A stretch of 64,000 nucleotides of DNA from assembly GCF_017908595.1 (NCBI RefSeq), contig NZ_JAGKTL010000002.1, positions 1 through 64,000 on the forward strand, read 5' to 3'. The DNA is from Rhodothermus bifroesti. GTDB lineage: Bacteria > Bacteroidota > Rhodothermia > Rhodothermales > Rhodothermaceae. The stretch's first letter is position 1. Every line of letters begins with the position of its first letter. The translations under genes were made by a program, and so were the position numbers. Below are positions 1 through 64,000 of this stretch, piece after piece. The notes under the pieces were generated by a model that was given only the letters and a program-made list of their open reading frames with translations, had not been told where the DNA came from and did not search any database.

Positions 1-77
1 AGGAGGGTTTGCGTTTTGCGATTCGTGAAGGTGGGCGTACTGTCGGCGCAGGCGTCGTCACCAAAATCCTAGACTAA
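1..77 (+). CDS. tuf: Elongation factor Tu, C-terminal end (partial)
   Basis: Reading in the frame that starts at base 3 gives 24 residues that end in REGGRTVGAGVVTKILD and a TAA stop. This is the highly conserved C-terminus of EF-Tu domain III. The gene starts outside the window. EF-Tu is the GTPase that carries aminoacyl-tRNA to the ribosome. Its position just before tRNA-Trp, secE and nusG is the standard bacterial arrangement and supports the call. Confidence 0.95.
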   Translation, partial: EGLRFAIREGGRTVGAGVVTKILD

Positions 78-121
78 AACCCTGGGTTAATCCTGGGATC
101 TTAAAGTGCCCGGGGGAACGC

Positions 122-194
<73 letters not shown>

Positions 195-204
195 CTACAG
201 AAAT

Positions 205-231
205 GAAGGGCGAACGCGGCGTTCGCCCTTC
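205..231 (+). terminator. Hairpin after tRNA-Trp (terminator or processing site)
   Basis: GAAGGGCGAAC and GTTCGCCCTTC form a perfect 11-bp stem around the 5-nt loop GCGGC. Only a weak T-containing tail (TCGTTTGT) follows, so it may partly terminate or mark 3' processing of the tRNA while letting transcripts continue into secE. Confidence 0.55.
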
Positions 232-266
232 TCGTTTGTCCAGTGCAAGCCAGCAGGCCGCGTTTT

Positions 267-455
267 ATGATGGCTAAAATTCGTGCATACCTGCAAGAAG
301 TGGGTCGGGAAATGCAAAAGGTCAACTGGCCTACGCGTCAGGAACTGGTGAACAATACCGTCTTGACGCTTATTGCTTCTGTGCTGGTGGCCTTGTTCAT
401 TTTCTTGGCCGATCGGTTGATTGCTACAGTGCTAGAATTCATCTATTCCCTATAG
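267..455 (+). CDS. secE: Preprotein translocase subunit SecE
   Basis: A 62-residue protein with the SecE signature: an amphipathic N-terminal helix with the motif EMQKVNWPTRQEL, then one transmembrane helix (about residues 30-52, LTLIASVLVALFIFLADRL). SecE clamps SecY in the inner-membrane protein-export channel. ATG codons at 267 and 270 both fit. An in-frame GTG at 243 would add eight residues not typical of the family, so I start at 267. The gene lies between tRNA-Trp and nusG as in most bacteria. Confidence 0.93.
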   Translation: MMAKIRAYLQEVGREMQKVNWPTRQELVNNTVLTLIASVLVALFIFLADRLIATVLEFIYSL

Positions 456-478
456 GCGCAGCGCACGCAACAAGAGCT

Positions 479-1039
479 ATGGCGGAAGAGAAACATCAAG
501 ACAGGGTGCGCAAGTGGTATGTGCTGCGCACGTTTTCTGGGCACGAAAAGAAAGTTAAACAGTACCTGGAGCGAGAAATTGAACGCTTGGGCCTAAAGGA
601 TCGGGTAGGCGAAATTCTGATTCCTACCGAAACTGTCTTTGAGCTTCGGGGAGGGAAAAAACGCACGCGGGAAAAAACCTTTTTCCCAGGTTACGTTCTC
701 ATTGAAGCCGCGCTTGACCAAGAGTTGCAAATGCTGATTTCCAATATGCCCTCGGTGGTGGGATTTTTGGGCGCGGGCAATCAGCCAACGCCATTACGGC
801 CAGAGGAAGTGCGGCGCATTTTAGGTAAGGTGGACGAAGCGCGGGAGCTGGGAGAACAGCCCGAAATTCCCTTTAAGCCAGGTGACCCCGTGCGTATCAT
901 CGAGGGGCCATTTAACAATTTCACAGGCGTGGTTGAAGAAGTCTATCCCGACAAGCTCAAGCTTAAGGTCATGGTGTCGATTTTTGGGCGCAAGACGCCT
1001 CTGGAAGTCGACTACCTGCAGGTAGAACGCGAAGCGTAG
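479..1039 (+). CDS. nusG: Transcription termination/antitermination factor NusG
   Basis: 186 residues. The N-terminal NGN domain (about 11-115) starts with KWYVLRTFSGHEKKV and contains FFPGYVLIE. The C-terminal KOW domain (about 130-186) contains PGDPVRIIEGPFNNFTGVV. NusG binds RNA polymerase, suppresses pausing and links transcription to Rho or the ribosome. The ATG is 23 bases after the secE stop. Length and order (secE-nusG-rplK) are normal. Confidence 0.97.
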   Translation: MAEEKHQDRVRKWYVLRTFSGHEKKVKQYLEREIERLGLKDRVGEILIPTETVFELRGGKKRTREKTFFPGYVLIEAALDQELQMLISNMPSVVGFLGAGNQPTPLRPEEVRRILGKVDEARELGEQPEIPFKPGDPVRIIEGPFNNFTGVVEEVYPDKLKLKVMVSIFGRKTPLEVDYLQVEREA

Positions 1040-1126
1040 CCTTTTGTGAAAAACAGACGCGTTCGTGCATTCTGCGAAACCTTCCCAATGCCATAAAATA
1101 GAAGCGACTTCCGTAACGACGGTATG

Positions 1127-1163
1127 GGTCAAGCGGGAGCCTGCTTCATCAGGCGATTGGACC
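1127..1163 (+). promoter_or_regulatory. Putative L1-binding mRNA site in the rplK leader
   Basis: GCCTG (1139-1143) pairs with CAGGC (1150-1154) around a 6-nt loop. The stem is flanked by GGGA on the 5' side (1135-1138) and GA on the 3' side (1155-1156). Below the internal loop, GGTCAA (1127-1132) can pair with TTGGACC (1157-1163) with one bulged G. The GGGA/GA asymmetric loop matches the L1 site in 23S rRNA helices 76-77, which L1 also recognises on its own mRNA in other bacteria. The same element recurs at 1631-1654. Confidence 0.6.
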
Positions 1164-1165
1164 GC

Positions 1166-1172
1166 AAGGAGG
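1166..1172 (+). promoter_or_regulatory. Strong Shine-Dalgarno of rplK
   Basis: AAGGAGG lies 4 bases before the ATG at 1177 and directly downstream of the putative L1 site. L1 binding could therefore occlude ribosome loading here. rplL has a similar GGAGG at 3008-3012. Strong Shine-Dalgarno motifs are seen at only some starts in this window. Confidence 0.6.
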
Positions 1173-1176
1173 AACC

Positions 1177-1617
1177 ATGGCGAAGAAGGTCGAAAAACAG
1201 ATCAAATTGCAGATTAAGGGGGGACAAGCGACCCCAGCACCCCCCATTGGTCCAGCCTTGGGCCAAGCGGGTGTGAACATCATGGAGTTTTGTAAGCAGT
1301 TTAACGCTGCTACCCAAGATCGCATGGGGGTGGTGCTGCCTGTGGTCATTACGGTATATACCGATAAGTCCTTCACCTTTGTGGTTAAAAGCCCCCCAGC
1401 AGCTGAGTTGTTGAAACAAGTAGCTAAAATTGAAAAGGGCGCTGCGGATCCCTTGCGTCAGAAGGTGGGGAAGGTAACGTGGGAGGACTGCTTGGCGATT
1501 GCACGCCAGAAGATGGCCGACCTGAATGCCTACGACCTTGAAAAAGCTGCATCGATGATTGCAGGAACAGCCCGTTCGATGGGCATCGTGGTCGAAGGTA
1601 AACCAGAACACCTATAA
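1177..1617 (+). CDS. rplK: 50S ribosomal protein L11
   Basis: 146 residues, slightly longer than the usual 141-142. The N-terminal domain has [19 protein letters not shown], the proline-rich factor-binding face. The C-terminal RNA-binding domain covers about residues 75-146. L11 binds the GTPase-associated region of 23S rRNA and is needed for elongation-factor turnover and the stringent response. It starts at an ATG with a strong Shine-Dalgarno. It forms an operon with rplA, and similar hairpins precede both genes. Confidence 0.97.
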
Positions 1618-1630
1618 AAATGCACCCGTT

Positions 1631-1654
1631 GCGGGAGCCTGCACCTGCAGGCGA
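1631..1654 (+). promoter_or_regulatory. Second putative L1-binding mRNA site, between rplK and rplA
   Basis: GCGGGAGCCTGC (1631-1642) and CAGGCGA (1648-1654) are identical to the element upstream of rplK, and only the 5-nt centre differs. The stem GCCTGC/GCAGGC is capped by ACCT, with GGGA on the 5' side and GA on the 3' side. The lower stem is weaker than in the first copy. Nineteen of 24 positions are shared between the copies. Confidence 0.6.
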
Positions 1655-1681
1655 CACTACCGCTAAACCTCCTAAGAGGCT

Positions 1682-2389
1682 ATGCCTAAGCGTGGAAAAC
1701 GATATCTAAAGGCCCTTGAAATTGTGCAGCAAGCAGGGGGTGGGCCTTTTACGCTGGAAGAAGCTGCAGAACTGGTTAAAAAAACGGCCCTGGCTAAGTT
1801 TAACGAATCGGTTGATATGGACGTGCGGCTGGGGGTTGACCCTCGGCATGCCGACCAGATGGTGCGTGGCACTGTGGCTTTACCCCATGGTACGGGGAAA
1901 CAAGTGCGCGTATTGGTATTGGCCGATGAGGGTCGTTGGAAAGAAGCGGAAGCTGCAGGCGCCGATTACGTGGGACTTGACCAGTACATCGAGCAGATTC
2001 AAAATGGCTGGCTGGAGTTTGATGTTGTGATTGCCACACCTCAGGTGATGAGTAAGATTGGTCGCCTGGGGCGCATCTTGGGTCCACGTGGACTGATGCC
2101 CAATCCAAAGAGCGGTACGGTAACCGAAGACGTGGCTGAAGCTGTACGACAGGTTAAGGCAGGACGCATCGATTTCCGCGTTGACAAGACTGGGAATCTC
2201 CACGTATCTATTGGCAAGGCTTCGTTCTCGAGCCAGCAGATTCGCGAGAATGCCGAGGCGTTTTTGCGCGAAGTGTTGCGCCTGCGACCACCCAGTGTCA
2301 AAGGCACCTATGTGCGCTCGATCACGCTCTCGACCACGATGGGGCCAGCAGTGCCTGTAGATCGTAGTGTGGTGCATACGCTGCGCTAA
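1682..2389 (+). CDS. rplA: 50S ribosomal protein L1
   Basis: 235 residues, typical length. The L1 signature [19 protein letters not shown] sits at about residues 124-142, and the family start [13 protein letters not shown] is clear. L1 binds 23S rRNA at the mobile L1 stalk next to the E site. It is also the translational repressor of the L11-L1 operon in many bacteria. Putative repressor sites precede rplK and this gene, so autoregulation is likely here. Confidence 0.97.
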
Positions 2390-2418
2390 GCGAATTTAGA
2401 TCTGGAGCTTGAAAAGCC

Positions 2419-2949
2419 ATGCCACTGACAAAAGCACAAAAAGCGGCTGTTCTGGAAGAGCTCAGCGAAAAGCTGGCTGCAACGCCAGCCATTTACTTGA
2501 CCTATTATAGCGGGTTGAATGTGGCGCAGCTTTCGAAACTGCGGCGCCGCTTTCGTGAGGAGGGGGTGGAATTTAAGGTGGTTAAAAACACGCTGTTGCG
2601 CATTGCAATGGAGCAGCGGGGGGGGTATGAGGCGCTTTTGCCGCTCCTGAATGGGCCAACAGCCGTTGCGTTTAGCCACGAGCCAGCAGCCCCAGCGCGC
2701 GTGCTGAAGAAATTTTTGGCGGAAGAAGGGGTTGAGCTACCGCGGCTAAAGGGTGCCTTTATCGATGGCGCAGTCTATGGGGCCGACGCGCTGGAAACGC
2801 TGGCTTCACTTAAGTCGAAAGATGAGTTGATTGCCGACATTATCGGGCTGGTGCTCTCGCCTGCCCGTAATGTGGTCGGTGCGCTTCAAGGCCCAGGCCA
2901 GCAACTGGCCGCCTTGGTAAAAGCCATTGCAGAAAAAGCGGAAGCATAA
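2419..2949 (+). CDS. rplJ: 50S ribosomal protein L10
   Basis: 176 residues. The N-terminal rRNA-binding domain has the pattern YYSGLNVAQLSKLRRRFRE and FKVVKNTLLRIA. A C-terminal helix of about 30 residues binds L7/L12 dimers. L10 anchors the L12 stalk. The ATG is 29 bases after the rplA stop. That gap is too short to hold a classical long L10 leader. Confidence 0.96.
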   Translation: MPLTKAQKAAVLEELSEKLAATPAIYLTYYSGLNVAQLSKLRRRFREEGVEFKVVKNTLLRIAMEQRGGYEALLPLLNGPTAVAFSHEPAAPARVLKKFLAEEGVELPRLKGAFIDGAVYGADALETLASLKSKDELIADIIGLVLSPARNVVGALQGPGQQLAALVKAIAEKAEA

Positions 2950-2965
2950 TAACCATCCTTAATCA

Positions 2966-2997
2966 GCAGCGCAGCCTATAGAGGCGAAGACCGCTGC
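2966..2997 (+). promoter_or_regulatory. Hairpin in the rplJ-rplL gap
   Basis: GCAGCG (2966-2971) pairs with CGCTGC (2992-2997). An inner GCCT/AGGC stem is closed by ATAG. The two stems are separated by an asymmetric internal loop (CA against GAAGAC). It ends about 10 bases before the rplL Shine-Dalgarno, so it could tune rplL translation or be an RNA-processing site. Function is inferred only from structure and position. Confidence 0.3.
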
Positions 2998-3016
2998 AGG
3001 AAACCTCGGAGGAACC

Positions 3017-3400
3017 ATGGCAGACCTGAAAGCACTCGCAGAACAACTGGTTAACCTGACCATCAAAGAGGCCAACGAATTGGCCAAAATTCTGGAAGAA
3101 GAATACGGCATCAAGCCAGCAGCTGCTGCAGTGGCCGTGGCTGCTGCTGCACCGGCTGGAGGAGATGGGGCCGCAGCCGTAGAGGAAAAAACCGCGTTTG
3201 ACGTCATTCTTAAGTCGGCCGGTGCCAACAAGATTGCGGTGATTAAAGAGGTGCGCGCCATTACGGGTCTTGGCCTAAAAGAAGCCAAAGATCTGGTCGA
3301 TAGTGCACCCAAGCCAGTTAAGGAGGGGGTTAGCAAAGAAGAAGCAGAGCAGATTAAGGCAAAGCTGCAGGAAGCCGGAGCTGAAGTGGAAATTAAGTGA
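3017..3400 (+). CDS. rplL: 50S ribosomal protein L7/L12
   Basis: 127 residues. The N-terminal dimerisation domain covers about residues 1-32. An Ala-rich flexible hinge follows (about 35-55, [15 protein letters not shown]). The globular C-terminal domain has EKTAFDVIL and [20 protein letters not shown], which contacts translation factors. L12 is the multi-copy stalk protein that recruits EF-Tu, EF-G and other GTPases. A strong GGAGG precedes the ATG. Confidence 0.97.
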
Positions 3401-3425
3401 TCGGGAACCTGCTGTTGATCTTTGC

Positions 3426-3437
3426 ATTTTGTATCTT
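3426..3437 (+). promoter_or_regulatory. Possible promoter element upstream of rpoB
   Basis: The 12-mer ATTTTGTATCTT (followed by TAG) resembles the Bacteroidota -7 element TAnnTTTG. The identical 12-mer occurs upstream of the lysine aminotransferase gene at 21420-21431. No well-spaced -33 element is obvious, so this is tentative. Confidence 0.25.
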
Positions 3438-3455
3438 TAGCGCACACGACGGAGT

Positions 3456-3492
3456 GGTAAGCCGACATCCGCAATGGCGGGGTCGGCTTACC
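3456..3492 (+). terminator. Long hairpin between rplL and rpoB (attenuator or partial terminator)
   Basis: GGTAAGCCGAC (3456-3466) and GTCGGCTTACC (3482-3492) form a perfect 11-bp stem. The 15-nt loop holds a small inner CCGC/GCGG pairing. No strong T-run follows, so full termination is unlikely. Attenuators at the same place adjust rpoBC output relative to ribosomal proteins in other bacteria. Confidence 0.5.
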
Positions 3493-3638
3493 CTGCTTAT
3501 ACCTTCCTTAAAAGAAACCCTGTGTGTGCTCCTGCGTTAGCATGCATCAACCCACCTCTACAACGGTTAGCTGCACAAGCCATTCGGCTTTCGTGATCAC
3601 GGCAACGCGTCACTCAACCATTGAAGTTACACGCGCTT

Positions 3639-6600
3639 ATGTCTGAGCGTAACGGCCAGGTGGGCACGAACGAACGGATTTCGTTTGCCCGCACGCAGAC
3701 AGTTTTGGACTACCCTGACCTGCTGGAAATCCAGCTTAAGTCGTTTAAGGAGTTTGTGCAAGACGACGTCCCTCCTGAAGAGCGGGAAGACATCGGCTTG
3801 CAGGCGGTCTTTAAGGAGCACTTTCCCATAACCGACAGCCGCGAGCGTTACATTCTGGAGTTTTTATACTATACGCTCGACACCCCTAAGCATTCGGTTG
3901 AAGAGTGTTTGGCCCAGGGGCTGACCTATTCGGTACCGCTGAAGGCCAAGCTGCGACTGTCAATCCTGGAAGACGAGGACGAAGAGGAAGCGAACGAGGC
4001 GATCGAGCAGGAGGTCTATTTGGGCAACCTGCCCTATATGACCGAGCGCGGCACGTTTATCGTGAATGGTGCCGAGCGCGTCATTGTCTCGCAGCTCCAC
4101 CGGAGTCCGGGGGTCTTCTTTGGCCAGAGCATTCATCCCAATGGGACCGAACTTTACTCAGCCCGTGTCATTCCGCTGCGCGGCTCGTGGATCGAATTTT
4201 CCACCGATGTGGCCAACGTCATGTGGGCCTATATCGACCGGAAGAAAAAGCTTCCGGTCACTACGCTGCTGCGCGCACTGGGCTTTTCTTCAGACGAAGA
4301 GATCATTCGGCTTTTTGAGCTGGCCGATGAGGTGGACGTATCAAGCAAAGAGGCCTTTAGGCAGCACGTAGGCCGCAAGCTGGCTTCGTCCATTACGCTG
4401 GAGCGCATCATCGAAATTGTCGATGAAGATACGGGCGAGGTAGTTGAAGAAAAGCGCGAGCGCGAAGTGCTCTTTCCAGCCGACCACGAGTTGGAAGAAG
4501 CGGATTTTGAACGGCTGCAGGAAGCGGGGATTACCCGTATCTTTTTGCTGAAGCAAGAAGATATTGAAGAAGCGCTTAATAAAAGCACGCTGCTCAATAC
4601 CCTCCGTCGGGATCCGACGCACTCAGAAACGGAAGCCTTGGAGTACCTGTATTTCCAGCTCCGGGGTACTGAGGCTCCTGATCTTGAAAGCGCCCGTGCA
4701 TTGCTCGATCGGTTGTTTTTCAACGAAAAACGCTATGACCTGGGTGCTGTGGGCCGCTACCGGCTCAACAAGCGGTTGCGTATCGATGTGCCCATGGATG
4801 TCCTCACACTGACCAAAGAGGACATCGTGGCCATTATTCGCGAGCTTATCCTGCTGCAGAATGGCCAAAGCACCTTGGATGATATCGATCACCTGGGCAA
4901 CCGCCGTGTCCGTACCGTCGGCGAACAGCTTGCGGCGCAGTTCTCCCTGGGCTTGGCCCGTATGGCGCGTACGATCAAAGAGCGGATGAATTTGCGGGAT
5001 GCGGAAAGTTTTACGCCCCAAGATTTGGTCAATGCCCGGACCATTGCCAGTGTGATCAACACATTCTTTGGCACCAACCAGCTTAGCCAATTCATGGACC
5101 AAACCAACCCGTTGGCTGAGCTGACGCACAAGCGGCGGGTATCGGCGCTAGGTCCGGGCGGTCTAACGCGCGAGCGGGCGGGCTTTGAAGTACGCGACGT
5201 GCATTACACGCACTATGGTCGCCTGTGCCCCATCGAAACGCCCGAAGGGCCGAACATCGGGTTGATCTCTTCGCTAACGGTGCACGCCCGCATTAATGAG
5301 TTTGGCTTTATCGAAACGCCCTACCGGGTCGTGCGCAACGGCAAGGTAACCAACGAGATCGTCTATCTGACGGCCGAGGAAGAAGACAATGCGGTCATTG
5401 CACAGGCCAACGCGCCCATCGACGAGGAAGGCAACTTTCTCAACGAGTTCGTCAAATGTCGCTACCGGGGAGACTTCCCGCTCATGCGGCCGGAGCAGAT
5501 CCAGTACATGGACGTGGCGCCTAACCAGATTGTCTCGCCTTCGGCGAGCTTGATTCCGTTCCTGGAGCATGACGATGCCAACCGTGCCCTCATGGGCTCA
5601 AACATGCAACGCCAGGCCGTACCCCTCTTGCGACCTGAAGCACCGATTGTCGGGACAGGCATGGAGGCGCGCATTGCGCGGGACTCCCGAGCCGTGCTGG
5701 TGGCTGAAGGTCCAGGTGTGGTTGAGTACGTCGATGCGGAACGCATTGTGATTCGCTACGACCAGGACCCCGAAGATGCTGAGGTGAGCTTTGAAGCACC
5801 TGTCAAGGAATACCGGCTCATCAAATTCCGCCGCACCAATCAGGACACGTGCATCAACATGCGGCCGATTGTCAAAGTCGGCCAGCGCGTGGAAAAGGGC
5901 ACGGTCCTAAACGATGGCTTTTCTACCGAAAAAGGCGAGCTGGCCCTTGGCAAAAACGTGCTGGTCGCCTTTATGCCTTGGCGCGGCTATAACTTCGAAG
6001 ACGCCATCGTGATTTCCGAGCGCCTGGTGGCGGAAGACGTCTTCACTTCGATCCATATCGAAGAGTTTGAGTGCCAGGTGCGGGATACCAAGCGCGGTCA
6101 AGAAGAGCTGACGCGGGAGATCCCCAACGTCTCTGAAGAAGCCACCAAAGACCTAGACGAGCGGGGCATCATCCGCGTGGGGGCCGAGGTGAAGGCCGGC
6201 GATATTCTGGTAGGTAAGGTAACCCCTAAAGGGGAGACCGAACCTACCCCTGAGGAAAAACTGCTGCGGGCGATTTTCGGGGATAAAGCGGGTGATGTCA
6301 AGGATGCCTCGCTGAAGGCGCCGCCAGGCATGAAGGGCGTCGTTATTGATACCAAGCTCTTTAGCCGGCGTAAGCTGGACGCAGCCTCGAAAAAGCGGGA
6401 GCAGCAGCGCCTCAACGAGATTGAGGAAAACCTGCAGCGCCAACTGGCAGAGCTGGACCGGAAGTTCTGGGAGAAGTTCTTCCACCTGGTCGAGGGCCAG
6501 CGCTCGGTTGGCGTAGAGACACGCGAAGGCAACCTGATTTTAGCCGAGGGCTTACCTTTTAGACGCGAAGCTTTTGAAAAGATTTCCCCCTTAAGCTTAA

Positions 6601-7475
6601 ATCCCTCGTTGCCGTTTACGCCGGACGAAACGATCAACCGCAAGCTGCAAAAGCTGCTGCGCAACTACGAGGAAATGCACCGGCGCATTACAGGCGAGGC
6701 GAAGCGGCTTAAGCACCAGCTGCAAATGGGGGATGAGCTGCCACCTGGTGTCGTGCAGCTGGCGAAGGTCTACATTGCGCGCAAGCGCAAAATCCAGGTG
6801 GGCGATAAAATGGCCGGTCGGCACGGCAACAAAGGGGTTGTTGCTAAGATCGTTCCGGTCGAAGACATGCCTTTCCTGGAAGACGGTACGCCAGTTGACA
6901 TTGTGCTGAACCCGCTGGGCGTTCCGTCGCGAATGAACCTGGGGCAGATTTATGAAACGCTGCTGGGTTGGGCAGGGAAGATCTTGGGCCGCAAGTTCGC
7001 TTCGCCGGTGTTTGACGGAGCTTCGCTTGAAGAGATCAAGGCGTTGCTGCGTGAGGCTGGGCTACCGGAAGATGGGCGGGTGCAGCTCTACGATGGCCGC
7101 ACGGGTGAGCCGCTGGATCAGAAGACGACCGTGGGGTACATCTACATGATGAAGCTGAGCCACCTGGTTGAAGACAAGATCCACGCCCGCTCCATTGGAC
7201 CCTACAGCCTCATTACCCAACAGCCGTTGGGAGGAAAGGCACACTTTGGCGGTCAGCGCCTGGGCGAAATGGAAGTATGGGCCCTCTACGCCTATGGCGC
7301 CGCCCATACGCTCCAGGAAATGCTGACCTACAAGTCGGACGATGTGCAGGGCCGCTCAAAGGCCTACGAAGCCATCGTCAAAGGGGAAAACATGCCCGAG
7401 CCTGGCATCCCAGAAAGCTTCAACGTTTTGGTTCGGGAGCTGCAGGGCTTGGGCCTAGAGGTGCGGCTCGACTAA
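3639..7475 (+). CDS. rpoB: DNA-directed RNA polymerase subunit beta
   Basis: 1278 residues from the ATG at 3639; an in-frame TTG at 3621 is a less likely start. Clear landmarks are the rifampicin-pocket segment ([15 protein letters not shown], then [20 protein letters not shown]), [16 protein letters not shown], the [12 protein letters not shown] region and a conserved C-terminus ([12 protein letters not shown]). Beta forms one pincer of RNA polymerase and contains part of the catalytic site. A 238-base leader with a long hairpin separates it from rplL. rpoC follows 35 bases after the stop. Confidence 0.98.
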
Positions 7476-7510
7476 AGCTGACCGTCGCCTGCACAGGATT
7501 TAAACCTTCG

Positions 7511-11803
<4,293 letters not shown>

Positions 11804-11826
11804 GCCTACACGGCTTGATTCCCCCA

Positions 11827-11867
11827 AGCAGCCCTGGTGGCCTTAGGTCATCAGGGCTGCTTTTTTT
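11827..11867 (+). terminator. Intrinsic terminator of the rpoBC transcript
   Basis: AGCAGCCCTG and CAGGGCTGCT form a perfect 10-bp stem with a 15-nt loop, followed by a run of seven T. It lies 24 bases after the rpoC stop and closes the long ribosomal-protein and RNA-polymerase operon. Confidence 0.93.
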
Positions 11868-11939
11868 CAAAGCAGCAGGGCACAAACCGTCGCTTTGGGC
11901 TTATGCGTATCATCCATCCAACGTAATGCCTTAGCAGCG

Positions 11940-14036
11940 ATGGCTAACCGGTTGCAATTTGCCAAAAGCCCCTACCTACTGCAGCACAAAGATAATCCCG
12001 TGGACTGGTGGCCTTGGTGCGAGGAAGCTTTCGCAAAAGCCCGTGCCGAAGATAAACCGGTGTTCCTTTCTATCGGTTATGCTGCCTGCCATTGGTGCCA
12101 TGTGATGGCGCACGAGTCGTTCGAAGATCCCGAAGTAGCCCGACTGCTCAACGAAGCGTTTATTAACGTCAAGGTGGATCGGGAAGAGCGGCCAGATATC
12201 GACCAGCTTTACATGACGGTCTGCCAGATGGTCACGGGCCATGGCGGCTGGCCGCTTACCGTGATCCTGACGCCCGATAAAGAGCCCTTCTTTGCAGCCA
12301 CGTATATCCCCAAAAAGGGACGCTACGGTCGCCCTGGATTGCTAGAGCTTATTCCGCGCATTCAGGAAGCCTGGAAGCACCATCGGGAGGAAATTCTGGC
12401 CTCTGCCAAGCGCCTCACGGGGCGACTGGAAAAAGTGATGACCTTCGAGGCGCCTGGACAGGTGATCGATGCGGAATGGTTGGAAATTGCCTATCGGCGG
12501 CTGGTTGATCTGTACGACGCGCGCTATGGCGGCTTTAGCCATGCTCCTAAATTTCCTACAGCCCACACACTCCTGTTTCTGCTGCGCTACTGGCATCGCA
12601 GCCGTGAGCCACATGCCTTAGCGATGGTCGAGCACACGCTCACACAAATGCGCCAGGGGGGCATCTACGACCAGGTAGGTTTTGGCTTTCACCGCTATGC
12701 CATCGACGAGCGCTGGGTGCTGCCCCATTTTGAAAAGATGCTTTATGACCAGGCGCTCCTGACACTGGCCTACCTCGAAGCCTATCAAGCCACGGGCAAG
12801 CCCTTGTACCTGCAAACGGCCCGCGAAGTGCTCGCCTATGTCCTGCGTGACCTCCGCGCTCCAGAAGGTGCTTTTTATGCTTCTGAAGATGCCGATAGCG
12901 AGGGCCTCGAAGGTCGATTCTACACCTGGACCGTCGAGGAAATCCGCGAAGCTATTGAAGATCCAGACTTAGCTGCGCTTGTGCTCGAGGCCTATAACGT
13001 GCAGCCTGAAGGCAACTATGAAGATGAAGCTACAGGGGAACGGACAGGAAAGAACATCTTGCACTGGGAGCGCTCACCAGAAGCATTGGCGGCTGCCCAT
13101 GGGCTAACGCCGGAAGCGCTCGCCGCAAAGCTGGAACAGGCCCGGCAACGTTTGTTCCTTTACCGCGCGCAGCGCGTGCGACCAGGCCGAGATGAGAAAA
13201 TCTTGACCGACTGGAATGGACTGATGATTGCTGCCTTGGCACGGGCTGCGCAAATAAGTGGCGAACCGGTTTATGCCCAAGCGGCGCAGCAAGCGATGGC
13301 CTTTATGGAACGCGCCCTATTTACCTCCGAAGGGCGGTTGCTGCACTGCTACCGCGAGGGCGAAGCTCGCATTCAGGGTTTCTTAGACGACTATGCCTAT
13401 CTGACTTGGGGGTTGCTGGAACTTTATGAGGCTACGTTCAATGAGGCCTACCTTGAAAAAGCGCTCGCCCTGACAGATCTCATGCTTACCTACTTCTGGG
13501 ATGAACGAGGCGCGTTCTACTTTACGGCCGAAGACAGCGAGCCGCTCATTGTGCGACCGCGCGAAGCCTTTGACAATGCTTTGCCTTCAGGCAACGCTGT
13601 TGCATTGATGAACCTGGTGCGCCTTTTCCACATGACCGGCCGCACAGACTATGCCGAGCGGGCCGAAGCGCTGATTCGCTTCTTTTCCGGCCCAGTAAAG
13701 CAGCAGCCCCCAATCTTTACCGGCATGCTGCTCGGCATTGATTTGTACTTTGGGCCAACCTATGCACTGGTGCTGGTCGGCGCACCAGAAGATCCACAGC
13801 TTCAGGCAATGCAGTGCGAGGTGCAGCGGCGCTATTTACCCCGCAAGGTCATGCTGCTTAAACGACCTGGTGAGGCTGGAGAACGCTTAGCTCGGCTTGC
13901 GCCGTTTGTGGCGACCCAAACGGCGCGCAACGGCCGTCCAACGGCTTATCTGTGCTATGATTACCAATGCGCCGAACCTGTGACAACGCCCGAGGCTTTG
14001 GCTCAGCAGCTTGATCAACTGGCCGTAGTTGCTTAG
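11940..14036 (+). CDS. DUF255 thioredoxin-fold protein (YyaL/SPATA20 family)
   Basis: 698 residues, normal for the family. The N-terminal thioredoxin-like DUF255 domain (about 1-165) starts [23 protein letters not shown] and has [11 protein letters not shown], a CxxC pair at Cys50/Cys53. The rest is a six-hairpin (alpha/alpha) barrel like those of N-acylglucosamine epimerases and GH families. No signal peptide is visible, so it should be cytoplasmic. The exact reaction is unknown for the family. I chose the ATG at 11940 because upstream residues are not family-like. It ends 6 bases before the next gene, suggesting co-transcription. Confidence 0.9.
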
Positions 14037-14042
14037 AACATT

Positions 14043-14879
14043 ATGGCGTGGATACGCAACGGTTCGCTGAAAGGCAAAGTGCTCTTCATTACAGGAGCCT
14101 CGCGCGGCATTGGCCAAGCCATTGCGTTGCGTGCCGCACGTGACGGTGCCCGCATTGTTATTGCTGCCAAAACCACCGAGCCCCATCCGAAGCTGCCTGG
14201 CACCATCTACACAGCGGCCGAAGCCGTACGCGCTGCTGGAGGTGAAGCTTTGCCCCTTGCCGTTGACGTCCGCTTTGAGGACCAAATTCAACATGCCGTG
14301 GCCCAGGCTGTCGAGCACTTTGGCGGCATCGATATCCTGGTCTGTAATGCCAGCGCAATTTACCTAGCGGGCACGTTGGAAACGCCGATGAAGCGTTTTG
14401 ACCTCATGCACCAAGTGAACGTTCGGGCGACATTTGCCTGCGCTCAGGCCTGCCTACCGCATCTGATGAAGGCAGCAAATCCACATATCCTGGTACTTTC
14501 TCCGCCGCTGAAGCTGGATCCGCACTGGTTGGCTCCACACCTGGCCTATACGCTTTCAAAGTACGGCATGTCGCTGTGTGTGCTGGGACTGGCCGAAGAG
14601 TTTCGAAAAGACAGCGTAGCTGTCAATGCCCTCTGGCCGCGCACTACGATTGCTACCGCAGCGGTGCAGAACCTACTCGGCGGCGAAGCAATGGTCCGCC
14701 GCTCCCGTAAGCCGGAAATTGTGGCCGATGCTGCACACGCCGTGCTCACCCAGCCCAGTCGCCAGTGCACCGGACAGTTCTTCATCGACGAAGAGGTGCT
14801 CCGCCAGATCGGGGTGACCGATTTTACGCACTATGCGGTAGACCCTTCGGTAGAGCTGGCATCTGATCTTTTTGTGTAA
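14043..14879 (+). CDS. SDR oxidoreductase, HSDL2-like
   Basis: 278 residues. The Rossmann cofactor motif TGASRGIG lies at about residues 17-24, NASA follows, and the catalytic pair is Tyr169 and Lys173 (YTLSK). Long stretches match, from memory, the SDR half of animal HSDL2: AAKTTEPHPKLPGTIYTAA, KYGMS, GLAEEF and NALWPRT. HSDL2 is a peroxisomal/mitochondrial lipid-metabolism protein with a C-terminal SCP2 domain. Here that domain is missing, but a free SCP2 protein is encoded at 19366. The ATG is 6 bases after the DUF255 gene. Substrate unknown; a fatty-acyl or sterol-type compound is an inference. Confidence 0.88.
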   Translation: MAWIRNGSLKGKVLFITGASRGIGQAIALRAARDGARIVIAAKTTEPHPKLPGTIYTAAEAVRAAGGEALPLAVDVRFEDQIQHAVAQAVEHFGGIDILVCNASAIYLAGTLETPMKRFDLMHQVNVRATFACAQACLPHLMKAANPHILVLSPPLKLDPHWLAPHLAYTLSKYGMSLCVLGLAEEFRKDSVAVNALWPRTTIATAAVQNLLGGEAMVRRSRKPEIVADAAHAVLTQPSRQCTGQFFIDEEVLRQIGVTDFTHYAVDPSVELASDLFV

Positions 14880-14977
14880 ATCGTCGCCAGGAGGGTCTGA
14901 ATAGGTTTGCATGAAGCTGAACAAGTGTTTATTTTATGGTGAAACCTGTGTAAAGGAATCGCTTTTTTGGGGCAGTT

Positions 14978-16546
14978 ATGCGGATTTACCGTAGCCCATT
15001 CCCAGAAGTAACGATTCCGGCGTGCTCACTACCAGAACTGGTCTTTCAGCAGGTATTGCGCTATGCCGATAAGCCCGCTTTGATCGATGGGCCTACGGGG
15101 CGCAGCCTCACCTACGGGCAGCTTTATCGACAAGCCCATGCATTTGCCGCCGGTCTGGCAGCACGAGGCTTTCGCAAAGGCGATGTATTGGCCCTCTACA
15201 GCCCCAACTTACCAGAATATGCTGTCGTTTTTTATGGGGTGGCGCTGGCTGGTGGCATAACGACGACGGTAAATCCCTTATACACCGTCGACGAGCTAGC
15301 CTATCAGCTGGCCGACTCGGGCGCCCGCTTGCTGGTTACTGTGCCACCCTTGTTAGCAACGGCACAGGCCGCTGCCGCGCGCACGGGTGTGCAAGAAGTG
15401 ATGGTTATTGGGCAGGGGGAAGGGGCTACGCCTTTGGCCGAGGTGCTTCAGTCGGAAGCTGAGCCCTACGTCGTGACAATTGATCCCTCCACCGATCTTG
15501 TGGCCTTACCCTATTCAAGTGGCACAACCGGCCGGCCAAAGGGCGTCATGCTAACCCATGCGAACTTAGTGGCCAATGTGGTGCAGACGTTGGCTGCCGA
15601 GCAGTTTGCGCCGGACGAAGTGCTTATTGGCATTTTACCATTTTATCACATCTATGGCATGACCGTCATTTTAAGCATGGCGCTTTATGCAGGCACGACC
15701 GTGGTCACCATGCCCCGCTTTGACTTAGAGCAATTTTTAACGTTGCTCGAACGGCATGCCATTACGACAGCTTTCTTGGTGCCGCCGATTATTCTGGCGT
15801 TGGCAAAGCATCCTTTGGTCGATCGCTACAACCTCTCTAAGCTACGCTACGTCAACTCAGGTGCAGCCCCGCTACCTGAGCCTGTAGCTCGGCAATGTGC
15901 CGATCGGCTTGGCGTTGTGGTGCGGCAAGGCTATGGGCTGACCGAAACCAGTCCGGTCACGCATTTTACTCCCCGAGGTTATGCCATTAAGCTGACCTCC
16001 GTGGGCGTGGCCGTGCCCAACACGGAGTTTCGCATTGTCGATGTAGCCACCCGAGAAGATGTGCCTGAGCAAGAAGCGGGGGAATTGTGGATCCGTGGGC
16101 CGCAGGTGATGAAAGGGTACTGGAAAAATCCACAGGCTACACGTGACGTGCTCGATGAAGAAGGTTGGTTGCACACAGGTGACGTGGCTCGTGTGGATGC
16201 CGAAGGGTATGTGTACATTGTCGATCGCGTTAAAGAGCTGATCAAGTACAAAGGCTATCAGGTGGCGCCGGCCGAGCTAGAAGAAATACTGCAGGGGCAC
16301 CCGGCCGTTGCGGATGTAGCTGTCATCCCAAGTCCCGACGAAGAGGCCGGAGAAGTTCCAAAGGCTTTTGTGGTGCTTAAGCCCGGCATGCAAGCTTCAG
16401 CCGAAGAATTGATGGCTTATGTTGCAGCGCGCGTGGCACCGTATAAAAAAATTCGGCGCATAGCGTTTGTCGAGCAGATTCCCAAGACCCTTTCAGGCAA
16501 AATCTTGCGTCGAGAGCTCATTGCACGTGAGCGAGGTTCGGCCTGA
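14978..16546 (+). CDS. AMP-dependent acyl-CoA ligase (4-coumarate/long-chain type)
   Basis: 522 residues. All ANL-family motifs are present: P-loop YSSGTTGRPKGVMLTH (about 182-197), YGLTETSPVTH, GWLHTGDVA, KELIKYKGYQVAPAELE at the hinge, and the catalytic-lysine motif KTLSGKILRREL near the C-terminus. It activates a carboxylic acid to an acyl-adenylate and then the CoA thioester. Sequence alone does not separate fatty-acyl from aromatic substrates. Neighbours (an HSDL2-like SDR before it, SCP2 after it) favour a lipid acid. Cytoplasmic; no signal peptide. Confidence 0.9.
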   Translation: MRIYRSPFPEVTIPACSLPELVFQQVLRYADKPALIDGPTGRSLTYGQLYRQAHAFAAGLAARGFRKGDVLALYSPNLPEYAVVFYGVALAGGITTTVNPLYTVDELAYQLADSGARLLVTVPPLLATAQAAAARTGVQEVMVIGQGEGATPLAEVLQSEAEPYVVTIDPSTDLVALPYSSGTTGRPKGVMLTHANLVANVVQTLAAEQFAPDEVLIGILPFYHIYGMTVILSMALYAGTTVVTMPRFDLEQFLTLLERHAITTAFLVPPIILALAKHPLVDRYNLSKLRYVNSGAAPLPEPVARQCADRLGVVVRQGYGLTETSPVTHFTPRGYAIKLTSVGVAVPNTEFRIVDVATREDVPEQEAGELWIRGPQVMKGYWKNPQATRDVLDEEGWLHTGDVARVDAEGYVYIVDRVKELIKYKGYQVAPAELEEILQGHPAVADVAVIPSPDEEAGEVPKAFVVLKPGMQASAEELMAYVAARVAPYKKIRRIAFVEQIPKTLSGKILRRELIARERGSA

Positions 16547-16582
16547 TCTGCTTTAGCCTCAAAAGCAAGGGTTGGTATTGAG

Positions 16583-19282
16583 ATGAACACTGTTAACCTA
16601 CTACGGCATACTCCTATGAAACACGTGCTGCTAAGCTTGGCCTTGCTGGCCGGAAGCGCTAGGGTTGCCGTAGCGCAGCCCAGCGCGGTGCTTTCTGGTC
16701 GCATTACCGACGCTGTAACGGGCGATCCATTGCCTGGGGCAAATGTCCTGCTGTTCCGTGCTGGAGAAACGACAGCATTTCGCGGGGCAGCTACCGACAT
16801 CAACGGCGTCTATCGATTGGAAAACCTCCCTGGGGGTGCTTACCAGCTGGTAGTTCGTTTTGTGGGCTACGAAGACGCGCAAAGGTCGCTTACCCTGAGC
16901 GCGGGTACTGCCACTACTATAGACATTGCGCTAATGCCCACTGAACTGGGATTAAACCCCGTGGTGGTGACTGCTTCCCGGCGTCAGGAAAAAGCGCTGG
17001 AGTCGCCTGCTTCAATTTCGGTGATTGACGCACGGGCCTTAGAGCAAACCGCCACGCATGCTACGGCTGCAACGTTGCGCTACACGCCGGGGGTTGACGT
17101 TTCTCAGTCGAGCCTTAACCGCTTTCAAGTTTCGCTACGTGGGTTCAATACTGTTTTTGTGGCCAAAACCTATACCTTGGTAGACTACCGCCAGGCCACC
17201 ACGCCTAGCTTGGCCATCAACGAGTTTTCGTCAATGCCTATTGCACCCATCGACCTGGCCCGCATTGAGGTTGTTCGTGGCCCGAATTCCGCGCTTTACG
17301 GGGCTGGGGTAGAGCAGGGGGTTATCCACTTTATTACCAAAGATCCACTGACGTATCCTGGTACAACCGTGATGCTTGGCGGTGGAGAGCGTTCCATCTT
17401 GCAAGGAGCCCTGCGTCATGCTGGTATAGTCAACAACCGTTTGGGCTACAAGGTGGTGGGGTACTATAGCCGTGGTGAAGACTGGCATATGAACCCCAAC
17501 GATCCCCACGATCGCCAAATGCTGGATGCGATCCATCCGCAATGGGGTGGGCGTGATTATGAGACCTGGCAAGGCTACGTTTATAGTACACTACAGTACC
17601 GCTGGGGGCCGCAGACCATCCTGACGGCCAGTGGGGGCTACGCATCGATCAAGCAGATGGTGCTGGCCAATACCGGAGAAAACGCCGTAGATAATTTTGC
17701 CAACTACTATGCGCAGCTTCGACTGCAAGCGGGCGATTTTTTCGGGCAAGTGTTCTACACGCTCAATGATGCCGGCAATACGCATTTTGTGCGTACACCG
17801 GTTCGTGTGGTTGAAGACTCCTACCTGATGGCTGCTCAGGCGCAGTACAGCTTTGGCCTGCTGGAAGATCGCCAAAGCTTTATTGTGGGCGCCGACTATC
17901 GCCGCACCGTACCGCGCACTGGAGGGACCATTCATGGTCGCTTTGAGGGACGTGATGAAACAAACGAGATCGGGGCCTACGTGCAGTCGGAAACGCGCCT
18001 GGTGGAACCGCTCGACGTGGTGCTTGCCGGACGCTTAGACTACGACGACGTGATCGAAAAATTGCAGTTTTCGCCACGTGTGGCTTTGGTCTTTAAGCCT
18101 TCTCCTACCCATAGCTTCCGTACGACCTACAACCGGGCATTTACTACGCCACCGGGCGTAAACCTCTTTTTAGACCTGTTTATCGAAGACCGCGGACCGT
18201 TCGGCATCCGAGGCGTTGGGGCTGTTGATGGATGGACCTTCCCCACCCAGCCGCAAACGTCCAGCTTCATTCCGGGCATTCGCGCTTGGCCAGGGGTGGG
18301 GATTCCGTTAGGTGTTGCCTACCAGGCCGTTACTGCTGGACTGGCAGCGCAGGGCGTGTTCCCCGGGTCGTTCATCGCCTTCCTACAAAGCAAAGCCAGC
18401 CAAATTCAAGGCTTTTCGAATGGTTTGATGGTAAGCCCAGCTGGTCAAGTTCTGACGAGCCTAGAAAACGTGCCTGCTGCAAAACAAACCATCACCAATG
18501 CTTATGAACTGGGCTATAAGGGCCTGTTTGCCGACCAGCTGCTTGTTACCATTGACGTGTACTATACCCAGAAGAAAAACTTTATCAGCGAGCTGCAGCC
18601 GTTTACACCCCTAGTTGTGGCTCCTGGAGTAGCCAGCGATTTGGCCACGGCAGTGGCGCAGGCTTTTACCGATGAAGAGCTGGCTCCCTACGGACTTAAC
18701 CGACAGACGCTGGCTGGCATCTATCAGCAGGCAGCTTCGCGTTTGGCCAGCAACCCCGTTGGACTCATTGAGCCGACGGAAAACTTTGACCCCAATCGCA
18801 AGCCCGAACTGCTGCTTTCCTACGTGAATTTTGGCAACGTAGACTACTATGGGGCGGATGTGGCTTTGCAATGGACACCCAACCCGCGCTGGGCAGCGTT
18901 CGCGAATTTCTCCTGGATAAGCGACAACTTCTTTGATGATGAAGAGCTTGGTGAGCCCGGGACGGGCCGCGAGATTGCGATGAACGCGCCGCGTTACAAA
19001 GCCGGGGGTGGCGCAGAATACAGAGATCCGTCTGGCTTTTCTATTAGCCTGTCCGGACGGTACGTCGATGGATTTGAGGTGCGCTCGGGGATTTTTACGG
19101 GTACCATCGACAGCTACTTCTTGCTTGATTTAGGGCTGGGCTATGACCTACGCCGCTTAATTCCCGGCCTGCGCATTGATGTGTTGGCCCAGAACGTGCT
19201 GAACAATCGTCACCGCGAGTACATCGGAGCGCCAAAAATGGGACGCTTGGTGACAACACGCTTGACGTATTCGGTGCGCTAA
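16583..19282 (+). CDS. TonB-dependent outer-membrane receptor
   Basis: 899 residues. A signal peptide comes first; an ATG at 16616 giving MKHVLLSLALLAGS is an alternative start. A carboxypeptidase-regulatory-like domain (about 35-115, SGRITDAVTGDPLPGANVLL) follows, then the plug (about 130-235, with VVVTASRRQEKALESPASIS and IEVVRGPNSALYGAG) and a long beta-barrel ending in an aromatic-rich strand. It should import a ligand using ExbBD/TonB energy. The gene lies between an acyl-CoA ligase and an SCP2 carrier, so a hydrophobic ligand is plausible but unproven. A strong hairpin follows. Confidence 0.92.
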   Translation: MNTVNLLRHTPMKHVLLSLALLAGSARVAVAQPSAVLSGRITDAVTGDPLPGANVLLFRAGETTAFRGAATDINGVYRLENLPGGAYQLVVRFVGYEDAQRSLTLSAGTATTIDIALMPTELGLNPVVVTASRRQEKALESPASISVIDARALEQTATHATAATLRYTPGVDVSQSSLNRFQVSLRGFNTVFVAKTYTLVDYRQATTPSLAINEFSSMPIAPIDLARIEVVRGPNSALYGAGVEQGVIHFITKDPLTYPGTTVMLGGGERSILQGALRHAGIVNNRLGYKVVGYYSRGEDWHMNPNDPHDRQMLDAIHPQWGGRDYETWQGYVYSTLQYRWGPQTILTASGGYASIKQMVLANTGENAVDNFANYYAQLRLQAGDFFGQVFYTLNDAGNTHFVRTPVRVVEDSYLMAAQAQYSFGLLEDRQSFIVGADYRRTVPRTGGTIHGRFEGRDETNEIGAYVQSETRLVEPLDVVLAGRLDYDDVIEKLQFSPRVALVFKPSPTHSFRTTYNRAFTTPPGVNLFLDLFIEDRGPFGIRGVGAVDGWTFPTQPQTSSFIPGIRAWPGVGIPLGVAYQAVTAGLAAQGVFPGSFIAFLQSKASQIQGFSNGLMVSPAGQVLTSLENVPAAKQTITNAYELGYKGLFADQLLVTIDVYYTQKKNFISELQPFTPLVVAPGVASDLATAVAQAFTDEELAPYGLNRQTLAGIYQQAASRLASNPVGLIEPTENFDPNRKPELLLSYVNFGNVDYYGADVALQWTPNPRWAAFANFSWISDNFFDDEELGEPGTGREIAMNAPRYKAGGGAEYRDPSGFSISLSGRYVDGFEVRSGIFTGTIDSYFLLDLGLGYDLRRLIPGLRIDVLAQNVLNNRHREYIGAPKMGRLVTTRLTYSVR

Positions 19283-19290
19283 GCCACGAT

Positions 19291-19330
19291 CGGGTTGCCG
19301 GCCCTTTTAAGGCCGGCAACCCGGCTTTTA
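19291..19330 (+). terminator. Intrinsic terminator after the TonB receptor gene
   Basis: CGGGTTGCCGGCC and GGCCGGCAACCCG form a 13-bp perfect stem around CTTTTAA, followed by GCTTTTA. It lies 8 bases after the receptor stop. The tail is short, so some read-through into the SCP2 gene is possible. Confidence 0.8.
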
Positions 19331-19365
19331 CTGAAAGAAACCCTAAAATCTTCCAAGAAAGAACT

Positions 19366-19698
19366 ATGCCCAAGTATAACAGCATCCCTGAAGTGATCGC
19401 TTCTTACAAAGAGCGATTTTTGCCGGATCAAGCCGCCGGTATCGAGGGTGTCGTGCAGCTTAACCTCACGGGTGAGGGTGGCGGTGCCTACTACCTTGTA
19501 GTGAAAAACGGTACTTTAGAAATCCATGAAGGCACCCATGAAAATCCTACCGTCACCGTCACAACCTCGGCCGAGAATTGGCTTAAGCTTAATAACGGCG
19601 AAGCTAACCCCATGGCCCTCATGATGATGGGCAAACTGAAAGTAAGTGGGTCCCTCCCAATGGCCACCAAATTTCAGTCTATGTTCCGTATGGGCTAG
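19366..19698 (+). CDS. SCP2 sterol-carrier-fold protein
   Basis: 110 residues covering a single SCP2 domain with no other part. Typical features are GGGAYYLVVKNGTLEIHEG, then ENPTVTVTTSAENWLKL and the terminal MMMGKLKVSGSLPMATKFQ, which lines the lipid tunnel. SCP2 proteins bind fatty acids, acyl-CoAs or sterols in the cytoplasm. Its closest context partner is the HSDL2-like SDR at 14043. In animals these two domains are fused. The stop is one base from the end of the convergent DUF2892 gene. Confidence 0.9.
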   Translation: MPKYNSIPEVIASYKERFLPDQAAGIEGVVQLNLTGEGGGAYYLVVKNGTLEIHEGTHENPTVTVTTSAENWLKLNNGEANPMALMMMGKLKVSGSLPMATKFQSMFRMG

Positions 19699-19699
19699 C

Positions 19700-19906
19700 T
19701 TACGTTGCTGCCTTACGGGTCGAAATGCCTAGGGCACGGTAGAGCGGGCAAGTGCCTACAAAACCCGTGACAAGGAAAATCAGGGCAATAAGGCCTAAAA
19801 TGAGGGCTGCAGCCCCGCTGATTTGTCCGGTTACGTAAAGCGCACCGATCACCAAAGCCAGAACAATACGGATCACACGATCCGCGGAATGCATGTTTTT
19901 ACGCAT
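19700..19906 (-). CDS. DUF2892 small membrane protein (YgaP-like)
   Basis: 68 residues with two transmembrane helices (about 12-30 and 33-51) and the family pattern MHSADRVIRIVLALVIG...TGFVGTCPLYRALGIST. The CPLYRALG segment is the hallmark of DUF2892, the membrane part of rhodanese YgaP. There is no rhodanese domain here. Role unknown. It is convergent with, and almost touches, the SCP2 gene, and no terminator lies between them. Confidence 0.88.
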   Translation of the reverse strand: MRKNMHSADRVIRIVLALVIGALYVTGQISGAAALILGLIALIFLVTGFVGTCPLYRALGISTRKAAT

Positions 19907-20054
19907 AGCGTTGTTTCATTTTAGCCTGTAATAACAGCATGAATCAACCGGCATAGCTACAAAGGGTGCCGCTAGCAGAGAGGCCGTAACGTAAAAAAAA
20001 CGTAACGATTAGCGTGGTAAATAAAATCTGGGAAGCTTTGCGTCTGAGAAGCGT

Positions 20055-20072
20055 TTCTTTGAGCTTAAAGAA
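20055..20072. promoter_or_regulatory. 18-bp near-perfect palindrome upstream of the Phd-like gene
   Basis: TTCTTTGAG/CTTAAAGAA is an inverted repeat with eight of nine base pairs matching. It ends 13 bases before the ATG at 20086. Phd/YefM antitoxins repress their own promoters by binding palindromes at this position, so this is a candidate operator. The role is inferred. Confidence 0.4.
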
Positions 20073-20085
20073 GCCTGTGTGAAGC

Positions 20086-20277
20086 ATGTTCATGCATAAC
20101 GCAACGAGCGACAAGCTGGCTGTTCCGGTTTCCCAATTACGTCGGCAGACTACGGAAGGCATCAAAGCGCACCTGGCGGTAGGTCCGTTGTTACTTACGC
20201 AGCGGGGTAAAGTAGTGGCCGTACTCCTAGATCCAGCCCTGTGGTGCCGGCTGCTGCAGGCACGCGACGCCGCGTAG
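20086..20277 (+). CDS. Phd/YefM-like antitoxin-type protein, no partner toxin seen
   Basis: 63 residues resembling the N-terminal DNA-binding part of Phd/YefM antitoxins: KLAVPVSQLRRQTTEGIKAHL followed by GPLLLTQRGKVVAVLLDPALW. The usual C-terminal toxin-neutralising tail is very short. No toxin ORF (Doc, RelE/YoeB or PIN) lies next to it. On the 3' side lipA ends 8 bases away on the opposite strand, and on the 5' side is the DUF2892 gene. It may be a stand-alone regulator or a remnant of a toxin-antitoxin pair. ATGs at 20086 and 20092 are both possible. Confidence 0.7.
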   Translation: MFMHNATSDKLAVPVSQLRRQTTEGIKAHLAVGPLLLTQRGKVVAVLLDPALWCRLLQARDAA

Positions 20278-20284
20278 CTTTGGG

Positions 20285-21268
20285 CTACAGGTGCCGCTCG
20301 GCATGATAGGAAGAGCGCACGAGCGGTCCACTTTCGACGTGGCCGATGCCTTTGGCTTCGCCGACTTCTTTATACCAACGGAAAACCTCGGGGTGCACAA
20401 ACTCCTCGACGGGGAGGTGTAGGCGTGTAGGCTGCAGATACTGGCCGATGGTCATCACGTCCAGCTGGATGCGGACGCAGTCGTCCATCACGGCTAGAAC
20501 CTCTTCTTGGGTTTCGCCTAGGCCTACCATGATGCCTGTTTTGGTGCGAAGACCGGCTTGTTTGGCCCGCCAGAGGACCTCTAAGGAGCGTTCATAGCGT
20601 GCTTGCGGCCGCACGCGTCGATACAACCGGGGAACGGTTTCTAGGTTGTGGCTGAGGATTTCGGGCCGCTCGTCGAGCACCAGTTGCAGTGCATCCCAGT
20701 TGCCCTGAAAGTCTGGGATGAGTACCTCAATGGTTACGCCTGGATTGAGCGCGCGGATTTGACGAATGGTTTCGGCAAAGAGGGCTGCACCCCCATCTTT
20801 TTGGTCATCGCGGTCAACCGAAGTGACGACGGCATGTTGAATGCCCATAAGGCGCACGGCCTCTGCTACGCGGCGGGGTTCGTCGGGATCGATCGGGTCT
20901 GGGCGACCTGTCTTTACGGCGCAAAAGCCGCAAGAGCGCGTGCAAACGTTGCCTAGGATCATGAAGGTAGCCGTGCCGGCCGTCCAGCACTCCCCCATGT
21001 TGGGGCAGCGGGCGCTCTGGCAGACGGTGTGCAGCTGATGGGTTTCGACAATATCGAGCACACGGCGATAGGTGGGGCCATACGGCAATTTGGCACGTAG
21101 CCAAGCGGGCCTCCGACCGCGTTCGTTGGCAACAGGTGGTGGATCGATGACCGGAAGTTCAAAAAATCCTCCATCGCCTTCTGGAAACAGCGGTTCTTTG
21201 GGTACGCGCTGCAATTCAATTTCACCAGGACGAAACCGGCGCGTTGTGCTTGGATGGTGTTCAGCCAT
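20285..21268 (-). CDS. lipA: Lipoyl synthase
   Basis: 327 residues from the ATG at 21268 ([12 protein letters not shown]); the open frame upstream is not family-like. Both iron-sulfur sites are visible: the auxiliary-cluster motif [12 protein letters not shown] and the radical-SAM motif CTRSCGFC. LipA inserts two sulfur atoms into protein-bound octanoyl groups, making the lipoyl cofactor of pyruvate and 2-oxoglutarate dehydrogenases and the glycine cleavage system. It is divergent from the lysine aminotransferase gene, with a 205-base shared upstream region. No lipB is adjacent. Confidence 0.97.
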
Positions 21269-21391
21269 GGAAAATTCTACGTTGAACAGCAAGACATGGA
21301 GAACCACTGAAAAGACGCTACCTGATTCGGCCAGGAATGATCCCGCACTGTTTGCTTTTGCTGCGCTTTGCGGATCTTTCAAGGTTTTGTC

Positions 21392-21406
21392 GCGGGACGT
21401 TCCCGC
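21392..21406. promoter_or_regulatory. Palindrome in the lipA / lysine aminotransferase divergent region
   Basis: GCGGGA-CGT-TCCCGC is a perfect 6-bp inverted repeat with a 3-base centre. It lies 124 bases from the lipA start and 67 bases from the aminotransferase start. It could be an operator serving either gene. No regulator is implied by sequence. Confidence 0.25.
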
Positions 21407-21419
21407 CCGAAGTTAAAGG

Positions 21420-21431
21420 ATTTTGTATCTT
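21420..21431 (+). promoter_or_regulatory. Possible promoter element upstream of the lysine aminotransferase
   Basis: ATTTTGTATCTT, identical to the 12-mer at 3426-3437 upstream of rpoB, lies 42 bases before the aminotransferase ATG. The TATCTT core resembles the Bacteroidota -7 element. No matching upstream element was identified. Confidence 0.25.
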
Positions 21432-21473
21432 GAACTTTCCCGAAGTCGAAAGCTCAACGCTGGAAAAGCGCAC

Positions 21474-22838
21474 ATGATGACCTCGCTTACCGTGCAACAG
21501 GTTACGCCGGAAATGGTACGACCAATTCTGGCGCGCCATCTGCTGACCGATGGACTGCCAATTGTGCTTGACTTGGAGCGCAGCCAAGGGGTGCGCCTCT
21601 ACGATCAGCTCACGGGCCGGGAGCTGATCGACTTTTTTGGCTTTTTTGCCTCGAGCGCTGTGGGTATGAACCATCCTAAAATGTTGAACGATGCTGCGTT
21701 TCGGAAGCGCTTGATGGAGGCCGCGCTCAACAAGGTGACCAATTCGGATATCTACACGGTGCACATGGCCCGATTTGTCCAGACCTTCGAGCGCGTCGGC
21801 ATCCCGGAGTATTTGCCGTATGCCTTCTTTATTGACGGAGGTGCGTTGGCTGTTGAAAATGCCCTAAAGGCTGCCTTTGACTGGAAAGTCCGTAAAAACT
21901 TTCGTAAGGGCTACCGGCGTGAGGTGGGCCATCGGGTGCTGCACTTTGATCAGGCCTTTCACGGACGGACGGGCTATACGCTTTCGCTGACCAATACGTT
22001 TGATCCACGCAAGACGCAGTATTTTCCTAAGTTCGATTGGCCGCGCGTGATCAATCCGAAGTTAACCTTCCCCTTAACCGAAGAAAACCTAGAGCGCACG
22101 CAGCAGCTTGAGGCACTTGCCCTGCGCCAGGCGAAGCAATACTTCTACGAGTACAAAGACGACATTGCCTGCATCATCATCGAACCCATCCAGGCCGAAG
22201 GAGGCGACAATCACTTCCGGCCCGAGTTTCTGCAGGCGTTGCGAACGCTGGCCGACGAAAACGACGCGCTGCTCATTTTTGACGAAGTGCAGACTGGGGT
22301 GGGCATTACTGGTGCTTTTTGGGCGCACCAAGCGCTAGGCGTCCAGCCCGACTTGATAGCGTTTGGTAAGAAAACACAGGTGTGTGGCATCCTGGCCAGC
22401 CGCCGTCTTGACGAAGTGGAAGACAATGTGTTTCATGTCCCTAGTCGCCTGAACTCGACCTGGGGCGGCAATTTGGCCGACATGGTGCGTTTTGACCGCA
22501 TTCTAGAAATTATAGAGGAAGATCACTTGGTAGCCCATGCTGCTCAGGTAGGGGCCTATTTGCTCCAGCGGCTTGAAGAGATGGCCCAAACGCTACCGTT
22601 CATGAGCAACGTGCGCGGCCGCGGCTTAATGTGCGCCTTCGATCTGCCTACGACGGCCTTTCGGGATGCTGTCCGGCAGCAGAGCCTGGAGGAAGGAGTG
22701 ATTGTTTTAGGATGTGGTGAACGCTCGATTCGGTTCCGTCCGCCGCTGATCATCACTGAGGAAGAGATCGACGAAGGGCTCCGAAGGTTGCGGCGTGCAT
22801 TGGAGCGCGTGGCGCACCTGCAGCCTTGGTCAAAGTAA
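21474..22838 (+). CDS. lat: L-lysine 6-aminotransferase
   Basis: 454 residues, class III PLP aminotransferase. The lysine 6-aminotransferase pattern is clear: FFGFFASSAVGMNHPKM near the N-terminus, IIEPIQAEGGDNHFRPEF, LIFDEVQTGVG with the PLP-binding Asp, and FGKKTQVCGI with the PLP lysine at 299 or 300. It moves the epsilon-amino group of lysine to 2-oxoglutarate, giving allysine/piperideine-6-carboxylate. Two adjacent ATGs (21474, 21477) are possible. No other lysine-catabolic gene is adjacent, so the pathway role is open. Confidence 0.92.
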   Translation: MMTSLTVQQVTPEMVRPILARHLLTDGLPIVLDLERSQGVRLYDQLTGRELIDFFGFFASSAVGMNHPKMLNDAAFRKRLMEAALNKVTNSDIYTVHMARFVQTFERVGIPEYLPYAFFIDGGALAVENALKAAFDWKVRKNFRKGYRREVGHRVLHFDQAFHGRTGYTLSLTNTFDPRKTQYFPKFDWPRVINPKLTFPLTEENLERTQQLEALALRQAKQYFYEYKDDIACIIIEPIQAEGGDNHFRPEFLQALRTLADENDALLIFDEVQTGVGITGAFWAHQALGVQPDLIAFGKKTQVCGILASRRLDEVEDNVFHVPSRLNSTWGGNLADMVRFDRILEIIEEDHLVAHAAQVGAYLLQRLEEMAQTLPFMSNVRGRGLMCAFDLPTTAFRDAVRQQSLEEGVIVLGCGERSIRFRPPLIITEEEIDEGLRRLRRALERVAHLQPWSK

Positions 22839-22869
22839 GCCTTTGCCTATCCGAAGCCCACGCGCTGCC

Positions 22870-23073
22870 ATGTTTGACCCGGAGCCCTTTGCTTCAACGC
22901 GGTTTGTGCTGCTGGCTGCAGTGATGCTGGCAGTGCTTTTTGGCGTGGCAGCATTGATGGGCGAGTTGGCCATCACAGGCCGGCTGCAGGTGACAGGCGA
23001 CGTGGTACTGCTCAGCGTATTGGCTTTTGTAGGCGTTTTGGGGGTAGCAGCGCTGATGCGCAGGAAGTTGTAG
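22870..23073 (+). CDS. Small two-helix membrane protein, unknown
   Basis: 67 residues from the ATG at 22870 (MFDPEPFASTRF). Two hydrophobic helices are seen, about residues 12-32 (VLLAAVMLAVLFGVAALMG) and 44-63 (VVLLSVLAFVGVLGVAALM), followed by a basic RRKL tail. I do not recognise the family. It follows the lysine aminotransferase by 31 bases and precedes the GH13 lipoprotein by 77 bases on the same strand. Its codon pattern looks like its neighbours, which supports it being real. Confidence 0.55.
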   Translation: MFDPEPFASTRFVLLAAVMLAVLFGVAALMGELAITGRLQVTGDVVLLSVLAFVGVLGVAALMRRKL

Positions 23074-23150
23074 CACAGGGTATAGCGACTTTGATGGCTG
23101 CACGTTATACTTCTTCTCAAGGTAAGCCCTTACATCCGAGCAAACCTGCC

Positions 23151-24533
23151 ATGAGATCGATTTTTTGTCTGGTGTTACCCCTAAGTTTGTTTGCGTTTCT
23201 GGGATGTGTTGAGCATCCCGTACGTGAAGCCTCTAGGGTTCCTTCAGGGGTAGGTAAACCAGAGTGGATTGCTGATGCGGTAATCTACGAAGTTTTTGTG
23301 CCCGATTTCTCTCCAGAAGGGACGTTTCAGGGAGTGATCAAGCGGTTAGATTCGCTGCAGGCGCTGGGCGTTACCACACTTTGGCTCATGCCCATTCATC
23401 CGGTTGGGAAAAAGCGGGCAAAGACCGACATTGGGCCGCTGGGGTCGCCCTACGCTGTGCGCGACTACTATGCTGTTAACCCCGATTATGGGACGGCCGA
23501 GGATTTTCGGGCGCTGGTCGATTCGGTACATGCGCGCGGCATGTATATCATTATCGACCTGGTGGCCAACCATACGGCTTGGGATCATCCTTGGGTAACC
23601 GAGCATCCAGACTGGTACACGCCAGGCCCAATCGATGGTTTTACCTATCCCGTGCTTAATGGGGATACCACAGATTGGACCGACGTGGTCGACTTAAACT
23701 ACGACAATCCTGCGCTTCGGCAGGCGATGATCGATGTGATGCAGTACTGGGTACGGGAGTTTGACATCGATGGCTATCGGTGCGACGTGGCGCATGGCGT
23801 GCCGCTGGATTTCTGGCGAGCAGCGATCGATTCGGTAGAAAAGATTAAGCCGGTTTTAATGCTTGCGGAGGCGGCCGAGCCTGAAATGCACCTGGCTGGG
23901 TTTGACCTAACGTACGCTTGGCCGTTTTATCATCAGCTAAAGGAAGTCTTTCGGGGCGCGCCGCTGCGCACGCTGGTGCGCCAGGTGGATTCAACACTGG
24001 CGTTGTTGCCGCCTGGAGCGCGCCGGTTACGTTTTACCACGAATCATGACGAAACCATGTGGGATGCGCCGCCACCCGTACTCTTTGGGGGGCAAGAAGG
24101 TGCTATGGCAGCCTTTGTCTTGGCCACATCGATGCCTGGTGTGCCGTTGCTTTACAACGGACAAGAGCTGGGCACCAGCACGCGCGTGTCGTTTTTTGCC
24201 CGCACGCCTTATCGCTGGGATGCGCCTGAAAGTCCAGCCACGTATGCTTTCTACCGGCGCTATGTACGCTTTTATCGGGAGAGTCAGGCCTTGCGGCGTG
24301 GGACGCTGACGGTGTTGAATCCAGAAGCCGATCATGTGCTGCTTTATCTGCGCGCTGCAGCAGGCGATACGTTACTGCTAGCCGTTAATGTGCGTAACCG
24401 GCCTGAAACGGTCACGTTGCCTGCGCGTATAGCTCGGCAGCGTTGGGTAGAGGTGTTTAGGTCCGATACGCTAGCGGCTGACCGGTTAGAGTTGCCGCCT
24501 TACGCGCATCGCATTTATCGACCTGTACACTGA
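23151..24533 (+). CDS. GH13 alpha-amylase-family lipoprotein
   Basis: 460 residues from the ATG at 23151. A lipoprotein signal peptide ends in FAFLGC, so the mature protein is lipid-anchored outside the cytoplasm. The GH13 (beta/alpha)8 barrel is complete. Region I is DLVANHT. Region II is GYRCDVAHG with nucleophile Asp212. The acid/base is Glu240 in LMLAEA, and Region IV is TTNHDE with Asp300. A short C-terminal beta domain follows. It should cut alpha-1,4 glucans or maltodextrins at the cell surface or periplasm. Exact specificity is not readable. The acylphosphatase gene follows after 4 bases. Confidence 0.92.
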   Translation: MRSIFCLVLPLSLFAFLGCVEHPVREASRVPSGVGKPEWIADAVIYEVFVPDFSPEGTFQGVIKRLDSLQALGVTTLWLMPIHPVGKKRAKTDIGPLGSPYAVRDYYAVNPDYGTAEDFRALVDSVHARGMYIIIDLVANHTAWDHPWVTEHPDWYTPGPIDGFTYPVLNGDTTDWTDVVDLNYDNPALRQAMIDVMQYWVREFDIDGYRCDVAHGVPLDFWRAAIDSVEKIKPVLMLAEAAEPEMHLAGFDLTYAWPFYHQLKEVFRGAPLRTLVRQVDSTLALLPPGARRLRFTTNHDETMWDAPPPVLFGGQEGAMAAFVLATSMPGVPLLYNGQELGTSTRVSFFARTPYRWDAPESPATYAFYRRYVRFYRESQALRRGTLTVLNPEADHVLLYLRAAAGDTLLLAVNVRNRPETVTLPARIARQRWVEVFRSDTLAADRLELPPYAHRIYRPVH

Positions 24534-24537
24534 GTCC

Positions 24538-24831
24538 ATGCGTACTGTTGAAACTTCGCTTCGCCTAGAGGCTCGTGTAGAAGGACGCGTTCAAGGCGTG
24601 GGTTTTCGGCAGTTTGTGCGGCACCATGCCCGTCGCTTAGGTCTTACGGGATGGGTACGCAATGAGCCCGATGGCGCAGTCTATCTGGTAGCCGAAGGCC
24701 CCCGAGAAGCCCTAGAAACCCTTTTACACCTGTTGGCCCAAGGGCCCCCAGCCGCCCGGGTAGACCGGGTAGTGCCGCATTGGCTGCCAGCAGAAGGCAA
24801 TCTTGAGGAATTTTCAATTCGGTGGTGGTAG
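24538..24831 (+). CDS. acyP: Acylphosphatase
   Basis: 97 residues. The acylphosphatase motifs VEGRVQGVGFRQFVRHHA (catalytic Arg in the phosphate loop) and GWVRNEPDGAVYLVAEG (catalytic Asn) are both present. It hydrolyses the carboxyl-phosphate bond of small acyl phosphates. Small, cytoplasmic and common in thermophiles. It starts 4 bases after the amylase stop and is probably in the same transcript. No functional link to it is evident. Confidence 0.93.
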   Translation: MRTVETSLRLEARVEGRVQGVGFRQFVRHHARRLGLTGWVRNEPDGAVYLVAEGPREALETLLHLLAQGPPAARVDRVVPHWLPAEGNLEEFSIRWW

Positions 24832-24930
24832 TGAAAAAAGATAAACCGGTTGTTTTTGGTAGCGTAGCGTGCTACTTTAAAAGAGCTGCCAAGCTTCGGT
24901 ACGTTCGTTCAACCAAAACCTAAGGCTGCC

Positions 24931-25299
24931 ATGGAAAACAAACGCGTCACGCGTCGGGATTTCTTGGCGCGTATAGGGGCGCTAGGGCTGGTCGGACTTG
25001 GGGGCAGTGCCCTGCTGAGTGCCTGCGGCGGTCAGCAGCAGCAACCAGCACACCAGGGAATGTCTGGTGCTACAGCAGAGTTTTCTTGCACAGACGTGTC
25101 GGGCCTGACGCCTGAAGAGATCCAGATGCGGGAAAGCCTGCAGTACACAGACCGTTCGCCAGAGCCTGGAAAGTACTGCCATAACTGCCAGCTTTATGTG
25201 CCGGCACCAGGACCCAATCAATGTGGAGGGTGCCAGCTCATTAAAGGGCCCATTCATCCTGATGGCTACTGCACATCTTGGGTGCAGAAAGTGAGTTAA
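24931..25299 (+). CDS. High-potential iron-sulfur protein (Tat-exported lipoprotein)
   Basis: 122 residues. The N-terminus has a twin-arginine motif (RRDFLARIG), a hydrophobic stretch and a lipobox (LLSAC), so the folded cluster protein is exported and lipid-anchored. The HiPIP domain (about 45-122) has the cysteine pattern YCHNC, CGGC and GYCTSW that binds one [4Fe-4S] cluster, with one cysteine to spare. In Rhodothermus marinus such a HiPIP carries electrons to the terminal oxidase. It sits 99 bases after acyP and has its own terminator, so it is probably a separate transcript. Confidence 0.92.
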   Translation: MENKRVTRRDFLARIGALGLVGLGGSALLSACGGQQQQPAHQGMSGATAEFSCTDVSGLTPEEIQMRESLQYTDRSPEPGKYCHNCQLYVPAPGPNQCGGCQLIKGPIHPDGYCTSWVQKVS

Positions 25300-25327
25300 A
25301 AGACTGCCTTTGGCGATAAGCAAAAAC

Positions 25328-25360
25328 AAAAAAAGCCCCTGCCTAGAGGGGCTTTTTTGT
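25328..25360. terminator. Bidirectional terminator between HiPIP and glucan phosphorylase genes
   Basis: AAAAAAGCCCCT (25329-25340) and AGGGGCTTTTTT (25347-25358) flank the 6-nt loop GCCTAG. The A-run and T-run make it work on both strands. It serves the HiPIP gene on the plus strand and the phosphorylase gene that ends at 25377 on the minus strand. Confidence 0.92.
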
Positions 25361-25376
25361 TGGCACGAGGTAGGCC

Positions 25377-27449
25377 CTATTGAGCAGCAGCTGCGGTTAC
25401 GGTTGCTGGCATTGCGGCAGGTCGGTACATTTGCTCCACGTACTCCCGCACCATACGTACCGCGTTAAACTGTGCAGGAATGGTGCGCATGGCTTGGCGC
25501 ATGCGCGTTAGCCATCGCAACGGTAGTCCTTCGCCGTTGCGATCGTAAAAAGCTGGGATCACCTCGTATTCGAGCACGCGATAGAGGGCTTCGCGATCTT
25601 CGACATCCTGCGTGATCGGATCTTCGTAGAGTCCCGTGGCCTCGCGACCAAAAGCCCAGCCGTTTTGTCCGTTATAGCCTTCAGGCCACCAGCCGTCAAA
25701 CACCGACAGGTTTAGTCCCCCATGTATGGCTGTTTTCTGGCCGCTGGTTCCGCTAGCCTCAAGCGGTCGCCGAGGATTGTTTAGCCAAACGTCACATCCT
25801 GAAACCAACATGCGCGCAATGTGCATGTCGTAGTCTTCTACAAAGACGACTTTACCCCGGAACGCTGGGTGCTGCGTGATCTCATAAATCTGCTGAATGA
25901 ACCGTTTGCCACCGTCGTCTGCAGGATGCGCCTTGCCCGCGTAAATCAGCTGAATGGGACGGTCTTGTCGGGAGAAAAGCTGAATCGCTCGCTCCATGTC
26001 CTCAAACAAAAGGGGGGCACGCTTGTAGGTGGCAAAGCGGCGGGCAAAGCCGATGGTTAGTACCTCAGGGCTGAGGTGCGCTTCTTGGGGGAGCGATTGG
26101 TGTTTGACGTATTCGTTGACAAACTCCACCAGCCGTCGGCGCAGCATGCAGCGGTACTGCCATAGTTCCGCGTCGGAGATGGAGTCGATTTTGCGCCAAA
26201 GATCTGGGTTAAAGCGACCTTCGAGCCAGTCGCCTAGATGCTGTGCTAAGAACGGGCGTGCGTGCGCAACGGTCCAGGTCGGCAAATGCACGCCATTGGT
26301 AATGTAGCCAATAGGTACTTCGTTCAAAGGGCGATCTGGGTACAAATGGTGCCATTGCCGGCGAGCCACCACACTGTTGATAGCCGACACGCCATTGGTT
26401 TTGCGCGAAAGCTTTAGGCCCAGCACTGTCATCGTAAAGGCCTCGGTGCTGTCGTTTGGATTGACACGGCCGTAGGCCAGCAGTTCGGTCTCTGAAAGCC
26501 CAAGCTGGTGCCGGAACGTTTCCATTTGTTCTAAGAACAGTTCCGGGCTAAAGCGGTCATGGCCTGCCATGACCGGTGTATGCGTGGTAAAGACGCAGTG
26601 ATCACGGACCCAAGCTTCGGCGGCTTCGCGCGCTTCGCCAGCTGCCAAGCGCTCACGCAGCAGCTCTAGGGCAACAAAGGCACAGTGTCCTTCATTCAGA
26701 TGGTACGTCTCGAAATCTAGATCTAAAGCACGCAAAAGCCGCACACCCCCAATGCCCAGGATGATTTCCTGCTGCAGTCGCAAGCGCCGATCGCCTTGGT
26801 AAAGGCGGCGCGTTAGGCTACGCAGGGGCTCTGGATTCGCATCGAAGGCTCCATCGAGTAAGTAAAGGGGCACGCGGCCTACGTCGAGTTTCCAAGCACG
26901 CAGATAAAAGGGTTGCCGGCCTAGATGCACCGTGATCACTAACGGATAGCCGTCGGGGCCGTGCACCAGCGTCATCGGATGGTCGGCAGGGTCCATGGCT
27001 GGATATTCCGCAATCTGCCAGCCGTTAGGCTCAAAGCGCTGGCGGAAGTAACCCTCGCGCAGAAACAGACCCACAGCCGTCATCGGAAGGCCCAGGTCTG
27101 AGGCCGCTTTGATGTGATCTCCCGCCAGCACACCTAGGCCGCCCGCATAGAAGGGCAAGCTTTCGTGCAGCCCATACTCCATGCAAAAGTAGGCCGTTCG
27201 GGGGGCATCTGTAATGCGGGGAGGAGCATTCAGATAGGCTGTAAAGGCCTCGTAAACTTTATCGACGGCTTTGATAAAAGGTCGATCTGTGAGCAAGGCT
27301 GGGTCGGCGGTGCGTAGCGCCGCCAGCGGATTGTGCTGCGAGGCTCGAAAAGCTTCAGGGTTAAGCTGCTCAAAAAGTGCTAAAGCTTCTGGATTCCAGC
27401 TCCACCACAGGTTAGCGGCAATGGCCTCCAGTTTGTCACGGCTTGTCAT
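25377..27449 (-). CDS. glgP: Alpha-glucan (glycogen/maltodextrin) phosphorylase, GT35
   Basis: 690 residues, of the short bacterial/archaeal type. The N-terminal segment has LWWSWNPEALALFEQL, typical of DUF3417-containing phosphorylases. The PLP site EASGTSGQKTAIHGGLNLSV has the cofactor lysine at 572. Catalytic-site stretches include HLNEGHCAF and GFARRFATYKR. It releases glucose-1-phosphate from alpha-1,4 glucans with phosphate, in the cytoplasm. The extracytoplasmic amylase at 23151 could supply imported dextrins. The C-terminus is Ala-rich. It shares a bidirectional terminator with the HiPIP gene. Confidence 0.92.
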   Translation of the reverse strand: MTSRDKLEAIAANLWWSWNPEALALFEQLNPEAFRASQHNPLAALRTADPALLTDRPFIKAVDKVYEAFTAYLNAPPRITDAPRTAYFCMEYGLHESLPFYAGGLGVLAGDHIKAASDLGLPMTAVGLFLREGYFRQRFEPNGWQIAEYPAMDPADHPMTLVHGPDGYPLVITVHLGRQPFYLRAWKLDVGRVPLYLLDGAFDANPEPLRSLTRRLYQGDRRLRLQQEIILGIGGVRLLRALDLDFETYHLNEGHCAFVALELLRERLAAGEAREAAEAWVRDHCVFTTHTPVMAGHDRFSPELFLEQMETFRHQLGLSETELLAYGRVNPNDSTEAFTMTVLGLKLSRKTNGVSAINSVVARRQWHHLYPDRPLNEVPIGYITNGVHLPTWTVAHARPFLAQHLGDWLEGRFNPDLWRKIDSISDAELWQYRCMLRRRLVEFVNEYVKHQSLPQEAHLSPEVLTIGFARRFATYKRAPLLFEDMERAIQLFSRQDRPIQLIYAGKAHPADDGGKRFIQQIYEITQHPAFRGKVVFVEDYDMHIARMLVSGCDVWLNNPRRPLEASGTSGQKTAIHGGLNLSVFDGWWPEGYNGQNGWAFGREATGLYEDPITQDVEDREALYRVLEYEVIPAFYDRNGEGLPLRWLTRMRQAMRTIPAQFNAVRMVREYVEQMYRPAAMPATVTAAAAQ

Positions 27450-27553
27450 GCGTCTATCAAAGCAGGTTTACCAGAGAACTAACAAATGCCAAAGATAAGA
27501 AGGTAAGCGTTTACGCACCCCATCTAAAAGATTCGGTGGTCTAAAACAGCAGT

Positions 27554-28345
27554 TCAAGTGTCTTCTGCGCCTCCGAGCAGGCGTCGCGTGACGGCCAGGC
27601 GCATGCGTCGCGGAGCAAGTTGGCTTAGCCAGGCCGTTAGGGCATTGGGTGTGCCGCTGATGTGCAGCACTTCGCCCCGAAGTAGCGCGCGAAGGCCTGC
27701 AATAGCTACTTTTTCGGGACTTTCCATAAAGCGTCGCAGGCCTTTAACTGGCATGCCTGCCCGTTCTTGAAAAGCTGTAGCTGTAGGGCCAGGGCACAAG
27801 CAAGTAACCGTAATGCCTTTGTCGGCATACTCTGCATGTAAGGCTTCGGAAAAAGCGATCACAAAGCTTTTGGTGGCGGCATAGACCGCCATGTAGGGGA
27901 TGCCCTGGAAGCCCGCTGTTGAAGCTACATTTAAAATTCCGGCATCGCCGCGTTTAAGCATGTGGGGGATGCAAAGGTGCGTGAGGGCTACAAGGTTTTC
28001 GAGGTTGAGCCGGAGCATCGCTAGCGTTTCTTCTAGGCTGATTGTATCAAAGCGGCCATACTTTCCAGCCCCCGCGTTGTTGATGAGTACGTCAACTCGG
28101 TAGCCGTCCTCGCTCAGGCGTCGGAACAGCTCCTCGGCAGCACCAGGCTTGGATAGGTCGGCCACGTAGGCTTGAGCCCAGGTGCCACGGGCTTCAAGGA
28201 CGGCCACCATGGCTCGCAGTTTTTCTTCTGAGCGGCCTACCAGCACCAGCTTCACCGTAGGATCAATGAGCTGGTAGGTCATCGCTTCACCGATACCGCT
28301 GGAAGCGCCGGTAATCAGAATGGTTTTATGCTTAAAGGTTTTCAT
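27554..28345 (-). CDS. SDR-family oxidoreductase
   Basis: 263 residues from the ATG at 28345 (MKTFKHKTILITG). It has the cofactor motif TGASSGIG at about 12-19, the structural motif NNAGAGKYG, and the active-site YAATK with Ser in STAGFQG. It resembles the classical SDRs often annotated as 3-oxoacyl-ACP reductase or short-chain dehydrogenase DltE-like; substrate unknown. It is divergent from prmC with only 82 bases between the two starts, and that space must hold both promoters. Confidence 0.88.
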   Translation of the reverse strand: MKTFKHKTILITGASSGIGEAMTYQLIDPTVKLVLVGRSEEKLRAMVAVLEARGTWAQAYVADLSKPGAAEELFRRLSEDGYRVDVLINNAGAGKYGRFDTISLEETLAMLRLNLENLVALTHLCIPHMLKRGDAGILNVASTAGFQGIPYMAVYAATKSFVIAFSEALHAEYADKGITVTCLCPGPTATAFQERAGMPVKGLRRFMESPEKVAIAGLRALLRGEVLHISGTPNALTAWLSQLAPRRMRLAVTRRLLGGAEDT

Positions 28346-28427
28346 GCTTACGGAAAGCTGGTTTTGGAAGCAAAACCGCATGAAGACGGTTGATGCAACG
28401 GCGATCAGGCGTTCTAGGATGCCGACA

Positions 28428-29330
28428 ATGAGCGTAGCAACGGTTACGCGACAGGAAATTTTGCAGCAGGCAATCCGGCAGCTGGAAGCGGCAGGAGTGC
28501 CCGATGCCCGTCGCAATGCCGAGTGGCTGCTCTGCGAGGTGCTGAGCTGCTCGCGCGCGCAGCTTTACGCCTATCCGGACGAGCCGGTAGGTGCAGCGCA
28601 GCAGGCCCAGCTTGCCGCGTTACTGGCTCGTCGGCTGCGCCGTGAACCGCTGCAATACGTGCTGGGATATGTAGAGTTCCTGGGCCTTCGGCTTGAGGTT
28701 GGACCTGGGGTGCTTATCCCACGCCCAGAGACCGAGTGGCTCACGGCGCGTCTTTTGGAAATCCTGCCTACACGTAAGCCTTTGCGTCTACTCGACGTGG
28801 GCACTGGAAGCGGCTGCATTGCATTAGCGATCAAACACCACCAGCCTGCAATGCAGGTATATGCCTGCGACATCAGTACCGACGCCTTAGCCATTGCCCA
28901 GCGTAATGCCGAGCGCCTTGGGCTTGACGTGGTCTGGCTGCAGGCCGACGTTTTGGCTGCGGATTTCCCAGCGCAGGTTCCTGGGCCCTTTGATGTGATC
29001 GTGTCCAACCCTCCTTATTTGGCCCTAGATGAAGCTGAAACGCTTCCTCCTGAAGTGCGTGATTACGAGCCGCCTGTGGCGCTTTATGCTGGTGCTGATC
29101 CACTTCGCTTTTACCGAGCGCTGGCGCATCATGGGCAGCAGCTCTTGGTTCCCGGTGGGCAACTGGTTTGCGAGGTGCATGCCTACCATGCTGGTGAAGT
29201 GATCCATGTATTGGCTACTAAAGGCTATAGCAATGTAACGCTGGAGCACGACCTGGCAGGTCTGCCCCGAATGGTCCGGGCTGTACTCCCAAAACCCGAT
29301 GCAAGATGCGTGCAGATAGACTTGTGCTAG
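28428..29330 (+). CDS. prmC: Release factor glutamine methyltransferase
   Basis: 300 residues from the ATG at 28428, which has an AGGAT about 8 bases upstream; in-frame ATGs at 28380 and 28419 are alternatives. The N-terminal helical domain is followed by a SAM-binding fold with LLDVGTGSGCIALAI. The catalytic NPPY tetrapeptide is at residues 194-197 (SNPPYLALDEAE). PrmC methylates the glutamine of the GGQ loop of RF1 and RF2. It normally pairs with prfA, which is not adjacent. The 3' end overlaps the ABC ATPase gene by 25 bases. Confidence 0.93.
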   Translation: MSVATVTRQEILQQAIRQLEAAGVPDARRNAEWLLCEVLSCSRAQLYAYPDEPVGAAQQAQLAALLARRLRREPLQYVLGYVEFLGLRLEVGPGVLIPRPETEWLTARLLEILPTRKPLRLLDVGTGSGCIALAIKHHQPAMQVYACDISTDALAIAQRNAERLGLDVVWLQADVLAADFPAQVPGPFDVIVSNPPYLALDEAETLPPEVRDYEPPVALYAGADPLRFYRALAHHGQQLLVPGGQLVCEVHAYHAGEVIHVLATKGYSNVTLEHDLAGLPRMVRAVLPKPDARCVQIDLC

Positions 29331-30022
29331 AGGCTTCGGGGTTATGCAAAGCCTATAGGGAAGGAGAAAAAGCGCACTTGGTATTGCAAGACGTGTCGCT
29401 TTCGCTCCGAGAGGGGGAACTGGCACTGCTGCTGGGCCGAAGTGGAGCGGGTAAAAGTACGTTACTCAACGTGCTGAGTGGTTTGGATCGGCCAGATGCT
29501 GGAGTCGTGCGTGTTGGGCAGATTACGCTTACGGCGCTGTCCGAACAAGAGCGAACGCGCTTTCGACGCCAGCATCTAGGGTTTATCTTTCAGGCATACA
29601 ATCTTATTCCTACGCTGACCGTCGAGGAAAACGTGCGTCTACCGCTGGAATTGCTTGGACGCACGGATGCAGCTGCGCAGCAGCGCGTGCAGCTGTTACT
29701 TAGGGAGGTAGGACTGGCCGAGCGTGCCCGAAGCTTTCCAGATCGCCTCTCTGGTGGGGAGCAGCAGCGGGTGGCTATTGCCCGAGCGCTGGTGCACAAC
29801 CCGATGTTGATTTTTGCGGACGAGCCTACAGGGAATCTAGATGACCAGACGGCCAAACAGGTGATGGCCTTGCTGGTTCGATTGGTGCGGCAAGAGCGGC
29901 GCACGCTGCTCGTGGCCACGCACGACCAAGCCTTTTTGCCGCTAGCTGACCGCATTTGGGAACTGCGTGAAGGCCGCCTGATCGAGCTGATGCCAGAACG
30001 CCTGCACATCTTCCGTCCTTAG
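29306..30022 (+). CDS. ABC transporter ATP-binding protein (LolD/MacB type)
   Basis: 238 residues. The Walker A is GRSGAGKST, the signature motif is LSGGEQQRVAIARAL, and the Walker B is LIFADEPTGNLD followed by the switch His in ATHD. The PTGNLD form is typical of LolD, MacB and FtsE-like exporters. It partners the FtsX-fold permease that starts 6 bases later. Together with the AttH-like protein encoded next it looks like a lipid or lipoprotein export system. It overlaps the end of prmC, so it is translated from the same mRNA. Confidence 0.92.
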   Translation: MRADRLVLEASGLCKAYREGEKAHLVLQDVSLSLREGELALLLGRSGAGKSTLLNVLSGLDRPDAGVVRVGQITLTALSEQERTRFRRQHLGFIFQAYNLIPTLTVEENVRLPLELLGRTDAAAQQRVQLLLREVGLAERARSFPDRLSGGEQQRVAIARALVHNPMLIFADEPTGNLDDQTAKQVMALLVRLVRQERRTLLVATHDQAFLPLADRIWELREGRLIELMPERLHIFRP

Positions 30023-30027
30023 GAGCC

Positions 30028-32547
30028 ATGAGCCGCTTGCTTCGGCGTGCTGGACGACGTTACCTAGAGCGGCACCCCTGGCTGTTTGCCCTTTCAGTTG
30101 TGGGAGTTATGCTGGGTGTGGCTTTAGTGGTGGCGGTCGATTTGGCCAGGAACAGTGCCCAGCGCGCTTTTCACCAGTCTGTAGATGCGGTCACAGGTAA
30201 AGCAACGCATCAGATTGTAGCTCCAACCGGTGTGGCCGATACGCTCTATCGCTGGTTGCGTTGTGAGGTAGGGCTGCGGCAGATTGCACCGGTTGTGGAA
30301 CGCTACGTGCAGCTAGGCGATCGCGTATTGCAGCTGCTGGGTATTGATCCCCTAGCAGAGGCCCCTTTCCGGCCATACATTCACCCTGGAAGTGGGCTTG
30401 ATTTGGCTGCATTCCTAACCCAGCGCCACGCGGCCGTGCTGGCCCGCACAACGGCCGAGGCGCTTGCCCTCAGCGTAGGGGACACCTTTTCCGTACAGAT
30501 CGACGGCCAGCGTCGCCTGCTGCGCCTAACAGGGCTACTGGAGCCGGTTGAGGCACGCACAGTCGAAGCGCTTGCTTCGCTGATTCTGGTTGACGTCAGC
30601 ACGGCTCAAGAGCAATTCGGAATGCCTGGGCGCCTAAGTCGCATCGACGTAATCCTGTCGCCTTCCGAAGCTGCGCGTCTTCGGGCGCTTTTACCTTCAG
30701 GCACCGAGCTCCTCACGGTTCGCATGCGCACCGAGACGGCCGCCCAAATGACGCGCGCTTTTAGCCTCAACCTACAGGCCATGAGTTTGCTGGCGCTTAT
30801 GGTGGCCATGTTTATGATCTACAACACGATGACGTTTGCGGTGCTCAAGCGGCGCGTTTTCATGGGACGCTTGCGGGCATTGGGCGTTACGCGTGGTGAA
30901 ATCTTACGTGAGGTGCTCTTTGAGGCCGCGTGGATTGGGGGAATAGGAACGCTGCTAGGCTTGCTTGTGGGCTACGTGTTGGCTCAGGGTTTGGTCCGGC
31001 TCGTAACGCAAACGATCAACGACCTGTACTACGTTCTTGTTGTGCGTCGCGTAGTGCTTGAAGGCTGGACGTTGGCTAAGGGTATGGTTTTGGGTTTAGG
31101 AGCTAGCTTACTGGCCGCGCTAGCGCCAGCACATGAAGCTGCTCGCGTTTCCCCCCAGCTGGCCTTATTGGCCATGCCTGAAGCGGCTTTGCGCCCGATA
31201 AAAATATTGCGGTTAGTAGGGCTAGGACTGTTGTTAGGGGTGGGTAGCGTGGGGGTGCTGCTCATCTCCAGCCGAAGCCTGGTATTGGGATACCTAGGTT
31301 TGTTGGCTTTTATTGGGGCTATGGTGCTCGAGGCCCCTGTAGTCCTTACCATGGTGGCTGGGGGTGTGCGTTTTGCATTAGGACGTCTGCTGGGTGTGAC
31401 CGGCCGCATGGCTGCGCGGGCGCTTGTGACCTATAGGCAGCGTACGGCTGTAGCCGTTGCTGCGCTATCGGTGGCGCTTTCAGCTACGATTGGGGTAGAG
31501 GTGATGGTGCAAAGCTTCCGAGCAACCCTTGTAGGGTGGCTGAACTATACCCTCCAGGCCGATGTGTACGTGCAGCCGCCATCGCCGGTCGCGCGTCGAC
31601 CAGAGGCCACAATCGATCCAGAAGTGGTGCGCCGCATTCGGCAGATGCCTGGGGTGGCCGATGTCTATGCGATTCGCCGCTTAGCGGTTATGACGGAACA
31701 CGGGGAGGCCGAGTTAGGCGCTTTTGAGGTGAGTCCTGTCACGCCCCGCACGTTCCGTTTTAAGGAAGGCAATCCCTCTGCTATTTGGGCTCAGTTTGGC
31801 CAAGCCCCCCACGTTATTGTATCGGAACCATTCAGTTATCGTTTTGGGGTGCATGCTGGGGATACGTTGCAGTTGCTTACACCGCGTGGCTGGCAGCCTT
31901 TTGCTGTTGTTGGTGTTTTTTACGACTATGGCTCTGATGTCGGCGTAGTGCTCATGGAACGATCGGTTTACCGGAAGTACTTTGATGATGCAGCGGTTAC
32001 AGGATTGGCGCTTTATGCTGCGCCAGGCGTGTCGGTCGATACGCTTGTAGTGCAACTGGCGCAGGCTACCGCCGATCGCCAGGTGTTGCTGATTCGCGCA
32101 AATCGGGCGTTGCGTGCCGCCTCGCTGGAGGTGTTTGATCGCACGTTTCAGGTCACCACTGTGCTTCGCTTGGTGACCATCTTGGTGGCCTTTATAGGCA
32201 TTGTGGCAGCGTTGATGGCCATAGCGCTGGAGCGTGGGCGGGAGCTGGCCGTATTGCGTGCCTTAGGACTCATGCCGCAAGAGCTGCGGCGTCACGTGGT
32301 CCTGCATACAGCGCTTATAGGCGTGAGCGCTGGCTTGCTTGCACTGCCCTTGGGGATTGGGCTAGCAGCCGGCTTAATTTACGTGATCAATTGGCGTTCT
32401 TTTGGCTGGACGCTTCAACTGTTGGTGCCAGTGGAAGTGCTGCTTGAGGCGCTTGCACTAGCGCTTGGGGCAGCGCTTCTGGCAGGTATCTATCCAGCCT
32501 GGAAGATGGCCCGCCTGCAACCTGCCGAAGCGTTGCGTTATGCGTAG
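30028..32547 (+). CDS. FtsX-fold ABC transporter permease
   Basis: 839 residues. A transmembrane helix at about 20-40 is followed by a periplasmic MacB-like domain. An FtsX core of three or four helices lies at about 245-390, a second set of helices and a second periplasmic domain follow, and a C-terminal FtsX core covers about 710-835 (ALERGRELAVLRALGL). This two-core layout is the YbbP/AttF-G type of exporter permease, which works with a LolD-like ATPase. The substrate is likely a lipid or lipoprotein moved across or out of the inner membrane. The next gene starts inside its stop region. Confidence 0.9.
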   Translation: MSRLLRRAGRRYLERHPWLFALSVVGVMLGVALVVAVDLARNSAQRAFHQSVDAVTGKATHQIVAPTGVADTLYRWLRCEVGLRQIAPVVERYVQLGDRVLQLLGIDPLAEAPFRPYIHPGSGLDLAAFLTQRHAAVLARTTAEALALSVGDTFSVQIDGQRRLLRLTGLLEPVEARTVEALASLILVDVSTAQEQFGMPGRLSRIDVILSPSEAARLRALLPSGTELLTVRMRTETAAQMTRAFSLNLQAMSLLALMVAMFMIYNTMTFAVLKRRVFMGRLRALGVTRGEILREVLFEAAWIGGIGTLLGLLVGYVLAQGLVRLVTQTINDLYYVLVVRRVVLEGWTLAKGMVLGLGASLLAALAPAHEAARVSPQLALLAMPEAALRPIKILRLVGLGLLLGVGSVGVLLISSRSLVLGYLGLLAFIGAMVLEAPVVLTMVAGGVRFALGRLLGVTGRMAARALVTYRQRTAVAVAALSVALSATIGVEVMVQSFRATLVGWLNYTLQADVYVQPPSPVARRPEATIDPEVVRRIRQMPGVADVYAIRRLAVMTEHGEAELGAFEVSPVTPRTFRFKEGNPSAIWAQFGQAPHVIVSEPFSYRFGVHAGDTLQLLTPRGWQPFAVVGVFYDYGSDVGVVLMERSVYRKYFDDAAVTGLALYAAPGVSVDTLVVQLAQATADRQVLLIRANRALRAASLEVFDRTFQVTTVLRLVTILVAFIGIVAALMAIALERGRELAVLRALGLMPQELRRHVVLHTALIGVSAGLLALPLGIGLAAGLIYVINWRSFGWTLQLLVPVEVLLEALALALGAALLAGIYPAWKMARLQPAEALRYA

Positions 32548-33706
32548 TTACCTACTAACGCTTGGCTTGCTGCTGCTTTTGGGCACTGCAGCCTGGTGGC
32601 TCCGGCGCGATACCATGCCGACCGCGACGCGGCTGACGGTGGCCGAAGCACTGGCGGGAGATACGGTCGGCTATGCGCGGGCTCGAGCACCGCGCACGTT
32701 CCACTTTCCTGAGGACCACGGGCCACACCCTGAATTCAAAACCGAGTGGTGGTATCTGACCGGTCATCTGCGCACAGCGGAAGATCGCTCGTTCGGTTAT
32801 CAGTTTACGCTATTTCGAATTGCTTTGGCCCCGCCCAGCGAGGCCGATACAATTGCTGCTTCTGCTTGGCGGACGCGCCAGCTGTACATGGCACACCTGG
32901 CGCTCAGCGATATTGCTGAGGGGCGCTTTTATGCCTTCGAGCGCTTAAGTCGAGGAGCGCTTGGGCTGGCTGGGGCTACAGCCCAGCCGTTTCGCGTCTG
33001 GCTCGAAAATTGGCAGCTGGCACAGGCTGGCCCTGAAGTGTTCCCCTGGCGTCTTGGAGCTTCCGAGGGAGCAGTAACCCTAGAGTTAACCCTGACGCCG
33101 CTGAAGCCTGTCGTGCTGCAGGGCAATCAAGGGTTAGATCCTAAAGGGCCAAAGCCGGGTAATGCCTCGTATTACTACTCAATTTCTCGGCTCGCAACAA
33201 CAGGTATGCTGCGCATAGGCAGCCAAACGTATACCGTTGAAGGGTTAAGTTGGCTGGATCGCGAGTGGAGCACCAGTGCTTTAGGCGAGGATCAGGTCGG
33301 GTGGGATTGGTTTGCGTTGCAGCTCGACCATGGGTACGACCTGATGTGGTACCGGCTACGCCGCCGCGATGGCTCCGAAAGCCCCTGGTCGCGTGGAGCG
33401 CTGATTGATCCAGAGGGGCGGTCGCTCCCTCTGGAAAGTGGAGCTGTTCAGCTTGAAGTGCGCGATACCTGGACCAGTCCGCATAGCCAGCTTACCTATC
33501 CTTCAGCGTGGCACCTGCGCGTGCCTGCCCAAGAGCTGGAACTCTACATTAGGCCGCGCCTGAAGGACCAGGAGCTGAACGTGTCGGTGCGCTATTGGGA
33601 GGGAGCTGTAGCTGTTGAGGGACAGCATCGCGGGCAAAAAGTAAAAGGCTTAGGCTACGTCGAGCTGACCGGTTATGGCGAAGCTGCGCTGCCAGGTAGC
33701 CCTTAA
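32540..33706 (+). CDS. AttH-like lipocalin-fold exported protein
   Basis: 388 residues from the ATG at 32540, which overlaps the permease stop by 8 bases (translational coupling). An N-terminal hydrophobic anchor is at about 2-20 (SYLLTLGLLLLLGTAAWW). The AttH/CrtC-type double-lipocalin domain has FPEDHGPHPEFKTEWWYLTGHL, YYYSISRL and GLSWLDREWSTS. Relatives include carotenoid 1,2-hydratase and AttH of the Agrobacterium att locus. In that locus the same ABC ATPase, permease and AttH order is found. That context favours a role with the exporter over a carotenoid enzyme, though Rhodothermus does make carotenoids. Confidence 0.88.
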   Translation: MRSYLLTLGLLLLLGTAAWWLRRDTMPTATRLTVAEALAGDTVGYARARAPRTFHFPEDHGPHPEFKTEWWYLTGHLRTAEDRSFGYQFTLFRIALAPPSEADTIAASAWRTRQLYMAHLALSDIAEGRFYAFERLSRGALGLAGATAQPFRVWLENWQLAQAGPEVFPWRLGASEGAVTLELTLTPLKPVVLQGNQGLDPKGPKPGNASYYYSISRLATTGMLRIGSQTYTVEGLSWLDREWSTSALGEDQVGWDWFALQLDHGYDLMWYRLRRRDGSESPWSRGALIDPEGRSLPLESGAVQLEVRDTWTSPHSQLTYPSAWHLRVPAQELELYIRPRLKDQELNVSVRYWEGAVAVEGQHRGQKVKGLGYVELTGYGEAALPGSP

Positions 33707-33717
33707 CGCTGAAGACC

Positions 33718-34182
33718 ATGCTAGAGACGCTCAACTTTCCGCAGTATACTTTTTCCGTGCAATGGCGTAAAGGGCGCCCTTACCTATTTGATCCACTGCG
33801 GCAACGGTGGGTGCGTCTGACGCCCGAGGAGTGGGTTCGCCAGCATTTGGCGCAGCATTTGGTACAAGCGCTAGGCTACCCTGCTGCCCTCATTGCTTTT
33901 GAGGCGGCGCTCACTGACCAAAACCGAAGCCGGCGGGCTGATCTTATTGTGTATGATCGGCAGGGTCGGCCGCTGCTGCTGGCCGAGTGCAAAGCTCCCT
34001 CGGTGCCCATCACGCAGGCCGTGGTTGAGCAAGCAGGTCGCTACAATCGCATCGTAGGGGCGCCCTACCTTGTGGTCACGAACGGCCACGTGCACTATGC
34101 CTGGTATATTGATCCGACCAGCCCGTCCATTACGCCCCTTGCGCAGCTTCCGACATTTGCTGCTATGCTTCAAGGCGATTAG
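33718..34182 (+). CDS. HsdR N-terminal-domain (PD-(D/E)xK) protein, solitary
   Basis: 154 residues with the Bacteroidota-type HSDR_N_2 fold: an N-terminal FDPLRQRWVRLTPEEWVRQH, then RADLIVYDRQGRPLLLAECKAP, which holds the Asp and Glu-x-Lys of a PD-(D/E)xK nuclease site, then a terminal sheet. The helicase part of HsdR is absent, and no hsdM or hsdS lies nearby. Such small stand-alone proteins are common in Bacteroidota and have no agreed function. It follows AttH by 11 bases and converges on gyrA. Confidence 0.85.
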   Translation: MLETLNFPQYTFSVQWRKGRPYLFDPLRQRWVRLTPEEWVRQHLAQHLVQALGYPAALIAFEAALTDQNRSRRADLIVYDRQGRPLLLAECKAPSVPITQAVVEQAGRYNRIVGAPYLVVTNGHVHYAWYIDPTSPSITPLAQLPTFAAMLQGD

Positions 34183-34200
34183 CAGCTTGTCGCTGGACGG

Positions 34201-36750
34201 CTACGCCGCGACCGCTTCATCTGCCTGCACTTCGGTGACCAGGCGCGTTACGTCGGCAATCGCATCCCCAGGTCTGAGTTGAATAAGACGCACGCCCTGC
34301 GTGTGCCGGCCCATACGGCTGATTTGTCCCACATGCAGTCGGATCATCTGGCCGTTTTGCGTAACGATCATCAGGTCGTCGTGGTCCTGTACGGCTTTGA
34401 TTGCGATCAGGCAGCCTGTGCGTGGTGTGCGTTTCATTGTCCAGACACCCTGGCCACCACGGCGATGTACGGGATACTCTTCCAGCGGTGTGCGCTTGCC
34501 ATAGCCATGAGCGCTTAGCGTGAGGATGCACAAAGGCGCTTGAGGGGGGACGGTGACCATGCCAACAAGAGTTTCCTCACCCTTAAGCGTGATGCCACGC
34601 ACGCCGCGTGTATTGCGGCCTGTAGGCCGGACGTCCGATTCTTCAAAGCGCACCACGCGTCCACCTGAAGAAGCCAGCAGCACATGCGCTTGGCCGTCGG
34701 TAAGGCTGGCTTCGACCAGCTCGTCGCCTTCAGCAAAAGCGATGGCAATAATACCATCGGTACGCGGCCGGCTAAAGGCTTCCAATGCTGTCTTTTTCAC
34801 CATGCCCTGCCGCGTTGCCATAAGCACGTAGTGCTTGCGAAGGAAGTTGGGGTCTTCAAAGTCCTCTTTGCGAATGTTCAAGACGGCCCGCACGCGGTCG
34901 TCGGGTGCAATCTGGATCAGATTGCGGATGGAACGGCCTAGACTGGTGCGACCGCCCTCTGGGATTTCGTAGACGCGCAGCCAGTAGCAGCGGCCGTGAT
35001 CGGTGAAAAAGAGCAGATAGTCGTGGTTTTTGCAGGCAAACAGATGTTCGATATAGTCGTCTTCACGCATGCCGCTGGCCTTTAGGCCTATACCTCCACG
35101 TCCTTGCTGGCGGTAAACGTTTGCCGGCGTGCGTTTGATAAGGCCTTGGTGGGAGATCGTAACCACAACCTGCTCATCTTCGATCAGGTCCTCTAACGCA
35201 AAGTCGCCTTTGCCACCATAGTCGATTTCAGTGCGGCGCGGGTCCGCATACTTTTGTTTCAGGGCCAAAAGCTCTTCACGGATGATCTGCCAGCGGAGAG
35301 GCTCACTGGCCAAGATGCTGCGTAGGCGCTCGATTTCCTGAAGCAGTGCCCGATACTCTTCCTCGATTTTTTGACGTTCGAGGCCAGTGAGTCGGCTCAG
35401 GCGTAAGGCCAAAATGGCATTGGCCTGCGCTTCGGTAAGCGTAAAATGGGAAACTTGACCCAAAGGCAATCCCAGGCGTTCCCGCTCTTCAGGGGAGAGT
35501 CGTTCGGGCAAGACGCCCTCCATGAGCCGCTGGCGGGCTTCATCGGGATCGGCCGAATAGCGAATGATGTTGATGACAATGTCGAGGTGGTCTAAGGCAA
35601 TCTTTAGCCCTTCAAGGATGTGGGCGCGTTCTTCGGCCTTGCGCAGCTCAAAGCGGGTGCGGCGCGTAACAACCTCATGGCGATGATCCAGATAGTGGCG
35701 CATCAGCTCGCGTAGCGTAAGCGTACGCGGCCTCCCCCCGACCAACGCCACCATGTTAACGCCAAAGGTTTGCTGGCATGGGGTAAACTTGTAGAGTTGA
35801 TTTTGCACGACCAGCGGCGCAGCATCCTTCTTTAACTCCAGCACGATGCGCAACCCTTCGCGGTCACTCTCGTCCCGAATGTCGCTAATGCCCTCGATGC
35901 GTCGTTCCCGGACCAGCTGCGCAATTTTTTCGATCAGGTTGCTTTTGTTGACTTGGTAAGGGATTTCCGTGATCACCAAAGCGGGGCGTCCGGGCCGCAC
36001 TTCTTCTTCGTGCATGCGGGCGCGAATCGTAATGCGCCCCCGACCTGTAGCATAGGCTTCCTGCACGCCTTGGTAGCCGTAGAGGATACCACCGGTTGGA
36101 AAGTCGGGCGCTGGTAGATAGCGCATCAACGCTTCAAGGGAAATGTCCGGATGGTCGATCATGGCTACCAAAGCGTCGACCGTCTCCCCTAAATTGTGCG
36201 GGGGAATTTTGGTGGCCATGCCTACGGCAATGCCGTCTGACCCATTAACGATCAGATTGGGTAGCGCCGAGGGGAGCACTACGGGCTCTTTCAGCGAACC
36301 GTCAAAATTGTCCTGGAAGTTGACGGTATCTTTCTCAATGTCGCGGAGCATTTCTTCGGCCAGCCGCGTCAGGCGAGCTTCGGTGTAGCGCATTGCCGCA
36401 GCGCTATCCCCATCGATAGAGCCAAAATTGCCCTGGCCGTCAACCAGTGGGTAGCGCATGGCAAAATCCTGGGCCATGCGTACCATGGTTTCGTAAACAG
36501 CTGCGTCGCCGTGCGGATGATACTTACCCAGCACCTCGCCAACAATGCGAGCGCTTTTTTTGTAGGGAGCGTTCGCCGTCAGGCCAAGCTCGTACATGCC
36601 GTAGAGCACGCGACGATGAACTGGCTTAAGACCGTCGCGTACGTCTGGCAATGCCCGGCTGACAATTACCGACATCGAATAGTCGATATAGGAGGATTTC
36701 ATTTCCTCCTCAATATTGATAGGAATAATGCGAGGCTTTTCTGATTCCAT
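34201..36750 (-). CDS. gyrA: DNA gyrase subunit A
   Basis: 849 residues. The N-terminal breakage-reunion domain starts with the typical [29 protein letters not shown] carries the catalytic tyrosine near residue 120. The QRDR region reads [17 protein letters not shown]. The C-terminal beta-pinwheel has the GyrA box as RRGGQGVW. This box is needed for DNA wrapping and separates gyrase from topoisomerase IV. With GyrB it introduces negative supercoils. The gene is divergent from the phosphodiesterase gene across an AT-rich gap of about 190 bases. Confidence 0.96.
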
Positions 36751-36810
36751 TTATATCTTTTTTTATTGATTTTTGTGACGCATAAACTATTAGCTTGACA
36801 TATGGCTATA

Positions 36811-36827
36811 GCGACTTCCAAAGTCGC
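36811..36827. repeat. Small inverted repeat in the gyrA upstream gap
   Basis: GCGACTT-CCA-AAGTCGC is a perfect 7-bp inverted repeat with a 3-base loop. It lies 61 bases from the gyrA start and about 115 bases from the start of the divergent gene. Nearby sequence is unusually AT-rich, with A/T runs and a TTGACA at 36795-36800. It may be an operator or leader hairpin; no T-run follows on either strand. Confidence 0.3.
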
Positions 36828-36941
36828 GAGATTACTTTAAAATAAGGCAAATGTGCCTGAGAAGTGAGCGAAGGCGATGAAAAAAGTTCGAGCTTTTATG
36901 CAAAGAAGATTTTTTAAATTAAAGGGTTGAAGATAGAATGC

Positions 36942-37775
36942 ATGCGGCCTATGCATGTTGAAATTCACGGGCATCGTGGTGCACGCGGGCTGCGGCCAGA
37001 GAACACGATGCCGGCCTTTCGTTTGGCACTGGCGTTGGGCGTGGATGCGCTAGAGATGGACGTGGTGCTTTCGGGAGATGGGCAGGTGGTGGTGTCTCAT
37101 GAGCCGTGGTTTTCGGCTACGTTGTGCCGTGAGCCGTCTGGACAGCCGGTGCGATCTTACCGGCGAGGTAACCTTTACCGGATGGCGTATGCCGAGATCG
37201 CTCGGTTTGATTGTGGTAGTCGGCGTCATCCACGCTTTCCACATCAGCAGCCCATGCCGGCTGCCAAGCCACTGCTGCGTGACGTTCTATTGGCTTCGGA
37301 GGCCTATGTCCAGGCGCTGCAACGGCCGCCCGTGCGCTACAGCATTGAAATCAAATCGCGTCCTGATTGGGAAGGTCGGTATCATCCTGACCCAGAGACG
37401 TTTGTGCGGCATGTGATGGCTGTAGTTATGGAGGTGGGTGTGGCCAGCCGCACGATGCTGCTTTCGTTCGACCATCGGGTGCTCCAGGCAGCGCAGCGGT
37501 TATTCCCTGGGCAGGCGCTTATGCTGCTTGTAGAAGACCGAAAGCCTTTTGCAGCGCATCTAGCCGCATTAGGTTTTATCCCAGCAGCCTACGGTCCCCA
37601 CTATCGACTTGTAGATGAAGCATTGGTAGCAACCGTGCGGGCGCAAGGCATGCGCTTGGTGCCCTGGACGGTAAACCACCCGCGTGAAATGCAGCGTTTG
37701 CTTCGCTTAGGAGTGGATGGACTGATTACAGACTATCCTGACCGGGCCCTCGCCCTTTTGCAGGCGCACTCCTAG
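36942..37775 (+). CDS. Glycerophosphodiester phosphodiesterase
   Basis: 277 residues from the ATG at 36942; ATG 36951 and TTG 36927 are alternatives. The GDPD active site is clear: HGHRGARGLRPENTMPAF with the catalytic His and Arg-Glu pair, then ALEMDVVLSGDGQVVVSHE with the metal-binding Glu-x-Asp and second His. The C-terminal VNHPREMQRLLRLGVDGLITDYPD completes the barrel. It cleaves glycerophosphodiesters to glycerol-3-phosphate and an alcohol. No signal peptide is seen, so it acts in the cytoplasm. Confidence 0.92.
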   Translation: MRPMHVEIHGHRGARGLRPENTMPAFRLALALGVDALEMDVVLSGDGQVVVSHEPWFSATLCREPSGQPVRSYRRGNLYRMAYAEIARFDCGSRRHPRFPHQQPMPAAKPLLRDVLLASEAYVQALQRPPVRYSIEIKSRPDWEGRYHPDPETFVRHVMAVVMEVGVASRTMLLSFDHRVLQAAQRLFPGQALMLLVEDRKPFAAHLAALGFIPAAYGPHYRLVDEALVATVRAQGMRLVPWTVNHPREMQRLLRLGVDGLITDYPDRALALLQAHS

Positions 37776-37778
37776 ATG

Positions 37779-37790
37779 CGTGCAACTCAA
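37779..37790 (+). promoter_or_regulatory. Single LytTR-like half-site upstream of a TonB receptor gene
   Basis: CGTGCAACTCAA differs in one base from CGTGCAACTCAT found upstream of the TonB receptor gene at 52016. It lies 53 bases before the ATG at 37844. No convincing second repeat is seen 20-22 bp away, so it is only a possible weak site. Confidence 0.2.
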
Positions 37791-37843
37791 GTGGGACTTT
37801 CTTCGTCAAAACTGCCGATCTTTCGACGTTTCTACCTGGAATA

Positions 37844-40105
37844 ATGCGGGTAGCATTAGGACTTTTCTTGCTTTTCTGGGCATTGCCAGTGCGATCGCAG
37901 CCAAATGCAGCCACGATAAGTGGCTTTGTGCGCGATGCCACAACTGGTGAAACGCTCATCTTGGCCAATGTGGTGCTTGAAGGCACGCGCTTTGGGGCTG
38001 CAACGAATACGGCAGGTTTTTATACCTTGACCAGCATCCCCCCGGGTACCTATACACTGGTGGCTTCCTATGTAGGCTACAGATCGTTTCGGCTGACGCT
38101 GACGCTTGCCCCCGGTGAAGCGCGACGCTTGGATATCGCCTTAGAACCCGTGCCGCTGACGGGCGAAACGGTTGTAGTTACGGCTGTACGCGAACGCGAA
38201 GAAGCCCGCAACTTGGGCGTAACGCAGGTCGAAACACGGCTGGTACAGGAACTGCCTGCTGCCTTTGAGCCCGATGTGTTCCGTACGCTGCAACTGCTAC
38301 CCGGGGTGAAGGCGGCTTCGGACTATTCCAGCGGCCTTTATGTGCGCGGAGGCAGCCCAGATCAGACGCTCATCTTGCTAGACGGCACCACCGTCTACAA
38401 CCCCACGCATGTTTTTGGCTTTTTTTCCACCTTCAATCCGGATGCCATCAAGGATGTACGGCTCTATAAAGGCGCCTTTCCCGCCGAATACGGTGGGCGA
38501 CTGGGTTCGGTGCTCGACGTGTACAACAAAGACGGCAATCGTAACGAAACCCGGGGCAGTCTGAGTGTAGGCATGCTCGCCTCGCGCTTGATGCTAGAAG
38601 GGCCATATCCTTGGGGATCATGGATGATCGCTTTTCGACGATCTACAATTGAACCGCTTTTGGCCCTGCTGCGCAGCCAGAACGTCGAGGGTGCGCCCGA
38701 CCGTTTTTACTTCTACGACCTCAATAGCAAGCTAAACGTTGATGCCTCGCCAAACGACCGCTTGTCTTTGGCGTTTTATGCGGGGACGGACGTACTCAAG
38801 CTGCCTTTTTTGGAAGACAGCCAGCTGCGCGTAGCCTATGGCAACCGAACGGCTACGGCAGGGTGGACGCACTTGTTTTCGGAGCGCCTGTTTTCCAGCT
38901 TTCGCCTCACGGGCTCGTACTATTTCAGTTTGCCAACGTTTGAGTTGGCTGGAACGCCTTTCGAGCGCACCAATACGGTAACCGACTGGTCGCTGCGTGG
39001 GGATTTTGAGTATTTCCCAAATGATCGACATGCGGTCAAGTTGGGCTATTGGGGCGGATGGTTTCGTTTTCGGTTACGGGACGTTTTTGATGAGCAGCCT
39101 GGAACGCGGGCTGCGATTGATGCGCTCTATGGGGCGCTTTATGCGCAGGAGACCTTTCGGCCTTCGGTGTTTTGGACGCTGCAGGGTGGGTTACGGCTGA
39201 GCTATTTCGGCCGCGGGCAATACTTTCGCCTGGAGCCGCGGCTTTCGGCCGAGTATCGCCCCCGTGCTAATGTGCGCTTGCAGGCAGGTTATGGGCGGTA
39301 CTATCAATACCTGACGTTGATTACCAGTGAGTTCATCACAGCTTTCGATGTATGGCTTACGGTCGACCGGGGCGTGCGGCCTGCTTGGGGCGATCAGTTC
39401 AGCATGGGCGTCAAATGGGAACCGAGGTTGGGGTGGAATGCCGAGCTGGAGGCCTATTACCGCACGATGTGGGACCTTTTTGAGTTTGATCCGTTTTTGC
39501 CCGATGTGGACGGCCGGGCTTATCGTGAGTTGTTTCGCTTTGGCGACGGGTATGCCTACGGTGTGGAAATGCTGCTAGAGCGCTCTGTGGGGCGCTTGCG
39601 CGGCCTTTTGGGCTACACGTGGGGACGCACGCGGCGCCGCTTTCCTGGAATCAATCTGGATGCTCGGGGCCGTCCACAATACTACGCGCCTAAGTATGAT
39701 CGCACGCACGACCTGAGTCTGGTGCTTAGCTATGACCTTTCGTCTCACTGGCGGCTTTCGACGGTTTTTACGTATGCGACTGGACAGGCCTATACCGAAC
39801 CGTCCGGCCAGTATCGGTTGGTGCATGATCCCTTTGGGGCCGACACGCGTAACGTGGTGCTCACGCCGGGATATAACAATGCCCGCTTGTCCGCTTATCA
39901 TCGGCTGGATATTGGCTTAACGCGGCGCGGGCGCTTTTTGGGGATTGGGGATTATGAGCTGCAGCTCCAGGTGCTGAACGCGTATGCGCGCCGCAACCTA
40001 TGGTTTTACTTTTTTGAGTTTACGCGCGAGGGTACCGTAAAGCGGAATGAGATTCCCCAGATTCCGATTCCGCTACCTAACCTATCCCTAACTGTACGTT
40101 TTTGA
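37844..40105 (+). CDS. TonB-dependent receptor paired with a DUF4249-like lipoprotein
   Basis: 753 residues. The signal peptide is MRVALGLFLLFWALPVRSQ. A carboxypeptidase-regulatory-like domain (about 24-105, ISGFVRDATTGETLILANV) comes next. The plug (about 115-225) contains LPGVKAASDYSSGLYVRGGSPDQTLILLDG split over two strands. The barrel ends in PLPNLSLTVRF with a terminal Phe, which fits BAM recognition. It should import an unknown ligand. The next gene, 4 bases downstream, encodes a lipoprotein partner, the usual Bacteroidota arrangement for this subfamily. Confidence 0.92.
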   Translation: MRVALGLFLLFWALPVRSQPNAATISGFVRDATTGETLILANVVLEGTRFGAATNTAGFYTLTSIPPGTYTLVASYVGYRSFRLTLTLAPGEARRLDIALEPVPLTGETVVVTAVREREEARNLGVTQVETRLVQELPAAFEPDVFRTLQLLPGVKAASDYSSGLYVRGGSPDQTLILLDGTTVYNPTHVFGFFSTFNPDAIKDVRLYKGAFPAEYGGRLGSVLDVYNKDGNRNETRGSLSVGMLASRLMLEGPYPWGSWMIAFRRSTIEPLLALLRSQNVEGAPDRFYFYDLNSKLNVDASPNDRLSLAFYAGTDVLKLPFLEDSQLRVAYGNRTATAGWTHLFSERLFSSFRLTGSYYFSLPTFELAGTPFERTNTVTDWSLRGDFEYFPNDRHAVKLGYWGGWFRFRLRDVFDEQPGTRAAIDALYGALYAQETFRPSVFWTLQGGLRLSYFGRGQYFRLEPRLSAEYRPRANVRLQAGYGRYYQYLTLITSEFITAFDVWLTVDRGVRPAWGDQFSMGVKWEPRLGWNAELEAYYRTMWDLFEFDPFLPDVDGRAYRELFRFGDGYAYGVEMLLERSVGRLRGLLGYTWGRTRRRFPGINLDARGRPQYYAPKYDRTHDLSLVLSYDLSSHWRLSTVFTYATGQAYTEPSGQYRLVHDPFGADTRNVVLTPGYNNARLSAYHRLDIGLTRRGRFLGIGDYELQLQVLNAYARRNLWFYFFEFTREGTVKRNEIPQIPIPLPNLSLTVRF

Positions 40106-40109
40106 AGCT

Positions 40110-41003
40110 ATGCGTCGTCTGGGACTGTGGTGGCTCTGGGGGCTTTTGGGGTGGACCGCCTGCGACCTGGTAGCTCCTGCCCAGTTTACCCCCGAGTATG
40201 TGGTCGAGTCGTATCAGATCGCCAATGAGCCGTTGCAGCCGGTCTGGCTAAGCCGCACTTTGGCGATCGATGGCATCTACCGTGTGGATTCGCTGGCTGT
40301 TCGTGGGGCTCAGGTGCGTGTGCTGCTACTCGACGCGCAAGGACAGCCCGAAGAAGCCTATGATTTCGAAGAGCTCACGGATGTAGCGGGCTGCTATGTG
40401 CCGGCTTTAGCCTACCGCAACGTTTACGTTCAGCCTTTGCGCACCTACCGCCTGGAGGCCCGTATGCCCGATGGTGCGCTGCTTACCGCCGAGACATTGG
40501 TGCCCGACACGTTTCGCATTGTAGGGGCCAACTTGGATTCCGTACGCTACCAGAGCGAAGTTCGACTAGAGTTGCGCGTTACGCGTAGCTTTTATCCGGG
40601 TCGCCAAGCCGTCTACATCTTGACCACAGAAGCTTTGGAGCCTACAGAAGCAAACCTAACCCCAATAGGGCGGGCGCTCTACGAAGACAGCACCTTTACG
40701 CTGGAAGAGCTGCGCGTCAGTGGTTCTCCCATTCTCAACGAGGCAAACTACACCGAGCAGCCTGATGGCACCCTGCTGCTGCGTTTGCCTTGGCTGGCTA
40801 TTGTCTTTTACGGCCCTACCCGGGTAACGCTTAGTGCGCTGGACAATAACCTGTACGACCTGATTCGCACGCAAAGCGTGCAGCAAGGGGGCTCAACGCT
40901 TTCTCCAGGCGAAATCCCCCCGGTTTTGGAACATGTCCGCGGTGGGCGGGGTGTTTTTGGCAGCTATGCCCGCGTGCAATACACTGTTGTCATTACCCGA
41001 TAG
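40110..41003 (+). CDS. DUF4249-like lipoprotein
   Basis: 297 residues with a short lipoprotein signal peptide (lipobox LLGWTAC, Cys at about 19). The body is a beta-rich, two-part extracellular domain with the DUF4249-type features VVESYQIANEPLQPVWLSRT and a later YPGRQAVYILTTEAL. These lipoproteins are encoded beside TonB receptors and are thought to sit on the outer face as binding partners. Ligand unknown. Assignment to DUF4249 is by pattern and context. Confidence 0.75.
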   Translation: MRRLGLWWLWGLLGWTACDLVAPAQFTPEYVVESYQIANEPLQPVWLSRTLAIDGIYRVDSLAVRGAQVRVLLLDAQGQPEEAYDFEELTDVAGCYVPALAYRNVYVQPLRTYRLEARMPDGALLTAETLVPDTFRIVGANLDSVRYQSEVRLELRVTRSFYPGRQAVYILTTEALEPTEANLTPIGRALYEDSTFTLEELRVSGSPILNEANYTEQPDGTLLLRLPWLAIVFYGPTRVTLSALDNNLYDLIRTQSVQQGGSTLSPGEIPPVLEHVRGGRGVFGSYARVQYTVVITR

Positions 41004-41045
41004 ACATAGGGCTTGGGACAAGCGGTTCACCAATGCTGAGAAACA

Positions 41046-42419
41046 GTGCGACTGATTGTAGCAGCCAATCGAGCTCCCCTGCGCTACACTGCTGATGAAG
41101 GTTGGCTGCCGGCTATTGGCGGACTAGCTACCGCACTGCTGCCTGTACTGCAAGCGCAAGGCGGTGCTTGGGTAGCGATGAAAGACCAAGCAGACCTTCC
41201 AGAGCTCCAGCCTTATCCTAAAGATAACCCTGATTTTGTTGTCCATTACGTGCCCTTAAGCACCCGCGAGCGGGAGCAGTACTACAATGGCATGGCCAAC
41301 CGGATGCTATGGCCGCTGTGCCATTACATGGTTCATCATCTGCGGCTGCGGCGTTCCTATATGGAAGCTTACCGCGCAGTGAATCAGCGCTTTGCTACAA
41401 CGGTGATCCAATCCTATCAGCCCGGAGATGTCATCTGGGTGCATGATTATCACCTCATGCTAGTGCCGGGGTTGGTGCGCCGTGCTGTGCCTGAGGCCGT
41501 TATTGCGCATTTTTGGCATATCCCGTGGCCGGCCATGGAAGTCTACCGCATTCTTCCTTGGTCGCGGGAGCTACTGCAAGGTATGCTAGCTTGCCAGGTG
41601 GTAGGATTTCACGTCGAAGAATACGTAGAAAACTTTCTAGAAAGTGCGCGCTACTTGCTGGGGGCGCGCATTGAAGGGAATCGGGTGTTGTGGGAAGGGC
41701 GGGAGGTGCGCGTTGAGGCCCATCCCTTAGGGGTAGACATCGCACATTTTGAACAAATGGCGCAAAGCGAGGCTGTCCAGCAAAAAGCCCAGCAGCTGCG
41801 TGAGGAAATTGGTACCGAGTGGCTGATGCTTGGCGTAGACCGGCTAGACTACACCAAGGGCATTCGTGCCCGACTTTTGGCCTTTGAGCGCTTTTTAGAG
41901 ATGTATCCGGAATATCATGGCCGCGTCAGCTTTTACCAAGTTGCTACGCCAAGTCGGACGCAGGTAACCTCTTACCAGCAGCTTAAGCGCGAAGTCGACG
42001 AAGTGGTGGGACGCATTAACGGGCAATTTGGGCGGGTCGACTGGACGCCCGTGCATTATCGCTACCGCACCTATACCCAGGAAGAGTTATGTGTCTTTTA
42101 CCGTGCAGCCGATGTGGCTTGCATTACCCCGCTTCGCGACGGGATGAACTTGGTGGCCCAGGAGTTTATCGCCGCTAGCCAGGGGGGCACTTTGATTCTT
42201 TCGGAGCTCACGGGGGCTTCGCATGTGCTTCGCGAAGCCGTGTTGGTAAATCCTTACGACGTAGACGGCTTGGCATCGGCTATGCGTATGGCCCTAGAAA
42301 TGCCAATAGAAGAACGCATGGAGCGTTTTCGTTGTCTGAAGCGAAGTGTGCAAGCGTTAGATGTGCACCGCTGGGCTGCACGCTTTTTTGAAACCTTTAC
42401 TGCTATGGCGCAAGGGTAA
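41046..42419 (+). CDS. otsA: GT20 synthase (trehalose-6-phosphate synthase or related)
   Basis: 457 residues from a GTG start at 41046. GT20 landmarks are IGGLATAL, YYNGMANRMLWPLCHY, VHDYHLMLVP, GVDRLDYTKGIRARL and RDGMNLVAQEF. The enzyme transfers glucose from a nucleotide sugar. Glucose-6-phosphate is the usual acceptor (giving trehalose-6-phosphate), while a minority of the family use glycerol-3-phosphate. The OtsB-type phosphatase gene 3 bases downstream fits either route. The GH15 gene next to it favours trehalose. Compatible-solute synthesis would suit a salt-tolerant thermophile. Confidence 0.88.
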   Translation: MRLIVAANRAPLRYTADEGWLPAIGGLATALLPVLQAQGGAWVAMKDQADLPELQPYPKDNPDFVVHYVPLSTREREQYYNGMANRMLWPLCHYMVHHLRLRRSYMEAYRAVNQRFATTVIQSYQPGDVIWVHDYHLMLVPGLVRRAVPEAVIAHFWHIPWPAMEVYRILPWSRELLQGMLACQVVGFHVEEYVENFLESARYLLGARIEGNRVLWEGREVRVEAHPLGVDIAHFEQMAQSEAVQQKAQQLREEIGTEWLMLGVDRLDYTKGIRARLLAFERFLEMYPEYHGRVSFYQVATPSRTQVTSYQQLKREVDEVVGRINGQFGRVDWTPVHYRYRTYTQEELCVFYRAADVACITPLRDGMNLVAQEFIAASQGGTLILSELTGASHVLREAVLVNPYDVDGLASAMRMALEMPIEERMERFRCLKRSVQALDVHRWAARFFETFTAMAQG

Positions 42420-42422
42420 CTT

Positions 42423-43169
42423 ATGTGTCGTCCGCCACAGGTCGAAAAGCCATTATTTTTTCTAGACTACGACGGTACCTTAGCTCCTTTTTCTCCTGAT
42501 CCCAAGTGGGCGTGGCCGCACCCGGTTGTGCCTGGATTGCTTACGCAGCTGGCCGAGCGATATCCGGTATGGATTGTCACTGGGCGACAACTTGAAGATT
42601 TAGATCGTTTGTTGCCCGTGGACCTGCCGGCAATCGGATTACATGGCTTGCAGGAGGGGCGTATTGGAGGGCCTAAGTCGTTCACAGTTTCGGATGCGCT
42701 GCGGCAACTGTTCAGCACGTTGCGGCAGCAGGTGCCCAAGGTTCCCGGACTTTGGGTTGAAGATAAGGGCCCTACCTTTGCGCTGCATTACCGGCAGGCG
42801 TCAGATGAAGCCGCGGTGCTTGCGGCACTCGAGCCCTGGCTGGCGATGGTGCCGGACACCCTAGCCATTATTCGGGGTAAGAAGGTGATAGAACTGCGTC
42901 CGCGTGCAGTCCATAAGGGTACCGCTGTGCTTTCGGTAGTCCGCAGTTTTCCCGATCATGTGCCGGTCTACCTCGGAGACGACGCGACCGATGAAGATGC
43001 ATTTCGCGCCTTAGCCGAACGTGGCCTTACAATCAAGATAGGTGAGGGTCCGACGGCTGCGCAGTATCGCCTGCCAAGCATTGAGGCTGCAGTGGCGTAT
43101 TTACAAAGCTATGTGTTTACCAGCCCTCGTGCAAACGCTGGATTTCCTGGAGGCGAAAAACCGCGTTAA
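42423..43169 (+). CDS. otsB: Trehalose-phosphatase (OtsB-type HAD phosphatase)
   Basis: 248 residues. HAD motif I is FLDYDGTLAPF with the nucleophile Asp. A later Lys is in RGKKVIELRP, and motif IV is LGDDATDEDAF. GLHGLQEGRIGG and KGPTFALHYR are typical OtsB substrate-side stretches. It removes the phosphate from trehalose-6-phosphate or the equivalent glucoside phosphate made by the preceding enzyme. The start is 3 bases after the GT20 stop. Its last 53 bases overlap the end of the convergent GH15 gene. Confidence 0.92.
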   Translation: MCRPPQVEKPLFFLDYDGTLAPFSPDPKWAWPHPVVPGLLTQLAERYPVWIVTGRQLEDLDRLLPVDLPAIGLHGLQEGRIGGPKSFTVSDALRQLFSTLRQQVPKVPGLWVEDKGPTFALHYRQASDEAAVLAALEPWLAMVPDTLAIIRGKKVIELRPRAVHKGTAVLSVVRSFPDHVPVYLGDDATDEDAFRALAERGLTIKIGEGPTAAQYRLPSIEAAVAYLQSYVFTSPRANAGFPGGEKPR

Positions 43170-44934
43170 TTAGGCCTAAGTGGCTAAAGCCTTGGGGAAA
43201 GTTACCGAGCAGCTGCTGGGTTTCGGGGTGGACTTCTTCGGCGTAGAGCCCAAGGGGGGATTGCAAGCCAAGCAGGCGGTCTAAGGCGATGCGGGCTCGC
43301 TGCAGCTGGCCAGAGAGGGCAAGTACTTCCACAAGCCAAAACGAGGGCAGCAGAAAGGCGCCCTCAGGGCCTTCGATGCCATCGTCGTTCAGGTAGCGAT
43401 AAAGCAAGGGGAAGGGACCTGCAGCCAGCCTTTCGAGGCAGCGTTGGAGTGTTTGCTGCACGCGCTCGTCGCTAGCAGGTAGAAATCCTACCAGCGGCAT
43501 GATGAGTAGCGAGGCATCCAGGGCTTCGCTGCCGTAATACTGGGTAAAAGCACCGACTTTAGGATTCCAGGCCTTTGTGAGCACCTCTCGTCGTATTTTC
43601 GCGGCTTCGCGTTGCCATACGTCGACAGGGGCATCAGCAGCGCCTAAGCGGCGCGCCAGCTGCGTTGCGCGCGTTAGCGCAACCCAAGCCCAGACCTTGG
43701 AATAGGTATAATGAAACGCGCCGCTGCGGGCTTCCCAAATGCCAGAATCTGGCTCACGCCAGCGCTGCCGTACCTCTTCCGTCAAAGCTTGCAGCCGTTC
43801 CCATTCTATAATGGTAAGTGCACCGCCTTGTTGGTCGTAGCGCAGCGCGGCGTCGAGCAGACTGCCGTAAATGTCCAGCTGAAATTGCTCTACAGCCTCG
43901 TTACCAATGCGTACCGGTTGCGAGTCCAGATACCCACGCAAAGGGAGCGTGCGTTCAGGGAGATAACGCTCACCGCGAATGCCGTAGAGCACCTGGAGTG
44001 GCCCGCCTTCCAACACCTGTCCTAGCAGCCAATCGAGATAGGCCGTTCCTTCTTCAATGTAGCCTGCCTGAAACAATGCCCGCAAAATGAATGCAGAGTC
44101 GCGCACCCAAGAAAAGCGGTAATCCCAATTCCGTGGTCCGCCAGGCCATTCGGGCAGCGAGGTGGTGGGAGCTGCGATAATCGCTCCTGTAGGCTCATAG
44201 ATCAACAACTTCAGCGTTAGTAAACTGCGCTCTACAGCATCCCGATAGCGTCCGTGATAGCTAAGGCGATCGATCCAGTTACGCCAGAAGGTACGTACTT
44301 GCCATAGCCGTCGGTCTCCTTGATAGATGGCCACCGGGTGAACCTGCGTTGCGCCCCAATCAGCCACAAGGTACGTGTCTTGTCCTTCTTCTAAGCAGAC
44401 CTGTCCAATGGCGTAGTCATCCCAAATTTCTAAAGGTACTTCGGTAGAGAGGGCTATCGTCTCTTTTTCTGTGCTGGCCAATACGCCGTATGGTGAGGAT
44501 GTGAGGGATGGAATTTGCGAGCCGTAGTCGAAGCGGGGAGCAAAGTAGATTGTAAGTTCTACGCGGCCTGCGACGCCTTCAAGGCGCCGGTAGATCTCTG
44601 CTGTGGGCGTTTTGCGGCGGGGAATGAAGGGCATAAAGTCCCGCACGCGTACGGTACCCTTCGGTGTTGTGAATTCCGTCACCAGTACATTAGTGCCTCG
44701 CTCGTAGCGCTGCGTTGCCTGAAAGGGTTCTGTAGGGCAAACGGCAAAGCAGCCAGCCCGAGGATCGAGCAAGGCTGCAAATTGGGCTGGGCTGTCAAAG
44801 TCCGGAAGGCAAGCCCAGTCGATAGCGCCATCGGCGCCAACCAGAACGGCTGTGCGACTGTCGCCAATCAGACCATAGGCTTCTAAGGGCTTAAATGTAG
44901 GAAGCTTCTGAGGATCAAAAGAAAACGTGCTCAT
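43117..44934 (-). CDS. GH15 glycoside hydrolase (trehalase or glucoamylase type)
   Basis: 605 residues. The N-terminal beta-sandwich has AYGLIGDSRTAVLVGADGAIDW, typical of the bacterial/mycobacterial trehalase-like GH15 group. The (alpha/alpha)6 barrel (about 230-600) holds the substrate stretch GGPRNWDYRFSWVRDSAF and an acid-rich GFLPASDERV...LYRYLNDDGIEGPEGAF region with a likely catalytic Glu. No signal peptide is visible, so it acts inside the cell. Convergent overlap with the phosphatase gene supports a trehalase role in balance with synthesis. Activity on other glucans cannot be ruled out. Confidence 0.88.
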   Translation of the reverse strand: MSTFSFDPQKLPTFKPLEAYGLIGDSRTAVLVGADGAIDWACLPDFDSPAQFAALLDPRAGCFAVCPTEPFQATQRYERGTNVLVTEFTTPKGTVRVRDFMPFIPRRKTPTAEIYRRLEGVAGRVELTIYFAPRFDYGSQIPSLTSSPYGVLASTEKETIALSTEVPLEIWDDYAIGQVCLEEGQDTYLVADWGATQVHPVAIYQGDRRLWQVRTFWRNWIDRLSYHGRYRDAVERSLLTLKLLIYEPTGAIIAAPTTSLPEWPGGPRNWDYRFSWVRDSAFILRALFQAGYIEEGTAYLDWLLGQVLEGGPLQVLYGIRGERYLPERTLPLRGYLDSQPVRIGNEAVEQFQLDIYGSLLDAALRYDQQGGALTIIEWERLQALTEEVRQRWREPDSGIWEARSGAFHYTYSKVWAWVALTRATQLARRLGAADAPVDVWQREAAKIRREVLTKAWNPKVGAFTQYYGSEALDASLLIMPLVGFLPASDERVQQTLQRCLERLAAGPFPLLYRYLNDDGIEGPEGAFLLPSFWLVEVLALSGQLQRARIALDRLLGLQSPLGLYAEEVHPETQQLLGNFPQGFSHLGLINAVFRLQEIQRLHEGW

Positions 44935-45024
44935 GCACAGCCATGGCTATGAACTTTTGGAGAAAGCCTTTAGTTACTATAGACAATTCGAGGGTGTTCA
45001 ACATAGAAAATTTTGCAATCAACG

Positions 45025-45891
45025 ATGCCTGCCTATGCGCATCCTGAAGTGCTGGTCTCAACCGATTGGGTAGCTGAGCACCTCCAGGATACCGAAAACA
45101 TCCGTATCGTGGAGTCAGACGAAGACGTGTTGCTCTATGAGACGGGCCATATCCCCAATGCGGTAAAGATTGACTGGCTGCAGGACTTACAGGATCCGGT
45201 TATTCGAGACTTCGTCAGCAAGGAGCGGTTTGAAGCGCTGTGTGCTTCGCGGGGCATTGCCAACGACACTACGGTTGTCTTTTATGGAGACAAAAACAAC
45301 TGGTGGGCTTGCTATGCATTCTGGGTATTTAAGCTTTTTGGGCACGAAAAATGTCTGATCATGGATGGAGGGCGCCAGAAGTGGCTTGCCGAAGGCCGAC
45401 CGTTGACGCGTCAGGTGCCCGTGTTTCCACGCACGACTTATCAGGCTAAGGATCCTGACCTTTCGATTCGCGCATTTCGCAACGAAGTGCTGACCCATGT
45501 ACAGGCAGGCAAACCGCTGATCGACGTGCGTTCGCCGGCAGAATATCGTGGCGAGCTGACGCATGCACCGGACTACCCTCAGGAAGGGGCATTGCGTGCA
45601 GGCCACATTCCCGGTGCCAAGAACGTTCCCTGGAGCTTGGCTGTGCAAGAAGATGGCACGTTCAAGCCTCGTAAAGCCCTAGAGCGTATTTATCTTAAGG
45701 AAAAAGGCCTTAAGCCTAGCGACGAAGTCATTGCCTATTGCCGCATTGGTGAGCGTTCGAGCCACACCTGGTTTGTGCTAAAATACCTGCTTGGCTTTGA
45801 GCGGGTCAAAAACTACGATGGTTCGTGGACCGAGTGGGGCAACCTTGTGGGCGTGCCTATTGAGCAAGGCGATCCGGAAGCGCGTAAATGA
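45025..45891 (+). CDS. Thiosulfate sulfurtransferase (tandem rhodanese)
   Basis: 288 residues from the ATG at 45025 ([15 protein letters not shown]). Two rhodanese domains are seen. The first (about 10-130) is inactive and has [11 protein letters not shown]. The second (about 155-285) has the active loop [10 protein letters not shown] with catalytic Cys239. It moves sulfane sulfur from thiosulfate to an acceptor. CRIGERS is the loop form seen in actinobacterial CysA-type and many Bacteroidota enzymes. The stop overlaps the SufE start by four bases (ATGA), so the two proteins are translationally coupled. Confidence 0.93.
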
Positions 45892-46334
45892 CCAAGCTGG
45901 AAAGCATCCTAGCGTTGTTCCAGGAGGCCGATCCGGAAATGCGGCTGGCGCTGCTGTTGGAGTTTGCGGAACGGCTACCTCCGTTACCAGCAGCCTATGT
46001 GCCGCTTCGGGATGCTGGACTGGGCATGGTGCACGAGTGCCAGTCTCCGGTATTTTTGCTGGTTGAACTCCAGGAGGGGTGCGTGCGCATTTATGCTGAC
46101 GCTCCGCGTGAGGCGCCCACCCCGCGTGGATTTATAGCGTTGCTTATGGAAGCTTTTGATGGCGCTTTGCCAGAGCAGGTCTTAGCCGCACCGGAAGACC
46201 TCTTGTATCGTTTAGGTATTGCTCCGCTGCTGGGCATGCAGCGGTTGCGAGGGCTGACGGGAATCTATCAAAAGCTACGACGCGAGGTGGCCGAAAAGGC
46301 GACTAGGGGGTCAGGACAGCAAATCAGGGTTTAG
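45888..46334 (+). CDS. sufE: SufE-family sulfur-acceptor protein
   Basis: 148 residues. The key segment [14 protein letters not shown] has the sulfur-accepting cysteine at 51, the same place as in E. coli SufE. In the Suf system SufE takes persulfide from the cysteine desulfurase SufS. Here the partner gene is a thiosulfate sulfurtransferase, so it could take sulfur from that enzyme. A class V aminotransferase gene lies 2 kb downstream. The 3' end overlaps the convergent dnaG by 24 bases. Confidence 0.9.
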
Positions 46335-48173
46335 AAAAGTTCGATGGCTGATCTCCTGTCGGAGCCGCTGCAAGGTAATGAGTTGTTGCATGATTTCGCG
46401 CAGGCGCGCTTCATCGTGTTGCGACCGCAACTGTTCTTGTTGGAGCTGGTGGATAACCGTGTCGATGCGTTGCAGCTTTAGCCGCACGATAGCGTCGGCA
46501 GCAATTTCAAAGGCTTGGTCAGAAATACGGGGTACGAGAATGCCGCGCCGCTTCCAGCCCTCGGAAGGCTCATAAGGATCCATCATGACATCGGTGGCTA
46601 CTTGTTGCAGTTCCGCACCGTAGCGTCCCTCAAGAAAAGGGCGGGCGTCGATAGGCTCCCCGGCCTCATACTGTTCTAGCAGGCGGGCTGCCAACTGTCG
46701 CGGAGGGCCTTCGGTAAACTCCGCGAGCGCCATATGACCCAAGACAAAAGCCACCATAGAGCGTCCTTCCTGGAGCATCAGGCGCAACAGCAATTTTTCT
46801 GAAGGCAGTAAGGACTGTGATGGCTGGGGAGGGGAAGTCGGTGCAGAAGGTATGCGAGGGGGGGAGGAAGAAGGTAGGCTAGTGGACGAAAGCACACGCA
46901 AAAGTTCAAACAAACGCACTTCAGGGAGGCGAAGCACTTCGGAAGCGCGCCGAAGATAGGTTTCCCGCAAGAGAGGATCAGGGAAGCGGGCAATAGATTG
47001 CACGATTTCCCGGGCGAGTTGGGCTTCGCCTTCTGGCGTGTCCAGCATGCCCTGGCGTCGGGCCAGTTGGTGGCGAAACGAAATAAAATCGAGACGATAG
47101 CGCTCAAGGTATTCTTGGAGGGCTTCGCTGCTGTTTTGGTGTACAAACGAGTCAGGGTCTTCACCGGCAGGCAGCACCACCACATAGACGGGTAGGCCCT
47201 GCGCTAAACATAGATCGATGCTGCGTAGTGCAGCTTGCTCACCGGCCGGATCGGCATCGTAAAGCAGCAGTATGCGCTTGGCGTAGCGTGCTAAAAGCCG
47301 GACCTGCTCTAAGGTGAGTGCGGTGCCACTGGTGGCAACGGTGTGTTCAATACCCGCTTGATGGAGGGCAATTACGTCTGTGTAGCCTTCGACCAGAATG
47401 GCTTCTTCCAGCTTGCGAATAGCATGGCGTGCTTGATAAAGGCCGTAGAGTACCCGTCCTTTTTGGTAGACTGGCGTTTCAGGAGAATTAATGTATTTAG
47501 GCTGTTCAGGATCAGGCTCTAGAAGGCGCCCAGCAAATCCCACCACCTTGCCCACGTGCGAAAAGATCGGAAACATCAGTCGATGTCGGAAGCGGTCGTA
47601 GAATCCGCCGCGTTCGCGCCGGGGGAGCACTAGGCCTGCCTGCTCAAAGACCTCCAGGCGAAAGCCAGATGCGACCGCTGCTGTGGCTAAAGCATCCCAA
47701 GCTTTGGGGGCATAGCCTAATCCAAAACGCTGCGCGGTAGCTGGACGAACGCCTCGGCTTTTGAGATAAGCGCGGGCAAGCTTGCCCGATGTTTCGTGCG
47801 TCAGCTGGGTAAAATAAAAGCGTGCTGCAAAGCGCAATGCCTGAAACAGCGGTTCGCGTTCATCTTCGCCCGCTTCTTCACTCTGGGGCAGCGGAATGCC
47901 AGCACGTTCCGCTAAGAGGCGCACAGCCTCTACAAAGCTCACCCCTTCGATTTGCTGGATAAAAGCAAATACATCCCCTCCTGCGCCACACCCAAAGCAC
48001 TTGAAGATCCCTAGTTTGGGATTTACACTAAAAGAGGGGGTTTTTTCCTGATGGAAAGGGCACAACCCAAAATAATTTGATCCCCGCTGCTTGAGCGGAA
48101 CGTACGCGCCAACAACCTCAACGATGTCAAGGCTGGCGCGGATGGCTGCAAGCGTTTCATCCGGGATGCGCAT
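46311..48173 (-). CDS. dnaG: DNA primase DnaG
   Basis: 620 residues. The N-terminal zinc finger is CPFHQEKTPSFSVN...FKCFGCGAGGDVF (CHC2 type, about 38-65). The TOPRIM domain (about 255-340) has LVEGYTDVIALHQAG and LLYDADPAGEQAA. A low-complexity Ser/Pro linker (about 430-455) precedes the C-terminal helicase-binding domain. It makes RNA primers for replication. The ATG at 48173 is followed downstream (minus strand) by a normal family N-terminus (MRIPDETLAAIRASLDIVEVV). rpoD is not adjacent, unlike in many bacteria. Confidence 0.96.
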   Translation of the reverse strand: MRIPDETLAAIRASLDIVEVVGAYVPLKQRGSNYFGLCPFHQEKTPSFSVNPKLGIFKCFGCGAGGDVFAFIQQIEGVSFVEAVRLLAERAGIPLPQSEEAGEDEREPLFQALRFAARFYFTQLTHETSGKLARAYLKSRGVRPATAQRFGLGYAPKAWDALATAAVASGFRLEVFEQAGLVLPRRERGGFYDRFRHRLMFPIFSHVGKVVGFAGRLLEPDPEQPKYINSPETPVYQKGRVLYGLYQARHAIRKLEEAILVEGYTDVIALHQAGIEHTVATSGTALTLEQVRLLARYAKRILLLYDADPAGEQAALRSIDLCLAQGLPVYVVVLPAGEDPDSFVHQNSSEALQEYLERYRLDFISFRHQLARRQGMLDTPEGEAQLAREIVQSIARFPDPLLRETYLRRASEVLRLPEVRLFELLRVLSSTSLPSSSPPRIPSAPTSPPQPSQSLLPSEKLLLRLMLQEGRSMVAFVLGHMALAEFTEGPPRQLAARLLEQYEAGEPIDARPFLEGRYGAELQQVATDVMMDPYEPSEGWKRRGILVPRISDQAFEIAADAIVRLKLQRIDTVIHQLQQEQLRSQHDEARLREIMQQLITLQRLRQEISHRTFLNPDLLS

Positions 48174-48299
48174 GAAGCCAGACCAAAAAACTGAGCCACA
48201 GCAAAGTTAAACCATGTACGCCTGCAACAGTCCCTCGATCCGTGCTGAACCAATGCCGCATCAGGACGTTTGGCACAGCCGTAGTTTCAAACGATCGCT

Positions 48300-49472
48300 A
48301 TGATGTCAACCCAAAGCCCTAAGCTAGCCGCGCTGCGACGGCTTTTTCCGCACACGCAAGCGCAAATTTACCTCAACCACGCGGCAACCGGTCCGCTCAG
48401 TCGACCCGTAGTGCGTGCTGTTCAGCGTTATCTCTGGCAACGCCATCAAGGCCCGATCGACAACTATGCTGAGCTAGAGGCTATTGTGCAGGAAACCCGA
48501 AGGTTGGTAGCGCAGCTGCTGGGCACCTCGCCCGATCGCATCGCTTTTGCCCCCAGCACGTCGGCTGCTTTAGGACTGCTTGCACAGGGGTTGGATTGGA
48601 AGCCAGGAGACCGGATTGCTATCCCTGCCTGCGAATTTCCAGCAAATGTATTTCCGTTTCTCAATTTGCAACGCAAAGGCGTTGTGGTCGATTTTATTCC
48701 TCATCGCAACGGTACGTTTACGGTTGAGGATGTTGCCCGTGTGTTAACACCCCGAACACGTCTGGTTACGCTAAGTTGGGTGCAGTTTCTGTCGGGGTTC
48801 TGTGCAGACCTTTCGGCTATTGCAGCGCTTTGCCACGAACGGGGCATCTGGCTTAGTGTCGATGCCATTCAGGGCTTGGGCGCACTGCCCTTAAACGTGG
48901 AGGTATCGGGGGTCGATTTTCTGGCCAGTGGCACGCATAAGTGGCTTATGGGATTGCAAGGGCTAGCTCTTTGCTACGTGCGGCCCGAGTTGCAAGCCGT
49001 GTTACATCCGCCCGCGGGCTGGTTGCACGGTCCTGTTGATTGGGAGCACCTAACGGACTATCGGCTTATCTTTTATCCAGATGCGCGTCGCTACGAAACC
49101 GGCACACTAAATCAAACTGCCCTGGTTGCGCTACATGCTGCTTTGCGACTACACCTAGCTGCGGGACCTGCGTGGTGTGCGCGGCGCGTGCTCGCATTGC
49201 AGCAGCGCTTAGGTGAAGGACTGGAGCAATTGGGTTTGACCCGCTACGGTAGTGCTGATCCTGCGCACGCTTCTGGGATCATTAGCGTGCAGCATCCACA
49301 GGCCCAGGCATTAGCGCTTGCGCTGCAACGCCGGCATATTGTGGTTTCAGTACGCAATGGCATGCTTCGCTTTTCTCCTACCTACTACAACAGCATGCAA
49401 GAAATCGATCTTACGCTTGAGGCCGTAGCAGACTTTTTGGGCAAACGCAAACGGTCGCGTAATGCAAAATAA
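48300..49472 (+). CDS. Class V aminotransferase / cysteine-desulfurase-like PLP enzyme
   Basis: 390 residues. Class V features are YLNHAATGPLS near the N-terminus, WLSVDAIQGLGALPL with the PLP Asp, and SGTHKWLMG with the PLP lysine at 214. RYETGTLNQTALVALHAAL is typical of the isopenicillin-N epimerase-like branch. No obvious mobile-loop catalytic cysteine marks it as a classical SufS/IscS, so desulfurase activity is uncertain. ATGs at 48300 and 48303 are both possible. It is divergent from dnaG. Confidence 0.88.
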   Translation: MMSTQSPKLAALRRLFPHTQAQIYLNHAATGPLSRPVVRAVQRYLWQRHQGPIDNYAELEAIVQETRRLVAQLLGTSPDRIAFAPSTSAALGLLAQGLDWKPGDRIAIPACEFPANVFPFLNLQRKGVVVDFIPHRNGTFTVEDVARVLTPRTRLVTLSWVQFLSGFCADLSAIAALCHERGIWLSVDAIQGLGALPLNVEVSGVDFLASGTHKWLMGLQGLALCYVRPELQAVLHPPAGWLHGPVDWEHLTDYRLIFYPDARRYETGTLNQTALVALHAALRLHLAAGPAWCARRVLALQQRLGEGLEQLGLTRYGSADPAHASGIISVQHPQAQALALALQRRHIVVSVRNGMLRFSPTYYNSMQEIDLTLEAVADFLGKRKRSRNAK

Positions 49473-49474
49473 AA

Positions 49475-49500
49475 AGGCTCCTCCATTTTCAGAGGAGCCT
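49475..49500 (-). terminator. Intrinsic terminator of the minus-strand TonB receptor gene
   Basis: AGGCTCCTC (49475-49483) and GAGGAGCCT (49492-49500) form a 9-bp stem with an 8-nt loop. On the minus strand the stem is followed by TTTTTATTTT, a proper U-tract. On the plus strand the following bases are not T-rich. It therefore mainly ends the receptor transcript, whose stop is at 49542, and may help the aminotransferase transcript less. Confidence 0.82.
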
Positions 49501-49541
49501 ATGAGAACCAGTAAAGGTGAGCAGCCGGACCTATAGCGCCT

Positions 49542-52016
49542 TTACTGTCCCATGAACACGCCTTCGATATCCTCTGGGCGATTGTTTTCCCCGTTTTCCA
49601 TCTGGCGTCGCTGCGAACGCCGGTTGCCCTGATGACCGAAGTTGTACGTAAAGGTCAGAAACACCTGCTGGGCGTTCCAGCTCCGCGTAAAGCGCTGGTA
49701 AAAGAGTGCGTCTTCCCGCACGCCTTCAAAGCGCATCGTGTTGAACAGATCGCTAATGCGTACGCTAAGGCTAGCTTGGTTGTTGAGGAATTGCTGACGT
49801 AGCGCTAGGTCGGCCATGGAGCGGCCAGAGATGCGGCCGCGTTCTACATCGAGCGGCGAGCTGTAGAAGTAGGAGAACTGCAGTGCTAGGCCAGGCATCA
49901 GCGTCATGGTGGTGTTGAGCCGCGTGCTCCATCCAATGGCATCGCTGCCCAGGTCTGTGTCGACGTTGCTTCCATCGGTAGTAACGCGGAAAACGTTGAG
50001 GCTAGCAAAAGCATTCAGTCGATTGCCTAAACGGAACGTGCCTACGGTTTCAACCCCCCAGTCGTCCCGAGAAGCCAAGTTTTTGAACGTTACAATGGAA
50101 ACGCCGCTCGACGGATCTAGTGTTTCGTACCACCGGATGACGTCCACGGTGTAGCGATAGTAGGGGGTGAGCGTGAGCGTCAAGGCAGGCGAGATCCACG
50201 AGTAGCTCAGCTCAAAAGCATGGGTGTATTCTGGATCAAGATAAGGGTTACCTTGGCGCCGGAATAAGGGATCGTCGTAATCGCTCAGTGGATTGAGCTG
50301 CCAGGTATTGGGACGGTTGATCCGCTTACTGTAGCTTAGGCGAAACTGATGCGTTTGCACTGGGCGGAAGCTCAGAAAAACGCTTGGGAAGAGGCTGAAA
50401 TAATCTTTTTGGTAGGTTTCCCCCAATGTTTTCTGCACAAACTCGGTGCGTGCCTGCTCGGCCCGTAGACCTAGCTGTACGCCAAAGACCCCGGCATCGT
50501 AATTCACGATGCCATAGGCGGCGTGCTGTTCCAAGGTATAGCGAAAGTTATTGGCAAGACGACGCGGGTTGTTCGAGAAGATCTCATAGCTTTGCGCGTA
50601 GTCATTTTGGTTTAGGCTGCCTTTATAGCCAGCTTCTAAGCGCAGCCGATCGCTGAGCGGGCGCATATAGTCGATCTGCAGCGAAAGCGTAGATTCGCGT
50701 TCGTCCTGCTCGTTGCGTTCCCGCTGGAGCAGTTGGGTTGGATCTCCTTCGAGCGACAGGGCCTGCTGCACGTAGTGCTCGAGCTCGTCGTCGCGTTCGC
50801 GCTCGAAGCGCAGCTCTGCGTTAAGTTCATGTTTGGAAGGGTCGACGACGCGCCGGAAAAAGAGGCGGTAGTCCATGTTGAAGTCGTTGCGGCGGCCGTC
50901 TACACGCCGTTCATATTGGGATAGCAGGTTTTGGGAGGCGTCCAAGTTTTGGTAAAGCGCGCGACTATCTTGGCTGCCGCCGCGAAAACTAAGCAGTGCG
51001 GAAGCGCCTAGCGTGCTGATACGGTTTAGGCTGTATTCTAGCGTGGCGTTGAGGTTGTGGGCGTAACGGTTAAACGTGCCCCGGTCGAGCTGTTCTAAAT
51101 AGGTGAGTGGGTCCTCGTAGCGGTTTTCACGAAAACGTTCGCCTTCAACAGGGCGATTGCCCGTGCGAAAGCCGTAGTTTGTGGTTAGGTTAATCCGGTT
51201 ACGCTGGTAGGTAAGCGTTCCAGAAGCGTTGTAGGTATCTTGCGTACCTGCCCCCAGGGTAAGGTTGCCACCTAAGCCTAAGTCTTGATTTTGCCGCAGT
51301 ACAATGTTGATCAGTCCGGCCATGCCGTCTGGTTCGTACTTGGCCGAGGGGTTGGGGATGATTTCCACACGCTCGATCGCATCCGCAGGGAGTCCTTCCA
51401 GAAAGCGGGTTAAGGTTTCGCCCTGAAGGGCAGAAGGCCGACCGTTAATCAGGATGGCCACGTTTTGATTCCCGCGTAGGCTAATGCGGCCTTCGACATC
51501 GATCTCTACCGAAGGAATGTTACGCAGCACGTCGACGGCTGCACCCCCAACGCTGACCAGTTGCTCCCGGGTATTGTAGACGATACGATCGATGCCGATC
51601 TCCACTGCTTCGCGCTCAGCGGTAACCTGCACTTCCTGCAGTAAAGCGGTATCAGGTGTCAGACGAATTACCCCTAAATCAACCTGCAAGGCCGCAGGTG
51701 GCCGCAAGGTGACGTCCGAGATCACCTGCCGCTGATAGCCTACAAAGCTGATGGTTACATAATAGCGGCCAGGGCGTAGCCCTTCGATAGCAAAACGTCC
51801 CTGCGCATCGGTTACCGCACCTGTAACCAATGTGGAATCGCTGCTTCGCCACACGGCAATGGTGGCCGTTTCAACCGGTTTGTTGGTCGAGGCATCCAGC
51901 ACCTGCCCAGAAAGACGCGCCAAAATTGGGGGACCAGCTGTACGATCCTGAGCCTGTGCCGCTCCGGTCAGCCAGGCCCCCAAAAGCAATCCCCAAAGTG
52001 CAGCCCGCGTCCACAT
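49542..52016 (-). CDS. TonB-dependent receptor (outer-membrane beta-barrel family)
   Basis: 824 residues. The signal peptide is followed by a carboxypeptidase-regulatory-like domain (about 36-115, LSGQVLDASTNKPVETATI) and a plug (about 150-240) with DVLRNIPSVEIDVEGRISLRG split over two strands. A barrel of the OMP_b-brl_3 type comes next. After the last barrel strand (VFLTFTYNFGHQG) there is a basic and then acidic tail of about 30 residues. An AGGAG lies before the ATG. Two LytTR-like direct repeats lie 79-110 bases upstream, matching those before the nearby kinase gene. Confidence 0.92.
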   Translation of the reverse strand: MWTRAALWGLLLGAWLTGAAQAQDRTAGPPILARLSGQVLDASTNKPVETATIAVWRSSDSTLVTGAVTDAQGRFAIEGLRPGRYYVTISFVGYQRQVISDVTLRPPAALQVDLGVIRLTPDTALLQEVQVTAEREAVEIGIDRIVYNTREQLVSVGGAAVDVLRNIPSVEIDVEGRISLRGNQNVAILINGRPSALQGETLTRFLEGLPADAIERVEIIPNPSAKYEPDGMAGLINIVLRQNQDLGLGGNLTLGAGTQDTYNASGTLTYQRNRINLTTNYGFRTGNRPVEGERFRENRYEDPLTYLEQLDRGTFNRYAHNLNATLEYSLNRISTLGASALLSFRGGSQDSRALYQNLDASQNLLSQYERRVDGRRNDFNMDYRLFFRRVVDPSKHELNAELRFERERDDELEHYVQQALSLEGDPTQLLQRERNEQDERESTLSLQIDYMRPLSDRLRLEAGYKGSLNQNDYAQSYEIFSNNPRRLANNFRYTLEQHAAYGIVNYDAGVFGVQLGLRAEQARTEFVQKTLGETYQKDYFSLFPSVFLSFRPVQTHQFRLSYSKRINRPNTWQLNPLSDYDDPLFRRQGNPYLDPEYTHAFELSYSWISPALTLTLTPYYRYTVDVIRWYETLDPSSGVSIVTFKNLASRDDWGVETVGTFRLGNRLNAFASLNVFRVTTDGSNVDTDLGSDAIGWSTRLNTTMTLMPGLALQFSYFYSSPLDVERGRISGRSMADLALRQQFLNNQASLSVRISDLFNTMRFEGVREDALFYQRFTRSWNAQQVFLTFTYNFGHQGNRRSQRRQMENGENNRPEDIEGVFMGQ

Positions 52017-52094
52017 AGCGTTTTCTCCTGAAAATTTGCGTCGTTGACCACAGCGTTATACTGAAAGGGGCGGTGTTCGGATACGCTATGGTGC

Positions 52095-52126
52095 ATGAGC
52101 CGCACAGACCTGTTATGAGTTGCACG
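52095..52126 (-). promoter_or_regulatory. Putative LytTR operator upstream of the TonB receptor gene
   Basis: On the minus strand CGTGCAACTCAT (52126-52115) and TGTGCGGCTCAT (52106-52095) are direct repeats with 20-bp spacing. They fit YGTGCRRYTCAT, the same pattern as the pair upstream of the LytS kinase gene. A TATAAC (52060-52055) lies about 35 bases downstream and an AGGAG precedes the ATG. LytTR regulators bind direct repeats about two helical turns apart. Confidence 0.6.
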
Positions 52127-52148
52127 AACGCGCTGTGGACGGGAGAAC

Positions 52149-54653
52149 TCACCGGCTGACGATAACTGGGAAGGTGCGGGTAACGTTTGGCAATTGTAAG
52201 CGGACAAGGTAAAGCCCTGCGGCTACTCGACGGCCATAAGCATCTTGGCCTTTCCAGAGATAGGTAAAATGCCCGGCTGGCAGCTCAGGTGTCGATTCCA
52301 TGTAAAGCTGGCGTCCTAATAGATCAAAAACCCCTACCGTGAGCGAAGCTGGGGCCGGAAGACGGCCAGAAAACACCACGGCTTGGTGATGTTCTGGAAA
52401 GAACGGTTGGGGATAAGGGGGCAAAAAGAGCACTTGCTGGGGAAGCTCAAGCGGCATCTCCTCAGGTGGGGATGTGCGGACCTGGGTGGGGAGGTAACGT
52501 TCTTCAGGGGAGACCGCAATCCAACGCAAAGGAGATCGCGTGTCGGCGTCTGTACCATGCAGTAACCCTAAAGCATAACTTCCGGCGGGGAAAGGTTGAC
52601 CATCTAGGCGGTACAGTACAAGCGTAATTCGGCCTTCCGGCTGGCCTAGCTGCAAGGAGGCATGAGCAGGAAGCCGGATGGTAGTCGAATCGTATCGAAG
52701 CGATGCCGCTCGGGGCAGTGTAAGTTGCAAAGCTCCAAACGCTACGGTGGATTCAACCTGCAAGCGTAGCTGATCTGGTCCGTCAGCCAGCAGGTATAGT
52801 ACTATGGGGGTATCGTTTTTCCCAGGTTCTTGGGGCAGTGTCGGCGGAGGTACGGGTAGAGGATGCCCATCAGGCCAGGTGTCGCGGGCGATCGCTTGGG
52901 CAAGCAATACGATGTCTTCCAGGTGTAGCTGCCCATCGCCTTGAGGAAATGGCGCCACGTCCAGCACAAGCCGGTCTTGGCCGTCTGGTCTAGTGAGTCC
53001 AAGCACATAGCGAATGCTGCGCTGGAGGTCGGCAACATCGACGCGCCCATCTTCAGTCGGATCTCCTAAGCCCCCGGTGCCCAGTGCCTCGACAACGACT
53101 AAGCTATCGCCCTCGGTAGCGTTATGCCGCAGGCGCAGCGTTGTCGTCCGCCAGCCAAAATCCCGAAGTGTGGGATGGAACGTGAGCATGAGGGCAGCGG
53201 TGTCGTTGGGTGCTAAGTCGAGCGAATCAGGTAACAGACGTAAGGTAGGATCTAGGGGCTGCCTTGCCCAAAGGCGTACTGACCGCAAACCTCCAGGATT
53301 GACTATCCGAAGGGCAGTCGTGCGGCTGCTGCCCACGGCCGTGGGACCTAAACGTAACGTGTCGGCAAGGATCCGAATGTAGGCCAAGCGGGGCCGAATT
53401 GTGAGCCTCTGAGCTCTAGGATAGCGAGCTAGCGTAATGAGCGTGGCTTCTGGTGTGGCTGCTGTGGCCCGGAGCTCTTTGAGGATAACTTTCCCGGAAA
53501 CTTGGGTGCCAACGTCGGCCGCTACAAGCTGCAGGCGCAAGAGCTCGGGATAGTCGTTGGGCGCTAGTCCAGCGCCGACGTTGTCAAGCATGAGCAACGT
53601 GACATTGCGGCCTTGCTGTGCCAGCTGCAGGGTCCAGTTGCTAGCGTTAGGTAGGGAGGCGCCTGGGCGTATGCTGATGTTCAGCCAGGGAATAGCTGGC
53701 AACTCCAACTGCAGCTGCAAACCTTGCATGGGTAGCAAGGGAGCGTCCCAACGCAAGCGCAGCGCAAGCGTTAAGGTGTCGAGCGCCAGGGCAGTGGTAC
53801 GGACGGGGAGTAAACCAAGATAGCTGTTAGGCAGCTCAGCTGTAGCGCTCAAGTGCACGATGTAGGTAAAAGCTCCTGTACGCAGCGCCCAAGCATCAAA
53901 CCAAGACCCTTCAGCGGAAGGGGCTACCGCGAGCTGCAGCGTGTCGGTGCTGCCAGCTGTAAGGTGGCGGGTGTTTGGCTGTCCTAGCCAAGGCGTAGGA
54001 AGCGGCGGTAGGGCGATGGTGAGTGCCGAGTCGGTCTGATTGCGCAGGATGAGTTGGATGCTTACTGTGTCGCCTGGGGCAACAAAGCCGGCGTGTACTG
54101 CTGGTGGTAATGCCACAAATGGCGGGCGCGAAAGCGTTCCTGTGCCGTAGAGCGTGATATCGTCCAGCTGCAGGCGCGCGCTGCTGCTTTGTCCGCCCAA
54201 AGCATCAAAGCAGAGCTGCAAAGCTGCTCTGCCGGAAAGGGTGTTCGGTAGGGCAAAACTGAACCTGACCCAACTGCCATCGGTTTGGGGAAGCGCCTGT
54301 CCAGCGGGTGCAATGACGTAAGGAAAGGTTTGGCCTCCATCGATCGAAGCGCGCACAACAAGATGTAAGGAGGGGTATGAAGCTGTTCGGCGTGCCCAGT
54401 AGGTCAGTTGTGTTAAAGCCGCTTGCGTGACATCTAGTACTGGTGAGCAAAGGCGATCCCCCTCTTGACCTTGCAGGGCAAAGCTGTTACCGCCAGATCC
54501 TGACGAAGGCGTTTGTGTCGTGACTGTCCAGCGCGTAGCTTGCCAGCCTGGAGGAAAGGGCAAGAGCGTTGTTACGGTTTCTTGAAAAAGAACGTTTTGG
54601 GCATACAGGGGGCTTAAAGGCAACAAGCATAGCAGCCAAAGGTGCCGTATCAT
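52149..54653 (-). CDS. T9SS-secreted protein with dockerin-like repeats
   Basis: 834 residues. The signal peptide is MIRHLWLLCLLPLSPLYAQ. A beta-sandwich of jelly-roll type covers about 20-175 (SPVLDVTQAALTQLTYWARR...LQLDDITLYGTG). Ig-like segments lie at about 180-270, and a region at about 275-402 looks like a cohesin-type sandwich. A dockerin-like pair follows at about 528-592 (GDPTEDGRVDVADLQRSIRYVLGL and a more degenerate second loop with GDGQLHLED). The C-terminal T9SS type A/FlgD-like domain is about 741-834 (VGVFDLLGRQLYME). It is probably exported by T9SS to the surface. Function unknown. Confidence 0.8.
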   Translation of the reverse strand: MIRHLWLLCLLPLSPLYAQNVLFQETVTTLLPFPPGWQATRWTVTTQTPSSGSGGNSFALQGQEGDRLCSPVLDVTQAALTQLTYWARRTASYPSLHLVVRASIDGGQTFPYVIAPAGQALPQTDGSWVRFSFALPNTLSGRAALQLCFDALGGQSSSARLQLDDITLYGTGTLSRPPFVALPPAVHAGFVAPGDTVSIQLILRNQTDSALTIALPPLPTPWLGQPNTRHLTAGSTDTLQLAVAPSAEGSWFDAWALRTGAFTYIVHLSATAELPNSYLGLLPVRTTALALDTLTLALRLRWDAPLLPMQGLQLQLELPAIPWLNISIRPGASLPNASNWTLQLAQQGRNVTLLMLDNVGAGLAPNDYPELLRLQLVAADVGTQVSGKVILKELRATAATPEATLITLARYPRAQRLTIRPRLAYIRILADTLRLGPTAVGSSRTTALRIVNPGGLRSVRLWARQPLDPTLRLLPDSLDLAPNDTAALMLTFHPTLRDFGWRTTTLRLRHNATEGDSLVVVEALGTGGLGDPTEDGRVDVADLQRSIRYVLGLTRPDGQDRLVLDVAPFPQGDGQLHLEDIVLLAQAIARDTWPDGHPLPVPPPTLPQEPGKNDTPIVLYLLADGPDQLRLQVESTVAFGALQLTLPRAASLRYDSTTIRLPAHASLQLGQPEGRITLVLYRLDGQPFPAGSYALGLLHGTDADTRSPLRWIAVSPEERYLPTQVRTSPPEEMPLELPQQVLFLPPYPQPFFPEHHQAVVFSGRLPAPASLTVGVFDLLGRQLYMESTPELPAGHFTYLWKGQDAYGRRVAAGLYLVRLQLPNVTRTFPVIVSR

Positions 54654-54721
54654 GGTGTTGAAACGCTTGGCTTAAGGCGAAAGGACCTTGAGGCCGGCAC
54701 AGAGCGGCAGGGCATCCGACC

Positions 54722-54737
54722 TTTCTTTCGAAAGAAA
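54722..54737. promoter_or_regulatory. Perfect 16-bp palindrome between the T9SS protein and kinase genes
   Basis: TTTCTTTCGAAAGAAA is fully self-complementary and lies 69 bases upstream of the T9SS protein start on the minus strand and 170 bases from the kinase start. It shares TTCTTT/AAAGAA half-sites with the palindrome at 20055-20072, but with a shorter centre. A dimeric repressor site is one possibility. Confidence 0.4.
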
Positions 54738-54806
54738 AAGGGTACATTGAGGAATAACGCAGCCCTGTGTTTAGAATCCGTGAAATTGTGTTGGTGAAAT
54801 CCTCTC

Positions 54807-54839
54807 CGTGCGGTTCATATATTGCAGCGTGCAGTTCAT
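54807..54839 (+). promoter_or_regulatory. Putative LytTR operator upstream of the LytS-LytTR operon
   Basis: CGTGCGGTTCAT (54807-54818) and CGTGCAGTTCAT (54828-54839) are direct repeats with 11 of 12 bases identical and a 21-bp period. The GTTCAT core fits the known LytTR pattern (GTT-N-[AG]-[TG]). The pair ends 67 bases before the kinase ATG. A TATTTA (54877-54882) lies about 38 bases downstream, similar to the receptor gene layout. It suggests autoregulation by the LytTR protein encoded at 56045. Confidence 0.65.
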
Positions 54840-54906
54840 TACGCTAGGAGGTGACCTTAAGCGCTGCAAAGCGTTCTATTTACATCTTCCGAAAAGCAAA
54901 CAGATT

Positions 54907-56058
54907 ATGGTGCAAATGCGGCAGGGATGGTGGCGCAGCTGGTGGGGCACAGCCGTTGTGATTTGGCTGTTTTGGACGTTTTTGGCGGTGCTGGTAGCTA
55001 CCGGCAAGCTCCTGGACCCACGTCTGGCGGCGCATAGTGCTGCCTTGGTGCAGCGGCAGGTGTTGCATGTTTTCTCTGAGTTTTATAGTTGGGCTTTGCT
55101 AACCCCGTTTATTTTTTGGATCAGCCGTCGGTTGACGTTCGACCGACCGCATTGGGGAAGGCGGTTGCTAATGCATGGGGCAATTGGGGTGGGTGTGGCT
55201 TTGCTGATGGAGATTTGGGTGGATTTCTTGTATTTCTATGTGTATCAGCTGCCTTGGCGACGTGGGCCATTTGACTTGTTTGCGGGCATTCGGCACTTTT
55301 GGTTCATTAACGAGCTAGTGACCTATTTTGCGGTGCTCGCTGCTGGTTTTGCCCGGGATTATTTTATTCGTTACCAGCAGCGTCAAGAAGAGACAATTCG
55401 GCTTCGGGCGCAAGCTGCCGACTTGCAAGCGCGCCTGACCGAAGCCCGGCTCCAAGCCTTGCGGATGCAACTAAACCCGCATTTTTTGTTTAACACGCTG
55501 CATGCCATCTCGGCGTTGGTTGAGCGGGATCCTCGAGGGGTACGGCACATGATTGCGCGTTTGAGTGAACTGCTGCGCTACGCTCTGGATGAAAGTGCCA
55601 CGCAAGAGGTTCCTTTGTCTCAAGAATTGCGCTTCTTAGAAGGGTATCTCGAAATTCAGCAAATCCGTTTTCAGGGCCGCTTAGCGGTGCAAAAAGAAAT
55701 TGCGTCGGATGTGCTGGAAGCCCTAGTGCCTACGCTCATTTTGCAGCCATTGGTCGAAAATGCGGTCAAGCATGGCGTTGGGCAGCTAGAAGGTCCAGGC
55801 CAGATTACACTGAAAGCTTGGCGTGAAAAGGATTATTTATGCCTCAGCGTTCGCGACAATGGTCCCGGTTTTGCAGGAAATGGGCGGTGGCGGGAGGGGT
55901 TGGGGCTGCGCAATACGCGAGCGCGGCTTGAGGGGCTCTACGGTGAGGCTTATCAGATGGTGTTGCGTGAAGCCCTCGAGGGGGGGCTGGAAGTCTGCAT
56001 CCGGCTACCGTATCATACCCAGGCTGATTTGCGCGTAGTCGCTCATGCCGATGTCTGA
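54907..56058 (+). CDS. LytS/YehU-family sensor histidine kinase
   Basis: 383 residues from the ATG at 54907; the open frame back to 54808 would swallow the putative operator and is not family-like. Four transmembrane helices lie in about residues 10-165. Then comes a short coiled stretch and the His_kinase domain with LRMQLNPHFLFNTLHAIS (phospho-His192). The ATPase part has LILQPLVENAVKHG and RDNGPGF. It senses an unknown membrane signal and phosphorylates the regulator whose gene overlaps its 3' end by 14 bases. Confidence 0.93.
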   Translation: MVQMRQGWWRSWWGTAVVIWLFWTFLAVLVATGKLLDPRLAAHSAALVQRQVLHVFSEFYSWALLTPFIFWISRRLTFDRPHWGRRLLMHGAIGVGVALLMEIWVDFLYFYVYQLPWRRGPFDLFAGIRHFWFINELVTYFAVLAAGFARDYFIRYQQRQEETIRLRAQAADLQARLTEARLQALRMQLNPHFLFNTLHAISALVERDPRGVRHMIARLSELLRYALDESATQEVPLSQELRFLEGYLEIQQIRFQGRLAVQKEIASDVLEALVPTLILQPLVENAVKHGVGQLEGPGQITLKAWREKDYLCLSVRDNGPGFAGNGRWREGLGLRNTRARLEGLYGEAYQMVLREALEGGLEVCIRLPYHTQADLRVVAHADV

Positions 56059-56851
56059 ACGCCTGATGCGTGTGCTCATTGTCGATGATGAGCCACTGGC
56101 CCGTCAGCGCCTGGTAGATCTGTTGCAGGACCGCAGTGGGGTAGTGCTGGTAGGGGAAGCAGCTAGCGGTCCTGAGGCCCTTGAAGCCATCCAGGAGCTG
56201 CAGCCTGATCTGGTTTTTCTCGATGTTCAGATGCCGGGTATGACCGGTCTTGATGTTGTGCGCCAGCTGGGTCCGGAGCATATGCCGCTAACAATTTTTG
56301 TGACGGCCTATGATCAGTATGCGCTGAAGGCTTTTGAGGTGGCTGCTGTGGATTATCTACTGAAGCCCTTTGATGATGAGCGCTTTGAGCAGGCCTTTGA
56401 ACGCGCCCGCCGGCTTTGGCGACTTCAAGAGGTAGAGACGCTTCGAGAGCGTTTACTGACACTTTTGCAAAACGAACAGCCAGAGCCACCTAAACCTCCA
56501 GCTTCGCCTTACCTAGAGCGTATTGCGGTGGAAATGCGCGGGCAGGTGCGTGTCATTCCAGTGCAGCAGATCGAGTATATTATTGCCAGTGGTCCCTATG
56601 CAGAGTTGCACGTGGGCACTCAGGTCTATGTGATTCGGGAGCAAATGCAGACGTTGGAAGAGCGGCTCAACCCGGAGCAGTTTATTCGGATTCACCGCTC
56701 GGCGATTGTACGCATCGACCTGATCGACGTGTTGCTACGTGGAGCTGGTGGGCGTTACGCGGTACGTCTGAAAAACGGTGTTCGCCTTAAAGTTAGCCGA
56801 AGCCGTCGAGAAGCGCTTGAACGTCGACTTGGATTAATACCTAAAGCTTAA
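56045..56851 (+). CDS. LytTR-family response regulator
   Basis: 268 residues. The receiver domain (about 8-125) has VLIVDDEPLAR and phospho-acceptor Asp60 in LVFLDVQMPG, then VTAYDQYALKAF. A linker with charged and Pro-rich parts (about 145-160) leads to the LytTR DNA-binding domain (about 160-265), with PYAELHVGTQVYVIREQMQ and FIRIHRSAIVRIDLID. LytTR proteins bind paired direct repeats. Such pairs lie upstream of the kinase gene and of the TonB receptor gene at 52016, making these its probable targets. Confidence 0.93.
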   Translation: MPMSERLMRVLIVDDEPLARQRLVDLLQDRSGVVLVGEAASGPEALEAIQELQPDLVFLDVQMPGMTGLDVVRQLGPEHMPLTIFVTAYDQYALKAFEVAAVDYLLKPFDDERFEQAFERARRLWRLQEVETLRERLLTLLQNEQPEPPKPPASPYLERIAVEMRGQVRVIPVQQIEYIIASGPYAELHVGTQVYVIREQMQTLEERLNPEQFIRIHRSAIVRIDLIDVLLRGAGGRYAVRLKNGVRLKVSRSRREALERRLGLIPKA

Positions 56852-56853
56852 AA

Positions 56854-58560
56854 ATGGTCGTTTTGTTTCGAAATCGCTGGTTCTGGCTGGGGCTTGGCCT
56901 CATGCTGGTGCTTTGGGCTGGGTGGCAAACCGTAGGTGCACAGCGCCGGTTAGGTCAGCGGGTGACCCATCATTCCGGTGGGCCGCTGCTGCCTGAGCAA
57001 GCTGCGTACAACATTTCATTTTATGATCTGCAGCTTAAGGTAGATCCAGAAGCCCGTCGTATCGATGGGGTGATGGAAGCGCAGGCGCAGGTGGTGCATC
57101 CCTTGATTTGGTTTGTGCTGGATCTAGACACAGCGCTAGCCATACGTCAGATTGAAGCGCGCGAAGCCGACCAATGGACTGCAAAACCTTTTGAGCACCG
57201 GTCGGATGGTCGGATCTGGATCCACTTAGGGCGCACCTATCAGCCTGGGGAACGCCTTGCTGTGCGCGTACACTATGGAGGCAAGCCCCGCCAAGCGCCT
57301 GCTCCTCCCTGGATCGGCGGCTTTACCTGGGCGCACACAGCCGACGGCTTGCCCTGGATTGCAACCTCGAACCAAGGGGAAGGGGCCGATTTGTGGTGGC
57401 CTTGTAAAGATCACCCTTCGGATGAACCCGACTCGATGCTGCTCCGCATCACAGTCCCTGAGCCGCTTGTAGTAGCGAGTAACGGCCGTCTGCAGCGTGT
57501 CGAATCTCATGCCGACGGTACCCGCACCTACCATTGGTTTGTCTCTACACCAATCAACAACTACGGCGTAGCACTCCATATTGCGCCTTATCGGACCGTT
57601 GACACAACCTATCTCAGCATTGCCGGCGACACGGTCCCGGTCACTTTTTGGGTACTGCCCGAACGCGAAGCCGATGCGCGTCGCATGCTGCCAGAATTCC
57701 TCGATCATATGGCGTTCTTTGAGCGCCTTTTAGGGCCTTATCCGTTTCGGCAGGACAAGTACGGCATCGCCCATACGCCTTTTTTAGGTATGGAGCACCA
57801 AACGATCATTGCCTATGGCAGTGATTTTTCGACCCGACCCTACGGTTTTGACTGGTTGCATCATCATGAGTTGGCGCATGAGTGGTGGGGCAACATGGTC
57901 ACGGCCTACGACTGGAAGGATTTCTGGCTGCATGAAGGCTTTGGAACCTATATGCAGGCGCTTTATGCTGAAGCGCGTTTTGGTGCAGAAGCCTATCGGG
58001 CAGAACTGCAACGCTACCGGCCTATGATCCGTAACCGGCAACCCATTGCACCGCGCACTTCTAAAACCACCACGGAAATGTATTTTTCCGACCCTGAGAC
58101 TGGCCAGTCCGATAACGACATTTACTACAAAGGCGCTTGGGTGCTCCACACGTTGCGTTACCTGATTGGGGATAAAGCCTTTTTCCAAGCGTTGCGGCGT
58201 ATGGCCTATCCTGACCCAGCATTAGAACTACAGTCGGGCTGTGCCTGTCGGTTTGTTACGACCGACGATTTTGTAGCGATTGCAGAGCAGGTCTCAGGTC
58301 AAAGGTTAGATTGGTTTTTTGAAGTCTATGTCCGCCGGGCCGAGCTGCCCCGCTTACATGTGACGCGAACCGTCGACAGTTTGCATGTGCACTGGCAAGC
58401 GCCAGAAGGGTTGCCTTTTGCGCTGCCGGTAGAAGTGCAAGTAGGTGAAACGCGCTACCGGTTGGTGATGAACGACGGAAAAGCCGCTCTGGCTTTGCCT
58501 GCGCAGGCCCCTGAGCCTGTGATCGATCCTGAGGGCTGGATTTTGCGCGCGCTGCCTTGA
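56854..58560 (+). CDS. M1-family aminopeptidase, exported
   Basis: 568 residues. An N-terminal hydrophobic segment (about 8-30) acts as a signal or anchor. The M1 active site is intact: the exopeptidase motif appears as GMEH (usual GxMEN), and the zinc motif is HELAHEWWGN with His338, Glu339, His342 and the third ligand Glu361 in FWLHEGFG. It is shorter than eukaryotic M1 enzymes, lacking a long C-terminal helical domain. It removes N-terminal residues from peptides outside the cytoplasm. The start is 2 bases after the regulator stop, so it is likely co-transcribed with the two-component pair. Confidence 0.92.
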   Translation: MVVLFRNRWFWLGLGLMLVLWAGWQTVGAQRRLGQRVTHHSGGPLLPEQAAYNISFYDLQLKVDPEARRIDGVMEAQAQVVHPLIWFVLDLDTALAIRQIEAREADQWTAKPFEHRSDGRIWIHLGRTYQPGERLAVRVHYGGKPRQAPAPPWIGGFTWAHTADGLPWIATSNQGEGADLWWPCKDHPSDEPDSMLLRITVPEPLVVASNGRLQRVESHADGTRTYHWFVSTPINNYGVALHIAPYRTVDTTYLSIAGDTVPVTFWVLPEREADARRMLPEFLDHMAFFERLLGPYPFRQDKYGIAHTPFLGMEHQTIIAYGSDFSTRPYGFDWLHHHELAHEWWGNMVTAYDWKDFWLHEGFGTYMQALYAEARFGAEAYRAELQRYRPMIRNRQPIAPRTSKTTTEMYFSDPETGQSDNDIYYKGAWVLHTLRYLIGDKAFFQALRRMAYPDPALELQSGCACRFVTTDDFVAIAEQVSGQRLDWFFEVYVRRAELPRLHVTRTVDSLHVHWQAPEGLPFALPVEVQVGETRYRLVMNDGKAALALPAQAPEPVIDPEGWILRALP

Positions 58561-58566
58561 GGTAGG

Positions 58567-59847
58567 CTATCCGATGTGATCGAAGCCCGTGTAGGGCTGT
58601 AGCGCTTCGGGGATGCGGATAGAGCCGTCGGCCTGCTGGTAGTGTTCCAAAAGGGCGGCAACTACGCGGGGCAGCGCCAAGCCGCTACCGTTGAGCGTAT
58701 GTACAAACTGGGGTTTGCCCCCAGCTGCTGGTCGAAAGCGAATCCGGGCACGCCGCGCCTGAAAGTCTTCAAAATTAGAGATCGACGACACTTCCAGCCA
58801 TCGTTGCTGCGCAGGGCTCCACACCTCAAGGTCATACTTTTTGGCTTGTGTGAAGCCGGTTTCTGCTGTGCACATGAGTACACGGCGGTAAGGCAGTCCC
58901 AGCCGGCGCAGCGGTCGCTCAGCGTCTTCACGCAGTTGCTCCAGTGCTTCGTAGCTAAGCTCTGGGTGCACAAATTGCACGAGTTCTACCTTATCGAACT
59001 GATGCAAGCGGTTTAAGCCGCGCACCTCTTTGCCATAGGAGCCCGCTTCGCGGCGAAAACAAGGCGAATAGGCGCAGAATTTGATGGGAAGTTGGGCTTC
59101 TTCAAGGATTTCGTCTCGAAAGTAATTTGTCACGGGGACTTCAGCCGTAGGGATGGGGTAGAGCGCGTCGCGTTCAATAACGTACATGAGGTCTTCTTTA
59201 TCGGGTAACTGGCCGGTTCCCCGTGCGCTTTCCGCGTTAACCAACAAAGGCGGCTGCATTTCCACATAGCCCCCTTCGGTTACCGCTAAGTCCAGAAAAA
59301 ATTGAATCAGTGCGCGCTCCAGCCGCGCTCCTTTGCCGACGTAAAACGGAAAGCCGCTACCGGCAACCTTAGCCCCGCGCTCAAAGTCAATGAGGCCATG
59401 CCGTAGGGCCAGCTCCCAGTGGGGGAGGGGCGTAAAATCAAACTTTGGCGGCGTGCCTTCTTCGTAGAGGACAATGTTATCTTGCGGGCCATGGCCAACA
59501 GGAACCGAGGGATGGGGAATGTTGGGAATCTCGAGCAGCAACGCTTCAACGGCTTCAGCCAAGGCTTTGGTTTGCGCTTCGAGGTCTTTGATGGTTTCTT
59601 TGAGGCGCGCATTTTCTTCAAGCAAAGGTTGAGCTTCAGCCTGACGGCCTTCGCGCAGGTACTGACCGATGTGTTGGGAGAGGGTGTTGAGGCGGTGGCG
59701 TGCCGCTTGTAAGGCAGTGAGCTTTTCTCGGTGGGTCGCATCCAAAGCTAGTAGGCGGTCAACCAGGGATGGATCGCCGATGCCTTTGACCCGGATGGCT
59801 TCACGTACGCGGTCGGGTTCTTGACGAATGCGGTGCAGGTCCAGCAT
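58567..59847 (-). CDS. serS: Serine--tRNA ligase
   Basis: 426 residues. The N-terminal coiled-coil arm (about 28-105) binds the long variable arm of tRNA-Ser. The class II motifs follow: motif 2 [22 protein letters not shown] and motif 3 with [31 protein letters not shown] is typical of SerRS. It charges tRNA-Ser and tRNA-Sec-like molecules. It is convergent with the M1 peptidase gene, with only 6 bases between the stops and no terminator visible there. Confidence 0.97.
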
Positions 59848-59867
59848 AGAGACGTTTACAGCAGCAT

Positions 59868-60794
59868 TTACAACGTTGTGACCGGAAGACCCAGGCGCTG
59901 GCCCAGGTGGCGCAGGGCTTCAGGAAGGGTATGCGGCCGGTAGCCCAGCTCGGTTTCGGCCTTGAGAATGATAAAGCCCGTACGTAGCGGACGTGGGGCA
60001 GTTTGGTTCAACGTGGGGCTGTCAACCGGTTCAATGAGCGAGCGGTCTAAGTCAAACGTATCGGCGATAAGGCAAGCAAAATCGTAAACCGTCAGCAGCT
60101 CGCGACCGGAAAGGTGGTAGATGCCGTGTTTATTGTAGCGGACGATGCGTTCGATGCCGGCTGCCAAATCAACTACATAGGTAGGCGTGCGCCACTGGTC
60201 GTTCACGACCCGGATGCGCCGGCCTTGCGAGAGTTCTTGGATGACCCAAAGCGCAATGTTGGAGCGGCTGAGCTGCTCTCCTGTGCCATAAACCAAGACG
60301 GTACGGGCAATCGCCCAGCGATCGATACCCGCTTCGCGGACGACATTTTCGCTGGCCAACTTAGAGCGGCCGTAAAAATTGATCGGGTTAGGTCGGTCGG
60401 TTTCCCGATAAGGCCCAGCCGTCCCATCAAAAACAAAGTCAGTAGAGAGTTGAATAAGACGTGCGCCATAGAGCCGGCACTGGCGGGCAAGCGTTTCTAC
60501 GGCTTCTACGTTGACGCACCAGCAGGCTTCTCGCTCCAGCTCGCAACGGTCTACTTGCGTCATCGCGGCGCAGTTGATCACCACCGTTGGGGTAAAATCC
60601 TGAAAGACGCGGCGCACGGCACGTTCGTCGGTAATGTCGAGCGGCACGTAACCGCACGAACCTCCCGTGAATCGGGGTGCCGGATCGCGTGCCGTAGCCA
60701 GCACATCGTATTCCGGATGCTGGCTAAGCTGGGCAACCAGCTCTTGACCTAGCAGGCCGTTAGCTCCGGTAATGAGAATGCGTTGATACAGCAT
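59868..60794 (-). CDS. RmlD-like dTDP-4-dehydrorhamnose-type reductase
   Basis: 308 residues from the ATG at 60794 ([10 protein letters not shown]); ATG 60812 is an alternative. An extended SDR with [11 protein letters not shown] at the cofactor site, [12 protein letters not shown], and the RmlD pattern [22 protein letters not shown] split over two elements. The catalytic Tyr/Lys is in YGRSKL. RmlD reduces the last step to dTDP-L-rhamnose. No rmlA, rmlB or rmlC is next to it, so it could be an RmlD paralogue with another sugar or a stand-alone SDR. It lies 20 bases upstream of serS on the same strand. Confidence 0.85.
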
Positions 60795-60857
60795 GGCTGT
60801 GGGATGCCGCATAAGGTCAAAATACAACGCCTGCCCAAGTTGTTCAAACAGCCCTTG

Positions 60858-61319
60858 TTAAGGGCCGCCAAAGTAGTAACGTACGCCTACACCACCCCCG
60901 ATATCCCCTTCGGTTTCTGGGATAACATGCAGGCGGGGCATCAGTTGCAAAAAGACTTCCAAGCGTTCCACAAAGAAGTTCAGCCCAAAGTTGCCACTAA
61001 AACCGAGCACCAAATCACTTTCCTGGCGTGGGTGTTCACGTACGCCCAGCAGAATGCCAGGGCCTAGGAAATAGTTCAGCGGCGAATCGGGAAGCGGGCG
61101 TTCATATAAACCATGCGCGGTAAAAAAGAAAAACCGGTCTAGGTCCCAGGCGAGCAGAAAGTCATAGGCGGTGAACGAACTGCGGCTGTAGACTTTTAGC
61201 GTAACGCCACTGGGGTCGCCTAGCATGCCGCCCAGGCCCGTTTGTCCTGGGGGTGTGTGCGACTGCGCGTGGGCAGATAAGGCAAAAAGCAGTGCCAGGA
61301 GGCTAATGCGTAACGGCAT
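60858..61319 (-). CDS. Small outer-membrane beta-barrel protein, unknown
   Basis: 153 residues with signal peptide MPLRISLLALLFALSAHAQ. The mature part has alternating hydrophobic strands (FTAYDFLLAWDL, FFFFTAHGLYERPL, NYFLGPGILLGV) and a terminal aromatic strand VGVRYYFGG, the sign of a small barrel. The start GLGGMLGDPSGVTLKVYS is a pattern often seen in short Bacteroidota outer-membrane proteins. Ligand and role unknown. It is one base past a minus-strand run that includes the thioesterase gene. Confidence 0.7.
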   Translation of the reverse strand: MPLRISLLALLFALSAHAQSHTPPGQTGLGGMLGDPSGVTLKVYSRSSFTAYDFLLAWDLDRFFFFTAHGLYERPLPDSPLNYFLGPGILLGVREHPRQESDLVLGFSGNFGLNFFVERLEVFLQLMPRLHVIPETEGDIGGGVGVRYYFGGP

Positions 61320-61325
61320 AAGCGT

Positions 61326-61880
61326 TTACGAGTTGGTGACAGAGGAAGGTTCGTCATTTCGGGAGGCCAGCTCAGCCAAGGAAGCTTGCAAACGTGCTGC
61401 CTTTTCAGGGTCGAGGCGGCCAGCCAGCAGCAAGCGCAGTTCGCGGCGACGGGCCGCTTGTTCGTAGCGCGTTTGCTCTTCGGGCGTTTCCGGCAGAACC
61501 GGAGGGGCCTCGACCGGCTGCCCTGTTTCGTCGACAGCTACAAAGGTATAGAATGCCCGGTTGCAATGGCGGCGCGTTTGGGTGCGCGGATCTTCGGCCC
61601 ATACGTTAACCTCCACTTCCATCGAGGTTCGGAAAACCCGATTAACCTGGCTTTCAAGCACCACAATTTCGCCTTGGCGAATCGGAGACCGGAACTCGAC
61701 AAAATCCACCGCAGCGGTGACACATACGCGGTTAGTGTGGCGCTGTGCTGAGATAGCAGCGCAAAGGTCCATCCAGTGCAGTAGCCGTCCGCCCAACAAG
61801 TTGCCCAAGCCGTTTAGATCGTTTGGGATCACGATCTCGGTCATGATGCACCGTGAGTGGCGAACTGGCCGTGCTTCCAT
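61326..61880 (-). CDS. Acyl-CoA thioesterase (YciA-type hotdog)
   Basis: 184 residues from the ATG at 61880 (MEARPVRHSR); the open frame to 61946 adds non-family residues. The hotdog signature is TEIVIPNDLNGLGNLLGGRLLHWMD, here in two parts, followed by VDFVEFRSPIRQGEIVVLESQV. The C-terminal 50 residues are charged and helical. It hydrolyses acyl-CoA to free acid and CoA in the cytoplasm. Chain-length preference cannot be read. It starts 94 bases downstream of the end of the exported-protein gene. Confidence 0.9.
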   Translation of the reverse strand: MEARPVRHSRCIMTEIVIPNDLNGLGNLLGGRLLHWMDLCAAISAQRHTNRVCVTAAVDFVEFRSPIRQGEIVVLESQVNRVFRTSMEVEVNVWAEDPRTQTRRHCNRAFYTFVAVDETGQPVEAPPVLPETPEEQTRYEQAARRRELRLLLAGRLDPEKAARLQASLAELASRNDEPSSVTNS

Positions 61881-61973
61881 CGCCTCTGTGGGTTGGTTTC
61901 GCTGTCGAACGCCCCAAAGTTCTATATGCCGCGTGAGCTTAAACAAGGGGGGTGTGGAAAAGGCATGGAAAAA

Positions 61974-63239
61974 TCAAGTTTTCCGCTCCTGTTTGCGTGC
62001 TGCTGGAAACAGAATATTGTTCAGAATTAGCCGATAGCCAGGCGAGTTTTTGTGCAGGCTCAAGTCTGTGGGCGGATCACCCACAAAGTGCTGATAGTCC
62101 TCGGGGTCATGGCCTGCATAGAAGGTGAAAAATCCTCGACCGAAGGGGGCATAAATGTATTTTACCTCGTCACGTCCGGGGGCTTCAGCCAGAATAACGA
62201 CTTCGGGCTTGATCAGGGCTTTGCGAAAGGCTGTTGTTTGGCCAATAAAGCCTTTAATGGTGGCCACATGGTTTTGGGTGAGCATCGTGGGGACGGGGTC
62301 CCATTTGGCGCTAAACTCATGGAGGGTAAAGTAGTCTAGCGCGGGGTCCCGCAGCGGAGGAGGGGGTGGCCCGACATCGATGTCGGAATGTTCGTATTCG
62401 TACGGATTAAAGATAGGCGTAAAATCTGTAAACGCTAGCGTTTGGCTGTAATCGAGTTTTTGGAGGGCATCGGGGTCAACGGGATCGCCGTCGTACTCGG
62501 CAGGCACAATGTCGGTATGGTGGGCTGCTAGAGCGAGATCGAACGTGTCGGTGCCTGAGCACATCGCAAAGAGAAATCCGCCACGGCGTACGTACTCCCG
62601 GATTGCTTGGGCCACAGCCAGCTTAAGCTGGCTAACTTTGCGGAAGCCGTGCCGGCGCGCCGTTTCTTCGTCTGTGCGTTGTTGCTCGATGTACCAAGGC
62701 ATGTGCCGGTACTGGATAAACTTCCCATACTGGCCGGTAAAGTCTTCGTGATGCAGATGCAGCCAGTCGTATTGGCTGAGCTTGCCGCTTAGCACCTCTT
62801 CGTCATAAATCCGGTCAAAGGGGACTTCGGCATAGGTGAGCGCGAGCATGACGGCATCGTCCCAGGGCAGGGTATACGAAGGTGCATAGATAGCGATGCG
62901 TGGGGCTTTTTCGAGGCGAATAGCGGCTGTATTGCGGTCTTCGGCTTCGACTTCGGCCAGGATGCGTGCAGCTGTGCCTGCGTCTATGGGCTCAAAGGCA
63001 ACGCCGCGGATGCGCAGTTCTTCCTCAAGTCCTGGAAAGCTGCGCAGCAGAAAAGCCCCACCACGATAGTTCAGCAGCCAGTCGACGTCTACGCCCTGCG
63101 TAAGGGCCCAGTAAGCAATGCCGTAGGCTTTAAGGTGATCGGTTTGGGCAGCATCCATTGGGATAAGGATCTGCTGTGCTGGGGCCGGTTGGCTCCATGC
63201 TACAAGCACACCGAAAAGCATCCACAACAGAGGTCGCAT
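61974..63239 (-). CDS. Conserved exported protein, unknown (often mislabelled asparagine synthetase B)
   Basis: 421 residues from the ATG at 63239, giving signal peptide MRPLLWMLFGVLVAWSQPAPAQ. The family is widespread in Bacteroidota, from memory: ILIPMDAAQTDHLKAYGIAYWAL, WLHLHHEDFTGQYGKF, FLFAMCSGTDTFDLAL and a C-terminus NSPGYRLILNNILFPAARK. The MCSGTD segment looks like a nucleophile elbow of a glutamine-amidotransferase or ThuA-like fold. There is no ATP-pyrophosphatase domain, so the common label asparagine synthetase B is doubtful. It follows the TPR gene by 4 bases. Confidence 0.8.
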   Translation of the reverse strand: MRPLLWMLFGVLVAWSQPAPAQQILIPMDAAQTDHLKAYGIAYWALTQGVDVDWLLNYRGGAFLLRSFPGLEEELRIRGVAFEPIDAGTAARILAEVEAEDRNTAAIRLEKAPRIAIYAPSYTLPWDDAVMLALTYAEVPFDRIYDEEVLSGKLSQYDWLHLHHEDFTGQYGKFIQYRHMPWYIEQQRTDEETARRHGFRKVSQLKLAVAQAIREYVRRGGFLFAMCSGTDTFDLALAAHHTDIVPAEYDGDPVDPDALQKLDYSQTLAFTDFTPIFNPYEYEHSDIDVGPPPPPLRDPALDYFTLHEFSAKWDPVPTMLTQNHVATIKGFIGQTTAFRKALIKPEVVILAEAPGRDEVKYIYAPFGRGFFTFYAGHDPEDYQHFVGDPPTDLSLHKNSPGYRLILNNILFPAARKQERKT

Positions 63240-63243
63240 GACT

Positions 63244-64000
63244 TTAGGCTTCTTCTCCACGCAGTTGTCGCAAGCGCCTACGTGCTTCCGGAACGAGGGG
63301 AGAGCCTGGATGTTCGGCAAGCACACGCAAGTAAGTGCGCATGGCGGCTTCCCGCTGGCCTAAGGCTTCCTGCAGGCGAGCCGCTTCAAACAAGGCTTGA
63401 TCCCCTAGAGGGCTTTGGGGATAGCGCAGAGGAAATTCTAGCAGTAGGTTCAGCGCTTCGTTCAACTGGCCTTGCTGACGAAAGAGGCGGGCTTCCAGAA
63501 GTGCGATCTCGTCAGTAAGCGGGTGTGGACCGAGGTCGCGTTTTATATGCTGAAGGGTGTCGAGGGCTGCTTTGAGCTGATACTGTGCAGCAAGTAGCGC
63601 TGCCTGTGCGTAGCGCCGCAGGGGAGTGTCGAGGGAATCTGGGCCACGGTTTTCCTGAATCAGTACCCGAAGGCTTAGCGCATCGTTAGCAATGTCTGAA
63701 GCTGCGTCTTCGACCAAGATGTCCAGCTGAGCTAAGGCCGCATCGAATGCCCCGTCATAAAAGTCAAGCAAAGCCAGTTGGTAGCGTGCTGCTTCAGCCA
63801 AAGGACCGCTGCGACGCGCTTCAAGCAGGCGCAGAAACGCTAAGCGGGCAGCGCCGAGATGGCCGTTCTGGAGGGCCAGTTGTCCTTGTTCGAAACGCGC
63901 CTGCCAGGCTACTTCATGGTCCGGATAGTGGTTAATTAAGGTATTGAGCAGTGAGTCGGCAGCAGCGATATCATGGCGCACGTGCAATGCCAGCCGAGCC
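63244..64000 (-). CDS. Tetratricopeptide-repeat protein (partial; start outside the window)
   Basis: The frame is open from base 64000, and about 251 residues are seen to the stop at 63244. Repeated helical pairs fit TPRs: ALQNGHLGAARLAFLRLLEAR, FYDGAFDAALAQLDILVED, FRQQGQLNEALNLLLEFPLRYP and ALGQREAAMRTYLRVLAEHP. The last repeats resemble YbgF/BamD-type outer-envelope TPRs. The N-terminus, and any signal peptide, is outside the window. It lies 4 bases before the exported-protein gene, so they share an operon and may act together. Confidence 0.85.
   Translation of the reverse strand, partial: ARLALHVRHDIAAADSLLNTLINHYPDHEVAWQARFEQGQLALQNGHLGAARLAFLRLLEARRSGPLAEAARYQLALLDFYDGAFDAALAQLDILVEDAASDIANDALSLRVLIQENRGPDSLDTPLRRYAQAALLAAQYQLKAALDTLQHIKRDLGPHPLTDEIALLEARLFRQQGQLNEALNLLLEFPLRYPQSPLGDQALFEAARLQEALGQREAAMRTYLRVLAEHPGSPLVPEARRRLRQLRGEEA

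Follow-up and report, generated by a model that had tools for sequence, protein, structure and literature searches.

When an antitoxin gene stands alone, it may be the relic of a toxin-antitoxin pair or a regulator in its own right. Solo antitoxin homologues are common, and the two possibilities are hard to settle from one genome. Here, we ask which description fits phd1, a small gene of Rhodothermus bifroesti that encodes a Phd/YefM-like protein. For phd1, the regulator reading can be put to the test, given seven genomes that share one locus, selection that can be measured and an upstream element that is conserved. The features of the locus are given below. Coordinates refer to the window, which is the entire 64-kb stretch of DNA that was analysed.

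19366..19698, plus strand: gene for an SCP2-domain protein, beyond ygaP (profile match; syntenic in 7/7 genomes).
19700..19906, minus strand: ygaP-like divergent neighbour, encoding a transmembrane protein of 68 residues (PF11127; profile match and synteny).
19918..19947, minus strand: sigma-70-like promoter match, TTGATT-18-TAAAAT, before the ygaP-like gene (consensus match only).
20086..20277, plus strand: phd1, solo gene for a Phd/YefM-fold protein of 63 residues (open reading frame, profiles and predicted model).
20113..20274, plus strand: Phd/YefM core, residues 10-63, predicted order strand-helix-helix-strand-strand-helix (alignment and predicted model).
20285..21382, minus strand: lipA, encoding lipoyl synthase, convergent neighbour (longest open reading frame; the true start is probably internal).

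The 63-residue open reading frame of the initial annotation is confirmed, at 20086-20277 on the plus strand, and phd1 is a real gene. The intergenic region between ygaP and phd1 is 179 bp long. On the other side, the stop codons of phd1 and lipA are 7 bases apart. Our promoter search found no plus-strand match for phd1.

A protein search identified phd1 in all six other Rhodothermus genomes. The gene order SCP2, ygaP-like, phd1, lipA is the same in 7/7. A profile made from the seven phd1 proteins detected the gene in every genome of the genus, with E values of 1.3e-28 or better. Applied to the other 237 class genomes, the same profile gave a best E value of 8.5e-6, and 12 genomes matched at E 1e-4, all weakly (8.5e-6 to 9.4e-5). 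No syntenic phd1 orthologue was found among those 237 genomes. Relatives of SCP2, YgaP and LipA were undetectable at 14 weakly matching non-genus loci (L010-L012 and L027-L037), several of which are short (1.7-3.1 kb). A wider contig search with phd1 returned six loci, two from Rhodothermus and four generic. Judged by eye, the next open reading frame at three of the four generic loci is RelE/ParE-like (two loci) or PIN-like (one). The constant chromosomal position across the seven Rhodothermus genomes makes it probable that phd1 is a small resident regulator and not a random leftover. Note that one congener (G003, locus L004) carries ~280 bp of additional DNA between phd1 and lipA, for which Rfam, at gathering thresholds, gave no match.

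The description of the product as Phd/YefM-like holds for a match to the core, though profile scores are under the curated cut-offs. Briefly, PF02604 aligned with residues 13-58 of phd1 across profile positions 4-50 of 74 (E 5.4e-5). The score, 23.3 bits for phd1 and 23.5 bits for a congener, is below the 29.8 bits at which membership is assigned. The best phd1 locus of the genus scored 28.6 bits, when read through one stop. TIGR01552, the prevent-host-death model, gave 17.6 bits against a curated cut-off of 20.8 bits, and NCBIfam, at E 0.01, had no match for the phd1 of one congener. Positions 51-74 of PF02604 are unmatched, and the protein stops where the last core helix ends. Hence, the region with which antitoxins of type II modules neutralise the toxin is missing from phd1, in line with the very short tail noted initially.

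An AlphaFold model of phd1, from a seven-row alignment, had a mean pLDDT of 79.1 and a pTM of 0.54. Its elements are a strand (residues 11-14), two helices (15-18 and 23-32), two strands (35-39 and 42-47) and a final helix (50-62). Foldseek found no match to this model reaching E 0.001. The best was 2odk (E 0.016, probability 1.00). Most of the rows after it were Phd, YefM, RelB or PfiA-type antitoxins, and a few CBS-domain proteins were interspersed. With VIA-align, rows 1-23 were all antitoxin or toxin-antitoxin entries (Z 4.8-7.0), and the first unrelated row had a Z of 3.3. Individual scores were 7.0 for 2odk, 6.7 for RelB1 of M. tuberculosis, 6.5 for Phd, 6.1 for operator-bound Phd (4zm0), and 6.0 and 6.3 for YefM (2a6q and 7v6w, respectively). 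By itself, a VIA-align Z below 8 is weak. Nevertheless, the structural rows agree with the sequence profile, and this supports the assignment. We therefore predict, with moderate confidence, that phd1 has the N-terminal fold of Phd and YefM. Within the N-terminal segment, Arg19 (in SQLR) is invariant in 7/7 Rhodothermus phd1 proteins. In YefM, two conserved N-terminal arginines take part in operator recognition, according to PMC3920265. By analogy, Arg19 may be the counterpart of one of them.

How well is phd1 conserved? Between R. bifroesti and its congeners, protein identity is 35-40%. Equivalent values are 85-87% for SCP2, 63-71% for YgaP and 80-86% for a second solo Phd protein described below (six pairs each), and 82-90% for LipA (three pairs computed). 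Thus, phd1 is the least conserved of the genes compared, and set against SCP2, YgaP and the second Phd protein its identity indicates modest constraint. For the six congeners, dN/dS (NG86 values) was 0.086-0.392 across 15/15 pairs, with the L009 start taken 3 codons inside a longer possible start. Comparisons of R. bifroesti with the congeners gave 0.30-0.64 (five computable pairs, one saturated), with dS near saturation. Changes were in excess at third codon positions in 6/6 such pairs, which are non-independent (one-sided P 0.012-0.028). Furthermore, 19 of the 37 columns invariant among congeners are kept in R. bifroesti. Taken together, the low identity, dN/dS, third-position excess and kept columns lead us to regard phd1, from its sequence, as a fast-evolving yet coding gene. 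By alignment, the congener proteins have 11-12 extra C-terminal residues, and R. bifroesti phd1 ends before these. In each of the six congener proteins, lysine or arginine makes up 3-5 of the final 12 residues; the tail is mostly Arg/Lys-rich and variable.

We found no cognate toxin gene next to phd1, although one from an unknown toxin family is conceivable. The flanks are the ygaP-like gene and lipA in 7/7 genomes, and SCP2 lies beyond. Four further open reading frames overlap or adjoin phd1. None has a Pfam or PADLOC match, and we rejected them as toxin candidates. The initial statement that no toxin gene lies on either side therefore agrees with these searches. Elsewhere in the R. bifroesti genome, profiles for Fic/Doc, ParE/RelE and PIN, at E 0.001, detected nothing, and YoeB was found in none of the seven Rhodothermus genomes. 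Note that the genome-wide search covered the Fic, ParE, PIN and YoeB families. As a control for toxin detection, we used the six accessory Phd loci of the genus, five of which adjoin a PIN gene scoring over the Pfam cut-off. At the remaining accessory locus (L051, genome G001), with a Phd gene at ~1435-1803, no PIN gene is detectable and the antitoxin is kept; the related locus L049 (G005) retains PIN. The L051 gene looks like a relic of toxin loss from a Phd-PIN pair.

In R. bifroesti, PF02604 matches phd1 and only one other gene. Over the seven genomes of the genus there are 18 matches: seven to a second solo Phd gene, five to phd1 (the profile misses it in two genomes) and six to accessory genes. 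The second solo gene of R. bifroesti lies at C3:205913-206158 (L038 1501-1746), and encodes 82 residues with an Arg-rich tail. It exceeds both curated cut-offs (Pfam and NCBIfam). In 7/7 genus genomes it is flanked by a gene for an AAA ATPase on one side and, on the other, by a gene that we judged by eye to be amidohydrolase-like. The family occurs in 69/244 class genomes and 28/89 genera, all listed as one order. Outside the genus, 13 loci were examined from 62 matching genomes; the same ATPase gene was present at 13/13 and the amidohydrolase-like gene at 9/13. Hence, the ATPase gene adjoins the second Phd gene at all 20 loci examined (L038-L044 and L066-L078). The proteins have about 66-85 residues, a highly conserved N-terminal core and, mostly, a K/R-rich tail. 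At 27 solo loci (seven of phd1 and 20 of the second family), a search with four PIN proteins had no hit at E 0.01. The second family is far more conserved than phd1 and worth more attention.

We turn now to the DNA upstream of phd1, where two sequences were considered as an operator:

19990..20007, plus strand: CGTAAAAAAAACGTAACG, an upstream element kept in 7/7 genomes with the consensus CGTAAWAAANNNGTAACG; candidate operator/promoter element of the divergent region.
20055..20072, no strand assigned: 18-bp near-palindrome, arms TTCTTTGAG and CTTAAAGAA, 8/9 pairs, 31 to 14 bases before the phd1 start.

The palindrome drew attention first, as the supposed operator of phd1. It is present as described, with 8/9 pairs, but we could not confirm that it is special. 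Such sequences arise near chance frequency: ungapped 18-mers with at least 8/9 pairs number 11 in the window, and 20 first-order simulations gave 7.6 on average. The chance that one falls within the 179-bp intergenic region is P ~0.026, rising to 0.12 when spaced arms are counted as well. The exact palindrome occurs once in the R. bifroesti genome. Copies with two mismatches are found at three other places in that genome, and once each in five of the six congener genomes, always elsewhere. At the phd1 locus the palindrome is absent from 6/6 congeners, which is what the initial annotation had said would count against it. Because it is not conserved, and near chance frequency, we rejected the palindrome as the default operator. 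Three congeners (L006, L007 and L008) have other upstream inverted repeats at other positions, and by the criterion that identifies those the remaining three have none.

The 19990-20007 element behaves differently across the genus. Its 20-column span contains 14 invariant columns, a number matched by 1 of 10000 column shuffles, in a test that ignores clustering of gaps in the alignment. Among all loci compared, CGTAAWAAANNNGTAACG was seen solely at those of phd1. The element sits midway between the divergent ygaP and phd1 genes. In R. bifroesti, it is inside an imperfect inverted repeat (19985-20007; 7/8 pairs with a 7-base spacer) that has no counterpart in the six congeners. This repeat is formed by two copies of the 7-mer CGTAACG at a distance of 16 bases. 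In every congener, a single GGTAACG stands at this place. TGTACA, given as the core of the YefM operator in PMC3920265, is absent from the ygaP-phd1 intergenic region of all seven Rhodothermus genomes. On present sequence comparisons, the element is a better operator candidate than the palindrome. Alternatively, it could be part of the ygaP promoter, or the site of another regulator.

What, then, might phd1 do? In our preferred reading, which may well be right and to which we give about even chances, phd1 encodes a small toxin-free repressor that has the Phd/YefM fold, binds DNA at the divergent ygaP-phd1 region and belongs to the core chromosome of Rhodothermus. The protein would dimerise via its Phd core. 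The N-terminal arginine segment would then contact DNA between ygaP and phd1, most likely at the 18-bp element (19990-20007) and not at the 20055-20072 palindrome. In this way, phd1 would repress its own gene, the ygaP-like gene, or both. This reading draws on the single locus in 7/7 genomes, dN/dS of 0.086-0.392, the third-position excess, the structural matches, the conserved element and the failure to find a toxin. Weighing against it are the family scores below cut-off, the moderate confidence of the model, the modest constraint and an element that is perhaps that of ygaP. Note that conservation of phd1 in 7/7 genomes, with no toxin and under selection (dN/dS below 0.4 in 15/15 congener pairs), is what would be expected of a solo regulator derived from an antitoxin. 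The suggestion of a lone gene for a toxin-free regulator, made when phd1 was first described, is supported by its fixed locus and the failure to find a toxin beside it.

The lowest conservation of the genes compared, and the missing C-terminal tail of R. bifroesti phd1, could also be the marks of an old toxin-antitoxin remnant. If so, loss of the toxin preceded the radiation of the genus, and the antitoxin part has been drifting away, furthest in tail-less R. bifroesti. The higher dN/dS between R. bifroesti and its congeners fits such a history, though dS is near saturation, and toxin loss beside a Phd gene does occur in the genus, as at L051. Conversely, the frame is intact, dN/dS is well under 1 in every congener pair, phd1 is retained at one locus in 7/7 genomes, the upstream element is conserved, and the 27 solo loci have no trace of PIN in searches with four PIN proteins. 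We consider a remnant rather unlikely. The initial annotation raised the same idea; a toxin-antitoxin pair is possible as the ultimate origin of phd1, but the dN/dS values argue against simple decay within the genus.

Two other explanations make use of the protein in different ways. Phd-PIN pairs are patchy across the genus, and phd1 might act in trans, as an anti-addiction antitoxin that neutralises PIN/VapC-type toxins as they come and go. Indeed, trans and anti-addiction roles have been proposed for orphan antitoxins (PMC7192599, PMC2701414). However, the search of the R. bifroesti genome detected no PIN gene, and phd1 of this species also lacks the C-terminal region that Phd and YefM use for toxin binding (PMC4803016). 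In congeners, the tail that is present is mostly Arg/Lys-rich and variable. Such a role is improbable. The basic residues at the ends of the six congener proteins, and the K/R-rich C-termini of most second-family members read, would suit a small basic protein that binds nucleic acid with no specific operator. Here, the Phd core would dimerise and the Arg/Lys tail would bind, in association with the nucleoid or RNA. The tail is absent from R. bifroesti, however, and conservation of the upstream element points to site-specific action, making this explanation very improbable.

Returning to the repressor reading, it is conceivable, though we hold the idea only tentatively, that Rhodothermus has two toxin-free regulators with a Phd fold, one between ygaP and lipA and the other beside the ATPase gene. 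These would represent one domesticated class of Phd regulator and not isolated orphans. If true, phd1 would be specific to the genus and the second family widespread in its order, with Arg/Lys-rich tails mostly replacing the toxin-binding tail.

A literature search pairing Rhodothermus with toxin-antitoxin or antitoxin found no title on phd1, although absence is not thereby shown. Among known systems, Phd of phage P1 and YefM of E. coli resemble phd1 in the order of secondary structure, the core motif and, by analogy, a conserved N-terminal arginine, and are its best structural matches. Unlike these antitoxins, phd1 has no toxin neighbour that we could find, has no toxin-binding C-terminal region, and scores below curated cut-offs. 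The entry 2odk, a putative prevent-host-death protein of Nitrosomonas europaea from structural genomics, came top by sequence profile, Foldseek and VIA-align. Its E value in the sequence-profile search was 0.049, which is not significant, and it differs from phd1 in sharing only 26-31% identity. Solo antitoxins provide the closest parallel in gene organisation. Makarova et al. 2009 (PMC2701414) proposed that solo antitoxin homologues may regulate other operons, and reported over 50% of genes to be solo in the largest toxin and antitoxin families. In Klebsiella, orphan antitoxins were described as abundant in 2020 (PMC7192599). Like phd1, these are unpaired genes of antitoxin families for which a regulatory use has been proposed (PMC2701414, PMC7192599). 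They differ in that phd1 lies at one fixed locus in 7/7 genomes of its genus, with no paired copy seen there. Since regulators of this type were proposed already in 2009, phd1 would be a further case of a known kind of solo antitoxin.
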